DNA of 35,287 nt from an uncultured Alphaproteobacteria bacterium (GTDB taxonomy: Bacteria; Pseudomonadota; Alphaproteobacteria; Rs-D84): contig CASCZI010000009.1 of the NCBI GenBank assembly GCA_949156565.1, forward strand, positions 1-35,287. The letters are read 5' to 3'. Positions within the stretch are counted from its first letter, which is position 1; each line of letters starts with the position of its first letter. The notes beneath the pieces are model-generated. The model ran no database searches and had not been told where the DNA came from. It saw nothing but the letters and a program-made list of their open reading frames with translations. Of this stretch, positions 1 to 35,287 are shown in pieces. Position numbers and translations under genes: made by a program.

Positions 1-29
1 ACTATGCCTAATCCAAAGGGTGGTTTTCG
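1..29. repeat. Left-end dispersed palindromic repeat (partial)
   Basis: Bases 3-25 are the exact reverse complement of bases 35265-35287 at the other end of the window. Bases 13-29 also recur with one mismatch at 5631-5647. The same half-site forms a hairpin at the right end. This looks like a REP-like dispersed intergenic repeat at which the sequence was truncated. Seen directly; the dispersed nature in the genome is inferred. Confidence 0.7.
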
Positions 30-56
30 GATGGGAAAACAAGAAACGGGGGGATA

Positions 57-365
57 ATGTCACGTTTTATTTTTTGTTTGATCGCATTTTTGATGGTATG
101 TAATGCCCATGCGACCAAATACTGTGTTGTTAAATCGTGTAATGCCGGCTATTACGCCACATCATCCGTGACATCAGGTGCAACCGGCAAAGTGTATTAT
201 ACCAAGTGTGAACGTTGCCCGGGTTTGCCATCGGCATCGGGGGGCACCCAATATGGAACAACGTCTGTTGGGAAGAATATGCAATCGGCATGTACAATGC
301 CGGCGGGTGTTTCGTTAAAGGATAGTACGGGTACCTATACTTTTACCAGCAATTGTAAATATTAA
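57..365 (+). CDS. Small Cys-rich exported protein, unknown function
   Basis: A 102-residue protein with a clear N-terminal signal peptide: a hydrophobic run from about residue 4 to 17, then a likely cleavage after the NAHA stretch near residue 19. The mature part is rich in Gly, Ser, Thr and Tyr and has Cys residues in spaced CxxxC, CxxC and single positions, ending in an NCKY tail. The start has a purine-rich GGGGGG ribosome-binding site just upstream. The gene is followed after 14 bases by another Cys-rich gene, so the two are probably co-transcribed. No enzyme motif is visible. A disulphide-stabilised surface or periplasmic protein is likely by inference; the true function is unknown. Confidence 0.75.
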   Translation: MSRFIFCLIAFLMVCNAHATKYCVVKSCNAGYYATSSVTSGATGKVYYTKCERCPGLPSASGGTQYGTTSVGKNMQSACTMPAGVSLKDSTGTYTFTSNCKY

Positions 366-379
366 TAATAGGGTGGAAA

Positions 380-937
380 ATGGCACAGCAAATTAAAAAT
401 TTTTGGTTTAAATTGGGGACAATGTTTTTGACGTTATATTTTGCCCCCTTGTCCGATTTTATTATGGGATTAATAGGCGTTCGTTCGGGTGGTGCGATTG
501 CGGGCACGATCCGATGCACCAGTACTGGGGGCACAAGGGAATGTGGGGGGCAATCTTCCCAGACAGTTTCTGTGGGCACCACACTTCAATGCACATGTGT
601 CACCGATTCATCCAAGGTTGAGGATGTTGAATGCATTGTGGAGCAAGATACAGCCAGTGATGGTACAGGCCGAGATGTATATAGATTTGTATCTACTGGG
701 TTATGTTATTCGAAAAGTGCATGTTTACCCAATGGCATGAAGGTCGATTGTTCGACGGCGTCGCAATATGGAACAAAAACATGCGTCGGGGGCAAATGGG
801 GACCGTGTCAAATGGGGGACTGTAAATCGGGGTATATTAAGGTGGGTGGGTCATGTTTTGTCGCATGCAATATGAGTAATGGATCAGGTTATGAAATGGA
901 CATTGAAGAATCTTCGAGCAGTTCGACCATGGCATAG
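380..937 (+). CDS. Cys-rich membrane-anchored or exported protein, unknown function
   Basis: A 185-residue protein with a hydrophobic N-terminal segment (about residues 10-33) that could be an uncleaved anchor or a long signal. About 14 Cys residues follow, and the protein ends with a Ser-rich low-complexity tail (ESSSSS, about 176-182). An AGGGTGG ribosome-binding site precedes the ATG. The Cys spacing and the GSCFVAC-type segment near the C-terminus resemble small disulphide-knotted extracellular repeats, but I recognise no named family. Its last 59 bases overlap the start of the next gene in another frame, which is unusual and means that one of the two boundaries may be mis-set. Confidence 0.65.
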   Translation: MAQQIKNFWFKLGTMFLTLYFAPLSDFIMGLIGVRSGGAIAGTIRCTSTGGTRECGGQSSQTVSVGTTLQCTCVTDSSKVEDVECIVEQDTASDGTGRDVYRFVSTGLCYSKSACLPNGMKVDCSTASQYGTKTCVGGKWGPCQMGDCKSGYIKVGGSCFVACNMSNGSGYEMDIEESSSSSTMA

Positions 938-1682
938 TCGTGGCCGGTTTATTTATCACAAGAATTTAGATCGTCGTATCTGGACCGATGGGATGGTCAT
1001 GCGTGAATTGGTATCTAATGCGTTACAGATTGCCACATGGGGATACATTGCATCGATGCAAAAAATGGGATTCCCATTGTCGGATGATGCCATCCATGAT
1101 ATTTTCATTCATGGATCGACCGCTAATTATTATTATGATGATACAAGTGATATTGACATTTGCATTGTGGCGGATTTGTCGGGGATGCGTGCGGCGTTTC
1201 CCGGTGTTGATTTGTATACGTTGATGAAATCGGCCCTGGGGTCATGGCGGCGTAATTATCGTGTGCGTATTTGCGGACGCGGGGTTGATTTTGAAATTGT
1301 CGATATTAATGATGTGCCGCGATTTGGTCCCAATGCGTATAAAGTTGGCGGAATGTATTCGATTATGCGGGATGAATGGATTCGACCGACGATACGTCTG
1401 CGTGACGATCAGATACGAACGATACGTCGTGACGCACGTCATGAATTTCGCCAGATTTACCGGATGTACCGAAAAATTGTCCGGGATGGAATGGCACCTG
1501 ATTTTATCGAAACATTTTTAGCCCGATTAACAACACAACGGCGTCAAACATTTTATGATAGCCCGGCCCAACCTGTGTCTGCGCGAACGATGGCATTTCG
1601 TATGGCACGGCGATGTGGGATTGTGCGTGATTTACGGGAAAGGGCCATTTGGCACAGATCCAAGAATTTTAACCTGGATTGA
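879..1682 (+). CDS. Nucleotidyltransferase-fold protein
   Basis: A 267-residue protein with the polymerase-beta-type nucleotidyltransferase signature: a Gly-Ser at 79-80, a TSDID motif with Asp91 and Asp93 at the first metal-binding strand, and a third acidic strand VDFEIVD around 136-142 (Asp137). The rest is Arg-rich and helical. The architecture fits a minimal or stand-alone nucleotidyltransferase that transfers an NMP to an unknown acceptor (protein, RNA or small molecule). No partner HEPN protein lies beside it, so a classical HEPN/MNT toxin-antitoxin pair is not supported. The start is uncertain: ATGs at 879 and 891 both lie inside the preceding gene, and neither has a convincing ribosome-binding site. 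recG follows after 65 bases. Confidence 0.75.
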   Translation: MDQVMKWTLKNLRAVRPWHSRGRFIYHKNLDRRIWTDGMVMRELVSNALQIATWGYIASMQKMGFPLSDDAIHDIFIHGSTANYYYDDTSDIDICIVADLSGMRAAFPGVDLYTLMKSALGSWRRNYRVRICGRGVDFEIVDINDVPRFGPNAYKVGGMYSIMRDEWIRPTIRLRDDQIRTIRRDARHEFRQIYRMYRKIVRDGMAPDFIETFLARLTTQRRQTFYDSPAQPVSARTMAFRMARRCGIVRDLRERAIWHRSKNFNLD

Positions 1683-1747
1683 ATACCGGGGATGGTGGTT
1701 TTTGTTATTGAATGTTGGGGGAAAACCCGCTATGCTAAATCATATCA

Positions 1748-3811
1748 ATGAAACAAGAACTGTTGGATTTTCTGAATACCGACCTGCAATTTGTCAAAGG
1801 GGTGGGGCCCGTGTTGGCCGCGCGGTTGAACGACGTGCTGGGGGGGCGGCGTGTGCTGGATTTTATGATGCATCATCCATCGGGGATGCGCCGGCGCGAT
1901 TTAATTGATAATATTATGGATGCCGCCCCCGGTGACATTGTGACTGTACCCGTATTGGTGCAATCGGTGCGGGCGGGACGTGTCTTTCGTGGGCGTCGTT
2001 CCCCGACCCAGATTACATGCGTTGATCGGGCGGGTAATAAAATCATTGTTCAATTTTTTAATGCAAACTTTCTGGATTATTGGTTGCAAAAATTGCCGGT
2101 GGGGCAATGGCGCATCATCAGTGGAAAGTTGGAACGCCCATCCCGCGGGGGGAATGTGATTAATCATCCAGAATTTATTGAACCGATGGATGCGGCCGAT
2201 AAAATCCCCCAGGTTCAGGCGATTTATCCCGCCGGCGAAGGATTAACCCAAAAAACATTTGCCAATATCCGTGATCAAATATTTGGGGCGTTGGATACGA
2301 ATGTTGGATTGCGCGGGGCGGATGATCAAACACGGGAATTTTTTGATGCCATGCGCGCGGTTCATTTTCCCCAAGATCCCATGGATTTAAAACCATGTGC
2401 CGATGCGATGGTTAAATTGGCGTATTACGAATTATTGGCCCATCAATCGGCTATTGCCATTACGCGACGTGAACGGGCGGATGCGCGTCATCGGCGTGTC
2501 GTGCGTCCAAAAAAGTGTGATTTAATGGATCGCTTTTATGATCTTTTGCCGTTTGATTTGACGCCGGCACAAATGCAAACCATCGATGAAATTAAACACG
2601 ATATGACGCGTGATATTCCGATGATGCGTTTGGTCCAAGGTGACGTGGGCAGTGGTAAAACCATCGTTGCGATGGCGGCGGCGGTATTGTGTGCCGAAAC
2701 GGGTGGGCAAACGGTTTTATTGGCGCCCACCGATACATTGGCGCAACAACATTTTTTCAAATTGCGCCCGCTGTGCGAGAAATTAGGTCTGGTATGCGAA
2801 TGCTTAACGGGGCGGGACAAGGGCGCGGTGCGACGGGAAAAACTGATTTCATTGCGATCGGGGCGTACAAAATTGGCGGTGGGAACACATGCCTTGTTTT
2901 CCGACGATGTTATATATCGTGATTTGGCGTTGGTCATTGTGGATGAACAGCATCGATTTGGGGTTTCCCAACGCACGGCCATGCGTGCCAAGGGAAATAA
3001 TCCAGACGTATTGGCGTTATCGGCAACACCGATTCCGCGGACATTATCTATGACCATTTATGGGGATATGGATGTTTCGGTTATTCATCAAAAGCCGGCC
3101 GGGCGAAAACCGATTATAACGACGAAATTACCCATGGGGCGTATTGGGGCCTTGATCCCGCGAATGATGGCGCAAATTGATGCCGGGGCTAAGGTATTTT
3201 GGGTGACGCCATTGGTTTGCGATGACACAGAATCTGATATGACGGCCGCCGTGGCGCGTCATGAAATGTTAAAAAAATATTTTCCAACCGCGGGACTGGT
3301 CCATGGGCAAATGGATAAAAAGCAACGGGATGGGGTTATGGAAACCTTTGCCCGTGATGATGGGGATATGTCATTATTGGTTGCCACCACCGTGATAGAG
3401 GTGGGAATTGACGTCCCCCGCGCCACCATTATGGTGATTGAAAATGCCGAACGTTTTGGTTTGGCGGCGTTGCATCAATTGCGCGGTCGGGTGGGGCGCG
3501 GATCGGCGCAATCGTATTGTGTGTTGGTTCATGGCGACAATGTTACGCCCGACGGGATGAAACGATTGGATGTCTTGTGCGAAACAGATGATGGGTTTGT
3601 CATTGCAGAACAAGATTTAATGATGCGGGGTGTCGGTGAATTGTTGGGAACCCGCCAAAGTGGATGGATCCCATATCATTTCGTGGATTATCGTGAACAC
3701 CGTGATTTGTTTAAATTGGCGGCGCGCGCCGCGGCGGATATGACCACACCCACCGAATGGACGCATGATTTAATGTATATGTTTGATCGGGCAACAACCA
3801 TTGGGGCATAA
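1748..3811 (+). CDS. recG: ATP-dependent DNA helicase RecG
   Basis: A 687-residue superfamily 2 helicase, close to the E. coli RecG length of 693. An N-terminal wedge/OB region carries the helix-hairpin-helix-like FVKGVGPVLA segment near residue 12. The helicase core shows Walker A GDVGSGKT, motif II DEQHRFG (the RecG version of DExH), motif III LSATPIPRT, and motifs V and VI including TTVIEVGIDVPRA and HQLRGRVGR. RecG remodels stalled replication forks and Holliday junctions in the cytoplasm. The C-terminal GTRQSG element is also typical. The start at ATG 1748 keeps the whole wedge domain. The stop overlaps the following gene's start region, suggesting coupling. Confidence 0.97.
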   Translation: MKQELLDFLNTDLQFVKGVGPVLAARLNDVLGGRRVLDFMMHHPSGMRRRDLIDNIMDAAPGDIVTVPVLVQSVRAGRVFRGRRSPTQITCVDRAGNKIIVQFFNANFLDYWLQKLPVGQWRIISGKLERPSRGGNVINHPEFIEPMDAADKIPQVQAIYPAGEGLTQKTFANIRDQIFGALDTNVGLRGADDQTREFFDAMRAVHFPQDPMDLKPCADAMVKLAYYELLAHQSAIAITRRERADARHRRVVRPKKCDLMDRFYDLLPFDLTPAQMQTIDEIKHDMTRDIPMMRLVQGDVGSGKTIVAMAAAVLCAETGGQTVLLAPTDTLAQQHFFKLRPLCEKLGLVCECLTGRDKGAVRREKLISLRSGRTKLAVGTHALFSDDVIYRDLALVIVDEQHRFGVSQRTAMRAKGNNPDVLALSATPIPRTLSMTIYGDMDVSVIHQKPAGRKPIITTKLPMGRIGALIPRMMAQIDAGAKVFWVTPLVCDDTESDMTAAVARHEMLKKYFPTAGLVHGQMDKKQRDGVMETFARDDGDMSLLVATTVIEVGIDVPRATIMVIENAERFGLAALHQLRGRVGRGSAQSYCVLVHGDNVTPDGMKRLDVLCETDDGFVIAEQDLMMRGVGELLGTRQSGWIPYHFVDYREHRDLFKLAARAAADMTTPTEWTHDLMYMFDRATTIGA

Positions 3812-3815
3812 CGTG

Positions 3816-5129
3816 ATGCGGCGATTGTTAATGATTATTGTCATGATTGGATGTGCGTTTTCCGCGCGGGCGGCGGCCCTTATTAATGATACCGAAATTG
3901 AACGATATTTGACCCAATTGGTGTCACCCATTGCCGATGCGGCCGGAATTCCAAAGAATCGATTAAAAATCAATATTGTCCATGATGATGATTTTAACGC
4001 TTTTGTTCGTGGGGGTGACGATGTTTTTATTTATACCGGTTTATTAACGCGCATTAAATCGCCCGATGCCCTCTTGGCGGTGGTTGCCCACGAAATGGGC
4101 CATACCATTGGCGGTCACATGGCCCAGATGTCGGCACGTATGGATGCCGAAATGCGCCGTGCCATGGTCATCCAGGCATTGGGGGTGGGATTGATGGTGG
4201 CCGGTGGTAATCCATCGTTGGGGGCCGGTGTCTTGGCTGGTTCATCGGGTGTTGCCACCCAATCGATGATGGCGTTTTCCCGTGACGAAGAACGGATGGC
4301 GGATAACCTGGGGCTGGATTTAATGATCCGCGCGGGCCAAGATCCCAATGGGTTTATCACGGTCTTTGAACAGATGAATGAAATCACCGGTGCGGCCGAA
4401 ATGCGTATTAATCCCAACCGGGTGAATCATCCAATGACCACCGAACGATTAAAAAACGTGCGGGAATATATTGAAAAAAATCCACCCAAAACCACCCCGG
4501 ATCGTGAAATCGTGAAACGTCGCGCGGCCGAATATGAATTGGTACGTGCAAAATTAATTGGATACCTGGAATCAGGGGATCGGGTCAATGCCCATTATCC
4601 CATGTCGGATAAATCCGATGCGGCCATTTATGCCCGTGCCATCGCCAATATGCGTGGTGGAAATCTAAAGACGGCCCGCGTCGGGGTCGGAACGTTAATG
4701 GGGCGGAAACCCCAAAACCCATATTACTATGAATTATTGGGGGATATCGAATATCAATTGGGACATTATGATGACAGTATCGCCGCCTATGAATTGGCGT
4801 TGCAGTATGCTGGGGATGCCCCCCAGATTCAGACGGCATTGGCACTGGTCCTGGGGGAACGGGGTAAACCGGGCGATCGTGATCGTGCCATTGAATTATG
4901 CCGGGCGGTTATATTGCATGCGCCAACCCCATTGGCCTATTGGGTATTGGCCCGGGCGTTTGGAACGGATGATGGGCGGTCCGATTGGGCCATGGCCGAA
5001 TTTTACACGATGAATGGGGATAAAAAATCGGCCGAAAAATTTGCCCGCCGTGCCCAGAAAAAATTACGTCGCGGCACACCGGAATATATCAAGGCCGGTG
5101 AATTAATTAACAAGAAATCACGTCCATAA
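3816..5129 (+). CDS. Periplasmic M48-family metalloprotease with TPR repeats (BepA-like)
   Basis: A 437-residue protein. Numbered from ATG 3816, a signal peptide covers residues 1-20 with cleavage after SARAA. The zinc motif HEMGH lies at 92-96, and a third ligand is likely in the EERMAD helix further on. A hydrophobic Gly-rich segment follows the active site. The C-terminal half is a TPR-like helical repeat region (YELLGDIEYQLGHYDDSIAAYE and similar). This layout matches BepA/YfgC-type proteases, which act on misassembled outer-membrane proteins together with the BAM complex. Upstream TTG and GTG codons (3783, 3813) are possible, but only the 3813/3816 start places the signal peptide at the N-terminus. 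It follows recG within a few bases. Confidence 0.9.
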   Translation: MRRLLMIIVMIGCAFSARAAALINDTEIERYLTQLVSPIADAAGIPKNRLKINIVHDDDFNAFVRGGDDVFIYTGLLTRIKSPDALLAVVAHEMGHTIGGHMAQMSARMDAEMRRAMVIQALGVGLMVAGGNPSLGAGVLAGSSGVATQSMMAFSRDEERMADNLGLDLMIRAGQDPNGFITVFEQMNEITGAAEMRINPNRVNHPMTTERLKNVREYIEKNPPKTTPDREIVKRRAAEYELVRAKLIGYLESGDRVNAHYPMSDKSDAAIYARAIANMRGGNLKTARVGVGTLMGRKPQNPYYYELLGDIEYQLGHYDDSIAAYELALQYAGDAPQIQTALALVLGERGKPGDRDRAIELCRAVILHAPTPLAYWVLARAFGTDDGRSDWAMAEFYTMNGDKKSAEKFARRAQKKLRRGTPEYIKAGELINKKSRP

Positions 5130-5137
5130 AATAAATA

Positions 5138-5608
5138 TTACCGGTCAATGTTAATGTAGTAATAGCGCAGATTATCCATTTCTTTGGCCCCATTGTGATG
5201 GGCAAAATTTTTTGCCGGGGTGTTATTTTCATCTTCCATAAAACCAATCACGGCACAATGTTGATCCCGGGCAATTTCTCTGACGGCATCCATTAATTTT
5301 GTCCCTATGCCCATTTTTTGATAGACGGGGTCGGTGAACATGTTGGTGACCCAGATGCAATTTCCTTCTGTCATGAAATAGACGGCGGAAAAGACAATCA
5401 TGCCCGCCGGTGCGCCGTCAATTTCGGCGATTAAAATTCGGGCATCCGATTGGGTTGTATTCGGAAAAAAATCTGATTTCAATCGACGGGCCAATGTGGT
5501 GTCTGCGCGGGTTAAATTTGATTTGTCATTTACAACGTTATTGGCATTAACCAGAAACGGGATATCATCGGGGCTTGCATCGCGAATAATGATATGTGGT
5601 GTCGTCAT
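5138..5608 (-). CDS. GNAT-family N-acetyltransferase
   Basis: A 156-residue protein with a GNAT fold: N-terminal IIIRDASPDDIPFL beta-alpha unit, a WVTNMFTDPVYQKMGIG segment with the acetyl-CoA pyrophosphate-binding Q-K-M-G-I-G motif, and a C-terminal FAHHNGAKEMDNLRYY strand pair. The substrate cannot be told from sequence. It converges on the M48 protease gene with only 8 bases between stops and no clear terminator there. No strong ribosome-binding site is visible ahead of the ATG. Confidence 0.88.
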   Translation of the reverse strand: MTTPHIIIRDASPDDIPFLVNANNVVNDKSNLTRADTTLARRLKSDFFPNTTQSDARILIAEIDGAPAGMIVFSAVYFMTEGNCIWVTNMFTDPVYQKMGIGTKLMDAVREIARDQHCAVIGFMEDENNTPAKNFAHHNGAKEMDNLRYYYINIDR

Positions 5609-5630
5609 GATGTATCTATATAAAAAAACG

Positions 5631-5647
5631 CCAAAGGGTGATTTTCG
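5631..5647. repeat. Partial copy of the window-end repeat
   Basis: These 17 bases match positions 13-29 at the left end with a single difference (A for G). They lie eight bases upstream of the duplicated tRNA-His 3' end at 5655. The match suggests that the end repeat is present in several degraded copies in this genome. Confidence 0.5.
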
Positions 5648-5654
5648 TTTAATG

Positions 5655-5674
5655 ATGGGGCGGGCGACCGGATT
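5655..5674. repeat. Duplicate of the tRNA-His 3' end (att-like direct repeat)
   Basis: Twenty bases identical to 5830-5849, the 3' end of the tRNA-His gene including its encoded CCA. The two copies are in direct orientation and bracket 155 bp. Such a duplication of a tRNA 3' terminus is the usual scar of site-specific integration into a tRNA gene. No integrase is present, so it would be a remnant; this origin is inferred. Confidence 0.65.
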
Positions 5675-5829
5675 GACATTCCTACCGCATTTACATGCGG
5701 CGGGGCCCTTTCCACTGCGTATATCTCGAACGGCGCTGAGGCTTGTTCTCGATAACTCCGTAGTCGAACCGGGCGGTTCTCATCACGGTTCCGCATACCC
5801 ATAAAAAAATGTCCCATGGACATATTTTT
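5675..5829. other. 155-bp structured insert between tRNA-His 3' end copies
   Basis: Non-coding, relatively GC-rich stretch held between the two copies of the tRNA-His 3' end. It contains two near-perfect inverted repeats, CCGCAT-4 bases-ATGCGG at 5685-5700 and GAACCG-GG-CGGTTC at 5766-5779, and it ends with the tRNA-His terminator. Open frames across it run into the tRNA gene and are not credible. It could be a relic of a small integrated element or a structured RNA transcribed downstream of tRNA-His. Confidence 0.5.
5802..5823 (-). terminator. Rho-independent terminator of tRNA-His
   Basis: On the minus strand, a 6-bp stem (ATGTCC/GGACAT, loop of three) just downstream of the tRNA CCA end is followed by a run of seven T. 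Confidence 0.75.
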
Positions 5830-5830
5830 A

Positions 5831-5908
5831 TGGGGCGGGCGACCGGATTCGAACCGGCGACAACCGGTACCACAAACCGGTGCTCTAACCAACTGAGCTA
5901 CGCCCGCC
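5831..5908 (-). tRNA. tRNA-His (anticodon GUG)
   Basis: Full cloverleaf on the minus strand, 78 nt including an encoded extra 5' G (G-1) and a genomic CCA. The acceptor stem GCGGGCG pairs perfectly with CGCCCGC. The anticodon loop is TTGTGGT with anticodon GTG, and the T-arm is GCCGG-TTCGAAT-CCGGT. G-1 faces a C discriminator (C73), the classical bacterial histidine identity element. Many alphaproteobacteria have lost G-1 and use A73, so this is informative for placement. Confidence 0.96.
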
Positions 5909-5922
5909 ATATGTTCGTCTAG

Positions 5923-5949
5923 TTTATAGGACAATTTGACATTTTGCAA
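5923..5949 (-). promoter_or_regulatory. Promoter of tRNA-His
   Basis: On the minus strand, TTGCAA at 5949-5944, a 15-base spacer and TATAAA at 5928-5923. The predicted start is about 8 bases before the mature tRNA 5' end. The same arrangement and spacing recur in front of the chimeric tRNA at 6854-6931, which supports the call. Confidence 0.6.
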
Positions 5950-5988
5950 GCATAAATTTCGTTCCCCATTGGTTGTTGGGGCAAAAAC

Positions 5989-6016
5989 TTGATTTTTATG
6001 ATTTTTCTTGTATAAA
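5989..6016 (+). promoter_or_regulatory. Promoter of the exported-protein gene at 6051
   Basis: TTGATT, a 16-base spacer and TATAAA, giving a start near 6023. An AAAGGG ribosome-binding site lies before ATG 6051. Sequence-pattern call only. Confidence 0.45.
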
Positions 6017-6050
6017 TGCATTATAAAGTTAATACAAAGGGTTTAATTTA

Positions 6051-6743
6051 ATGAACACAAAACATATGACATCTGCGGTTGTGTTAATGATATTTTTAAC
6101 ATTTGCCGCCATAACACACCAAAATAAACACAAACGTGCAACATCTTTCTATGCCAAAAATACAGAATGTTTAAGTGCACGTACCGTCCGTGTATTGACC
6201 ATGTTGGATTCATTACATCAATGTGATTTAAAGTTGGGGACACTGCAAACAAAAACATTTTTGGGCAATCAAAAATTAATAGACGATATTTTGATGACCC
6301 ATTTGACTGGGGCGCAACAAATGCGGGTACAATCGGTATTGCGTCAAATTTCCGCCCAGACCAAGATTGATCACAGCAATTATTTGTCCCAATGCAATTA
6401 TAGATCACCCACCTTGTTTATGAATTTATATCGGGGTGATGTTATGAAAAAATACATCAGTATAGCGGACGGGGATTCAGAAATTTTTGATATGATATCC
6501 ATGCAATATCAATCCCCCACGGTCCAGACAATACGTGCCGCCCATTTACGCGTTATGGGGGCGTTGGCGGGGGAATCGACCCGGTTATCTGCCGATCAAG
6601 GGTTATTGAAACGTGAACTGTACCAACGGGCGGGTATCGAACATGAATATGATGCCTTGGCACAAACCATGATGGAAAAATATATCGATGTGGAAAAACC
6701 GTTGACGATGATGCGATCAAAGAAACACGCCTTTATAAAATAA
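6051..6743 (+). CDS. Exported protein of unknown function
   Basis: A 230-residue protein with an N-terminal hydrophobic segment (about residues 8-21) that acts as a signal peptide or anchor. The mature part is helical, with Cys residues in an N-terminal pair and a QCNYRSP segment near 120. I recognise no family or catalytic motif. The gene stands alone with its own promoter and terminator, in the gap between tRNA-His and the chimeric tRNA. That position suggests it is accessory cargo of the tRNA hotspot. Confidence 0.7.
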   Translation: MNTKHMTSAVVLMIFLTFAAITHQNKHKRATSFYAKNTECLSARTVRVLTMLDSLHQCDLKLGTLQTKTFLGNQKLIDDILMTHLTGAQQMRVQSVLRQISAQTKIDHSNYLSQCNYRSPTLFMNLYRGDVMKKYISIADGDSEIFDMISMQYQSPTVQTIRAAHLRVMGALAGESTRLSADQGLLKRELYQRAGIEHEYDALAQTMMEKYIDVEKPLTMMRSKKHAFIK

Positions 6744-6745
6744 AA

Positions 6746-6778
6746 AATCGGGATTATTCCCGATTATTTATTTTTTTT
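6746..6778 (+). terminator. Rho-independent terminator of the 6051 gene
   Basis: Stem AATCGGG/CCCGATT (7 bp, loop of six) directly after the stop codon, followed by a T-rich tail ending in eight T. Confidence 0.85.
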
Positions 6779-6819
6779 GCATTGGGTGAATGCCGCCCCA
6801 GGGTTCATTCCACAATAAA

Positions 6820-6844
6820 TAAAAAAACCGTCCATTTGGACGGT
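6820..6844 (-). terminator. Terminator of the chimeric tRNA (copy of the tRNA-Ala terminator)
   Basis: Minus-strand stem ACCGTCC/GGACGGT with a 4-base loop and a T-run of seven. It is identical in stem and loop to the terminator of tRNA-Ala at 7845-7868. Confidence 0.75.
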
Positions 6845-6879
6845 ATCTAATTCTGGTGGAGCTGATCGGACTCGAACCG
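6820..6879. repeat. Direct repeat: tRNA-Ala 3' end plus terminator, copy 1
   Basis: Sixty bases that match 7844-7903 with a single internal difference (T6848 versus C7872). The repeat covers the terminator, the encoded CCA and the tRNA-Ala 3' arm up to the T-loop. Past 6879 the sequence switches to tRNA-His. The two copies are 1,024 bp apart and bracket the metallopeptidase-like gene. Confidence 0.85.
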
Positions 6880-6931
6880 GCGACAACCGGTACCACAAAC
6901 CGGTGCTCTAACCAACTGAGCTACGCCCGCC
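6854..6931 (-). pseudogene. Chimeric tRNA: tRNA-His 5' part fused to tRNA-Ala 3' part
   Basis: On the minus strand the 5' part, about 58 nt from G-1 to the T-loop, is identical to tRNA-His at 5831-5908, anticodon GTG included. From the T-loop onward it is identical to the 3' end of tRNA-Ala at 7878-7953, CCA included. The switch falls within an eight-base block shared by both tRNAs (6872-6879). The acceptor halves GCGGGCG and CAGCTCC cannot pair properly (three mismatches in seven), and the T-stem has a mismatch, so a functional tRNA is not expected. Both a His-type promoter and an Ala-type terminator are kept, so it may still be transcribed. Confidence 0.88.
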
Positions 6932-6945
6932 ATACATTGCCCCAG

Positions 6946-6972
6946 TGTATATGATGTTTCCCCAATTTGTAA
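6946..6972 (-). promoter_or_regulatory. Promoter of the chimeric tRNA
   Basis: Minus-strand TTACAA, 15-base spacer and TATACA, at exactly the same distance from the tRNA 5' end as the tRNA-His promoter. The sequences further upstream are also related, which indicates that the whole 5' region was duplicated from tRNA-His. Confidence 0.5.
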
Positions 6973-6990
6973 GCAGAAATTCCGGGCCGG

Positions 6991-7019
6991 TTGAATTTAT
7001 TCGAATTTTTTGGTATAAT
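6991..7019 (+). promoter_or_regulatory. Strong promoter producing a probably leaderless mRNA
   Basis: TTGAAT at 6991-6996, a 17-base spacer and a perfect TATAAT at 7014-7019. The predicted transcription start is 7026-7027, which coincides with ATG 7027. There is no room for a ribosome-binding site. Confidence 0.7.
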
Positions 7020-7026
7020 CCCAGGC

Positions 7027-7758
7027 ATGAAGATTGAATATGTGCCACTTAATGATGAACCGGACACCAACCCAGACCGGGATTATATCGTCGGGAAATA
7101 TTCGACATTTGACCCGGATCTAAGCCGCCAGGCCGCCGTGGCCAATCAGACCGAAAATCGTTCGGACAAAGTGGCTGCCCTGAATGCCGCCAATAAACGG
7201 GTGAATGCGGCCAAGGCAATGGCCCTGGGGAGGTATATTTTTGAAAGGTTTGAACAGGCACTGGCCCAGGTGTCTGAACTGGGGCGCATGTATGAAAACT
7301 TTGACCAATTAAGTTGGGATGAAAAGGTTGATTTTGCCCAATATTTAATCAACGAGGTCATCAACCGTATCGATTTGGTTGAAAAAAACGAATTGCCCGA
7401 AATCCGTGTGCGTTCCGGGCGGGATGCTAAAATTGCCGGCTTTCGGTTGGCACTGGGCAAGTTCCCGGAAATCATGTTGAATCCCGACATGCACAAGCCA
7501 GAGGGACGTTCTGATTCAAAATTGTCGCCCCGGTCTGATTTTATGGCGACGATAATTCATGAGTTTCAGCATGCCATTGATTTCATGGTGCCGCGGATGT
7601 CGGCTCTGGGGGCCCAGGTGGTGAATATAGCCTGGAAACAATACCAGGGTGTGGTAAAAAACGCCGCAACCGGCGAAGCGGACATCGCCTTGTACGAATT
7701 AAATCCATTGGAAATTATGGCCTATGGGTGGTTTGATAAATTTGGCGGGAAACAATAA
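7027..7758 (+). CDS. Metallopeptidase-like (zincin) protein, HEFQH motif
   Basis: A 243-residue protein without a signal peptide. A zinc-protease motif HEFQHAID lies at about 174-181 and is followed by ELNPLEIMAY near 227-236, whose Glu is well placed as third ligand. The N-terminal half is helical and charged. This resembles small cytosolic or delivered metallopeptidases seen in accessory and phage loci; the substrate is unknown. Base use differs from the neighbours, with CTG for Leu, AGG for Arg and many GCC codons, which hints at transfer. The start is set at ATG 7027 because upstream in-frame codons lie inside the promoter. It is framed by the chimeric tRNA and tRNA-Ala. Confidence 0.75.
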   Translation: MKIEYVPLNDEPDTNPDRDYIVGKYSTFDPDLSRQAAVANQTENRSDKVAALNAANKRVNAAKAMALGRYIFERFEQALAQVSELGRMYENFDQLSWDEKVDFAQYLINEVINRIDLVEKNELPEIRVRSGRDAKIAGFRLALGKFPEIMLNPDMHKPEGRSDSKLSPRSDFMATIIHEFQHAIDFMVPRMSALGAQVVNIAWKQYQGVVKNAATGEADIALYELNPLEIMAYGWFDKFGGKQ

Positions 7759-7790
7759 AAACAGGCATATGGAAAACATGCCTGTTTTTG
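7757..7790 (+). terminator. Rho-independent terminator of the metallopeptidase-like gene
   Basis: Overlaps the stop codon. Stem AAAACAGGCAT/ATGCCTGTTTT with a 9-base loop and a T-run. Confidence 0.85.
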
Positions 7791-7843
7791 TTTGTCCGGG
7801 CGCTCATCAGATGCTTGTCCCCGATATTCATTCGACATCGCAA

Positions 7844-7903
7844 ATAAAAAACCGTCCATTTGGACGGTATCCAATTCTGGTGGAGCTGATCGGACTCGAA
7901 CCG
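7844..7903. repeat. Direct repeat: tRNA-Ala 3' end plus terminator, copy 2
   Basis: Partner of 6820-6879; this is the original context, since here the tRNA-Ala is complete. Confidence 0.85.
7845..7868 (-). terminator. Rho-independent terminator of tRNA-Ala
   Basis: Minus-strand stem ACCGTCC/GGACGGT, loop of four, then a T-run, ten bases past the tRNA CCA end. Confidence 0.8.
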
Positions 7904-7953
7904 ACGACCCCTTGCATGCCATGCAAGTGCTCTACCAACTGAGCTACAACCCC
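7878..7953 (-). tRNA. tRNA-Ala (anticodon GGC)
   Basis: A 76-nt cloverleaf on the minus strand with encoded CCA. The acceptor GGGGTTG pairs with CAGCTCC and contains the G3:U70 wobble that defines alanine identity. The anticodon loop ATGGCAT carries GGC, and the T-loop is TTCGAGT. It reads away from frr, which starts 88 bases to the right on the plus strand. Confidence 0.96.
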
Positions 7954-8041
7954 ATTACAGAATCCTATTTTATATTTCTTCTTGCCAAATGTCAAATCAA
8001 TTTGCTAATCTTTTTATAAGTTATTTTTTTAGGAGATATTT

Positions 8042-8602
8042 ATGGACTATACCGCATTAAAATCCGAAGTTGAACAAAAGACACTTCAGACCATTGACGT
8101 TTTAAAAAATGAATACGCGGGCCTGCGTACTGGGCGGGCATCGGTGCATTTGTTGGATGGCGTTCGGGCCGTTGTATATGGGTCCGAAATGCCCTTGAAT
8201 CAGGTGGCAACCGTATCCGCGCCGGATACGCAAACGTTGTCGGTGACGGTTTGGGATGCCACAAATGCCCCGGCGGTGGAAAAAGCAATTCGGGATTCGG
8301 GATTGGGATTGAACCCGATGACGGCGGGTGGTGTAATTCGATTGAATTTGCCCCCATTAACCGAAGAACGCCGCAAAGAATTGGTCAAAGTGTCGGGTAA
8401 ATATGCCGAAGAGGCCAAGATTTCAATGCGTAATATTCGCCAAGATGCGATGGGTAAAATTAAACGTGCCGTCACAGACAAAGAAATTTCCGAAGACGAT
8501 CAACGTCGTTACGAAGACGATCTGCAAAAAGTTTTTGAATCCCGTGCGGCCGAAGTTGATGCCATCGCCCGCCAGAAAGAATCCGATATTATGTCTGTTT
8601 AA
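8042..8602 (+). CDS. frr: Ribosome recycling factor
   Basis: A 186-residue protein of the usual RRF length. It has the conserved LRTGRASVHLLDG segment near residues 29-41, the KAIRDSGLGLNP hinge and the LPPLTEERRKELVK block that begins the second long helix. It releases ribosomes from mRNA after termination together with EF-G. A strong AGGAG ribosome-binding site precedes the ATG. It is first in the envelope operon with uppS and cdsA. pyrH, the usual upstream partner, is not here. Confidence 0.97.
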   Translation: MDYTALKSEVEQKTLQTIDVLKNEYAGLRTGRASVHLLDGVRAVVYGSEMPLNQVATVSAPDTQTLSVTVWDATNAPAVEKAIRDSGLGLNPMTAGGVIRLNLPPLTEERRKELVKVSGKYAEEAKISMRNIRQDAMGKIKRAVTDKEISEDDQRRYEDDLQKVFESRAAEVDAIARQKESDIMSV

Positions 8603-8621
8603 TAAAATATAAGGCGCATGG

Positions 8622-9395
8622 ATGTTCAAACTGTTTAAGAAAAAAACGTCGGCCATTTCGGGCGTTAATGGGACACCGGGACGCGTACCGTCCCATGTCG
8701 CGTTTATTTGCGATGGAAATCGGCGTTGGGCGGAAAAACATGGGTTACCCCCCCTTATGGGGCATCAGGCCGGAATCCAAAATTTCGAAGGTTTGGTGGA
8801 TTGGTATATGGCCCGTGGTGTCACAACCGTTACATTCTTTATCTTTTCAACTGAAAATTGGGGACGTTCGGATGAAGAAGTGGGATTTTTGATGAATCTG
8901 TTTCAGACAGAATTAGCCAAGAATCTGAAAAATGCGGTAAAGAAAAATTTGCGTTATCGTGTGGTTGGAACGCGGGATCGGTTGCCCAAAAAATTGGCAA
9001 ATTTATGTGATAAATTGGAACATGAATCTGCCGAAAACACCGGGGGTACGGTTGTATTTGCATTAAATTATGGCGGAATGGATGAAATTGTTCGGGCCGT
9101 CAATGATGCCATATCAGCAGGTGTGCCGGTAACGCGTGAAACGTTTGAATCATATTTGGACAGTGGCGATTTATTACCCATTGATTTGATGGTCCGGACC
9201 AGTAATGAATGCCGGATATCAAATTTCTTGTTGTGGAAATTGGCATATGCAGAATTGATGTTCATCCCCGAAGATTGGCCCGATTTTATAAAGAACCCAA
9301 AACTTTGGCAACGGACGTTGGATGAATTTGCCGGACGTGATCGACGTTTTGGCGGTGGCAAGAAAGATAATTACCTGGGAAAGAAAAAGAAATGA
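8622..9395 (+). CDS. uppS: Undecaprenyl diphosphate synthase (cis-prenyltransferase)
   Basis: A 257-residue enzyme that makes C55 undecaprenyl diphosphate from farnesyl diphosphate and isopentenyl diphosphate, the lipid carrier for peptidoglycan. Motifs in order: HVAFICDGNRRWA with the catalytic Asp near residue 30, the STENWGR loop, FALNYGG, and the C-terminal RTSNECRISNFLLWKLAYAE region that binds the isopentenyl diphosphate and Mg2+. The CDGNRRWA variant replaces the commoner MDGNGRWA. It starts 19 bases after frr and overlaps cdsA by four bases (ATGA), indicating coupled translation. Confidence 0.96.
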   Translation: MFKLFKKKTSAISGVNGTPGRVPSHVAFICDGNRRWAEKHGLPPLMGHQAGIQNFEGLVDWYMARGVTTVTFFIFSTENWGRSDEEVGFLMNLFQTELAKNLKNAVKKNLRYRVVGTRDRLPKKLANLCDKLEHESAENTGGTVVFALNYGGMDEIVRAVNDAISAGVPVTRETFESYLDSGDLLPIDLMVRTSNECRISNFLLWKLAYAELMFIPEDWPDFIKNPKLWQRTLDEFAGRDRRFGGGKKDNYLGKKKK

Positions 9396-10051
9396 AAGCA
9401 AAACTGTCTAATACATCAATGCGGATTGTTGCGGCCGTCGTCATGATTATGATTGCGGCGATTGCCGCCATGGGGCAATATTATGGTTTTCCGGCGGTTC
9501 GATGGTTGGGATGCGCGGTTGTTGCGTTAATGATTCTTGAATATGTGGGTGTTTTATGGCGTCATCGCGCGACGGCATTAACCAAGAAAAATGCCGTGAT
9601 ATGCATTGCGTTTTTGGGATGGTTGATTGTCATGTTGCGTGCCATTTATGTGGTTGGAAATCGGCCATGGATTATCTTGTTGATGTTAATGACGATTGCG
9701 GCGGCCGACATTGGGGCATGGTTTTTTGGGAAAATGTTGGGCGGCGATAAAATGTGGGAACGGTTGTCGTCGGGAAAAACATGGTCGGGGCAGATTGCAG
9801 GTATTTTGTGCGGGACATTGGCAGCGATTATGTATGGGCTGCTGGGGACGGACACATTTATGCCACAATTAATGTGGATCGGGATCAGTATGGCATTAAT
9901 GTCGCAATATGGCGATTTAACGGCCAGTATGATTAAACGGCGTATCGGTATCAAAGATTTTGGCAATATCATTCCCGGACACGGCGGTGTTCTGGATCGG
10001 TTTGACGGATGGATATATGTGTTGCCAATTGTATGGATGGTGACATTATAA
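9392..10051 (+). CDS. cdsA: Phosphatidate cytidylyltransferase (CDP-diacylglycerol synthase)
   Basis: A 219-residue integral membrane enzyme that converts phosphatidate and CTP into CDP-diacylglycerol for phospholipid synthesis. About six hydrophobic segments are visible. The C-terminal CDP-DAG synthase signature is intact: SMIKRRIGIKDFGNIIPGHGG followed by DRFDG. It is shorter than the typical 260-285 residues, mostly at the N-terminus. Translation is coupled to uppS. dxr, which often follows cdsA in proteobacteria, is replaced by a short ORF here. Confidence 0.94.
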   Translation: MKAKLSNTSMRIVAAVVMIMIAAIAAMGQYYGFPAVRWLGCAVVALMILEYVGVLWRHRATALTKKNAVICIAFLGWLIVMLRAIYVVGNRPWIILLMLMTIAAADIGAWFFGKMLGGDKMWERLSSGKTWSGQIAGILCGTLAAIMYGLLGTDTFMPQLMWIGISMALMSQYGDLTASMIKRRIGIKDFGNIIPGHGGVLDRFDGWIYVLPIVWMVTL

Positions 10052-10067
10052 ATGGGGGGCGCGCACA

Positions 10068-10193
10068 ATGGAACCAGATGACGTTGGATGCGGGAAATGG
10101 TTTGATTTAAACGCGTTGTCCAAAAACGTTTATGCGCGCACGCGCAAAATGATTGAAAATGATACGGCGCATCACCAAATGGGTGATTTGTGA
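10068..10193 (+). CDS. Possible 41-residue small protein between cdsA and rseP
   Basis: ATG 10068 to TGA 10193 encodes a charged, soluble 41-residue peptide beginning MEPDDVGCGKWFDL, with a basic helix-like segment in the middle (NVYARTRKMIEN). It begins 16 bases after cdsA, has a G-rich stretch at a plausible ribosome-binding distance, and ends 28 bases before rseP. It occupies the place where dxr is found in related operons. No similarity to Dxr is visible and no family is recognised, so it could also be non-coding. Confidence 0.4.
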   Translation: MEPDDVGCGKWFDLNALSKNVYARTRKMIENDTAHHQMGDL

Positions 10194-10221
10194 CGTTTTT
10201 AAAAAAAAAGGAAAGGGAAAT

Positions 10222-11277
10222 ATGCACGTAATTATGACCATTGTGGCATTGTTGATTGTTTTGGGTGTTGTGGTATTCGTTCATGAATTGGGGCATTTTT
10301 TGGCGGCCCGTGCGTGTGGTGTGCGTGTAAATAAATTTTCTATTGGGTTTGGTCCGGCATTGGTCAAATGGTGTGACAGGTGCGGTACCGTATGGCAAAT
10401 TGCCGCATTGCCATTGGGCGGATATGTATCGATTTATGGCCAAGAAGATATGTTTGATCGCAAAAAATATAATGCGTTGCCGGCGGATAAAAAGTGTGGG
10501 CATTATCTGTCGGTGCCGGCATGGAAACAATTTATTATTATTGCGGCCGGGGTTGTGATGAACTTTGTCTTGGCATGGGGGATTTATTCGGCATTGTTTA
10601 TGTTTCAACCCAAAAATGTTCAATTGCCGGTGGTCGGCCAAGTGATTCAGGAATCTATCGCGTTTCGCGCCGGGGTAAAACCGGGTGACACCGTTATGCG
10701 TATTGACGAAGAAAAAATTACCAATTGGGGCGAATTAATTATTGCCAAAGAATTGGCCGCCAATCGGGATGCGAATGTCTTGCTGTTGCGGGGGGATAAA
10801 TTGGTGTCGGTGAAATTGGCGCCGGCCGAACGGTGGGGCTTGATCGCCGATGGCAGTCGGACCGAATTTCGCAAAAAAGGATTTTTCGGGGCCATTCGTG
10901 CCGGGGCACGTGAAACGTATAATCAATCAAAAACGTTATTGGTTGTGTTAAAACAGATTGTGACCGGCGAAAGATCATCGAAACAGTTGGGGTCATTTAT
11001 CACCATTGCCGAAGTTTCAGGCCAGGCCATGGCCATGGGATTATTTGCGTTTTTATCGATAATTGCGTTGTTGTCGGTGAATCTGGGGGTTATTAATTTA
11101 TTGCCATTACCGGTTCTGGACGGGGGGTATTTATTGATATTGATTATAGAGGCGATTACCCGACGTAAATTAGAAGGCCGCGGCATGGAAATCGCCATTA
11201 TGTGCGGGTGGGGTTTGATTATTGCCCTGTTTGCGTTGACTATGTGGAATGATTTGGCCCGTGTGTTTGGGCGATAA
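10222..11277 (+). CDS. rseP: Site-2 zinc metalloprotease RseP
   Basis: A 351-residue inner-membrane protease. The first transmembrane helix is followed by the zinc motif HELGH at about 20-24, with the HELGHFLAAR context typical of RseP. A PDZ domain lies around 130-210 (VIQESIAFRAGVKPGDTVMRI), and the C-terminal NLLPLPVLDGG motif supplies the third zinc ligand Asp. RseP carries out intramembrane cleavage in envelope stress signalling and clears signal peptides. ATG 10222 is chosen because a strong GGAAAGGGAA ribosome-binding site is next to it and it begins directly at the helix. The region upstream holds the 41-residue ORF. bamA follows after 20 bases. Confidence 0.95.
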   Translation: MHVIMTIVALLIVLGVVVFVHELGHFLAARACGVRVNKFSIGFGPALVKWCDRCGTVWQIAALPLGGYVSIYGQEDMFDRKKYNALPADKKCGHYLSVPAWKQFIIIAAGVVMNFVLAWGIYSALFMFQPKNVQLPVVGQVIQESIAFRAGVKPGDTVMRIDEEKITNWGELIIAKELAANRDANVLLLRGDKLVSVKLAPAERWGLIADGSRTEFRKKGFFGAIRAGARETYNQSKTLLVVLKQIVTGERSSKQLGSFITIAEVSGQAMAMGLFAFLSIIALLSVNLGVINLLPLPVLDGGYLLILIIEAITRRKLEGRGMEIAIMCGWGLIIALFALTMWNDLARVFGR

Positions 11278-11297
11278 ATATTGGGAATGGAATTGTT

Positions 11298-13580
11298 ATG
11301 AAATGTAAAAGTGTTTATTTGTCTGTGATGGCGATGTCATTGGTTCCGGTCGGGGCATCGGCGGCACGTGTTGCGCGGGTTGATGTTACGGGTAATTCAC
11401 GCATGGATGCAGAATCGGTGCGTATTCTGGCCGGGGTTCAGGTGGGGGATACCATCAACGCCGAAGGGGTGAATAAGACGGCAAAAAAGCTGCGCGAGAG
11501 TGGATATTTTTCTAAAATCGATGTCCGTTTATCGGGTGATGTATTAAAGATTAATATTACCGAATCTCCGACCGTGAATATGGTCACAGTCGAAGGTAAT
11601 GATGACATATCAACCGATGATTTGAAAAAAGAAATTCGATTAAAAGAACGGTCATCATATGATGAATCTGTTATTGGGGCGGATGTGCAACGCATGTTGA
11701 CCGTATATCAGCGCAAGGGATTTTTCGGCACAAAAATTGAACCGAAAAAAATTGCGTTGTCGGATAACCGGGTTAATGTCGTCTATGAAATCAAAGAAGG
11801 ACATCCGACATATATTCGTAAAATCGATTTTGTGGGCAATAAGAAATTTCGTAATCGCACATTGCGTGATGAAATATTATCACGTGAACATACATGGTGG
11901 CGGTTCATGACACAATTTGATGTGTTCGATGAAGATCGCATTTTGTATGATCAACAGATGCTGCGGCAATTTTATCTGCGAAATGGTTATGTTGATTTTC
12001 AGGTAAAAAATGCCAATGGTGTTTTTACCCCCGACCGGGAATATTATTCGGTGACATTTACGGTGGACGAAGGGCCCCGGTATGATTTTGGAAAATTGAC
12101 CGTCACCAATCCATTTCCGGATGTACCCGATGATGTATTAATGCGGGCGATGAAAATGCGCGATGGCGATGTTTATAATGTTGATTTGGTCGAAGAAACA
12201 ATGACCGCCATGCGTGGGGCGGTGGCGGATTATGGATATGCATTTATTAACGTGGAACCTGTACCGGTTAAACATGACGATACGCATACGATTGATCTTG
12301 ATTTTAAAATTAAAAAAACAAATCGAATTTATCTGAATTCAATTAATATTTTGGGTAATGTTCGCACATTTGACAGTGTGATTGAACAATTATTACCTAT
12401 GCGCGCCGGGGATCCATTTTCATTGCAAACGATCGAAGAAGGGCGCCAGCGTTTAATGCGGACCCGTTATTTCAAAGACGTTCAAATGACGCCGACACGC
12501 ATCGCGGATGCGAATATGATGAACCTGGATGTCAAGGTCGAAGAACAACCCACCGGGGAATTGTCGGGCGGATTTGGATGGTCCAATATTAATGGATTTA
12601 TGGTTGATGCGGGCATAACCGAAAATAATTTTATGGGGCGTGGCCAGACGGTTCAATTGCGCGGTTCAATTGCAGAATATCAAAAGCAAGCCTTGTTCAG
12701 CTTTACCGAACCTTATCTGTTTGGTCGCCAATTGTCGGCGGGGTTTGATGTGTCGTACACCATGTATAATTATTCTTCGTTGGGCAGTTTTGGTTATGAC
12801 CGTGATTCATTTGCCGTTTCCGGTCGGATGGGGTGGCGTTTGACCGATCATTGGACCCAGACATTACGTCTGTCGGCAACATTTGACCAGAATTATGATC
12901 TGCAATCATCGGGATGGCGTGCGGCCAATCTGTATACGTTGGGAACGAATTGGCGGTATCATAATTTGAAAACAAATTTTGAACAAAATACCCATACCGG
13001 TGTTGTTGGTAATCTTGGTGTGTCGTACACCGGATTTGGGGGGACCGAAACATTTATGCGATACAGTGCGGATGTCATCGGTATGGTTAATTTCTGGTCT
13101 GATCGGTGGCAATTGCGGTCATCACTGGATTTTGGATATATTCAACCGCTGGATGGGGATTATGTGTCGCGTGTGTATCGGTATTTCTTGGGCGGTGAAT
13201 CATTGCGCGGGTTTGATGTTGCCGGCGTGGGCAGTCGTAATTGGTTCTATACCAATTATTCATTGGGGGGATTGTGGAAATTAAATGGATCAACGCAGTT
13301 GAATTTCCCGATATTTATTCCTGATGAATATCAGATTAAGGGATTTGTCTTTATGGATTATGGTATTTTGGGCAAACCCCCACGGGCCGAAGATACGTAT
13401 TGTGTTGGGGATAAATGTCGCCCCAATTACATTGATCAAGATCTGCGTACATCGGTGGGCGTTGGAATTTATTGGAATACACCGATGGGACCGATGAATT
13501 TTTCATGGGGATGGCCACTAAAAATGAATGATTATGATCGGGAGCAGCGATTCTTGCTTTCGTTCGAAACACAATTTTAA
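11298..13580 (+). CDS. bamA: Outer-membrane protein assembly factor BamA
   Basis: A 760-residue Omp85 protein. A signal peptide (about 1-22) is followed by five POTRA domains, beginning ARVARVDVTGNSRMDAESV. The C-terminal 16-strand barrel spans about residues 420-760, with the diagnostic VRGF-like LRGFDVAGVG in the L6 loop region and a terminal Phe (SFETQF). BamA is the core of the BAM complex that inserts beta-barrel proteins. It ends the frr-uppS-cdsA-rseP-bamA operon and is followed by a hairpin terminator. The two autotransporters in this window would depend on it. Confidence 0.97.
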   Translation: MKCKSVYLSVMAMSLVPVGASAARVARVDVTGNSRMDAESVRILAGVQVGDTINAEGVNKTAKKLRESGYFSKIDVRLSGDVLKINITESPTVNMVTVEGNDDISTDDLKKEIRLKERSSYDESVIGADVQRMLTVYQRKGFFGTKIEPKKIALSDNRVNVVYEIKEGHPTYIRKIDFVGNKKFRNRTLRDEILSREHTWWRFMTQFDVFDEDRILYDQQMLRQFYLRNGYVDFQVKNANGVFTPDREYYSVTFTVDEGPRYDFGKLTVTNPFPDVPDDVLMRAMKMRDGDVYNVDLVEETMTAMRGAVADYGYAFINVEPVPVKHDDTHTIDLDFKIKKTNRIYLNSINILGNVRTFDSVIEQLLPMRAGDPFSLQTIEEGRQRLMRTRYFKDVQMTPTRIADANMMNLDVKVEEQPTGELSGGFGWSNINGFMVDAGITENNFMGRGQTVQLRGSIAEYQKQALFSFTEPYLFGRQLSAGFDVSYTMYNYSSLGSFGYDRDSFAVSGRMGWRLTDHWTQTLRLSATFDQNYDLQSSGWRAANLYTLGTNWRYHNLKTNFEQNTHTGVVGNLGVSYTGFGGTETFMRYSADVIGMVNFWSDRWQLRSSLDFGYIQPLDGDYVSRVYRYFLGGESLRGFDVAGVGSRNWFYTNYSLGGLWKLNGSTQLNFPIFIPDEYQIKGFVFMDYGILGKPPRAEDTYCVGDKCRPNYIDQDLRTSVGVGIYWNTPMGPMNFSWGWPLKMNDYDREQRFLLSFETQF

Positions 13581-13582
13581 AA

Positions 13583-13612
13583 ATCCGCCCCATGGGGCGG
13601 ATATTATTTTAT
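13583..13612. terminator. Hairpin terminator between bamA and the convergent hydrolase gene
   Basis: A perfect 9-bp stem (ATCCGCCCC/GGGGCGGAT) with a two-base loop begins two bases after the bamA stop. The T-tail is interrupted. It could serve both converging genes. Confidence 0.7.
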
Positions 13613-13626
13613 ATAAATGCAAATAA

Positions 13627-14562
13627 TTATGCCTGTTGACGGGTGTTTTGATGATATCTGTCTTTTAATGATGTTAATATCTTTTGTGATATATTTTCAT
13701 AGGCCATTTGGGAATTTTCAAACGTATGGTCTGCGCCGTCGATCAAATACAAGCTTTTGTTCGTGGTGGGTAATGCGTCATAATATTGCCGGTTGATCCC
13801 ATATTCGGCCATATGGTCCCCGGTGCCCAATAAAAACGTAATATGACGTCCATCCAATGATGGATACATGCGGTTGGCGACATCGCCGGGGCTAAGCTTC
13901 CATGATTTTGGCAATGGCACATTTAAATTATAAAGTGATGCCGGATACGGATATTTAATATTGTTAATCATCCGATACATGGTAGATGTTTTATGCATTA
14001 ATGTCCGCCATGTCCGTCCCGATGGATCGGTACGCATTATCTTTTCATATAATGCCCATACCCGCGTTGGTGGAACAAAATATGGGTTGGCCATAATATG
14101 TTCATTAAAATAGTGACGAACAAATGGCGAATACACGCACAGGTCGGCCATTGCCCGCCCCGACATCGAATGGACCCATGATACCCGATAATTGTGATTG
14201 ATTTCGGGGATTTTTTCACAAAATTGTAATGAATGAAAAACAACCGCTTTTTGCCGGGCCAGTGTCATTGCAGAAATCTGTTTTTCGGTTCCACTTGTCG
14301 CACTAAGGTCAATTCCTTCGATCGTGATGATGTCAAATCCATTGTTCAATGCCAATTGCATCGGAATTTTCATGCACGGTTCGATGGGACTGCCGCCGTA
14401 TCCGTGGATAAAATATATGGTGCCGAATGATGGGTTTGTGGTTTTACCCAACGATAAATAAATATTAGCCAACGGTTTATTTCGGCGATTTTTGATTTGA
14501 TAAGATTTTTCAAAATATGACAACGAAATGTTGTCAATCATACTTCGGTCTATGTCTGACAT
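13627..14562 (-). CDS. Alpha/beta hydrolase, probable serine esterase or lipase
   Basis: A 311-residue protein with an alpha/beta-hydrolase layout. The oxyanion segment FIHGYGGSP lies at 51-59. The nucleophile-elbow candidate is VHSMSG at 130-135, which corresponds to the usual GHSMGG and puts the nucleophile at Ser132. An acid residue lies in GTGDHMAE and the catalytic His in DGADHTFE near the C-terminus. Both elbow glycines are changed to Val and Ser, which is unusual. No signal peptide is present, so it is probably cytosolic. The substrate is unknown. It diverges from the VirB-like operon. Confidence 0.85.
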   Translation of the reverse strand: MSDIDRSMIDNISLSYFEKSYQIKNRRNKPLANIYLSLGKTTNPSFGTIYFIHGYGGSPIEPCMKIPMQLALNNGFDIITIEGIDLSATSGTEKQISAMTLARQKAVVFHSLQFCEKIPEINHNYRVSWVHSMSGRAMADLCVYSPFVRHYFNEHIMANPYFVPPTRVWALYEKIMRTDPSGRTWRTLMHKTSTMYRMINNIKYPYPASLYNLNVPLPKSWKLSPGDVANRMYPSLDGRHITFLLGTGDHMAEYGINRQYYDALPTTNKSLYLIDGADHTFENSQMAYENISQKILTSLKDRYHQNTRQQA

Positions 14563-14658
14563 TTTGATGTTGGTTCTGTTTTTTATTGTGTAATGATTAT
14601 CAAATCATACAGGTTGCGTAATGTCAAGGTGTTTGTATTCCGTTGATGTGTTTTGGAC

Positions 14659-14688
14659 TTGACCTGAACAAAAGAATTTTCTTATAAT
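14659..14688 (+). promoter_or_regulatory. Promoter of the VirB-like operon
   Basis: TTGACC, 18-base spacer and TATAAT. The predicted start is near 14695, about 55 bases ahead of the lipoprotein ATG. On the other strand a TTGACA lies at 14627-14622 and could be the -35 of the divergent hydrolase gene, but its -10 is weak. Confidence 0.65.
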
Positions 14689-14749
14689 CAATCAAAGGTT
14701 GAATTTATAAAAACATATTTTTTATGTTTATATGGGAAAGGGGGATCGC

Positions 14750-14896
14750 ATGAAAAAACTTTTTTTGGGTCTGTTTGTGGCATTGGCATTGGCCGGATGT
14801 GGCCAGGTATATGACCGTGAACCGGTGGGCGTGGGATATGACAGTAATGAATTAAAGTTAAGTCCGTGCGCCTGTATCATGGTATACCAAGGTTAA
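14750..14896 (+). CDS. VirB7-like mini-lipoprotein
   Basis: A 48-residue lipoprotein too short for ordinary gene calling. The signal peptide is MKKLFLGLFVALALAGC, with lipobox LAGC and lipidation at Cys17. About 31 mature residues follow, with a CAC motif near the C-terminus. An AAGGGGGAT ribosome-binding site sits upstream. VirB7 proteins of type IV secretion systems are lipoproteins of this size that brace VirB9 at the outer membrane. The assignment rests on size, lipobox and the VirB8-like gene that follows, so the precise family is inferred. Confidence 0.75.
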   Translation: MKKLFLGLFVALALAGCGQVYDREPVGVGYDSNELKLSPCACIMVYQG

Positions 14897-14947
14897 TGCC
14901 AATCGCACGCATGGCGTGAATACAAAAAACACCACGGGGGAAACGTT

Positions 14948-15640
14948 TTGGATTACCCATCAAGTTTTGACATATCTGCATTTCCGGCCGGGCGGCGCAT
15001 TGCGCTGTCCCGGGTTATGTCCATTGGGGCGATGATTGCGTTTTTTGTTATTGTATGCCTGTGTGGATTAATTTTGTGGTCTGTGCATTCGCGGCGTTTG
15101 GAACCATTTATGATTGCGGTTGATGCCGATACGGGTGTGTGGTCGATGGTCGGGCGGGGCGCATGGACGATTGATTATTCTGTGGAACGTACAATGCAAG
15201 AATCGGTCGTTGGTCGGTTTATGGAAAATTGGCTGACCATTGCCGAAGATGCCGATGAAAACATCGCCGCATGGGGAAAATGTTCCCGTGACGATTGTAA
15301 TTCGGGTGACGGTTTGTTGTATGGAACGCGTCGTTGTGCCATTTATTGTCACAGTGGGGATGACATCTTTAACCGTTTCACCTATAACGTGGTTAATCAT
15401 TATACGACCCGCGCAGCATCGGGGGAAACATGGATACCCAATACCACCACCATGCAGATTACGCCGATCGATCGTATAACAGATGCCGGGGGAACATGGC
15501 GGGTTTTGGCCACCGTGGAATCAAATCAAAATGGACCTTTTCGGGTCGAAGCGTTTGTGAAATTGGCCCGGAATATTGAAAATTATCCGGCCGGGATGGG
15601 ATTTTATATTACGGATTTTAACGCCTATAGGATTGATTAG
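14948..15640 (+). CDS. VirB8-like type IV secretion inner-membrane protein
   Basis: A 230-residue protein with a short cytoplasmic N-terminus, one transmembrane helix (about residues 24-46) and a periplasmic domain that opens with RRLEPFMIAVDADTG, the typical VirB8 strand after the membrane helix. The C-terminus (VEAFVKLARNIENYPAGMG) matches the end of the VirB8 fold. VirB8 is a scaffold of type IV secretion assembly. It starts at TTG 14948, where a GGGGGAAA ribosome-binding site is correctly spaced and no in-frame ATG lies upstream. The periplasmic domain carries four clustered Cys residues (CSRDDCNSG, CAIYCH), likely two disulphides. No other core type IV secretion gene (VirB4, VirB10, VirD4) is nearby. 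Confidence 0.7.
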   Translation: MDYPSSFDISAFPAGRRIALSRVMSIGAMIAFFVIVCLCGLILWSVHSRRLEPFMIAVDADTGVWSMVGRGAWTIDYSVERTMQESVVGRFMENWLTIAEDADENIAAWGKCSRDDCNSGDGLLYGTRRCAIYCHSGDDIFNRFTYNVVNHYTTRAASGETWIPNTTTMQITPIDRITDAGGTWRVLATVESNQNGPFRVEAFVKLARNIENYPAGMGFYITDFNAYRID

Positions 15641-15643
15641 TTC

Positions 15644-16297
15644 ATGAAACGATTCTTGTGGATCTTGGTGGGAATTATGTTGATGGGGGTTACGTTTTCA
15701 ATCCTCTATTTTGCCAGTGCGATTTACGACGCCGGTGATCAGATGCATATTGAACCATATGTGTTTCAACCCAATAACTTGTCTTCGCGACGAATTGGCG
15801 TGCCCATGTCGATTGATCAAATGAAAGACAGTGAAATTATGGATGCATTGGTCAAAAAATTTGTCACAGAATATTTTTATGTGACGCCGGATATAGAAAA
15901 TATTTCACGTCGTAAACGGCGTGGGGGGATTTTATCACTGATGGCATCTGGGGATGTATATAATCAATGGGTTGATGGCGTTGTCCCCGAATTAGAGCAA
16001 ATGGCCGGGGACAAGATGTTGCGAACGGTGCGCGTTGCCAACCAGATATTTAAACCCCAGGGCAGTGATTATTGGACCGTTGCATATGAATTAAAGACAT
16101 GGGATGTACCCAACGACATGGCGGCGACCCCGGTTATTGAACGTGGTGTATTGTATTTAAAAATCGCATTTGAGAAACAGTTACGTGATCAAATGCATGG
16201 GGCACCATTTAATGTGCGTGAATATCTTGATAATGGGGGTGACCCGGCGGCAATCTTTAACTTTCGTGTAGATGCCGTGGTGCATGGCAGAAATTAA
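15644..16297 (+). CDS. Second VirB8-fold candidate, inner-membrane protein
   Basis: A 217-residue protein starting three bases after the previous stop. One N-terminal transmembrane helix (about 5-27) is followed by a periplasmic domain with a helical stretch (MKDSEIMDALVKKFVTEYFYV) and then strands, ending VNFRVDAVV-like. The order, one membrane helix then a helix-strand NTF2-like domain, matches VirB8 and IcmL/DotI proteins, but the motifs are weak. If correct, two VirB8-fold proteins are encoded back to back. It could instead be an unrelated envelope protein. Confidence 0.5.
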   Translation: MKRFLWILVGIMLMGVTFSILYFASAIYDAGDQMHIEPYVFQPNNLSSRRIGVPMSIDQMKDSEIMDALVKKFVTEYFYVTPDIENISRRKRRGGILSLMASGDVYNQWVDGVVPELEQMAGDKMLRTVRVANQIFKPQGSDYWTVAYELKTWDVPNDMAATPVIERGVLYLKIAFEKQLRDQMHGAPFNVREYLDNGGDPAAIFNFRVDAVVHGRN

Positions 16298-16302
16298 AAT
16301 GG

Positions 16303-17082
16303 ATGGCAATGATACGAAAACTGGTGATTTTATGGGGGATATTAATGGCACCCGTGGCATGGGCCGATGATGATTTCGCATTTGATAACTTTGCGGTTGT
16401 TGATGATACAAATGGGGGGGATATTGCCGCCGCACCTGTATCAATGAATGCCGATGCGCGATCGGTCAATGTGGCGGGATTTGATATTGCGGGCATCATG
16501 TTGGGAATGGGATTCGAAGATGTGCAAACACTGTTTTTCAAGACCAAGGGTTTGTATACCCCGCGCGATAAAAACAGTATTATTTACACCATGCACCAAG
16601 ATTGGAAATACAATTTGGATTATGAATGTCGTCAAAACGGCATTGTCATTCCCAAAGAATTGGAAAATTGTATCCGATCATTGGCGCGTAATCGCGGATT
16701 GCTCTATGCGTCGGAATTGCATTTGGAACGGGCGTCAACTGGGGAAAAAATTGTGGTTTATTTCACCAGTAATGCCACAGATAACGTTGTGTGGCGGGTG
16801 GTGTATACCAACGATGTTAATGATGTTCCCGGTGCCGCAGAAAAATTTGAACATCAACGGGAAAAGAAAATTTTGGCATTTTGGCAAAGTGTTTTGGACA
16901 AATATGGGGCCCCAAATTCTGGAACCGACAAATGGATAACAACAAACAATGCCTATGATCCTGTGATGACGGCATATTATGGGTCGCTGGATTTGGTGGA
17001 TATGGGACGTAATGCGTCGGATGCGGCAACAAATGTAAATGCGGCGCGTGAAAATTTTGTGGCGAAACCGTATGCGTTCTAG
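16303..17082 (+). CDS. Exported protein of unknown function in the VirB-like operon
   Basis: A 259-residue periplasmic protein with a signal peptide of about 21 residues (cleavage near AWA). The mature domain has an Asp/Asn-rich acidic start, then IAGIMLGMGFEDVQTLF, a pattern (GMxxxxV) shared by several small envelope domains, and a Cys pair near residues 107 and 122. It occupies the place of VirB9 in the gene order but shows none of VirB9's motifs, so I do not call it VirB9. It follows the previous gene after five bases and overlaps yraN by 11 bases, so the five genes form one operon. Confidence 0.6.
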   Translation: MAMIRKLVILWGILMAPVAWADDDFAFDNFAVVDDTNGGDIAAAPVSMNADARSVNVAGFDIAGIMLGMGFEDVQTLFFKTKGLYTPRDKNSIIYTMHQDWKYNLDYECRQNGIVIPKELENCIRSLARNRGLLYASELHLERASTGEKIVVYFTSNATDNVVWRVVYTNDVNDVPGAAEKFEHQREKKILAFWQSVLDKYGAPNSGTDKWITTNNAYDPVMTAYYGSLDLVDMGRNASDAATNVNAARENFVAKPYAF

Positions 17083-17428
17083 GGTGGTGACATCTTATCG
17101 TGCGGGATTGATTGCCGAATGGCGGGCCCGTTGGTATTTGCGATTACGTGGGTTTCGGATTTTGGCGTCGCGTTATGTGACGGGACGTCACACGGGGTGT
17201 GCCGAAATTGATATTATCGCCCGGCGTGGAAATTTAATTATTTTTGTAGAGGTAAAGCGGCGTTCGTCCATCTGTGGCGGATTTGATGCCATTACCCCGG
17301 CCCAGTCTGTACGTTTACGGCGCAGTGCGGAAACATATTTGGCCCAGATGCGTTGGGTGGGTGATGCACGTTTTGATGCAATTATTGTTTGTGATGATGG
17401 CATTCATTGGGTGCACGGTGTGTTATAA
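17072..17428 (+). CDS. yraN: UPF0102 family protein YraN
   Basis: A 118-residue protein with the restriction-endonuclease-like fold of the YraN/UPF0102 family. An N-terminal GLIAEWRARWYLRLRGF helix is followed by CAEIDIIARRGNLIIFVEVKRR, in which the Asp and the E-x-K pair are the PD-(D/E)xK active site. Its role is unclear and nuclease activity is suspected. The start is taken at ATG 17072, which overlaps the upstream gene; GTG 17087 is an alternative. In many proteobacteria yraN sits next to an envelope lipoprotein gene (lpoA); here it closes the VirB-like operon. Confidence 0.9.
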   Translation: MRSRVVTSYRAGLIAEWRARWYLRLRGFRILASRYVTGRHTGCAEIDIIARRGNLIIFVEVKRRSSICGGFDAITPAQSVRLRRSAETYLAQMRWVGDARFDAIIVCDDGIHWVHGVL

Positions 17429-17433
17429 TTTGC

Positions 17434-17461
17434 TTGAAATATTTCCTTTGGTGGATATAAT
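17434..17461 (+). promoter_or_regulatory. Promoter of the mini-lipoprotein gene at 17498
   Basis: TTGAAA, 16-base spacer and TATAAT, starting near 17468. A second extended -10 (TGTTATAAT, 17421-17429) lies just upstream, so two starts are possible. Confidence 0.6.
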
Positions 17462-17497
17462 TCCTTTGTACTTTTTATCAAAAAAAGGAGAAAGGAA

Positions 17498-17638
17498 ATG
17501 AAAAAAGTAATGTTGGCGTTGTTTGCCGTTATGACATTGGCGGCGTGCACTGGTTCTTATAAATCGGGCAATTGTGAATATGATTTCTTGCTGCACAAAG
17601 ATATTTCTATTTCCAAGATTATTGGCAGCTGTAATTAA
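17498..17638 (+). CDS. Mini-lipoprotein, 46 residues
   Basis: A signal peptide with lipobox LAAC at 14-17 is followed by only 30 mature residues containing two Cys (NCEYDF and GSCN at the end), which probably form a disulphide. A near-perfect AAGGAGAAAGG ribosome-binding site precedes the ATG, and an independent promoter and a strong terminator frame it, so it is likely well expressed. Function unknown. Confidence 0.8.
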   Translation: MKKVMLALFAVMTLAACTGSYKSGNCEYDFLLHKDISISKIIGSCN

Positions 17639-17644
17639 TAACGT

Positions 17645-17673
17645 ATCCCGTCCCTGGTGGACGGGATTTTTCA
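17645..17673 (+). terminator. Rho-independent terminator of the mini-lipoprotein
   Basis: A 9-bp perfect stem (ATCCCGTCC/GGACGGGAT), loop of five, then a run of T. Confidence 0.9.
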
Positions 17674-17702
17674 TATAATATATAAAAGATTGGGGGACAT
17701 GG

Positions 17703-18049
17703 ATGACGCGGATATCAACAATGGTTATGATTTTTATGTTGTGTGGTTGCGGCGTCATTGGCATTGGCAGTAATCATGATGTCACCATACACAATCAATC
17801 AAATGATGTTATTTTCGCCATTGGGGACATGGGGCGAATGAAAATTCAACCCAACGCGTCGATGGAAATACATACGGCCAAAGATATTCTTTTGGTCAGT
17901 CGCAACGACATATGTGATGAATTGACGGTGCGGCGGTATTTTTAGATGTTTTCCCCGGTTTGTTTTTGGGAATTATTCCGTTGTTGGTGGATTCTATGGC
18001 GGGGGATCTTTATAAAATGCCGCGTGAGTTTACCTATAATTGTCGATAA
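17703..18049 (+). pseudogene. Lipoprotein gene interrupted by a -1 frameshift
   Basis: The first frame (17703-17945) gives 80 residues with a lipobox-like LCGC at about 13-16 and a NQSNDVIFAIGD-type strand, then stops at TAG 17943. Without a break the -1 frame continues LDVFPGLFLGIIPLLVDSMAGDLYKMP to TAA 18047, the PG-x-x-LG-x-IP-x-x-VD-x-x-xGxxY end typical of small envelope lipoproteins. The switch would fall in a run of five T (17937-17942 region), where the Phe codon TTT before the stop can re-pair one base back. It is either a recent indel, a sequencing error or a translational frameshift. The intact product would be about 115 residues. Confidence 0.65.
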
Positions 18050-18054
18050 AAAGT

Positions 18055-20403
18055 TTATTTTGTAACGCGGAACGATATGTTTGTGGCGGTGGCGGTAGTG
18101 TCGACGACGCGGATGGTATGATCGCCAATTGGTGTTCGATGTGTAATGACGTTGCCTGATGTTGATGTTGCAATCAATGCGCCGTCCAAAAACCAGAATA
18201 ATGTTTTATCCATCCCGTCGGTGACCGCCATCATGGATACATCCGCCCCATCTGTGTCGTCGGTGATAATAATACGGCTTTGATCGGCGGGTGATGTAAT
18301 AATGGGGGGTGTTGATTGTTCGGCAACCGTGTCCAGATCACATCCGGGGATAAACGGCGGCGGGGTATTTCGCGTAATGCCGGCGCGACGAAACATATCT
18401 AAAAATTCACCATCCCAAAATTCATAAACCGCCATGTGGGTGGTTTTTGGATCGGCATGACATGCCCGCATGCCCGATGCATTATCAATGGCCACCGCAC
18501 GATATACCGGCGATATATCAATGGGGGATTTGCCGGGAATGAAAAAGGCATCGATTTTATTCGGGCAATACGTACCCGCAATGCCGCCAACATCGGCGCA
18601 CATCTCTATTTTTGTGATGTTTAACCCATCGTGCATAAAGTTGGGGTTAATCATGGGCCGATGACGTGACGCATCGTATGTGCGTACCACATCGGCCAGG
18701 CGAAAATAAATCGGGGCGGCGGTTTTGGCACCACTGAATGCGTTATTGGGACGGCCATCAAAATTTCCCACCCATACCACCAAGACATAGTCGCCAAACA
18801 CCCCGGCCGTCCATGCATCGCGATATGATGACGATGTACCGGTTTTCCAATAATGATCCATTGATAAATGTTTTTGTCGGGCATAGGCGATTGGGGATGT
18901 GCCGGTTGGGGAATGGCGTAACATGTCCATGACGATAAAAAATGCCTCTGGACTTAAAATCTGATGTCCGTCATCAATGGGATCATCATGCGTCATGCGT
19001 ATACCACGATCCCGCCCCAGATTGGCCATCATCGCATAAATCCGGGCCAGTTCATACATCGATATTTCTGCCCCGCCCAATGCCATCGATACCCCGTAAT
19101 GTTCGGGTGGATACAACCGTGTTACGCCGGTATCACGTAATAATTGATAAAAATTTCGCACACCAACGCGCCGCATCAAATCGATCGCCGGGATATTTCG
19201 GGAATGGTTTAATGCATCGCGTGCCAAAACAGGACCGTAAAATTGGCTGTCTGAATTTTCGGGGGCATAAACGCCGAAATTAATTCGTGCATCACGCAAC
19301 AGGGTCATTGAATGGATCAAACCTTGGTCTATGGCCATGGCATAGATCAATGGTTTCAATGTGGATCCGGGACTGCGCCGGGCATTAACCCCATCGTTTT
19401 GCCCCAGAATTTTTTGATCAAAATAATCCACAGAACCGATATAGGCCAGCGCTTCCATCGTTTTGTAATTAATTAAAATGGCGGCTGCGTTTTCGACACC
19501 ATGGTGTTTGCGTCGTGCAATTTCATCCCGCATGGCTGCCGTCATCTGGCGATTTAATTGTGCATCCAATGTAGTGTGTATCACGGCCAGATGTGGTGTT
19601 TGGGTCGTTGCACGTGCCGTTAACCGGTCGATAAAATGTCCCGCCCCACGGGGCAATTCCCCGCGTCCATGCACGTGTAAATCCATATCTGCCATGGTCA
19701 TTAATTCTGCATCATCGGGATATCGATCAACCCAACGTCGAATTAAATCCCGCCGCATGTTGCCGGCAATGGTTAACCCATTGGGCGTATTTAATCCCCG
19801 TTTTCCCGGATTTTGGGGAATCGTCGCCAAGGTTATGGATTCAATTTTTGATAAATTCCCGGGTGTGCGGTTAAAATAAATTCGTGCCGCGGCGCCAATG
19901 CCAACAATGTTTCCCCCGTACGGGGCCATGTTTAAATACGCCTCTAATATCTGGTCTTTGGAATAAAATAAATCGATATAGATTGCCGCCAGAATTTGCA
20001 TAAATTTTCCACCCGGCGTGGTGGTGTCCATGTCGTATTTCATGCGTGCCACCTGCATCGTGATGGTAGATGCGCCAATGGGGCGTGCGCGATGTGTGAA
20101 ATAATTTATAGTGGCATGAAGCAGCGAAATGGGATTAATGCCTGGATGAAAATAGAACCACCGATCTTCGTATAAAATCGTGGCATCACGTAATGCAGGT
20201 GATATTTCGTTTAGGGGGGTGAACAACCGATATTTGTCATCTGCCGCCAGGGTTAATCGCAATAATTCCCCATGTCGATCGACATAGGCATGGGAAAACA
20301 CCACATCGGTCATTAGGGGGGGGACGACAAACATACGCACAATAATGTACGCCCCGAATACAATTCCCATCCCCATGCCGATAATTTTAATTCGACGTTT
20401 CAT
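18055..20403 (-). CDS. pbpC: Penicillin-binding protein 1C (bifunctional glycosyltransferase/transpeptidase)
   Basis: A 782-residue class A PBP. An N-terminal membrane anchor (about 6-28) is followed by a glycosyltransferase-51 domain with the catalytic Glu in YEDRWFYFHPG at 78-88. The transpeptidase domain has STLK at 347-350, SRN in NHSRNIP, and KTGTS at 520-524. A C-terminal BiPBP_C domain (about 690-782) is the mark of PBP1C. It polymerises and cross-links peptidoglycan in the periplasm. It lies 3' of the alpha-2-macroglobulin gene and overlaps it by 17 bases. This pairing is well known and links cell-wall repair to protease trapping. Confidence 0.96.
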   Translation of the reverse strand: MKRRIKIIGMGMGIVFGAYIIVRMFVVPPLMTDVVFSHAYVDRHGELLRLTLAADDKYRLFTPLNEISPALRDATILYEDRWFYFHPGINPISLLHATINYFTHRARPIGASTITMQVARMKYDMDTTTPGGKFMQILAAIYIDLFYSKDQILEAYLNMAPYGGNIVGIGAAARIYFNRTPGNLSKIESITLATIPQNPGKRGLNTPNGLTIAGNMRRDLIRRWVDRYPDDAELMTMADMDLHVHGRGELPRGAGHFIDRLTARATTQTPHLAVIHTTLDAQLNRQMTAAMRDEIARRKHHGVENAAAILINYKTMEALAYIGSVDYFDQKILGQNDGVNARRSPGSTLKPLIYAMAIDQGLIHSMTLLRDARINFGVYAPENSDSQFYGPVLARDALNHSRNIPAIDLMRRVGVRNFYQLLRDTGVTRLYPPEHYGVSMALGGAEISMYELARIYAMMANLGRDRGIRMTHDDPIDDGHQILSPEAFFIVMDMLRHSPTGTSPIAYARQKHLSMDHYWKTGTSSSYRDAWTAGVFGDYVLVVWVGNFDGRPNNAFSGAKTAAPIYFRLADVVRTYDASRHRPMINPNFMHDGLNITKIEMCADVGGIAGTYCPNKIDAFFIPGKSPIDISPVYRAVAIDNASGMRACHADPKTTHMAVYEFWDGEFLDMFRRAGITRNTPPPFIPGCDLDTVAEQSTPPIITSPADQSRIIITDDTDGADVSMMAVTDGMDKTLFWFLDGALIATSTSGNVITHRTPIGDHTIRVVDTTATATNISFRVTK

Positions 20404-23400
20404 CAGATACCATCATCCGCGATGCCGGGCCTGCGGCACGAATCCCTGGGTTATACATAGACGCGGCCGAAATCGGTGGCACGGCAAAATCACCCACAAC
20501 CCCGGCGGTTGCGGTATATGTAAATTCGTGGCCCCGGCGCGATACATCAGTAAAGATTTGAACCCGGTCTTCACGAATATCGGCATAATTCATGTCGCCG
20601 GACAACGTATCGGGCACAATCGTCAATGCCCCTGGTAATAAATCAACAATGGCCACATTGGGTACATAATCTGCATCGCCGATCGCGCGGACGGTAATTT
20701 TTACCGTGACATCGCGTCCCAACGTGGTGGATGTTATTCGATGGCCGGATGCGTCGTAATAGTGACGCGTCACTTCGATCCCAGATTCGATGGGGTGGGT
20801 TTGACGGGGATATCCGGCCACAATGGTGGTCCATGTTAACGGCGATGTTTTGCATGTGTCACAATGAATGCGTAATGTATCTGCATCGGTGGGTATATCG
20901 GCCACAAATACATCATTACCCATGGTGCCGGGTACGGCCGCATTGCCATTAAATACCGTCAATTTTCCCATGGGGGGAATATCCCCGCCCGTTGTCATCC
21001 CCAAGATCGCCATTGCAGAAGCATAGCTGGTATAATTTCCGCGATTGACATAGGTTCGGATGGCATTGTCCAATGCGGCATTTTCCATGCCAAAATACTT
21101 CTTGGTTATATATGCGGCCATGGCATCATTGGCCACCGTGTTATCAAACATGGATCGATATTCGATGCGATTGCCATGGGGGCGATATTGGTTTATTAAT
21201 TCCATGGCCCGATCGGATTGTTTCATTATCTGATACGCGGCGGCAATAAATGGCCCGGCAATTGTTGTTTCCCATTCGGGCGCATTTTTGGCGGTGTATT
21301 CTTCGAATGCACTGATATAATTCGTGGTTATAAATCCACCCCGCGTGATCAAGTATATGGCCCATGCACGTGTCCCCAGATGGGTATCGTTATTCATGGA
21401 GCGACCGGCTGCATCCCGCATATAATCTAATGCCCGTGACAACATATCTGATGGAACACTAAAACCCCCGTCGCGTGCATGCATCAGAAATTCTGTGACA
21501 TAGGTGGTTAATCCCAATGGATTGCCCCCATCACCCCCACCGGGCCATAGTGCAAAAGATCCGTCGGGTTGTTGGCGTGCGCGCAATTTGGAAATTGTTT
21601 CATTAACGCGCGTGGCCGATGTGTTGAATGTGGTGCCTATAATTTCACTGTTTGGCATTAATGCAAAGGGCAGGGCGCGGGACGCCAATTGTTCGCTGCA
21701 ATCAAATTCGTATCGGTTCAGATATTCGACCAATGGGCGCATCCATGCCCCATTGCCGCGTGAAATGTACAGACGACGTGTTTGGTCATTGGGATACATA
21801 TCAACGTCAAAGCGGCGCACCGTTGTTGTTTGGTTATCAATGGTTCCGGTGTGAATGACCGATTCATATGGCGTAATGGGACGGACCGATAATGTGGCCG
21901 CGGCATGCGTTGTGTATGATGGTGTGCCATCTAATTTTGCCGTAATGGTAACATCACCGGGGCCAATATCTTTGGCGTGAATGTCAAAAGACATAAATTC
22001 TTCGTCCCCATTGTCAATGGTCATCAACGACGATGTATTGTTATCCATCCCCAGGTTATTTGACGCGGTCACAGTAACATCAATTTTTGGTGTGTCGGTC
22101 ATATTGGTTACCGTGACGCCGGGTGTAAATGTGTCCCCCGGTGCCGCAAAGAGTGGTACCGACGGCGTAATAATCACTGGTGATATAACGGTTGTATGGG
22201 TTGATGCCGACCCCATTGCGGATTCGTTGGCGGCCACGGCATAGATATCTAAACGGCCGTTAAAGTAATCGGGGATATCAAATGTAATGTGTCCCGTTTT
22301 ATGGGCATCGGCGTTAATAATGCCGGAATAAAATGCCACCGGTGCGGCCACACGTCGCCCAAACGGGTTGATGCGCGGCACCATGGACGATGCCCCGGCG
22401 TCATAATCACCGCCACCTGTTTTGGCAAATTCACGCAAGATACGATATTCGGGCAATATCAAGGATAATATTTGGTATGTTTGCACCCCCAGGGCGTATT
22501 TCTGATAAAAATGGGCCAATGGTCGGGGGAATTTGTATTTTGCCACCTGTAAAATTCCAGTATCGACGGCAAATATCATCACGCGTGATGATTGGGACAC
22601 ATTGTATTCTATGTTTAACGTTTTCGTATCAATTTTTGTGGGCGCTGTTAATTTGACATCGATTTGACGCGATGGGGAACGGGCGGTAAATGGCGCCACC
22701 GCATAGATATAGGGGGATGTAAAGATATCCCGACTGTTGATATCGCGGACAAATGATACGTTAATATATCCTGATCCGTCAAAGTCTTTGGGAATGGTTA
22801 TGTGTTGCACCGATGTGGTTTCCGAGGCGTTAAACCATTTATAGGCATACACACGATCGCGTTCAATGGTAATTAATCCGGTTCCGGTATATGGCGCGGT
22901 AATAGAAATGGCCACATCATCGCCGGGCGCAAATTCGGTGCGGTTTAATCTGATTTTTAATTCCGCCGCCGCATCCCGCGACATTGTGATATTTTTCGCC
23001 CCGGCAATGAAATAGGTTGCAGATGCCCAAATACGATTATTGGCATCCGTAATCTGCATGGTGTATGTACCAGGTGTTTGCGTATCTAATGAAATGGTTT
23101 TGCCATCGGTTGGAATATCAATTGTATCGGTGCGGACAACACGATCACGTGCCACCGATTGATATTTATAATAACCCGATGCATCGCGTACCAAACTGGT
23201 TAAATTTTCGCGGGCAATAATTTGCATACGTAAATCATGGGCATCGGTTGCCACACCATTGTGGTCAATTGCCACCAAACGTATTGAACGGGGCGTTCCA
23301 CGATTAATAAAGTCCAGGTTCCCATCCGCCCGCCAACCAATAAGTTTGTCCGCATCAGAAACGCGTGTTGATACGTTCATTTCCACATGGCGGCCGCCAT

Positions 23401-26071
23401 CACCGTCAAATCCGCGTACGTTTAATACCATGTCATACGTGCCATTGGGGATGGGACGATCAAATTTAATGGGAACAATGGCATGGCCGTTATCATCGGT
23501 TCGTACATCGGGCAATTCCACAGAAATCGGACGTGGTGCGGCCCCTGAATTTGTTGCCAAACCGGCGTTGCCAATGATATTGGGGGTGAATGAAAAACCT
23601 GTAAAAGTATCAAATTTAAACTGGGATGGGATCAAACGTGCCATTACCGTGATGCGACGATTTTGGGCCGGTGTCCCAAACAGATTACGTAACGTCACAT
23701 CGGCGGTCATATTGTCGGGATGGATCCACCCGGCTGCATTGGCACCGGTGATGGTGGCATTTAATTTCATCGTGTCGGGTGTAAATTCCGCAACAGTAAA
23801 TGTGGTACGGCCGATGGGGCGACCATGGCCATTGGCGTTAATGCTGGACACAATAACCGAATAATCGCCCAACGCGGCATCCGACCCCAATGTTGAACGT
23901 ATATCAAACATACCATCTGATTTTAATGATATTTTTTTATCTAAAATGGTATGACCACGTGGATCATCAATGGTTATTTGAACGGGTATACCCGCCATTT
24001 TTTTGGTGTTTCCTGTACGTGTAATGACGCCAATGATATAATCATGACCCGGACGATAAATGCCGCGATCACTAAAAACAAAGGCGTTCATTGTATCGCG
24101 TGTATCGACATAGGTGCCGCCGGTATCAAATTTGGAATAATCAAGCATTTGTTCCCCACCGGCGTCCCAGGGAATAAAACATACATCATTGCCATGACGG
24201 GCGACAATGGCCACCGGTTCACGTGCGCCACGGTATTCATTGAATGGCATAACCGGAATATCTGCGCGTCCCCGATCATTGGTGTGGCCCGTCCAAACCG
24301 CATTTCCATTGCGGCCCAATACCATCACGTCAATATTGGCGGCCGGGGCACCGGATTCAATAAAAGATACAAATACAGATGATGCGCCGTTGGCATTGAT
24401 TTTGCGGATAATACCCATATCTGTCATCAGAATCAATCGTCGATCATTGTAATCGGCCTGGGATTGGGTGGGGCCAGATTGAATAACAAATATGCCTGTT
24501 CGGTCACCTGGTGTTTTGTTTAAATAAGATCCCAAATCAATAGATGCATAATTGACGCGCGTGGGCGATGCATCAGCAAAAGGAATTTTTTTCTTGAACA
24601 CAACCGCCATATCGTCAACGCCAAATGACCATGATTTGAAATCCAATGGTTTGAAAATATTATATGTTTGCGATATCAGATGGTTGATTTCTGTATCTTT
24701 GATTTTGGATACATTGACAAAGGCCGCAGGCACACCACCCCGGGCGACAATGCCAATCTGGCGGTCCCCATTTAATGTTAATAATGCCCCATCACCCGCG
24801 ATTTTAACACTGCGTTCGGGGTACGGGACACGCATCACCATGTCGGCCCCGTTTTTTAATTCAAATCCGATATCGGACATGATGCCTTTGGATACGGTGA
24901 CATAGATGTATCGTGTGTGTTGATCCGATACGTCGTATGAAAATGCATATTGGTGTGCGCCCACCGGGGAAACCAAATCTGCGGGATGAATGGTTACCGG
25001 TGTTGATTTATCCAATATATCGGGTGTGATTTCATCAACAGACCAATGATGTGATTGCCGTTGATTTGAATCACGAAAACGGGGTAATAAATAAACGTGG
25101 ACATGATCCAACCACGGGGTATCTGGGGTGGCGGCGGCACTGGTCGAAAGAATGATTAATTGACGTGGTGTGGCGTTTTCGTCATCCAATGCCGCGGTGG
25201 TGATATTTGTAATCTTGAAAAAATTATCACGTGCCGCAATGGTCGTTTCGGCCGAAACCCGGGTCGGGGTTACCCCAGAAATCACCATGGTTAATCGTTG
25301 TTCTTGGGGGGTAACGGTAATGGGCGCAGTGGTGATCATGGCCGTGCGGTTGTTTGCATCCATCCGCACGTTGGCATCAATCCGTCGGCCATTTAATTTC
25401 ACCGTCGTGGCCGTGGCAACATTGTTCACCGGATAGTTAAAAGATATAACCCCCACCCCGGTGACCACCCCCGGCGATGTGGGATAGGTATCAAAACTGT
25501 CCACGGTGCCGGTAATACGTGGGGTTGTGAATGTGATATGGCGCGTATTAACAACGACATCATCATTAAACAATCGGCGGGCAATCTTGATTCGGAACGT
25601 GGTATCTGATGGCCAATTTTCATTGGGTCGAAATGTTAATCGATTGGGACCCGATTGTGTCCATTTTCCCCGGATGGCGGGCGTCATTTTGATCGCATTA
25701 CCCAGCGTGGCGGCATCTGTGTCCATCCGCATGGCGGGTGCATAATCCCCAGAATCAAAATGATAAGAGATGTTCAGATCAGATGCCCCGGTCAATGTGC
25801 GGTCGTTGTTAATGTCGGGCATGGGGGTGCGGTTGGATCCGGTCGTCATGACAATGGCATTTTGGTCACCATATCTGGCCGGCGTGGGCATATCATATGT
25901 CATCGTATATTTGGCACGGGAATCGGTGTGCGTCATATGGCGCCATGCCCATATTCCGCCCAACATGACAAATATCGTCGCACATATCGCCACAATGATT
26001 CGTGGCCATTTACGGGTGTGAATTGATGTGTTTTTGATGGAATAGGTGCGTTGTTTTGATTGTTTGCTCAT
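20387..26071 (-). CDS. yfhM: Bacterial alpha-2-macroglobulin-like protease inhibitor (YfhM type)
   Basis: A 1,894-residue protein with the MG-domain series, a central bait region and a C-terminal thioester domain. The thioester motif is CSEQ with Cys1458 and Gln1461, matching the CxEQ consensus. The helical alpha/alpha barrel (ALPFALMPNSEIIG and following) and a terminal receptor-binding-like domain follow. The protein traps proteases that reach the periplasm. It has an N-terminal membrane helix (about 23-45) and no lipobox, so it is a transmembrane-anchored rather than lipid-anchored form. At 1,894 residues it is longer than E. coli YfhM (about 1,650). Its stop overlaps the pbpC start. Confidence 0.95.
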   Translation of the reverse strand: MSKQSKQRTYSIKNTSIHTRKWPRIIVAICATIFVMLGGIWAWRHMTHTDSRAKYTMTYDMPTPARYGDQNAIVMTTGSNRTPMPDINNDRTLTGASDLNISYHFDSGDYAPAMRMDTDAATLGNAIKMTPAIRGKWTQSGPNRLTFRPNENWPSDTTFRIKIARRLFNDDVVVNTRHITFTTPRITGTVDSFDTYPTSPGVVTGVGVISFNYPVNNVATATTVKLNGRRIDANVRMDANNRTAMITTAPITVTPQEQRLTMVISGVTPTRVSAETTIAARDNFFKITNITTAALDDENATPRQLIILSTSAAATPDTPWLDHVHVYLLPRFRDSNQRQSHHWSVDEITPDILDKSTPVTIHPADLVSPVGAHQYAFSYDVSDQHTRYIYVTVSKGIMSDIGFELKNGADMVMRVPYPERSVKIAGDGALLTLNGDRQIGIVARGGVPAAFVNVSKIKDTEINHLISQTYNIFKPLDFKSWSFGVDDMAVVFKKKIPFADASPTRVNYASIDLGSYLNKTPGDRTGIFVIQSGPTQSQADYNDRRLILMTDMGIIRKINANGASSVFVSFIESGAPAANIDVMVLGRNGNAVWTGHTNDRGRADIPVMPFNEYRGAREPVAIVARHGNDVCFIPWDAGGEQMLDYSKFDTGGTYVDTRDTMNAFVFSDRGIYRPGHDYIIGVITRTGNTKKMAGIPVQITIDDPRGHTILDKKISLKSDGMFDIRSTLGSDAALGDYSVIVSSINANGHGRPIGRTTFTVAEFTPDTMKLNATITGANAAGWIHPDNMTADVTLRNLFGTPAQNRRITVMARLIPSQFKFDTFTGFSFTPNIIGNAGLATNSGAAPRPISVELPDVRTDDNGHAIVPIKFDRPIPNGTYDMVLNVRGFDGDGGRHVEMNVSTRVSDADKLIGWRADGNLDFINRGTPRSIRLVAIDHNGVATDAHDLRMQIIARENLTSLVRDASGYYKYQSVARDRVVRTDTIDIPTDGKTISLDTQTPGTYTMQITDANNRIWASATYFIAGAKNITMSRDAAAELKIRLNRTEFAPGDDVAISITAPYTGTGLITIERDRVYAYKWFNASETTSVQHITIPKDFDGSGYINVSFVRDINSRDIFTSPYIYAVAPFTARSPSRQIDVKLTAPTKIDTKTLNIEYNVSQSSRVMIFAVDTGILQVAKYKFPRPLAHFYQKYALGVQTYQILSLILPEYRILREFAKTGGGDYDAGASSMVPRINPFGRRVAAPVAFYSGIINADAHKTGHITFDIPDYFNGRLDIYAVAANESAMGSASTHTTVISPVIITPSVPLFAAPGDTFTPGVTVTNMTDTPKIDVTVTASNNLGMDNNTSSLMTIDNGDEEFMSFDIHAKDIGPGDVTITAKLDGTPSYTTHAAATLSVRPITPYESVIHTGTIDNQTTTVRRFDVDMYPNDQTRRLYISRGNGAWMRPLVEYLNRYEFDCSEQLASRALPFALMPNSEIIGTTFNTSATRVNETISKLRARQQPDGSFALWPGGGDGGNPLGLTTYVTEFLMHARDGGFSVPSDMLSRALDYMRDAAGRSMNNDTHLGTRAWAIYLITRGGFITTNYISAFEEYTAKNAPEWETTIAGPFIAAAYQIMKQSDRAMELINQYRPHGNRIEYRSMFDNTVANDAMAAYITKKYFGMENAALDNAIRTYVNRGNYTSYASAMAILGMTTGGDIPPMGKLTVFNGNAAVPGTMGNDVFVADIPTDADTLRIHCDTCKTSPLTWTTIVAGYPRQTHPIESGIEVTRHYYDASGHRITSTTLGRDVTVKITVRAIGDADYVPNVAIVDLLPGALTIVPDTLSGDMNYADIREDRVQIFTDVSRRGHEFTYTATAGVVGDFAVPPISAASMYNPGIRAAGPASRMMVSDETSN

Positions 26072-26255
26072 ATTTTCCCCCGCCGTTTATTTTATAAAAT
26101 CATCATAGTAAAGTTATATTGTCTATATCAAGTCATTTGTCGCGCATTTTTAATCCCATTGAAAAGACTTAAAATTTAATACTTGAATTTTTTTAGTGCT
26201 ATAGGAATATATATACAAAAAAAATAATTGTATAATCAGCCAAAGGAGGCAAAAT
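26072..26255. other. AT-rich divergent intergenic region
   Basis: Separates the alpha-2-macroglobulin gene from the recombinase gene. The minus strand carries TTGATA at 26128-26123 with a TACTAT about 15 bases on, a plausible promoter for the inhibitor. The plus strand carries TATAAT at 26231-26236 without a good -35, and a strong AAAGGAGG ahead of the recombinase. No repeats long enough to be recombination sites were seen. Confidence 0.5.
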
Positions 26256-26888
26256 GTGATATATGGCTATATCCGTGTTTCGACGGATCATCAAACAACC
26301 GAGAACCAGCGTTTTGAAATACAAAAGTTTTGTGAAAAAGAAAACCTGGTTATTGATAAATGGATAGAAGAAACGATTTCATCAACTGTGGACTTAAACA
26401 AACGTAAATTAGGGCGTTTGATTAAGAAGGTGGGCAAGGACGACATGATCATTGCGTCGGAATTGTCGCGTTTGGGGCGAAATCTGTTACAGATTATGAG
26501 TATTCTACACTATTGCATGGATATTGGGGCATGTGTTTGGACGATCAAAGATAACTATCGCCTGGGCAGTGATATCACCAGCAAGGTTTTGGCCTTTGCA
26601 TTTGGATTATCGGCAGAAATTGAAAGAAATCTGATTTCGCAACGAACCAAAGAAGCTCTGGCGCGGGTTAAATCCGAAGGTCGTCATGTTGGCCGCCCCC
26701 GGGGCAGTCGTAATACCGCCAAATTGGCATCGCGCGAAAAGTTTATTTTTCAACAACTCTATAGTGGCAACAGCCGTTATGAAATTGCGCGTCGGTTACG
26801 CGTTCATCGGGATACGTTAAACCGTTTTTTGGTTGGGCGTGGGGTTGATGTGACGTCATTGGACATGTATGAATACGATTTTGAATAA
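26256..26888 (+). CDS. Serine recombinase (resolvase/invertase family)
   Basis: A 210-residue small serine recombinase. The catalytic domain has YIRVST with nucleophile Ser9, then Arg72 and Arg75 in ELSRLGRN. A long E-helix (LAFAFGLSAEIERNLISQRTKEALARVKSEG) leads to the GRPRGS linker and a C-terminal helix-turn-helix (SRYEIARRLRVHRDTLNRFL, about 178-197). The length suits an invertase or resolvase. It starts at GTG 26256; the overlapping ATG 26254 hits a stop at once. AAAGGAGG lies at 26242-26249. It is flanked by envelope genes without other mobile-element genes, so it is an orphan. The target site is not evident. Confidence 0.93.
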   Translation: MIYGYIRVSTDHQTTENQRFEIQKFCEKENLVIDKWIEETISSTVDLNKRKLGRLIKKVGKDDMIIASELSRLGRNLLQIMSILHYCMDIGACVWTIKDNYRLGSDITSKVLAFAFGLSAEIERNLISQRTKEALARVKSEGRHVGRPRGSRNTAKLASREKFIFQQLYSGNSRYEIARRLRVHRDTLNRFLVGRGVDVTSLDMYEYDFE

Positions 26889-26903
26889 TGGGGGCAAATG
26901 TCC

Positions 26904-28805
26904 CTAGAACTGAATCGATGTCTTGGCCATGATATAGAATTCATCGGTATCGCCGGGGTTATTAATATAACCTGCGGTCATAAATTTATACCCAATGGTG
27001 TATTCTGTGGCCGGCCGGCGTTCGCCCAATGAAACGCGTGCATTGCGATATTGGATGCGTCCATCGGCGGCGCGTCCCGTGGCCAGGCGTACATTCATAT
27101 CCCCCGATACAATCGTGTCGGGAATACCAATGCCCAACCGCCAATCGCCCCATTTCGCATCCAGATTGCCGCCCAACGATACAATGTTGGAAAATTCTGT
27201 GATCAATGAATCATCGGCGGCGCGGGGGGATGTAAAACCTGCGCGGGCACGTGTCGTTATCGAAATACCGCCAATATCAAATTCATCGCGCATTCCGACA
27301 AAGGTCATTAAATCACGGCCGCCGGTTTTCAAAAATCCGTCCGATACCAACATGCTGTTGTTGGTGAATCCGAACTGAAACGATCCCATGCCGAATGTCA
27401 TGTCATTGGAATTATCGTGCATGCGATCCCATGCGCGGCCCATTGGGCGGAAATCAATTGTTTCATTTAATGATGCGTCAAAGGCCCGGCCAAAGCTGTC
27501 GAAAAATGCAAATTTTAAATCGGCAGATCTTAATTGACGGCCAATCACGCCGGATGCACGCGCGCTGTGGACGGGTTGCATCATGTTATCATCAATGGCC
27601 ACCAACGGGGCGCCCACGGGTCGTGTTGCCCGTTCCAGGTCTAACATCCCCCAACCATAGACTTCGTCGACGCCCGCCGCACCCAAATCGCGTGCCGTTG
27701 TGAATAATAATTGTGTGATTTCTGAAGCGTTCATATACGGAAATGCCTGACGAATGACGGCAATGGCTGCCGATACGACGGGTGCAGCAAAGCTGGTACC
27801 GGATGCGATGCCAAATTCAACGTTCATGTCGGTGCCGGGGGCCGTAATGCAATAATCTTTGGTGACGCCGCACGCGTTGCTGTAATCGGCCAGTGCGCCG
27901 GTCGCGTTATCCCATGCAACAACATTGATAAAATGTCCTTCTAATTCTTGAACCACACGGGGCATGGCCGCCAATGCCGTACTTTGTGCGCGTCCTTCGT
28001 TCCCGGCGGCCCAAACGAAAATGGCATCACGGTTTTGGGCCGCGTTTATCATTTCGTTAATAAATGATGCGCTGGTCAGGGCGGTCATCTGGGCCCGTGT
28101 CTTGATTGTTGCCGCGTTTAAACGTGTCTGGGATTCGGTCCCCCAACTGGCGTTAAAAATATTGGCCGATTTATCAGATGCGATGATTGACGCAATGTTA
28201 TCATAGGGGATGAAATCACCCGTGTTATTTACAATTTTATAGGCGTTAATATGAACATCAGGGGCAATTGCGCCGCCGGCAATATTTTTCACCGCGGTTC
28301 CATGATAACCGTAATCCCCACTGTCAAGAATGGCAATCGTTGAATTCTTTCCGGTGTATCCACGCGCCAATGAATACGCCGCGCGTATGGTATCATATTG
28401 GGTGACGTTGGGGGCGTATTTATTGTTTGCCCGTGCCGCCGCCAATAATTCAGGGTTGGTATATCCCACCCGATCATATGCATTCATGGTGGGCATAGAT
28501 GGGCCGGATGTCCCAGGCATGTTGGGTGATGATGGGATGTCTGATATGACACCCGATGTCGTGTCATTGCCGCCACCCGATCCGCCCCCGGCCATGGCCA
28601 CAATGGCAACAATACCCGCCGCCGCAGCACCCCCGCCCAACCATAATGCCGTATGCGATGTTTTGTTGGTGGATTGATCGGTGCATCGATTGGGGTATGC
28701 CCGGCGATAGATCGGATTCTGACATGCCGCGGGCATGGCAAAACATGTGGACGTGGTCAATACCGCGGCCATAAAGAAATTTAAAATCTTGGTAATCATT
28801 CTCAT
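26904..28805 (-). CDS. Subtilisin-type (S8) autotransporter protease, intact catalytic residues
   Basis: A 633-residue exported protein. A signal peptide ends near CFA, then come a Cys-containing region, a hydrophobic Gly/Ala segment (about 60-80) and a GGGSGGG linker. The subtilase domain has Asp161 in LDSGD, His168 in HGTAV, oxyanion Asn269 in WAAGNEG and Ser338 in GTSFAAP. Asp and His are only seven residues apart, much closer than in typical subtilases. The C-terminus is beta-strand rich and ends FYIMAKTSIQF, with a terminal Phe as in BAM-dependent barrels. The start is ATG 28805, supported by AAGGA and a promoter whose start falls near 28833; GTG 28832 would sit on the transcription start. 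Confidence 0.9.
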   Translation of the reverse strand: MRMITKILNFFMAAVLTTSTCFAMPAACQNPIYRRAYPNRCTDQSTNKTSHTALWLGGGAAAAGIVAIVAMAGGGSGGGNDTTSGVISDIPSSPNMPGTSGPSMPTMNAYDRVGYTNPELLAAARANNKYAPNVTQYDTIRAAYSLARGYTGKNSTIAILDSGDYGYHGTAVKNIAGGAIAPDVHINAYKIVNNTGDFIPYDNIASIIASDKSANIFNASWGTESQTRLNAATIKTRAQMTALTSASFINEMINAAQNRDAIFVWAAGNEGRAQSTALAAMPRVVQELEGHFINVVAWDNATGALADYSNACGVTKDYCITAPGTDMNVEFGIASGTSFAAPVVSAAIAVIRQAFPYMNASEITQLLFTTARDLGAAGVDEVYGWGMLDLERATRPVGAPLVAIDDNMMQPVHSARASGVIGRQLRSADLKFAFFDSFGRAFDASLNETIDFRPMGRAWDRMHDNSNDMTFGMGSFQFGFTNNSMLVSDGFLKTGGRDLMTFVGMRDEFDIGGISITTRARAGFTSPRAADDSLITEFSNIVSLGGNLDAKWGDWRLGIGIPDTIVSGDMNVRLATGRAADGRIQYRNARVSLGERRPATEYTIGYKFMTAGYINNPGDTDEFYIMAKTSIQF

Positions 28806-28839
28806 TTGGATGTCCTTTGCTTCCAAGCTCACACCTCTT

Positions 28840-28867
28840 AATATAATACATTAAATTTGTTTGTCAA
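28840..28867 (-). promoter_or_regulatory. Promoter of the S8 autotransporter
   Basis: Minus-strand TTGACA, 16-base spacer and TATATT. A second TTGACA lies 13 bases further upstream. Confidence 0.65.
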
Positions 28868-28876
28868 TATTATTTG

Positions 28877-28940
28877 TCAAGAAAAATATTTTTTGTCCAA
28901 TTTGGTTTGTTGGGGGGGGTAACCCCAATTTTTTTCTTGA
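28877..28940. repeat. Inverted-repeat region between divergent promoters
   Basis: Ten-base inverted repeats (28877-28886 and 28931-28940) sit at the -35 ends of the divergent promoters. A TTGGGG/CCCCAA arm pair and a CCAATTTGG palindrome lie between them. Confidence 0.45.
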
Positions 28941-28965
28941 TTTTATAGGGTTAATGTTTTATGAT
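28937..28965 (+). promoter_or_regulatory. Promoter of rpsB-tsf
   Basis: TTGATT, 17-base spacer and TATGAT, start near 28972. The leader to rpsB is about 113 bases long and contains a near-palindromic CGCGCATGGCGCG (28973-28986 region), a possible site for autoregulation by S2. That role is inferred. Confidence 0.6.
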
Positions 28966-29084
28966 GGCGGCACGCGCATGGCGCGAAGAACACAACCATC
29001 GGGTGATTTTCTGTCTGGATTTATTGATCTGGTTTTGATGTCCCGGTGGCGAGGAATAAGAACAGAAAACAAAAGGAATTAATC

Positions 29085-29951
29085 ATGGCATTGCCAACCT
29101 TTACAATGAAACAGTTAATGGAAGCGGGCGTTCATTTCGGCCATCATACACGTCGTTGGAACCCGTTGATGACACCGTATGTGTATGGCGTCAAAGATAA
29201 AATCCATATCATCAATTTGAACAAAACGGCCCCGTTGTTACATCGCGCCTTGGTCGCATTGGAAGCGATCGCAGCCGCCGGTGGCAAGGTTTTGTTTGTC
29301 GCGACCAAGCATCAGGCCAAAGACATTGTTAAAGATGCGGCCGAACGTTGCGGTCAATATTATGTAAACAACCGCTGGTTGGGTGGGATGATGACCAACT
29401 GGGCCACGGTATCACAATCAATCCGTCGCCTGAAAAAGATGGAATCGGATATCGAAAACGCCGAAAAATTGGGTCTGACCAAGAAAGAAGTTGGTGTCAT
29501 GACCAAAGAAGTTGAAAAACTGCGTGAGATTTTTGGTGGTATTTTGGAAATGCATGGCACACCCCAGGCAATGGTTGTTATTGATGTGCCGCGTGAAATG
29601 AATGCCGTCCGCGAAGCCAAGAATCTGGACATTCCAACAATTGCCATTTGTGATACGAATGCCAATCCGGAAATGGTTGATTATCCGGTGCCGGGTAATG
29701 ATGATGCGGCGCGGGCGACCCAATTGTATTGCGATCTGTTTGTTGACGCGATTTTGTCCGGTATTGAAAAACGTTTGGGCGGTGTGGCCGGCAAAAAAGG
29801 TGATGCAGAAATGAATGCGTCTATGGCCGAAGATTTCGAAGACGGTGTCAAAGAACGTGAATCCCGTCAAAAATCAAAAACGTCCGAAGCGCGTGCAGAA
29901 CGTCGCGGCAAATTGGCAGAAAAGATTGAAAAAGCCGACAAGGCCGAATAA
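29085..29951 (+). CDS. rpsB: 30S ribosomal protein S2
   Basis: A 288-residue protein with the S2 signatures: MKQLMEAGVHFGHHTRRWNP near the N-terminus and NNRWLGGMMTNW in the middle, plus the IAICDTNANP segment. A lysine- and glutamate-rich tail extends past the usual 240-residue core. ATG 29085 follows AAAGGAATT; an in-frame ATG at 29046 is rejected because it adds an unconserved basic stretch. It forms the usual pair with tsf. Confidence 0.98.
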   Translation: MALPTFTMKQLMEAGVHFGHHTRRWNPLMTPYVYGVKDKIHIINLNKTAPLLHRALVALEAIAAAGGKVLFVATKHQAKDIVKDAAERCGQYYVNNRWLGGMMTNWATVSQSIRRLKKMESDIENAEKLGLTKKEVGVMTKEVEKLREIFGGILEMHGTPQAMVVIDVPREMNAVREAKNLDIPTIAICDTNANPEMVDYPVPGNDDAARATQLYCDLFVDAILSGIEKRLGGVAGKKGDAEMNASMAEDFEDGVKERESRQKSKTSEARAERRGKLAEKIEKADKAE

Positions 29952-29969
29952 TCTTTGTGACGATTGACC

Positions 29970-29989
29970 GGGGGCGGGGTGCCGCCCCC
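29970..29989 (+). promoter_or_regulatory. GC-rich intercistronic hairpin between rpsB and tsf
   Basis: A 7-bp GGGGGCG/CGCCCCC stem with a six-base loop and no T-run. It is probably an attenuation or mRNA-processing element that sets the S2:EF-Ts ratio; the role is inferred. Confidence 0.5.
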
Positions 29990-30023
29990 AAATTTATCTA
30001 TGAAACAATAGGGAGAAACCAAA

Positions 30024-30893
30024 ATGGCAGAAATTACAGCAAAACTGATCCAGGAATTGCGTGAAAAAACATCCGCAGGGATGATGGATTGTAAAAAAGC
30101 CCTGATGGAAAATGATGGCGATGTAACGGCGGCGGCAGATTGGTTGCGCCAAAAAGGTATTGTAAAGGCCGCGTCTAAGGCCGGCCGTGTGGCGGCATCG
30201 GGATTGGTCACTGTGGTGAAATGTGACGATATGGGTTGCGTTATTGAATTAAACGCGGAAACAGATTTTGTGGCCAAGAATGAAAAGTTCCAAAAACTGG
30301 TTTCGGATGTTGCCGCGCGTGCCTTGGAATTTAAGGGTGATTTTGACGCGACATTGAATTCGGTCAAAGATGATATCGCGGCGACTATTGCAACGATTGG
30401 GGAAAATATGAATCTGCGTCGGATTGCAACGGTGTCGGGCGATCATATTTATACGTATGTCCACAATGCATTGGTTCCGGGGATGGGCCAAATTGGTGTG
30501 GTTGTTGCCATTAATGGCGACGGTGCGGGTATTGATGAAATTGGACCGAAAATTGCCATGCACATTGCTGCGAATAAACCGGAATTTATGACGATCGATG
30601 ATGTTGATCCGGCGGCCGTTGAACGCGAGAAAAAGGTCTTTATTGAATCTGGGGCGACGGCGGGTAAACCGGACATGGTTGTTGAAAAGATGGTTGCAGG
30701 CCGTATTAATAAATATTATGCGGAATCTGTACTCGAAGAACAACCGTTTGTTATGGATCCGTCCAAAACCGTCAAAGAAGTCGTTGCGGCGGCGGGTGGA
30801 AAATTGGCGGGCTTTTCCTACTATGTCCTGGGCGAAGGTATTGAAAAAGCCGATGACAATTTAGCAGACGAAGTGGCCAAAATGTTGAAATAA
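30024..30893 (+). CDS. tsf: Translation elongation factor Ts
   Basis: A 289-residue guanine-nucleotide exchange factor for EF-Tu. The N-terminal ELREKTSAGMMDCKKAL helix pair is diagnostic, followed by the ETDFVAKNEKF core motif and the dimer-like repeat domains. A GGGAGAA ribosome-binding site precedes the ATG. A strong terminator follows, so the pyrH-frr genes that normally come next are not in this operon. Confidence 0.98.
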   Translation: MAEITAKLIQELREKTSAGMMDCKKALMENDGDVTAAADWLRQKGIVKAASKAGRVAASGLVTVVKCDDMGCVIELNAETDFVAKNEKFQKLVSDVAARALEFKGDFDATLNSVKDDIAATIATIGENMNLRRIATVSGDHIYTYVHNALVPGMGQIGVVVAINGDGAGIDEIGPKIAMHIAANKPEFMTIDDVDPAAVEREKKVFIESGATAGKPDMVVEKMVAGRINKYYAESVLEEQPFVMDPSKTVKEVVAAAGGKLAGFSYYVLGEGIEKADDNLADEVAKMLK

Positions 30894-30897
30894 AAAA

Positions 30898-30922
30898 ATC
30901 CCGCATATGCGGGATTTTTTTG
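30898..30922 (+). terminator. Rho-independent terminator of rpsB-tsf
   Basis: Perfect palindromic stem ATCCCGCAT/ATGCGGGAT directly after the stop, followed by a run of T. Confidence 0.92.
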
Positions 30923-31048
30923 TTTAATTACCCCTCCAGGGGTGCGTTATAAATATTCCCCATGGACATGACAATGTGGTAATGAAATATTTACTGGACA
31001 GATAAAAATACTTTATGCTAAGATCACGGCATACAGAGAGAATTTTAT

Positions 31049-34000
31049 ATGAAATACCTAAGAATATTATTGGTTTCTTTGTTATTTATGCCGATGGCGG
31101 TTCACGCGGTGGATGATTTTGCGGTTGCGGCCCAATTGTTGGCGGCGGCAAAAAATGCCGATATTCAACAAGTGCAATTGCTAATTAACAATGGGGCGGA
31201 TATAAACTATGTCGACAAGACCGGGTTGTCGGTGGTATGTACGGCATTGATGAATAACGATCTGCGTGCGGCCCAGATTTTACAAATGTATGGTGCCGAT
31301 GCATCCAAATGTGATCAACAGATTAAAAAGTATAATAATAATACCAAGCCCAAAAGTAATACGGGCGGGTTGTTCGGCGGGCTGTCGTCTGCCCAGAGCA
31401 TTGCGTTGACGGCGGCCGGGGCCGCCGTTGTTGTTGGGGGCTTGCTGCTCTTGACGGATGTGTTTGATCCCGGTAATAACAATGATAATCCCACCGGGGG
31501 TGGGGATCGTCCGGGTGGTGATGGTGGCGGTGGGACCAATCCATCGGCAACGGTGCGTTCTACATTACCCTATGGGCCGAATATGCCAAACGCCACCGCA
31601 GAGGCGGAAAATTACGACAGTGAATTAAATTTTTATAGCCCGTCCGAAGATAATAACTTTGCCCGTAATTTTAAATTAATGAACCAGGGAACCAGAGAAA
31701 ATCCCAGCCAAAATTACCTCTTGATGATGCATGGGTATTCGCCATTGGCCCGGGGATATTTGGGTATGCGGACATTACGCAGTCCCGACAGTCATGCCCC
31801 CATCAGTGATAAAAGCACATGGGGATCATTGGGGCCGAATTCTGTGATGGGGGGGCGTCCGGTCAATGTGGCATTAATAACGGGAAATGGTGTGAATGCG
31901 GCAACGAATTCGTCACTGGGGGATATGTTGATGCCATGGACCACATTAAATAATGGCAAGCCCAGCGGGGGCAGTAATGACATGGTGTCCAGCAAATATT
32001 ACAATAATAAAATTATTCGCGGACCCGACGATGTTTCTTTGCAGGATGATTCCACCGTCGAAGATCCGGATCGCATTGGAATATTTGATCTGACGGGGCA
32101 TGGAACCGCCATTCATAATGGGACGGCCACGGCGGTTGATAATATGATTGGTAAAATATTGGGTGGAAAATCAAGTGGTGAGTATACGGCCGATTTTATG
32201 GGATTTATGCCCAATGGGCAAATGACCATCTTTCGCGCGGGTAATGGGGCCGGTTTGGTGGGGGTTAACCCGGACGAAGCCCAAACGGGTACATATTCAA
32301 TGGCCGGGCCCACATTGGCCACGGGCGATACATTAACATTGTATGGGATGACATTAAAAATAACACGTACCGGCGATAACATTGTCGCAACCCAGGAAAA
32401 TCCACCCACCGGAACCGATCCCTTGGTTTATAACGGGTATATTGGGGCGAATGGATTATTGTACATGGCGTCCGCCGCGGGCACAACAAACGTGACCCAG
32501 GCATTTAAGATGGCCGATGGCACATTGACCCAGACGTTAAAGACGGGGGCCATTGATTACATGAATTATCGTGCCCTGCGTAATGCACGTGATTTGTGGT
32601 CAATCGGTGATCAGGTTGGTGGTTTGTCGCGCCCCAATATTTTGGCCAACGCCAGTGTTATTTCCGGGCTGCGGGCGCCAGATGCGGCAACCATTGATAC
32701 GATTTTATCGGGTGGGTCCAAAAATTATCAGGCGAATTTCATCAATTTGGTTAATCAATACTACCAAAATCCCGATTCGCCGCGTCCCACCGATTATGTA
32801 TCGCCCGGCAATGATGCCCAGGCATTTTTCGGTGCAACATGGGTGGGGGAAACATCGCCGCTGGTGATTTTTTCAACGGGGGCCTTTGAAACAAATTCTT
32901 CGTTTGGTGGCACCACGCAAGAGGCAACGTTTGAAAACGCCGCTCCATTGGTTTTTGGCAATAAATTATCGCATTTATTTATGTCGGTGGTGGCGGTTGG
33001 TTTGGGATCGCCGGGAACCAATAATGCATCCAGTGTTTCTGGATTTGCGCCCCAAAGTAAAATTTCATTGACCCAATGGGTGGATCAGAACGGGACGCCG
33101 GACGATCCGTCTGATGATAAATATTACAAGGCGCGTAAATGCGGTGTGGCCGGGCGCGGTTCATCGGGAATTGATCCGTGGTGTTTTGCGGCGGCCGGTA
33201 TTACCGATGAAATGGCCGTGTCATCTATGGCGGGTGCGGCGGGCGCATTAAAATCGGCATTTGATTACATGACAAGTGATCAATTATTTGTCTTGATGGC
33301 GTTGACGGCCGATGGTCCATATTTGGCAACCACCACCGCCGGCAAGGCCATGACCCGTGACGAATTGAAGGCGCATCTGGAATCGATGTACGAATTGCCC
33401 AATGAATATCAATATCGGGTTGATAATGGAACAATGGATTATATGGATGCATTCCGGGAAGTGTTTGGATACGGATTAATCAATCTGGAACGTGCGACAA
33501 AACCCAATACCAAGGTTTATTTCTTTGATGGGAATAATATTGTGTCGGCGTCGGGTGACGCATATTGGCGTGCGGCCGCGAATACAACATTTCGGGCATC
33601 TTCGGCGTTTGCCCCACGCAGTGCCAGCATCAGTGCCCCATTCTTTGATTTATTAGACAGCACGACCGGCGATCTGCATATGCCGCGTATCTGGGAAAAC
33701 AAATTTACCATTGGTTCGGGTGATGCGCGTGGTCTGTACATGGGTGATGTATTGGGGGAATTACGTGTCCGTGGTACAGATGATCGAACCGTGCATACGT
33801 CATTGGGGGCCAATATGGAATTTTCCATGGGGATATCGGATCGCCGGGGAAATGATAATTTGAACGGGTTAGACACGTTACGTTTTGATTTTACGTCGGG
33901 GGCAATGAATTTGTCGGCGGGATTTCAGCGGCACTTTACCGATGGTGCGGCGCGATTTGATGATCGGGCAAATCCTGTTTTATCATTGGCATCGAATGTG

Positions 34001-34747
34001 GTGACATCGGATGCGGCATATCATCGTGGACGGTGGACATTTGGTGCCCGGACGTTTTCAGGAACCGTGACGGATGAAGCACTTTTGGAAAATGACCCGA
34101 CCGTTACGGCAAATTTTGAACCCGCGCGTTTGGGATCTGTTCACGGGGCCGGTGGTGGTGCCCAATGGGATGGGGATCATTTAACATTGGGGATAACCGG
34201 TGGTGTCATGCGTGAAACAAATACGGTTTTGGGGGCACAAACCGGCGGTTTACTGGATCTGGGACATGGGGATACAATTTATGTGAATGCGGATGCGCGG
34301 TATCATTTCGGGGATGACGCGTCTGTATATGCCCGGTCTACATATGCCCGCACGACGGCCGATGCACAGGGTGATTTTATCATGGGGATTGATACGATTG
34401 ATTCTGATTCATTTGCCATTGGGGCCGATTGGGGGCCGTTATCTGTAACCGTGGCCCGGCCATTGGCGGTCACACGTGGTCGGATGCAATATGCCCATGC
34501 CGAATACGAAGTGGTAAAAAATGAAGACAACAATTATGATTTAAAAATTGTGGATACGCATGTGGCGGACATTGATCTGCGGCCACGTGATCGTGAATGG
34601 CGTATTTCCGCGACGTATCGTCAAAAATTGGGTCAATGGACAGATGGGGCGTTGGGCATGATTTATCGGATTAATCCCAATAATACCGATGAATTTGGTA
34701 ATGAATCAATCTTTATGTTCAAGATTTCACATCGTGTGGGAATTTAA
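31049..34747 (+). CDS. Ankyrin-containing, catalytically degenerate subtilisin-like autotransporter
   Basis: A 1,232-residue protein. A signal peptide (1-20) is followed by about two ankyrin-like repeats (24-90, LLINNGADINYVDKTG), an Ala/Gly-rich hydrophobic helix (about 116-140) and a Gly/Asp-rich linker. The subtilase-like domain keeps His351 (GHGTAI) and Ser726 (SSMAGAAGA). The Asp strand reads VALITGNG with no Asp, and the AAGN block reads FSTGAF, so the oxyanion Asn is lost. An extra beta-rich insert lies between about 395 and 500. The C-terminal barrel occupies about 880-1232. The linker layout matches the protease at 26904-28805. Gene duplication with loss of catalysis is inferred. Confidence 0.85.
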   Translation: MKYLRILLVSLLFMPMAVHAVDDFAVAAQLLAAAKNADIQQVQLLINNGADINYVDKTGLSVVCTALMNNDLRAAQILQMYGADASKCDQQIKKYNNNTKPKSNTGGLFGGLSSAQSIALTAAGAAVVVGGLLLLTDVFDPGNNNDNPTGGGDRPGGDGGGGTNPSATVRSTLPYGPNMPNATAEAENYDSELNFYSPSEDNNFARNFKLMNQGTRENPSQNYLLMMHGYSPLARGYLGMRTLRSPDSHAPISDKSTWGSLGPNSVMGGRPVNVALITGNGVNAATNSSLGDMLMPWTTLNNGKPSGGSNDMVSSKYYNNKIIRGPDDVSLQDDSTVEDPDRIGIFDLTGHGTAIHNGTATAVDNMIGKILGGKSSGEYTADFMGFMPNGQMTIFRAGNGAGLVGVNPDEAQTGTYSMAGPTLATGDTLTLYGMTLKITRTGDNIVATQENPPTGTDPLVYNGYIGANGLLYMASAAGTTNVTQAFKMADGTLTQTLKTGAIDYMNYRALRNARDLWSIGDQVGGLSRPNILANASVISGLRAPDAATIDTILSGGSKNYQANFINLVNQYYQNPDSPRPTDYVSPGNDAQAFFGATWVGETSPLVIFSTGAFETNSSFGGTTQEATFENAAPLVFGNKLSHLFMSVVAVGLGSPGTNNASSVSGFAPQSKISLTQWVDQNGTPDDPSDDKYYKARKCGVAGRGSSGIDPWCFAAAGITDEMAVSSMAGAAGALKSAFDYMTSDQLFVLMALTADGPYLATTTAGKAMTRDELKAHLESMYELPNEYQYRVDNGTMDYMDAFREVFGYGLINLERATKPNTKVYFFDGNNIVSASGDAYWRAAANTTFRASSAFAPRSASISAPFFDLLDSTTGDLHMPRIWENKFTIGSGDARGLYMGDVLGELRVRGTDDRTVHTSLGANMEFSMGISDRRGNDNLNGLDTLRFDFTSGAMNLSAGFQRHFTDGAARFDDRANPVLSLASNVVTSDAAYHRGRWTFGARTFSGTVTDEALLENDPTVTANFEPARLGSVHGAGGGAQWDGDHLTLGITGGVMRETNTVLGAQTGGLLDLGHGDTIYVNADARYHFGDDASVYARSTYARTTADAQGDFIMGIDTIDSDSFAIGADWGPLSVTVARPLAVTRGRMQYAHAEYEVVKNEDNNYDLKIVDTHVADIDLRPRDREWRISATYRQKLGQWTDGALGMIYRINPNNTDEFGNESIFMFKISHRVGI

Positions 34748-34773
34748 TAGGGTTATTGATAGGGATAAAAAAT

Positions 34774-34802
34774 TTGGAAATTGCAATTTTTTATGATATA
34801 AC
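34774..34802 (+). promoter_or_regulatory. Promoter of a candidate small RNA
   Basis: TTGGAA, 17-base spacer and TATAAC, start predicted near 34809. Confidence 0.45.
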
Positions 34803-34808
34803 CCCCAT

Positions 34809-34862
34809 TGGTCTGAAGAGAGGGGAAACAGGTTGCCATCTGCAACCTGTTTCTTTTTTTTA
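34809..34862 (+). ncRNA. Candidate ~54-nt small RNA ending in a strong terminator
   Basis: A short transcript would run from the predicted start to a 12-bp perfect stem (34825-34836 with 34842-34853, loop CATCT) and a T-run. It lies 62 bases past the autotransporter stop and has its own promoter. It carries a purine-rich GAGAGGGGAAA stretch that could pair with other RNAs. No open frame is present. It may alternatively be just the autotransporter terminator. Confidence 0.45.
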
Positions 34863-34906
34863 AATTTTGTTGTACGGGATTGAACATTTTATGACATGTG
34901 CCCCAT

Positions 34907-35130
34907 ATCCCGCAAAAATTGTCGTGCATATCCGCTTTCAGAGTGCAGAGTTCAGGTAAAGACTACCACGCCACTTCGTGGCACCCCTTCGCAGAGGGGA
35001 AGCTGGCTTGAACAAGCCTGAATATAAGTTCCCCCGCCAGAACCCACCCACGCAAAGAACAAAGCAAAGTTCCCCTCCGGTGGAGGGGTGGGCGAAATCG
35101 GGCCCCGCAAAAATTGAAAATTTTTGTGGG
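34907..35130. repeat. Hairpin-rich intergenic repeat region
   Basis: No gene. It contains three perfect hairpins: GCCAC-TTC-GTGGC at 34970-34982, CCCCT-6 bases-AGGGG at 34984-34999, and CCCCTCC-GGT-GGAGGGG at 35072-35088. A further hairpin spans 35103-35129. A 13-base direct repeat (34909-34921 and 35104-35116) frames the block. Open frames on the minus strand arise from the palindromes. Confidence 0.7.
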
Positions 35131-35198
35131 TGATACCAACGGGGTGGTCTTTTTTTAAAGATCCCATACAAGGGACGGTGAACCCCCCAATTTTTCTC

Positions 35199-35227
35199 TT
35201 GTAAAAAATCGCGCAAATGGGTATAAT
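35199..35227 (+). promoter_or_regulatory. Outward promoter at the right end
   Basis: TTGTAA, 17-base spacer and perfect TATAAT, start near 35234. It would transcribe through the terminal palindrome and out of the window. Confidence 0.6.
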
Positions 35228-35249
35228 TTCAGGCGTAGAGCGTAAAAAT

Positions 35250-35287
35250 ACTATGCCTAATCTAAACCACCCTTTGGATTAGGCATA
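35250..35287. repeat. Right-end palindromic repeat
   Basis: TATGCCTAATC at 35252-35262 pairs with GATTAGGCATA at 35277-35287, with a 14-base loop. The last 23 bases are the reverse complement of bases 3-25. Confidence 0.75.

Follow-up and report, generated by a model that had tools for sequence, protein, structure and literature searches.

The studied locus lies on the minus strand of a 35,287-nt stretch of DNA, referred to here as the window, from an uncultured gut alphaproteobacterium with a very small genome, of the order Rs-D84 (GenBank contig CASCZI010000009.1). Reading along the minus strand, we found tRNA-His to be followed by its terminator, a left strand, the P2 hairpin, a core, a tail and a T-rich trailer (Table 1). 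An exact direct repeat of 20 bp (5655-5674 and 5830-5849) enclosed an interval of 155 bp (5675-5829), as an earlier note on this DNA had described, and the unit had no room for a gene, in line with the remark in that note that the interval is too small for an integrase. In the sense of the tRNA, the downstream copy ran from A58 through CCA (19 nt), with one shared T. The two near-perfect inverted repeats that had been placed in the interval were both present. One of them is the terminator, whose arms (5798-5814 and 5818-5834) are 17 nt long and match at 94% in an inverted-repeat comparison, and only the other, P4 (5705-5681), is part of the structured core.

Table 1. Features of the tRNA-His locus and of its neighbourhood in the window.
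Feature	Position	Strand	Basis or remark
tRNA-His (GTG), intact	5831..5907	-	ARAGORN; Rfam RF00005, 68.2 bits, match 5907-5834
Intrinsic terminator of tRNA-His, 17-nt arms and T7	5798..5834	-	first bases overlap the CCCA end of the tRNA
Left strand (P1 5'), able to pair in part with the tail copy	5780..5794	-	single-sequence fold; tail pairing, own versus other, 109 units
Predicted P2 hairpin GAACCG/CGGTTC	5766..5779	-	sequence; T-stem match statistics; deduced from other units
Core between copies of tRNA positions 57 and 58	5675..5764	-	R1 match 5770-5670, 91.2 bits (the window is one of the model's own 11 sequences)
P3 stem with tandem G-A internal loop	5719..5756	-	covariation
P4 hairpin	5681..5705	-	covariation, weaker than for P3 (81.8% of cells paired, MAFFT alignment)
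Tail, exact copy of tRNA-His positions 58-76	5656..5674	-	sequence match
Second trailer, T7 run and weak hairpin	5618..5655	-	sequence
Chimeric tRNA-like gene: tRNA-His 5' part, tRNA-Ala 58-76 and Ala terminator	6854..6930	-	Rfam, 44 bits; sequence

Directly before the core, CCGGTTCG (5772-5765), which comprises the 3' arm of P2 plus a G, was found to copy the T-stem strand of the tRNA together with half of the T-loop, and because of this match the core was placed inside a T-loop, with copies of position 57 on one side and of position 58 on the other. In the minimum-energy fold of the window's own sequence, P1, P3 and P4 were formed and P2 was absent. Additionally, the second trailer, which follows the tail, was unlike the first trailer, which follows the tRNA (similarity of 0.40). 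Rfam at gathering score revealed only tRNA over the whole window, and at E<=10 no family overlapped 5656-5796 in the region 5500-7000; a match to SpF41 in the latter search was far under its cut-off and overlapped the tRNA and the terminator. The same database at gathering score gave only tRNA at 16 further unit loci, plus two tmRNA models at one of them (L258). At that locus, positions 1-238 (minus strand) hold an alphaproteobacterial tmRNA gene of the permuted type, approximately 1.7 kb from a unit lodged in a palindrome.

In DNA searches, similar sequences were found in relatives and downstream of other tRNAs. In the genome from which the window comes, which showed 46 tRNA-model matches, approximately 16 of 45 tRNA trailers were judged by eye to carry a unit or a remnant, with several core types. 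A stricter test for tails covered 44 tRNA loci (tRNA-Glu-TTC was set aside) and looked within 1 kb on the same strand; four loci had a 19/19 copy of their own tRNA 3' end, three more had a copy of 14-15/19, and two further loci matched neighbouring tRNA genes only. Because these exact and near copies recur in one genome, and because the tails in relatives match the local tRNA best, the repeat of the tRNA-His 3' end is not the chance similarity that had been considered as an alternative.

A covariance model of the unit core, R1, was built from 11 cores and found matches in 164 of the 201 genomes of the order (E<=0.01), distributed over 12 of its 23 genera, with eight matches in the window's own genome. 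In a class-wide sample, nine of 385 genomes had matches; four of these belong to the same genus as the window, and three of the other five belong to one family (f53), in which units are likewise linked to tRNA (L147 behind tRNA-Asn with an exact tail; also L145 and L148). The covariance search proposed in the earlier note thus yielded abundant homologues, but they were not confined to tRNA-His, as they stood behind tRNAs of 23 anticodons and at loci other than tRNA genes. Among at least 80 further loci, the titles of the records referred to uncultured Alphaproteobacteria from gut or faeces, to Azospirillum sp. CAG:239 and to Candidatus Enterousia intestinigallinarum; of the 80 listed, 79 were searched, with L183 left out. 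One of 105 R1 matches, L103, was dropped as the same unit as L042. PMC12306168 assigns Enterousia to Rs-D84, an uncultured order, and gives genome sizes of about 0.75-1.0 Mb. With blastn at E<=0.01, the unit (5656-5796) matched none of 50,697 phage records and none of 72,556 plasmid records, and a phage or plasmid origin was rejected on this basis; the P3 pattern also had no exact match in viral contigs. Literature searches with a few terms, conducted mostly outside the subscription journals, returned no description of the family.

To compare the ends of the units with the local tRNA, we used 149 distinct units, which were obtained after leaving out L304:923-995, L225 and L261 and then exact duplicates by core and tail; 139 of these had a complete tail and no less than 200 nt of upstream sequence. 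A tRNA 3' end lay within 100 nt of 92 units and at 100-450 nt from 17, so that 109 units lay downstream of a tRNA gene at a distance of up to 450 nt, and the remaining 30 had neither. The tail was exact over 19 nt to the local tRNA 3' end in 63 of the 109 units. An earlier set of 73 units, from which units without a tRNA within 300 nt, incomplete tails, exact duplicates, L133 and L044 had been left out, contained 44 exact tails. In this set, the unit's own tRNA scored above every tRNA of another anticodon in 64 of 73 units, with a mean tail score of 15.0 compared with 3.2, and the T-stem strand likewise tracked the own tRNA (2.79 of 4 compared with 1.73). The left strand followed the tail moderately, both in local alignment (own 5.85, foreign 5.02; own better in 50 of 73 units) and in predicted pairing energy (own -14.85, foreign -11.73 kcal/mol; the own tail pairing more stably than the others did on average in 85 of 109).

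Whereas the ends of the units followed the local tRNA, a core of approximately 90 bp was common to units behind different tRNAs. In particular, the cores behind tRNA-His and tRNA-Arg-TCT of one genome (G178) differed at a single position in 97 nt, and the left strands were dissimilar; the Arg tail was exact to its own tRNA, and the His tail had one change. Between genomes, identities reached 90% for Glu and Gly units and 93% for His and Met units.

Cores were also found in palindromes unrelated to tRNA. In a genome outside the order (G466), three near-identical cores (L142-L144) were located between the arms of a chromosomal palindrome, with a mismatch in one arm at L142; near-identical copies are thus present at more than one site of a genome here, as at the His and Arg loci of G178. 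The uninterrupted form of this palindrome was present in 59 copies with up to three mismatches, and the reversed-pattern control gave 0. Cores between the arms of other palindromes were observed at L258 (Azospirillum sp. CAG:239), L254, L212 and L239, where the palindrome was weak (-7.0 kcal/mol). These seven loci, which belong to the 30 of 139 units without a tRNA within 450 nt, were picked by eye from the flanks of 16 units; some of the rest had tRNA-like tails, and the remainder were left unclassed. For the seven orphans, the right-hand strings entered in the pairing-energy calculation had a single base duplicated at a position outside the arms. At tRNA loci, the left strand and the tail form the corresponding arms. 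As separate observations, the G466 genome belongs to another family, and the sequence of its very abundant palindrome is CATTGCCGGACTTGATCCGGCAATCC; the P3 hairpin alone is also dispersed (L045, L150 and L152, in G024 and G149), with no tRNA directly upstream, and in G149 it adjoins other palindromic repeats.

We regard the interval as probably one copy of a miniature non-autonomous mobile DNA element that targets palindrome loops, at a probability of about 0.58. A minimal non-autonomous element was one of the two origins suggested in the earlier note, and the presence of the core behind many tRNAs and at non-tRNA palindromes supports it. The core with P3 and P4 sits in the apical loop of a palindrome. 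Within the order, this palindrome is built mostly from the 3' end of the upstream tRNA: the left strand, the T-stem hairpin, the core between the copies of positions 57 and 58, and then positions 58-76 with CCA. The folded DNA may be the substrate that a recombinase, of the host or borrowed, recognises and moves. New units would enter beside the tRNA through recombination in the 19-nt tail, pushing older trailers outward, and the unit, apart from keeping the tRNA intact, would probably serve no function for it. A more far-reaching version, which we hold only tentatively, is a DNA-level insertion system directed by structure, in which a folded core of approximately 90 bp enters palindrome loops and, at tRNA genes, takes both of its ends from the tRNA that it joins, with heterogeneous arrays that grow beside these genes in a manner resembling integrons or CRISPR and an enzyme that is as yet unrecognised.

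The trailers allowed insertion to be compared with duplication. For 58 units with exact tails, we compared the trailer that follows the tRNA with the one that follows the tail; the two were unlike (<0.65) in 34, alike (>=0.8) in 20 and between these limits in four; the control comparison had a median of 0.49 and a 95th percentile of 0.69. Unlike trailers are as predicted by insertion beside the tRNA, and like trailers would also be given by plain tandem duplication. This bears on host-driven concerted evolution, in which an ancient tandem duplication of tRNA 3' ends and terminators was followed by gene conversion among resident units, which homogenised the cores and kept the tails similar to the tRNA, with no transposition. 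Consistent with such a history, besides the 20 units with like trailers, shared blocks stopped where homology stopped (GGTTCG and AATCC), and variants of P4 were common to different tRNAs within one genome (G083). However, different core types were found, by eye, behind tRNA-His in different species, unlike units were consecutive within one array (L036, L156), and a core was found in an unrelated palindrome outside the order. We judge concerted evolution to be unlikely.

To describe the fold, RNAalifold was applied to the 11 cores and predicted a pair of stems: P3, which contains a tandem G-A loop, and P4. In the MAFFT alignment, on which RNAalifold had itself proposed the structure, 8 of 17 pairs were changed on both sides, with 21 such cells compared with 4.9 in shuffles. 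In an alignment of 100 distinct rows (A3), 97.3% of cells paired, and 277 cells were changed on both sides compared with 81 for shuffles and 8-23 for slid structures; this alignment was fitted to the structure, so the count of 277 leans towards it. The stems of the units contained 25 G-U and 13 A-C among 1,587 cells, whereas the stem pairs of 77 distinct tRNAs from the same loci, a set without tRNA-His and without tRNAs whose length or end was unusual, contained 78 G-U and 11 A-C among 1,129. This contrast gave a Fisher P of 0.006, or 0.0005 without one G-U-rich pair, in rows that are related sequences and against tRNA G-U pairs that can be selected. In the 72 strongest rows, the contrast was weaker (16 G-U to 7 A-C, P=0.053). 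A fold that is kept in DNA gives no reason for preferring G-U over A-C, and for this reason the pair counts point, with caution, to a unit that folds as DNA.

The other origin suggested in the earlier note was a structured RNA processed from the tRNA-His transcript. In E. coli, rtT (RF00391) consists of repeat units of approximately 175 bp behind tyrT, each with approximately 19 nt of the tRNA 3' end, and the unit studied here resembles it in being a repeat unit behind a tRNA that contains the tRNA 3' end. An RNA freed from the tRNA transcript by tRNA-processing enzymes, as with the rtT repeats, would agree with this layout, with the position of the unit on the strand of the tRNA, with a tail ending in CCA and with the strong covariation. 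On the other hand, the unit lies behind a terminator-like hairpin, the family extends over 23 anticodons and to loci outside tRNA genes, its G-U pairs are few, with no excess such as that in tRNA stems, and the RtT covariance model gave 0 matches in the window's own genome at E<=10 in a search that detects the E. coli repeats. We consider a released RNA improbable.

To look for an enzyme that could move the units, 39 members of the genus were searched with protein family models. Tyrosine recombinase (PF00589) was present in all 39, and exactly two matches were found in 17 genomes, some of them incomplete; judging from the scores, most of these pairs are probably XerC and XerD. Reverse transcriptase (RVT_1, PF00078) was found in 17 of 39 members and not in the window's own genome. 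Y1 transposase (PF01797) was found in one of 39 and was absent from the same genome, and IS110 transposase (PF02371) was found in none of 39, with matches in 4 of 14 control genomes. None of the four families tracked the units as a helper would. XerC/XerD or enzymes of passing elements are possible movers. The least probable explanation is the attL/attR scar of a small integrative element, left by a tyrosine recombinase acting at tRNA 3' ends, which the earlier note had seen as classic: the exact repeat of the tRNA 3' end, the arrays with the same tail and a tyrosine recombinase gene near tRNA-Gly (C8:2395; tRNA at C8:3029) fit it, but the genomes with exactly two PF00589 matches include G010, G017 and G158 with 8, 12 and 5 R1 matches, one core carries the ends of different tRNAs, the unit cannot hold a dedicated integrase gene, and the reading is incomplete because an att site leaves the same core in unrelated palindromes unexplained.

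The miniature mobile element favoured here shares features with several known systems. Integron attC sites and cassettes are folded DNA of approximately 100 nt in arrays of unlike units that share an end sequence; both traits have counterparts in the present units, and inspection of the unit by eye did not reveal the attC core motifs GTTRRRY/RYYYAAC. REPINs of REP-RAYT systems are short, hairpin-forming and non-autonomous repeats, as our units appear to be, but 38 of 39 members of the genus have no Y1 transposase. Rickettsia palindromic elements are also short hairpin-forming repeats of small-genome Alphaproteobacteria, and they differ in being known mainly from within protein-coding genes. 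The present family differs from rtT in that it uses many tRNAs, has a core common to them and also occupies non-tRNA palindromes. The copy number of rtT varies, being described in PMC2658671 as a 175-bp VNTR. The insertion sequences IS1397, ISKpn1, IS621 and ISPsy8 insert within chromosomal REP palindromes, with ISPsy8 entering a predicted hairpin on its axis of symmetry, according to the account in PMC1525189. Insertion within a chromosomal palindrome is what we propose for the core; in contrast, the elements described there are full insertion sequences with a transposase, which the core lacks, and the main site of the core is a palindrome derived from tRNA. From this comparison, the closest parallels appear to be the REP-targeting insertion sequences and, for layout, rtT, and the ends that track the tRNA are the part for which we know of no ready precedent.

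Mobile DNA in bacteria very often integrates at the 3' ends of tRNA genes. Here, a compact family that is present in most of the searched genomes of an order with genomes of approximately 1 Mb makes the local tRNA 3' end its own end and also lies in ordinary palindromes. Such a family allows one to ask how structure, rather than sequence, may define a target and which enzyme can read it. For annotation, the units mimic attL/attR pairs and tRNA fragments.

Some units were separated from a tRNA by other DNA. One of them (L149, G000:C3:55405-55498) had a tail resembling tRNA-Arg-ACG, lying 36 kb from that tRNA gene (C3:91396) on the same strand, and was possibly displaced from it by a large island. 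The orphan units L136, L172, L091, L156 and L149 were located beyond apparently inserted DNA carrying a partial tail, and islands may have displaced them from their tRNAs. Additionally, at L136, L172, L160 and L091 (upstream of a further unit), stretches of a single gene or a few genes lay between pieces of tRNA 3' ends, several with GTTCG motifs near their ends; they resemble small cargo islands located at tRNA genes.

Elsewhere in the window and outside the unit, the chimeric tRNA-like gene (6930-6854) was located between tRNA-Ala (7953-7878) and tRNA-His. Its junction lies in the T-loop, which suggests recombination at T-loops between unlike tRNAs. Two ORFs on the plus strand between the tRNAs, 6051-6743 and 6991-7758, had no Pfam match, and an HEFQH motif was seen by eye in the latter.

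Follow-up and report, generated by a model that had tools for sequence, protein, structure and literature searches.

The minus strand at positions 6854-6931 carries a tRNA-like sequence that begins as one tRNA and ends as another, which raises the question of whether it is a dead recombinant or a tRNA-like RNA with another role, the two options left standing by the initial annotation of this DNA. The window analyzed here, a stretch of 35,287 nucleotides, comprises all of contig 9; the draft genome totals 1.07 Mb in 10 contigs.

Make-up and fold of the chimeric tRNA locus

Three minus-strand loci of the window were aligned with each other, and the relevant features are as follows.

6854-6931, minus strand: chimeric tRNA, a probable pseudogene, in which tRNA-His 1-57 (plus an encoded G-1) is joined to A58-A76 of tRNA-Ala(GGC) (alignment, Rfam RF00005, ARAGORN)
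6854-6880, minus strand: Ala-derived end of the chimera, shared CGGTTCGA block included (sequence comparison, block read from the sequence)
5831-5907, minus strand: intact tRNA-His(GTG), parent of the 5' part (ARAGORN and Rfam)
7878-7953, minus strand: intact tRNA-Ala(GGC), parent of the 3' part (ARAGORN and Rfam)

The alignment showed that the chimera is tRNA-His from its first base to the T-arm block CGGTTCGA, and that the block and all that follows it up to the CCA are tRNA-Ala(GGC), with exact matches of the first 30 nt to His and of the last 24 nt to Ala. The switch point is confined to the 8 bp of CGGTTCGA that the T arms of His and Ala have in common; thus, the initial reading of a His front and an Ala tail, switching within an eight-base T-arm block, was borne out. 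The His/Ala mosaic is far above chance, and the intact parents lie about 1 kb from the chimera, one on each side. The Rfam tRNA score of the chimera is 44 bits as compared to 68.2 for tRNA-His and 65.1 for tRNA-Ala, which passes the RF00005 cut-off of 29 yet falls 21-24 bits under the parents, and the chimera was left uncalled in an ARAGORN tRNA scan.

The acceptor stem had been described as unable to form, and the folding results agreed with this. The His 5' strand GCGGGCG stands opposite the Ala 3' strand CAGCTCC, and the two pair solely at positions 1, 3 (G:U), 4 and 7, i.e., at four of seven positions with G3:U70 counted. This number equals the median of random 5'/3' mixes made from this genome's 45 genuine tRNAs, all of which have 6 or 7 acceptor pairs themselves. 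When forced into a cloverleaf the chimera reaches -14.9 kcal/mol versus -32.9 kcal/mol for tRNA-His; its own optimal fold is another structure, and the acceptor-pair probabilities are near 0. With an acceptor stem that is predicted to be unable to form, normal processing or charging of the product should fail. No compensating change that restores acceptor pairing was found on either side of the junction, as expected if the hybrid is dead.

G3:U70 and A73 are the marks by which tRNA-Ala is known to alanyl-tRNA synthetase. The chimera combines both with the GUG (His) anticodon, and a folded fraction of it might accept alanine and then misread codons for His, a very unlikely outcome given that the acceptor stem is lost. 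On these tRNA-Ala marks, see also PMC6451123.

Flanking signals and conservation of the junction

The signals on either side of the chimeric body are the following.

6946-6972, minus strand: promoter-like hexamers TTACAA-15-TATACA, 5' of the chimera (read from the sequence; similarity scores)
6817-6844, minus strand: intrinsic terminator of the chimera, copied from behind tRNA-Ala (terminator scan; 52-nt alignment to the Ala 3' flank)
7851-7868, minus strand: tRNA-Ala terminator stem, source of the chimera terminator (terminator scan)

The terminator scan showed the Ala-type terminator ACCGTCC-AAAT-GGACGGT behind tRNA-Ala and the chimera alike, and the copy of the Ala 3' flank could be traced about 52 nt beyond the chimera CCA; scan and flank alignment together confirmed the earlier claim that an Ala-type terminator had been kept. 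The terminator region of the chimera shows a few changes beside an adjoining 57-nt body that is uneroded, which argues that the event was recent or that the body was corrected by conversion. On the upstream side, a His-type promoter with the same 15-base spacer had been proposed. The spacer was found by eye in both hexamer pairs (TTGCAA-15-TATAAA and TTACAA-15-TATACA), but the assignment to a His-specific type did not stand, since the local alignment score of the chimera promoter was 18 against His and also 18 against tRNA-Val(TAC) of the same genome. Over 55 ungapped nt the identity to the His promoter was 65% and the next best 58%, and the elements CTT-ACA...CATAT...TGGGGCA are common to the chimera and tRNA-Val(TAC) promoters. 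The putative promoter is thus about equally similar to those of His and Val(TAC). The initial annotation had also moved from diverged promoters to recent gene conversion or selection on the tRNA body; that step is insecure, presuming as it does a diverged His promoter where Val(TAC) reaches an equal score, and we reject such divergence as proof of body selection.

A search of related genomes for the junction, proposed earlier, was carried out with a pattern running from the anticodon loop of His into the tail of Ala. The results showed a single occurrence among 156 genomes of the genus, in this genome itself, and none in the 155 other congeners. Among 84,980 species genomes the pattern gave a single match, in Methylobacterium, with no tRNA around it, which we take as chance, and IMG/VR viral contigs gave none. 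A conserved chimera was therefore rejected, and on these comparisons there is no sign of selection on the chimera beyond this species. These results bear on the proposal that the chimera is expressed and acts as a tRNA-like regulatory RNA. The promoter-like site, the good terminator and the uneroded sequence would suit such a role, but the locus is missing from all other congeners, its fold is lost, and promoter and terminator may arrive with their parts without any need for selection; we consider the role highly improbable. Of the two options first offered, the dead recombinant is hence the better supported, with a unique junction, no compensation and intact parents, whereas the other role has no evolutionary support.

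Locus layout and origin of the hybrid

In congeners, tRNA-Ala(GGC) lies directly upstream of tRNA-His in 25 of the 32 genomes with a tRNA-His locus examined, at a spacer of 6-274 nt, and the pair is mostly found beside frr-uppS, as it is in the window. Here alone the Ala-His distance is 1,970 nt, with the chimera and two plus-strand accessory genes in between.

6051-6743, plus strand: gene A, orphan protein of 230 aa with no family, between the chimera and tRNA-His
7027-7758, plus strand: gene B, accessory protein of 243 aa with an HEFQH motif, between tRNA-Ala and the chimera

The chimera is most likely a tRNA pseudogene that arose by recombination of tRNA-His with the neighboring tRNA-Ala inside CGGTTCGA. 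Given that Ala usually stands just upstream of His in the genus, the T arms of one His and one Ala copy would have been exchanged, the partner Ala being located on the sister chromosome or in a tandem duplicate. Such an exchange would place a His-front/Ala-tail chimera between Ala and His and leave a second Ala terminator behind it, and accessory genes A and B would now fill both spacers. The chimera would be tolerated as neutral debris because both parents are intact. This reading draws on the letter-identity to the parents, the duplicated Ala terminator, the intact parents and the Ala-His adjacency in relatives, and the locus has the properties of a recombination pseudogene, i.e., parts identical to two intact parents, a switch in common sequence and a pairing that is unrestored. 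In addition, tandem partial copies of the tRNA-Ala tail, defined as at least two tails within about 120 nt, occur in at least 12 of 151 congeners, the ones inspected being 5'-degenerate tRNA-Ala, which indicates that partial copies arise often at tRNA-Ala. We infer the event itself (unequal exchange or gene conversion), the inactivity of the chimeric gene and the time at which genes A and B arrived.

Several observations stand against parts of this account. The Rfam score of the chimera, still over the family cut-off, speaks against a dead gene. An unequal exchange predicts copied spacers, yet the genes within them are unrelated, and the two upstream flanks agree at only about 65% of positions, scarcely more than is seen with the promoter of another tRNA. 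Both spacers, Ala-chimera and chimera-His, are 946 nt long, but they align at their ends only, while their interiors and the A and B proteins are unrelated; whole-spacer tandem duplication was rejected on these grounds. An unequal His x Ala exchange would give spacers of equal length, but since the interiors are unrelated, either one or both were refilled at a later time or the equality is due to chance; a coincidence is probable from the sequences compared.

A different history would begin with a former, functional second tRNA-His in which a recent conversion from tRNA-Ala replaced the tail and the terminator, leaving a gene that is likewise dead. It would account for an identical body beside a dissimilar promoter region, both His copies having been under selection until recently while their promoters drifted, as well as for the nearly identical Ala tail plus terminator. 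However, two His genes at this site were seen in no congener examined, a single Ala-His pair being the norm of the genus, and we regard this history as unlikely.

Misassembly of the chimera also seems unlikely from the sequence around it, and we give hardly any weight to an assembly artefact that fused two tRNA loci. In favor of an artefact are the draft state of the genome (10 contigs) and, in the relative G033 (locus L038), tRNA-tail repeats that fall at contig ends; against this, the 8-nt common block at the switch is shorter than the usual assembly words, and the chimera is flanked by unique sequence (genes A and B) unlike the flanks of both parents.

Gene A had no relatives among the 58 other congeners searched. 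Gene B appears metallopeptidase-like by eye from its HEFQH motif; its relatives are few and weak, and two of these are found close to the tRNA-Ala/His pair of congeners G042 and G036, which suggests an insertion hotspot. The gene B family (HEFQH; loci L060-L070) is patchy. Comparison of both genes with Pfam, NCBIfam and PHROG gave no convincing match, on which account a phage or mobile origin was rejected, and no relative of gene B was found among solved structures. Separately, positions 5934-5957 and 7974-7997 form a 24-nt inverted pair, 88% complementary, through which a stretch of the tRNA-Ala promoter region recurs in opposite orientation upstream of gene A.

Tail copies behind tRNAs and known systems

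A further feature of the window, located immediately behind tRNA-His, belongs to a group of units found throughout the genus.

5655-5830, minus strand: tRNA-tail unit behind tRNA-His, consisting of terminator, antisense segment, structured core (model match 5670-5781) and tail copy

In this unit the last 19 nt of tRNA-His are repeated exactly. The units of the genus are about 140-180 nt long and comprise a terminator, a segment antisense to the tail of the host tRNA, a structured core and the exact last ~19 nt of the host tRNA. The core has a conserved GGC-GA-GAAC...GUUC-GA-GCC hairpin, and 8 of its 17 predicted pairs are maintained by changes in both strands. With a covariance model of the core, matches were obtained in 32 of 35 congeners and in four genomes of another family in the order. 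Of 29 unit loci checked, 24 stand behind a tRNA (23 of those at 44-73 nt), and in 19 the tail copy matches the host tRNA at a fixed offset; the hosts include His, Leu, Glu, Arg, Gly, Lys, Met, Pro and Gln. The pairing of the antisense segment with the tail of its own host, taken as the mean over 26 elements, beat all 20,000 reassignments, a comparison that includes related loci and does not amount to a strict probability. Tail units were also seen at L091, L106, L107, L118, L119, L122 and L127-L156.

Other tail copies were noted in the genus. Loci L026, L027, L037, L038, L055 and L056 have 5'-degenerate tRNA-Ala copies with perfect tails between tRNA-Ala and tRNA-His, and a similar core, ACTTGATGGCATGCAACACGCA, recurs between species in such copies. 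At L053 (G002), tRNA-Ala(TGC) is followed by two 103-nt units, both of which contain a terminator copy and 24 nt of copied tail. Behind tRNA-His at L018 (G015) there is a 383-nt tail unit with a small ORF that resembles a GIY-YIG nuclease by eye; the ORF lies between the 3' end of tRNA-His and a perfect 19-nt repeat of that end, so that the cargo is bounded by tRNA tails.

Possibly the tail copying that gave rise to the units also produced the chimera as a by-product, a T-loop-specific step having joined the Ala tail (A58-A76) to tRNA-His and not to a unit core. The Ala piece that is certain begins at A58-A59, like the tail copies behind other tRNAs, which is suggestive only; tail units occur genus-wide, and the L018 ORF between two His tails indicates that cargo between tails is possible. 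On the other hand, CGGTTCGA permits any crossover over 8 nt, no recombinase was linked to the tail units, and the chimera is without a unit core and without an antisense segment. The core covariance model (R1) does not match the chimera, which has an Ala tail copy but falls outside the tail units. This origin is accordingly doubtful, and that the chimera represents the first seen mis-join of a dedicated T-loop-specific tail-copying or recombination process placing RtT-like units behind tRNAs of the genus is improbable. Unequal exchange, a conversion that hit an earlier second His gene, and a tail-copy mis-join are all compatible with the junction.

With recombination of the neighboring His and Ala genes as the preferred reading, the locus can be set beside known systems. 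Rickettsia peacockii, also a small-genome alphaproteobacterium, has a tRNA gene termed chimeric (PMC2791219), but that gene marks the junction of a tra-cluster region, whereas here both parents are next door. No integrase or conjugation genes were found beside the His/Ala chimera. Tycheposons and other tRNA-integrating elements use tRNA tails as repeat boundaries and place accessory genes beside tRNAs in small genomes. The window likewise has tRNA tails, accessory genes beside tRNAs and a small genome; it differs in that its cargo consists of single genes and that no element boundaries were delimited, and no recombinase was found among the window genes scanned. Open-access papers yielded almost nothing on partial tRNA arrays or RtT outside enterobacteria.

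A further likeness is with E. coli tyrT/tyrV (RtT, RF00391; rttR), where 178-nt repeats end in an exact 19-nt tRNA-Tyr tail, as the genus units end in theirs, and the layout is that of the window unit behind tRNA-His. There are differences: the chimera has a tRNA-His body and no RtT-like core, and RF00391, which gives four matches in E. coli, matched neither the window unit at 5655-5830 (L096) nor five sister units. Taken alone, the chimera is a clear snapshot of neighboring tRNA genes recombining into a dead hybrid. The genus tail units are probably of more interest, and the chimera is more valuable as a pointer to tail copies of the E. coli tyrT type, or RtT-like units, behind many tRNAs in a small-genome genus, which offer a wide range of cases in which to study the nature and the spread of such units.
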